NCBI GenBank assembly: GCA_001304015.1
Contig: LJUY01000096.1
Coordinates: 1-5,212 of the forward strand
Source of the DNA: a candidate division Zixibacteria bacterium SM23_81
GTDB lineage: Bacteria; SM23-81
Length of the DNA stretch: 5,212 nucleotides
Reading direction: 5' to 3'
Below, in pieces: positions 1 to 5,212 of the stretch. A model generated the notes under the pieces. It had not been told where the DNA came from. It did not search any database and saw nothing but the letters and a program-made list of their open reading frames with translations. A program made the translations under genes and the position numbers. Every line of letters begins with the position of its first letter. The stretch's first letter is position 1.

Positions 1-308
1 TGCCCTACCACTAAGGTGTCTTCTCTCCACTCGGCCACTTGGTTGGCAAACTTCTCCACTGGATCATTGGGCTCTAAGCCTGGAAAAACTTGCCCTATCC
101 GTCCAGGAGCTATGGCTGGTGCCAGGAGACCTGCCGTTTGCTGAGCCCGTTTTTTTCCACTATGGATGATCTGGGATGGCCGAACATCTGCAGCCTTCAG
201 GAATTTGGCCAGACGAGAGATGTCGGCTTGACCACCGTCGCTCAGAGGTCGCAGGGGATCAATCTCTTTAGACAGAGCCTCACCGTGTTGGACCAGATAT
301 AGCTTCAT
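1..308 (-). CDS. sixA: Phosphohistidine phosphatase SixA (C-terminus beyond left edge)
   Basis: This is a small histidine phosphatase of the SixA branch, a cytoplasmic enzyme that removes phosphate from phosphohistidine; in E. coli it acts on phosphotransfer proteins such as ArcB or the nitrogen PTS. The 102 visible codons start MKLYLVQHGEA, where H8 is the expected nucleophile. The usual RHG triplet reads QHG here, a variant I recall as common in SixA relatives. Also visible are DPLRPLSDGG (17-26), the second arginine motif HSGKKRAQQTA (49-59) and GLEPNDPV (77-84). The frame leaves the window as VVG followed by the bases CA, which fits the family's GH motif holding the second catalytic histidine. 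Roughly 55 to 60 residues should be missing. The ATG at 308 is chosen because it gives the family N-terminus exactly. The gene lies 66 bases after the VIT/VWA stop and may be co-transcribed, but no functional link is evident. Confidence 0.9.
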   Translation of the reverse strand, partial: MKLYLVQHGEALSKEIDPLRPLSDGGQADISRLAKFLKAADVRPSQIIHSGKKRAQQTAGLLAPAIAPGRIGQVFPGLEPNDPVEKFANQVAEWREDTLVVG

Positions 309-323
309 GGTATATAGGATGAG

Positions 324-329
324 CTCCTT
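324..329 (-). promoter_or_regulatory. Probable Shine-Dalgarno site of sixA
   Basis: AAGGAG on the minus strand lies 15 bases before the sixA ATG at 308. The spacing is longer than ideal, but no better purine run or in-frame start fits the conserved SixA N-terminus. The wide spacing suggests modest translation initiation. Confidence 0.45.
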
Positions 330-349
330 TCCATATCTTGTGTCGGGCA

Positions 350-377
350 TGAGAGAGTGTTGCCGGAACATCTCTCA
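350..377 (-). other. Stem-loop overlapping the VIT/VWA stop codon
   Basis: TGAGAGA (377-371) pairs perfectly with TCTCTCA (356-350). Inside it TGTT pairs with AACA, leaving one bulged base and a CCGGC loop, so the stem has about 11 base pairs. Its first three bases are the TGA stop of the VIT/VWA gene. No T-tract follows on either strand, so it is not a standard intrinsic terminator. It could be a weak terminator, a pause or processing site, or a 3'-end stabiliser between this gene and sixA. Confidence 0.4.
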
Positions 378-2543
378 CAGGAGCCGGTCTAGCTCGGCCT
401 CGGTAAGACTTTCCTTTCCCTTTTCGCCGATCTTTAGAGCCAGATCGCGGAGGCTAATCAGAACCTGATCTCCTAGAGCCAAGCAGCGAGCTAGCGTCGC
501 CGAGCGGCGGATGAGCTGGAAGTAAGCCTCGCTGTAGCGTCTCACCTCGATGACCTTCTGATGCGGGAAGTAATCGTTGTCCGTCCACACACCCTGCTTT
601 AGGTAAAAGGTCCTGGTTCCCACTCGCTTCACGCCGGCCACTTTTTTCACCTGACCCGTCTCGTCCCGGTAGACGTTGCTGGGGGCAGCAGCCCCGGATT
701 TGAGGCTGCCCAGGTCAAGAGCTCTGCTCACGGCTGAGGCGCCTGTTTTGCGCTCAAAGGCGTCGGCCATGAATTTTCCAGCCTCTTGGGCCAGCTCATG
801 CGAGGCCACTGTGATGTCGGCATCTACCAAGAAGGAGGTATATTCGGTCATGATCCCATAACGTTTGCTCAGGTCGACGATCTCGTCCACCAGCTCGGGA
901 TTTTGGCCGTGGAGCCGGATCTGATCCAGCAAGTAGCCGATTTTGCGGGTGGCCCATAATCGGGGGATGAACTGGTTCCGCTCCTCAGACCGAACGTCGA
1001 TCTCATAGGTGCAACTTCTCTCCCGCTCCCCGGACTGACCGGTCAGCACGATCGTAGTGGGTCCGCCTTGTCCATATCGACCTAAGACAACGATTTGTGA
1101 GCCTTTAAATAGATCTGGCAGCTCCACTGGATACACTTCAGTGATCCTCATGCGGCCGAATTCCAGGCTCATATCAGTGAGAACTGGATGGGCCACTTTG
1201 CCGTAAAAGCGAGACACCTTCACCTCGATGCTCTCCTGAGGCTGAACGTATTCGGAGACAGCGCCATTTTCCGTGGCCAGCCGATCCAGAAAGTGCGTGT
1301 TGACGTCATAGCCGACCCCAAAAACAAAGATTCGAGCTCGCCTCTCATTGGCCCCACGAGCCATTTCCAAGATCTTGTCGACGTTGGTCTGCCCGACAGT
1401 GGGCAGTCCATCGGTGAGCAGGATGATCATGGCGGGGCGCGCGCTGGAGGGGGTTTGACTAAAGGCCTCCTGTAGAGCATCGTGGATGTTGGTGCCCCCC
1501 ACCGCCCTGAGCTTTTCCAGGAAATCCTGAGCTTCCTGGATCTCCTCTCTTCCCGCTGCCATCATGTTCTGAGAGAAGGTCTCCAGATCTGTGCTGAAAG
1601 CCACCATGTTGAACCGATCGTCAGGATTCAAACTCTGAAGACAGAAATCCAGAGCATCCTTGGCCTGGTCCAGCTTTTTGCCCTTCATGCTGCCGGAGGT
1701 GTCCAGGAGGAAGAAAATATCTTTGCCCACCACCTTTTGTCCCTTCAGCTCCACCTGAGGAGACAGCATGGCCAGAAAGAAGCCGTCCTCACTCCCCTCC
1801 TGGTAAGCCAGCAGGTTTACGCCCAGCTCCTTCTCTGAGACGGTATAGTAGAGCACCAGATCCCGATCGGGTTTGGTATGCTCCTCGGCGTAGGTGACCT
1901 GGGCGTGGTGGTCGTCCAGCTTGCTCACCAGAACCTCATGGGTAGGAGAGTACACGGTCTTGATTGCTGCCCGAGAGTGAAGATCAACGGTCACCGAGAC
2001 ATCCTGGATGGGCCTTGCTGAGAACTTCTCCGTATCCAGGGAATAGGTATAGACGCAAACTCCATCGTCCATCTTGAGGACCTCGGAGTAATCCAGACCG
2101 ATGCGTTTCTCGCCGTGAGCTGGGATGGGATAGACCCGTGCCTGAAACATGTCTCGCCCCACGTATTCCAGGATGGCTGGGTCCATCTCCCGACGGACGA
2201 TGTCCTCGTAGAGGCGTCGAGCACGATCTTTATCGAGCATTTTGCCCTGAATTTCCTCACCGCCTACATACATGGAGAACTTGGAAATACTGGCCCCCTC
2301 GGGGATGGGGAAGATGTAAGTGCCTTCCAGATCCCTGTGAAAATCGTTGATGAAGACCTGATCCACCTGGGTAGTGGCCACTTGATCCTGAATGGTGACG
2401 TTGACGCGGTGGTATTTGATGGATAGGGGGGGTACTCTGGGAAACTCCGGGGGAGGGATGGGGATGATGAATCCGTCAGCCCTGGCGATGACCGGCCAGG
2501 CCAGGAAGATCAAAGCCATTGTGATGAGCAGCTTCCGGAACAT
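375..2543 (-). CDS. Secreted VIT and VWA domain protein (inter-alpha-trypsin inhibitor heavy chain-like)
   Basis: The 722-residue product has the bacterial version of the inter-alpha-trypsin inhibitor heavy-chain layout. Residues 1-22 form a Sec signal peptide (FRK, a hydrophobic stretch, then ARA before DG) with no lipobox cysteine. A VIT domain covers about 38-155, including DPAILEYVG and FQARVYPIPAHGEKRI. A von Willebrand A domain covers about 275-450 with a complete metal-binding MIDAS: DTSGS (D281, S283, S285), T351 in GGTN and D378 in LLTDG. The C-terminal part carries RLWATRKIGYLL (528-539), YGIMTEYTSFLV (562-573) and a module around FYLKQGVWTDNDYF (646-659). No sortase motif or C-terminal membrane anchor is seen, so the protein is probably soluble in the periplasm or released. 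A metal-dependent protein-binding or adhesive role is inferred. I start it at ATG 2543, not GTG 2552, because an AAGGAGGT site sits 8 bases before the ATG and the GTG would lie inside that site. It follows the macroglobulin gene by 155 bases. Confidence 0.9.
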   Translation of the reverse strand: MFRKLLITMALIFLAWPVIARADGFIIPIPPPEFPRVPPLSIKYHRVNVTIQDQVATTQVDQVFINDFHRDLEGTYIFPIPEGASISKFSMYVGGEEIQGKMLDKDRARRLYEDIVRREMDPAILEYVGRDMFQARVYPIPAHGEKRIGLDYSEVLKMDDGVCVYTYSLDTEKFSARPIQDVSVTVDLHSRAAIKTVYSPTHEVLVSKLDDHHAQVTYAEEHTKPDRDLVLYYTVSEKELGVNLLAYQEGSEDGFFLAMLSPQVELKGQKVVGKDIFFLLDTSGSMKGKKLDQAKDALDFCLQSLNPDDRFNMVAFSTDLETFSQNMMAAGREEIQEAQDFLEKLRAVGGTNIHDALQEAFSQTPSSARPAMIILLTDGLPTVGQTNVDKILEMARGANERRARIFVFGVGYDVNTHFLDRLATENGAVSEYVQPQESIEVKVSRFYGKVAHPVLTDMSLEFGRMRITEVYPVELPDLFKGSQIVVLGRYGQGGPTTIVLTGQSGERERSCTYEIDVRSEERNQFIPRLWATRKIGYLLDQIRLHGQNPELVDEIVDLSKRYGIMTEYTSFLVDADITVASHELAQEAGKFMADAFERKTGASAVSRALDLGSLKSGAAAPSNVYRDETGQVKKVAGVKRVGTRTFYLKQGVWTDNDYFPHQKVIEVRRYSEAYFQLIRRSATLARCLALGDQVLISLRDLALKIGEKGKESLTEAELDRLL

Positions 2544-2551
2544 TTTGCTCA

Positions 2552-2566
2552 CCTCCTTTTAGGAGG
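2552..2566 (-). promoter_or_regulatory. Shine-Dalgarno of the VIT/VWA gene inside a self-complementary hairpin
   Basis: On the minus strand the sequence reads CCTCCT AAA AGGAGG and continues TGAGCAAAATG. AGGAGG is a full-strength ribosome binding site 8 bases from the ATG at 2543. The CCTCCT just before it is its perfect complement and is identical to the anti-Shine-Dalgarno core of 16S rRNA. The 6-bp, GC-rich stem with a 3-base loop can hide the site, which suggests control of translation. The sequence is directly visible; the regulation is inferred. Confidence 0.6.
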
Positions 2567-2653
2567 AAAAGAGAGAACTGAACAGAGACTTGGCCTCACT
2601 TTGCTGAGTCCCTGGTTGCCTGAACTCACAGAGAGCGCACTTGACGAGAGCCA

Positions 2654-2689
2654 ATTTGAGAGAGCCCCTGAGCGCGGGGGCTCTCAAAT
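2654..2689 (-). terminator. Strong stem-loop after the macroglobulin gene
   Basis: Read on the minus strand, ATTTGAGAGCCCC (2689-2677) pairs with GGGGCTCTCTCAAAT (2668-2654) across an 8-base loop. This gives 13 base pairs (9 plus 4) interrupted by a 2-base bulge. It begins 9 bases after the TAA stop at 2701-2699. Position and strength suit a terminator or attenuator, but no T-tract follows on the minus strand or on the plus strand. It may instead protect the 3' end of an upstream transcript or mark differential expression inside one operon. Confidence 0.5.
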
Positions 2690-2698
2690 AAGAAAAGC

Positions 2699-5212
2699 TT
2701 ATCGCACCACCATCTCGATGGGCTGTTCCAGACTTCCAATTTCCGGGTTGTAGTATTCGTAGACTCGCGAGGTGGGGGTCTTGGCACGAATGGGGAACTT
2801 GGCCTTGAGTCGGTACGAGAACTCGATGGGGCGGCCGCCCTCAACGTGATCGAGATAGATGATGATCTGTCTTCCGGTGAGGCTGTATCTCTCGATTTCC
2901 CTTCCAACGAGCTCGTTCAGGTCTGGAGCCTGAACCTCAAAGCCTGGTGGTATGCCCAGATCGACGATCACCATGTGGGCAATACCAGGTCGGTTGTTCC
3001 TGATCTTCACCCCACAGGTGACCAGATCATCGGTCTGAAGCTCGGTCTTGTCGTAGTCCACCTCGATGGACAGAAGCTCTTCCGAGGGAGTCGCCTTTCC
3101 GGTCCAGGGGAGATAGTACTTAGTGACCATCTCGTAGAGGGAGCTTCCTTGGCCATCGAAGCGAAGCACCACCTCGTTCTCGCCCTTCCGGGTGAACTCT
3201 TTGAGATCCACAAGCCTGATCACATCCGAGTTTTCCGGCGTGACTCTGAAGGATGCAGCCTCTGTGCCATTGATCCTGATGGTAATCGTGGCATCTATAT
3301 CCTCGACCGACCCCTTGAGGGAGGCGAGGAAAGCCCTTAGGGCCAGGATCGTCCCTTGAGTGGAGCCCCATGTTCCATTTGGATCTTTAGAGCGAACCAG
3401 ATAGGTCAAGACTTTATTGGTCACCTCAGAGTATCTGCCGGATTCGATCAGGGCGCCAGCGACCAGAGCCGTGGCCTCGATGTCGGCGCCTTTTCCCCGA
3501 GAGTGGGTGACGGTGGGAATGTCCGATTTCCAGTATATGGCTCCGTTCTCCTCCACCTTTGTCTCCATCAACTGCTCGAAGGCTCTGGTCGTGCTCATAT
3601 CCTCTCTGTCGTAGGCCACCAGAGCATTGGCACAGAGAGCCAGCATGTAGGGGTCCTCTGCTTTGGCCAGGTTTTCCCTGATATACACAACCGCCCTTTC
3701 CAGCGCATCCCCCCGGTATCCGGTCTCCAAGAGAGACCAGGCGATGTAGGCTGTGGGCAGCAGCTCCGAAGCCTGGATTCTTCCCCAAGATTCACGATGG
3801 AGGTAGTTCTCATCGGGCAACCACGATCCATTGGCCTCCTGCTTGGAGACAAGCCAGCGCTGCGTTCTGGAGATGATATCCGGGTCCACCTCGTAAACCT
3901 CGGACATATCGTCGAATTCCATCAGACCCCAAGCGGTCAGAAGCCTGTTGGCGGGCTCTTTTCCGAACCACTCGAAGCCGCCCCCTTTGACCTCAAAGGT
4001 CAGCAGTCGCTGATAGCCGATGTTGATGTATTCCTCCGCCTTCATCTCGATCTCAGGGGTGATCTGCTCTGTCTGGCGCATATAGTCGAGGATGAGAATA
4101 TTGGGATAGGTCACCGATGAGGTCTGCTCGAAGCAGCCGAAGGGCATGCGCAGCATGGAATCTAAACCGTCCACGATCTGGCTGAAGATTCCGGGAAATA
4201 TCTTCACGAAGATCTTGCTCGCCCCCTCGATGGCTTCAGCGGGAATAGAGAGGGTTTTGGCCAGGTCGGCATTGAGCCGGTCGCTCACCGAGAAGAGCTG
4301 TTCCTGGCCATCGGGGACCACATCGACTTTTCGAGAGATGGCATCGCTTTGCTCTTGACCATAGGCCTTCACCGTCAGCCCATGGGTGCCGATCTCCTGA
4401 GCTCGTATCTTGAAATAGACCACGGAGACCTCGTTTTCGTCCAGGACTTGCTCTTTGGCTGCATCGTCCAAAAGCTCAAACCAAGGCTCGACTTGAAGCT
4501 CTAACCGAACCCTCTGGGAGGTTTTGAGGTAGTTATAGACCGCCACGGGGATGGAGACCTGGTCATTCTGGGTGAGGCTGACGGGGAGGTCCAGGTCCAC
4601 GAAGAAGTCCTGAAAGACGGTGATCCCGACTGTTTTGCTCCCCAGCTTTCCCTGTATGGAAGATGCCGAGGACGTCAGACGCCACTTGGTGATGGAATCT
4701 GCCCATTTAAGATCTAATCGCGCCTTGCCCCGTTCATCGGTGATCAGCGCTGGCTCGAAGACCAGGGTCTCTGGGAAGTACTCTCGGACCCGAGGTTCCT
4801 CTCCCTCTGGCTTTGCGGGACTTGGAGCTGGTAAGGCGGCTTTTTTCATCTCTCCTGGCCTGGCGAGCATTCCCTTGGCCTCAAGCACGACCATGTCCTC
4901 TGCCAATCTCCCTCCCCTGGCAAAGTGTCGAGATGGACTCAGGTCGTCATCGGTCCCCTTGACCTTGTCCGCTCCCCAGCTCAGAATCTGGAACCAGCCC
5001 AGATCCTGTCCCTCAGTGACCACCTCGTAGGGCCTCATCCAGGGATCGAGGAGATCTTGGCCTGTCAACAATCCGGCATCGACAACCACCTGGAGGCCTT
5101 CATCTTTGGTTGGGTATCTTCCCGTATTGCGTCGGTATTGCTCCACTCCGTTGCGCAGCCTCTGCCAATCTCGCTCGATTCTCGACCAGAGCTTCTCCTC
5201 CAGCTCCTTACC
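2699..5212 (-). CDS. Alpha-2-macroglobulin family protein with a GspG pseudopilin-like domain (5' end beyond right edge)
   Basis: The frame is open to the right edge, giving 837 visible residues; the true start lies outside. An internal GTG at 5146 falls inside a domain and is not a credible start. Residues below are counted from the edge. Residues 1-97 resemble the GspG major pseudopilin core: a charged helix, then YRRNTGRYPTKDEGLQ (26-41), LLDPWMRPYEVV (54-65) and ILSWGADKVKGTDDDLS (76-92). A Pro/Ala/Lys/Glu-rich linker follows (about 119-141). The macroglobulin core then runs FPETLVF, WADSITKWRLTSSAS and VFQDFFVDLDLPVS (about 143-240). A thioester domain (about 332-632) carries GCFEQ, with C360 and Q363 able to form the thioester. 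A CUB-like segment comes next, and a receptor-binding-type domain (about 712-837) ends in RVYEYYNPE. The family traps proteases or other proteins covalently, outside the cytoplasm. No signal peptide, bait region or N-terminal MG domains can be judged here. The protein might instead be a pseudopilin with a macroglobulin C-terminal half. Confidence 0.88.
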   Translation of the reverse strand, partial: GKELEEKLWSRIERDWQRLRNGVEQYRRNTGRYPTKDEGLQVVVDAGLLTGQDLLDPWMRPYEVVTEGQDLGWFQILSWGADKVKGTDDDLSPSRHFARGGRLAEDMVVLEAKGMLARPGEMKKAALPAPSPAKPEGEEPRVREYFPETLVFEPALITDERGKARLDLKWADSITKWRLTSSASSIQGKLGSKTVGITVFQDFFVDLDLPVSLTQNDQVSIPVAVYNYLKTSQRVRLELQVEPWFELLDDAAKEQVLDENEVSVVYFKIRAQEIGTHGLTVKAYGQEQSDAISRKVDVVPDGQEQLFSVSDRLNADLAKTLSIPAEAIEGASKIFVKIFPGIFSQIVDGLDSMLRMPFGCFEQTSSVTYPNILILDYMRQTEQITPEIEMKAEEYINIGYQRLLTFEVKGGGFEWFGKEPANRLLTAWGLMEFDDMSEVYEVDPDIISRTQRWLVSKQEANGSWLPDENYLHRESWGRIQASELLPTAYIAWSLLETGYRGDALERAVVYIRENLAKAEDPYMLALCANALVAYDREDMSTTRAFEQLMETKVEENGAIYWKSDIPTVTHSRGKGADIEATALVAGALIESGRYSEVTNKVLTYLVRSKDPNGTWGSTQGTILALRAFLASLKGSVEDIDATITIRINGTEAASFRVTPENSDVIRLVDLKEFTRKGENEVVLRFDGQGSSLYEMVTKYYLPWTGKATPSEELLSIEVDYDKTELQTDDLVTCGVKIRNNRPGIAHMVIVDLGIPPGFEVQAPDLNELVGREIERYSLTGRQIIIYLDHVEGGRPIEFSYRLKAKFPIRAKTPTSRVYEYYNPEIGSLEQPIEMVVR

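What the first reader, a model, noticed from the sequence alone, without database searches (positions are those of the whole stretch)
4922..5212. GspG pseudopilin-like domain in an alpha-2-macroglobulin
The sequence shows, in one uninterrupted frame, the GspG signature series: a helix with YRRNTGRYPTKDEGL, then LLDPWMRPYEVV, then SWGADKVKGTDDDL. GspG proteins have the same order (Y..dnGrYPT..qGL, DPWG.PY, SyGaDg..G...DI), where the acidic end forms a calcium site. The macroglobulin MG7-type core follows directly. In vertebrate relatives the bait region, or in C3/C4/C5 the anaphylatoxin domain, is inserted just before this point. I infer that the module may be a sensor or bait insert, a tether to a secretion pseudopilus, or a calcium-binding surface module. 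I do not know of this fusion as a described architecture.
Basis: partly seen in the sequence, partly recalled or inferred. Interest (0 to 1): 0.68.

Follow-up and report, generated by a model that had tools for sequence, protein, structure and literature searches.

The report
Pseudopilin-like domain inside bacterial macroglobulin bait
A bacterial relative of the complement and alpha-2-macroglobulin proteins carries, just before its protease-sensitive trigger segment, a domain folded like a secretion-system pilus subunit with that subunit's calcium-binding residues kept; the arrangement recurs across many bacterial phyla, and some relatives appear to use selenium in place of sulphur in their reactive bond.

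Summary
Window aa 1-95 (nt 4928-5212, minus strand) form a GspG-type pseudopilin C-terminal domain inside one open frame that continues as an alpha-2-macroglobulin (A2M). Pfam T2SSG gives E 7e-10. The AlphaFold model (pLDDT 88-98) matches solved major pseudopilins best (VIA-align Z 10). The calcium ligands of 3G20 are conserved. The domain is not a working pseudopilin: relatives lack prepilin leader and transmembrane helix there, and it forms a clade apart from true GspGs. It is not a fusion artefact: 61 of 79 relatives with a readable slot, from about a dozen phyla by record title, carry it. It sits inside MG6 at the bait-region/anaphylatoxin position, followed by a disordered, variable, Ala/Met/Pro-rich segment that is probably the actual bait. 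In 18 relatives a hydrophobic multi-helix segment fills the slot instead. Most likely mechanism (inferred): a calcium-stabilised wedge, C3a-like in position, holding the native state until bait cleavage exposes the thioester. A tether to a pseudopilus is unsupported. I found no description of this architecture in the open-access library searched. Beyond the window, eleven relatives in ten genomes encode UGA at the thioester cysteine; nine have a SECIS-like hairpin, suggesting selenoester macroglobulins, arguably the bigger finding.

The parts
2699..5212 (-). alpha-2-macroglobulin-family gene, C-terminal 837 codons; 5' part lies beyond the contig end
   Evidence: open frame without stop; Pfam A2M, TED_complement, A2M_recep
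4928..5212 (-). GspG-like (T2SSG) module, aa 1-95: long helix, then small beta domain
   Evidence: Pfam PF08334 E 7.2e-10; AF2 pLDDT 88-98 over aa 1-90; VIA-align Z 10.0 / 10.0 / 9.7 to 3fu1, 3gn9, 3g20
4943..4978 (-). predicted calcium loop, aa 79-90 WGADKVKGTDDD
   Evidence: aligns with PGPDGVPNTEDD 114-125 of 3G20, ligands D117, T122, D125 (PMC3396595); D82, D89, D90 invariant in 39 sequences
4781..4927 (-). disordered Ala/Met/Pro-rich linker, aa 96-144, probable bait region
   Evidence: pLDDT under 50 at 101-134 and 137-145; variable in length and sequence; same position and character as the short bait of module-less bacterial A2Ms
4496..4768 (-). A2M domain PF00207, aa 149-239 (second half of MG6 and start of MG7); the YFPET anchor is aa 145-149
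   Evidence: Pfam E 2e-21; model aligned with complement C3 about 761-827; relative L002 aligns from human A2M residue 722 on
4124..4138 (-). thioester motif GCFEQ, aa 359-363; Cys360 is encoded by TGC here
3329..4186 (-). thioester-containing domain (TED), aa 343-628
   Evidence: Pfam PF07678 E 1.1e-50
2741..2977 (-). receptor-binding / C-terminal MG domain, aa 746-824
   Evidence: Pfam PF07677 E 9e-15
375..2552 (-). downstream VIT-VWA gene, resembling the inter-alpha-trypsin heavy-chain type; linkage not conserved, not part of the mechanism proposed
   Evidence: Pfam VIT E 7e-29 and VWA domains; no relative found in any other locus

Best explanation
This is an exported thioester-containing A2M of the CXEQ kind in which a pseudopilin C-terminal domain was captured and built into the bait slot inside MG6. 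Shown by sequence or model: the domain identity, its place, the conserved calcium residues, the absence of a pilin leader in relatives, the disordered segment after it and the intact thioester motif. Inferred: the folded, calcium-stabilised module acts as a wedge and N-terminal boundary for the bait, in the place of the C3a domain of C3. It spaces and exposes the disordered linker. When a protease cuts the linker, MG6 is freed, the thioester domain swings out and the Cys360-Gln363 thioester reacts with the protease or a nearby surface. Calcium would keep the module folded and cleavage-resistant outside the cytoplasm, so that only the linker is cut.
For: Position: the slot lies between a conserved [Y/F]E[I/V]HG-type segment after MG6a and the PRVREYFPET anchor. 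The anchor aligns with human A2M from residue 722 and with C3 after C3a. The L002 model shows MG sandwiches to about residue 668, the module at about 744-839, disorder at 843-887 and MG6b from 897, and it superposes on CD109, C3, C5, A2M and ECAM at Z 20-25. Module fold. Calcium residues. Linker disordered and variable. Module-less bacterial A2Ms have a similar Ala/Pro-rich bait at the same place. Thioester motif in essentially all relatives. Most full-length relatives begin with a signal-peptide-like or anchor segment (by eye).
Against: No biochemical data. Bait cleavage, calcium binding and thioester formation are unproven for any member. The hydrophobic segment that fills the slot in 18 relatives is not an obvious functional equivalent of a soluble wedge, so the slot insert may instead anchor or localise the protein. 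The linker was not shown to be the only protease-sensitive segment.
Confidence: 0.5

Rival explanations
1. Docking module: the GspG-like domain binds type IV pilus, pseudopilus or other pilin-like partners and so localises the macroglobulin on the cell surface or in a secretion path.
For: The fold is that of a filament subunit, and the window's genome has PilB-type ATPases and nine N-methyl pilin hits. Membrane-like inserts in the same slot in other members would fit a localisation role.
Against: The hydrophobic N-terminal helix and prepilin-peptidase site that drive filament assembly are absent in the relatives. The window's genome shows no true GspG, and no gsp or pil operon emerged among the recurring neighbours (one recurring neighbour in five loci is a pilin-like protein at varying distance).
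Confidence: 0.15
2. Calcium sensor: the module folds only at extracellular or periplasmic calcium levels and so licenses trap activation only outside the cell.
For: Calcium-ligand residues are invariant across the module-bearing relatives aligned. A peptide with a related motif bound calcium at 33-79 uM (PMC3396595).
Against: Many exported proteins bind calcium for stability alone, and nothing here shows regulation.
Confidence: 0.2
3. Non-adaptive spacer: a soluble domain that landed in a tolerant loop and only lengthens it.
For: The slot tolerates different inserts: module, module plus a CarboxypepD_reg domain (Pfam hit in L068; others judged by eye), or a hydrophobic segment.
Against: The Asp of DPW, the Gly and the three Asp of the calcium loop are invariant over 39 sequences, while the linker next to them drifts freely.
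Confidence: 0.12
4. Assembly or annotation artefact joining a gspG gene to an A2M gene.
For: The window is a short contig of a draft genome with 4% estimated contamination.
Against: The same architecture appears in dozens of independent assemblies, some of them single-contig chromosomes (L006, L011, L015, L019, L027).
Confidence: 0.01

Closest known systems
GspG/PulG/EpsG major pseudopilins of the type II secretion system (PF08334, TIGR01710)
   Same: fold of the C-terminal domain, order YPT - DPW-x-x-PY - SxGxD...DD, calcium ligands
   Different: no prepilin leader or transmembrane helix in relatives, loop before DPW shortened, built into a 1,500-1,900-residue exported protein, clade apart from true GspGs
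Type I bacterial alpha-2-macroglobulins (E. coli ECAM, Salmonella SaA2M)
   Same: MG domains, bait slot, CXEQ thioester, TED, C-terminal MG domain
   Different: slot with an inserted folded domain, no pbpC next to the window gene; Pfam MG2, MG3 and A2M_BRD models of the eukaryotic type fit relatives better than the bacterial bMG models
Complement C3/C4/C5
   Same: a folded domain is inserted at the corresponding place (anaphylatoxin domain, C3a/C4a/C5a)
   Different: the inserted fold is unrelated: pseudopilin-like with calcium site and no cysteine in the window module, against a disulphide-bonded helical bundle
Human A2M, A2ML1, CD109, insect TEP1
   Same: overall fold of the N-terminal two thirds, thioester and bait logic
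   Different: none is known to me to carry a domain of this kind in the bait slot

Membership tests
GspG major pseudopilin | C-terminal pseudopilin fold | tested here: met
   VIA-align Z 10.0 over 94 residues, 2.7 A, to 3fu1; all six top chains are major pseudopilins
GspG major pseudopilin | calcium-site residues | tested here: met
   D82, T87, D90 at the places of D117, T122, D125 of 3G20; binding itself untested
GspG major pseudopilin | prepilin leader and hydrophobic N-terminal helix | tested here: not met
   no hydrophobic segment (KD > 1.6) in the slot of 38 module-bearing relatives measured; nearly all sampled true GspGs show GFTLIE-type leaders. The window's own upstream part is cut off.
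GspG major pseudopilin | equivalog score (TIGR01710 cut-off 88.85) | tested here: not met
   30.1 bits
Alpha-2-macroglobulin, thioester type (Type I) | CXEQ thioester motif in a TED domain | tested here: met
   GCFEQ at aa 359-363 within PF07678
Alpha-2-macroglobulin, thioester type (Type I) | MG domains before the bait region | tested here: met
   in relatives only: MG2, MG3, A2M_BRD in L002 and L006; missing from the window by truncation
Alpha-2-macroglobulin, thioester type (Type I) | protease-cleavable bait region | tested here: inconclusive
   disordered variable segment at the right place; cleavage not testable
Alpha-2-macroglobulin, thioester type (Type I) | neighbouring pbpC (reported for a number of bacteria, not all) | tested here: not met
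   window neighbours on the side that is held are VIT-VWA and a SixA-like phosphatase; the other side is cut off
Alpha-2-macroglobulin, thioester type (Type I) | covalent protease trapping | not testable with these tools
   needs biochemistry
Complement C3/C4/C5 (anaphylatoxin-bearing) | domain inserted between MG6a and MG6b | tested here: met
Complement C3/C4/C5 (anaphylatoxin-bearing) | anaphylatoxin fold with three disulphides | tested here: not met
   module is pseudopilin-like; the window module has no cysteine
Selenoprotein (relatives, not the window) | in-frame UGA at a Cys position with SECIS-like hairpin and Sec machinery | tested here: met
   11 genes in 10 genomes; 6-7 bp hairpin at a fixed place in 9 of 11 TGA genes and at that place in 0 of 71 Cys genes; SelB match in all ten, over the cut-off in nine; tRNA-Sec(UCA) in nine of ten. 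The window itself has TGC.

The most novel reading that the evidence does not exclude
A multi-phylum family of bacterial complement-like proteins has an exchangeable trigger slot (calcium-binding pseudopilin module, module plus carboxypeptidase-regulatory-like domain, or membrane segment), and some members, two module-bearing lineages included, form a selenocysteine-glutamine selenoester in place of the thioester.
Probability: 0.45. Interest if true: 0.88.

Novelty: new variant of a known kind. Interest (0 to 1): 0.68.

Why it matters
It shows that bacteria, like vertebrates with C3a, put a folded domain into the trigger site of a thioester protein, apparently independently and with an unrelated fold, here one borrowed from the secretion machinery. 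That makes the role of such a wedge testable outside the complement system. If the selenocysteine reading of the relatives holds, they would be, as far as I know, the first selenoester macroglobulins, with what should be a faster acyl donor than the thioester.

Tried and rejected
Artefact or frameshift: rejected by dozens of relatives. Functional partnership with the adjacent VIT-VWA gene: no relative of it in other loci. Window module as an assembling pseudopilin: rejected. First classing of the acidobacterial relatives as a separate insert type: corrected after a profile of the modules found a degenerate GspG-like module upstream of their CarboxypepD_reg-like domain in all twelve. Reading the conserved PRVR before YFPET as a protease site: dropped, since human A2M has a matching VRKYFPET there. 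Separate tree clades of membrane-type members as proof of repeated replacement: a single origin is not rejected (p-AU 0.295). Literature searches for this fusion, for selenocysteine A2Ms and for A2M anti-sigma proteins found nothing relevant in the open-access library; subscription journals are not covered.

Full report
What was checked. The finding covers nt 4922-5212. The window is one whole contig (C84, 5,212 nt) of a 3.07-Mb draft genome, 92.6% complete and 4% contaminated. On the minus strand one frame runs from the contig end to a stop at 2699, 837 aa without interruption. Pfam finds T2SSG (aa 14-90, E 7.2e-10), A2M (149-239), TED_complement (343-628) and A2M_recep (746-824). The thioester motif is GCFEQ at aa 359-363.

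Fold of the module. AlphaFold2 on window aa 1-245 with 38 relatives gives pLDDT 88-98 for aa 1-90 and under 50 for 101-134 and 137-145. The second-look aligner puts the six major pseudopilin entries on top (3fu1 Z 10.0, 94 aa, 2.7 A; 3gn9 10.0; 3g20 9.7; 4lw9 9.3; 1t92 8.2; 5o2y 6.8). Other type IV pilins follow at Z under 5, then complement C3 and C5 for the MG6b part. Foldseek agrees in rank with a modest E-value (3g20, 1.4e-3), as expected for a small domain in a partly disordered model. Sequence search of the PDB also ranks GspG entries first.

Calcium site. In 3G20 the ion is held by D117, T122 and D125 side chains and main-chain oxygens of 114 and 119, within PGPDGVPNTEDD (PMC3396595). 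The window has WGADKVKGTDDD, which keeps D82, T87 and D90. D56, G80, D82, D89 and D90 are invariant in 39 sequences of 33% mean column identity. The same paper reports calcium binding by a peptide of related motif at 33-79 uM; it does not concern macroglobulins. Binding here is a prediction.

Place in the protein. Relatives were fetched from genome contigs (79 loci) and from related genomes. Full-length ones have about 1,500-1,900 codons. The slot between MG6a and the YFPET anchor holds the module and then the linker. The L002 model (57% identical to the window over the shared part) shows this directly: MG sandwiches to about 668, a helical connection, module at about 744-839, disorder at 843-887, MG6b from 897. 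It superposes on CD109, C3, C5, A2ML1, A2M and ECAM at Z 20-25. The anchor aligns with human A2M from residue 722 and with C3 around 761-827. So this is the bait-region/anaphylatoxin position. A2Ms of about 35% identity, found in a sample of genomes from the phylum of L057, have at the same place only a short Ala/Pro-rich stretch and no module hit. From this I infer that the linker (aa 96-144) is the bait and that the module was inserted before it.

Spread and history. Of 79 sequences with a readable slot, 61 carry the module and 18 a strongly hydrophobic segment with typically 6-7 predicted membrane passes. In the 12 acidobacterial members a degenerate module is followed by a CarboxypepD_reg-like domain; Pfam confirms it for L068, the others were judged by eye. 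On a tree of the conserved core the two slot types need at least three changes, and one origin of the membrane type is not rejected. Modules and true GspGs fall into two clades (SH-aLRT 98), which fits a single capture, but the alignment is short. Caveat: one of the six search peptides (DPWMRPYE) lies in the module, so module-bearing relatives are over-sampled; the 61 to 18 ratio is not a natural frequency.

Not a pseudopilin. The slot of 38 measured module-bearing relatives has no segment hydrophobic enough for a membrane helix, whereas nearly all sampled true GspGs have the GFTLIE-type leader directly before the domain. The TIGR01710 score is 30.1 against 88.85. The window's genome has no other PF08334 hit but has PilB-type ATPases and N-methyl pilins.

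Mechanism. Shown by sequence or model: domain identity, place, conserved calcium residues, disordered linker, thioester motif. From established knowledge of A2Ms: cleavage of the bait exposes the thioester, which binds the protease (summarised in PMC4498604 and PMC5764988). Inferred: the module is a calcium-stabilised wedge comparable to C3a. I put this at about one half, with calcium gating, docking and spacer roles as rivals.

Selenocysteine in relatives. In eleven relatives from ten genomes (L017, L060 twice, L044, L051, L052, L057, L059, L067, L071, L078) the thioester cysteine codon is TGA, with the frame open on both sides. Nine of eleven have a 6-7 bp hairpin with a 3-nt loop starting 17 nt after the codon. 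No Cys gene of 71 has a stem of 5 bp or more there; over the whole scanned stretch, stems of 6 bp or more occur in 9 of 11 TGA genes and 2 of 71 Cys genes (Fisher p 1e-8; the sequences are related, so the p-value overstates independence). SelB matches occur in all ten genomes, nine over the cut-off; in the tenth (that of L044) the match is split. tRNA-Sec with anticodon UCA was found in nine of ten; in the L044 genome the best hit was tRNA-Ser. The two L060 genes lack the hairpin. On the core tree Sec/Cys needs at least four changes. This supports Sec at the reactive position; a selenoester itself is inference. The window gene has TGC.

Verdict. It is a new variant of a known kind (thioester A2M with a novel slot domain). 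Interest is raised by its wide spread and by the selenocysteine relatives.

Noticed in passing
L017, L044, L051, L052, L057, L059, L060 (two genes), L067, L071, L078: TGA at the thioester cysteine of A2M relatives, with a SECIS-like hairpin in nine of eleven and SelB and tRNA-Sec in most of the genomes: probable selenocysteine macroglobulins.
   Followed up: partly
L035, L036, L042, L044, L048, L051-L054, L057-L059, L061, L067, L071, L072, L074, L078: The bait slot holds a strongly hydrophobic segment, typically 6-7 predicted membrane passes, in place of the module.
   Followed up: partly
L035, L042, L048, L053, L072 upstream of the A2M gene: An ECF-sigma-like gene lies immediately upstream (3-48 nt, or overlapping), and these A2Ms begin with a cytoplasmic-looking segment resembling anti-sigma domains (by eye; Pfam at E 0.01 gave no such hit for L035). 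They may be transmembrane sensors.
   Followed up: partly
L050, L055, L062-L065, L068, L069, L073, L075, L077, L079: Acidobacterial relatives carry a degenerate GspG-like module followed by a CarboxypepD_reg-like domain in the same slot.
   Followed up: partly
L060: Two A2M genes in tandem on one contig, both with TGA at the thioester codon, each with a weak second hit of the module profile upstream of the main one.
   Followed up: no
window 375-2552: VIT-VWA protein gene next to the A2M gene, of the inter-alpha-trypsin heavy-chain kind; the pairing was not seen in other loci.
   Followed up: yes
window genome G000: Only one A2M match and only one PF08334 match in the genome, both this gene; members of the same family and phylum have only distant A2Ms, so transfer or mis-binning of this short contig is possible.
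   Followed up: no
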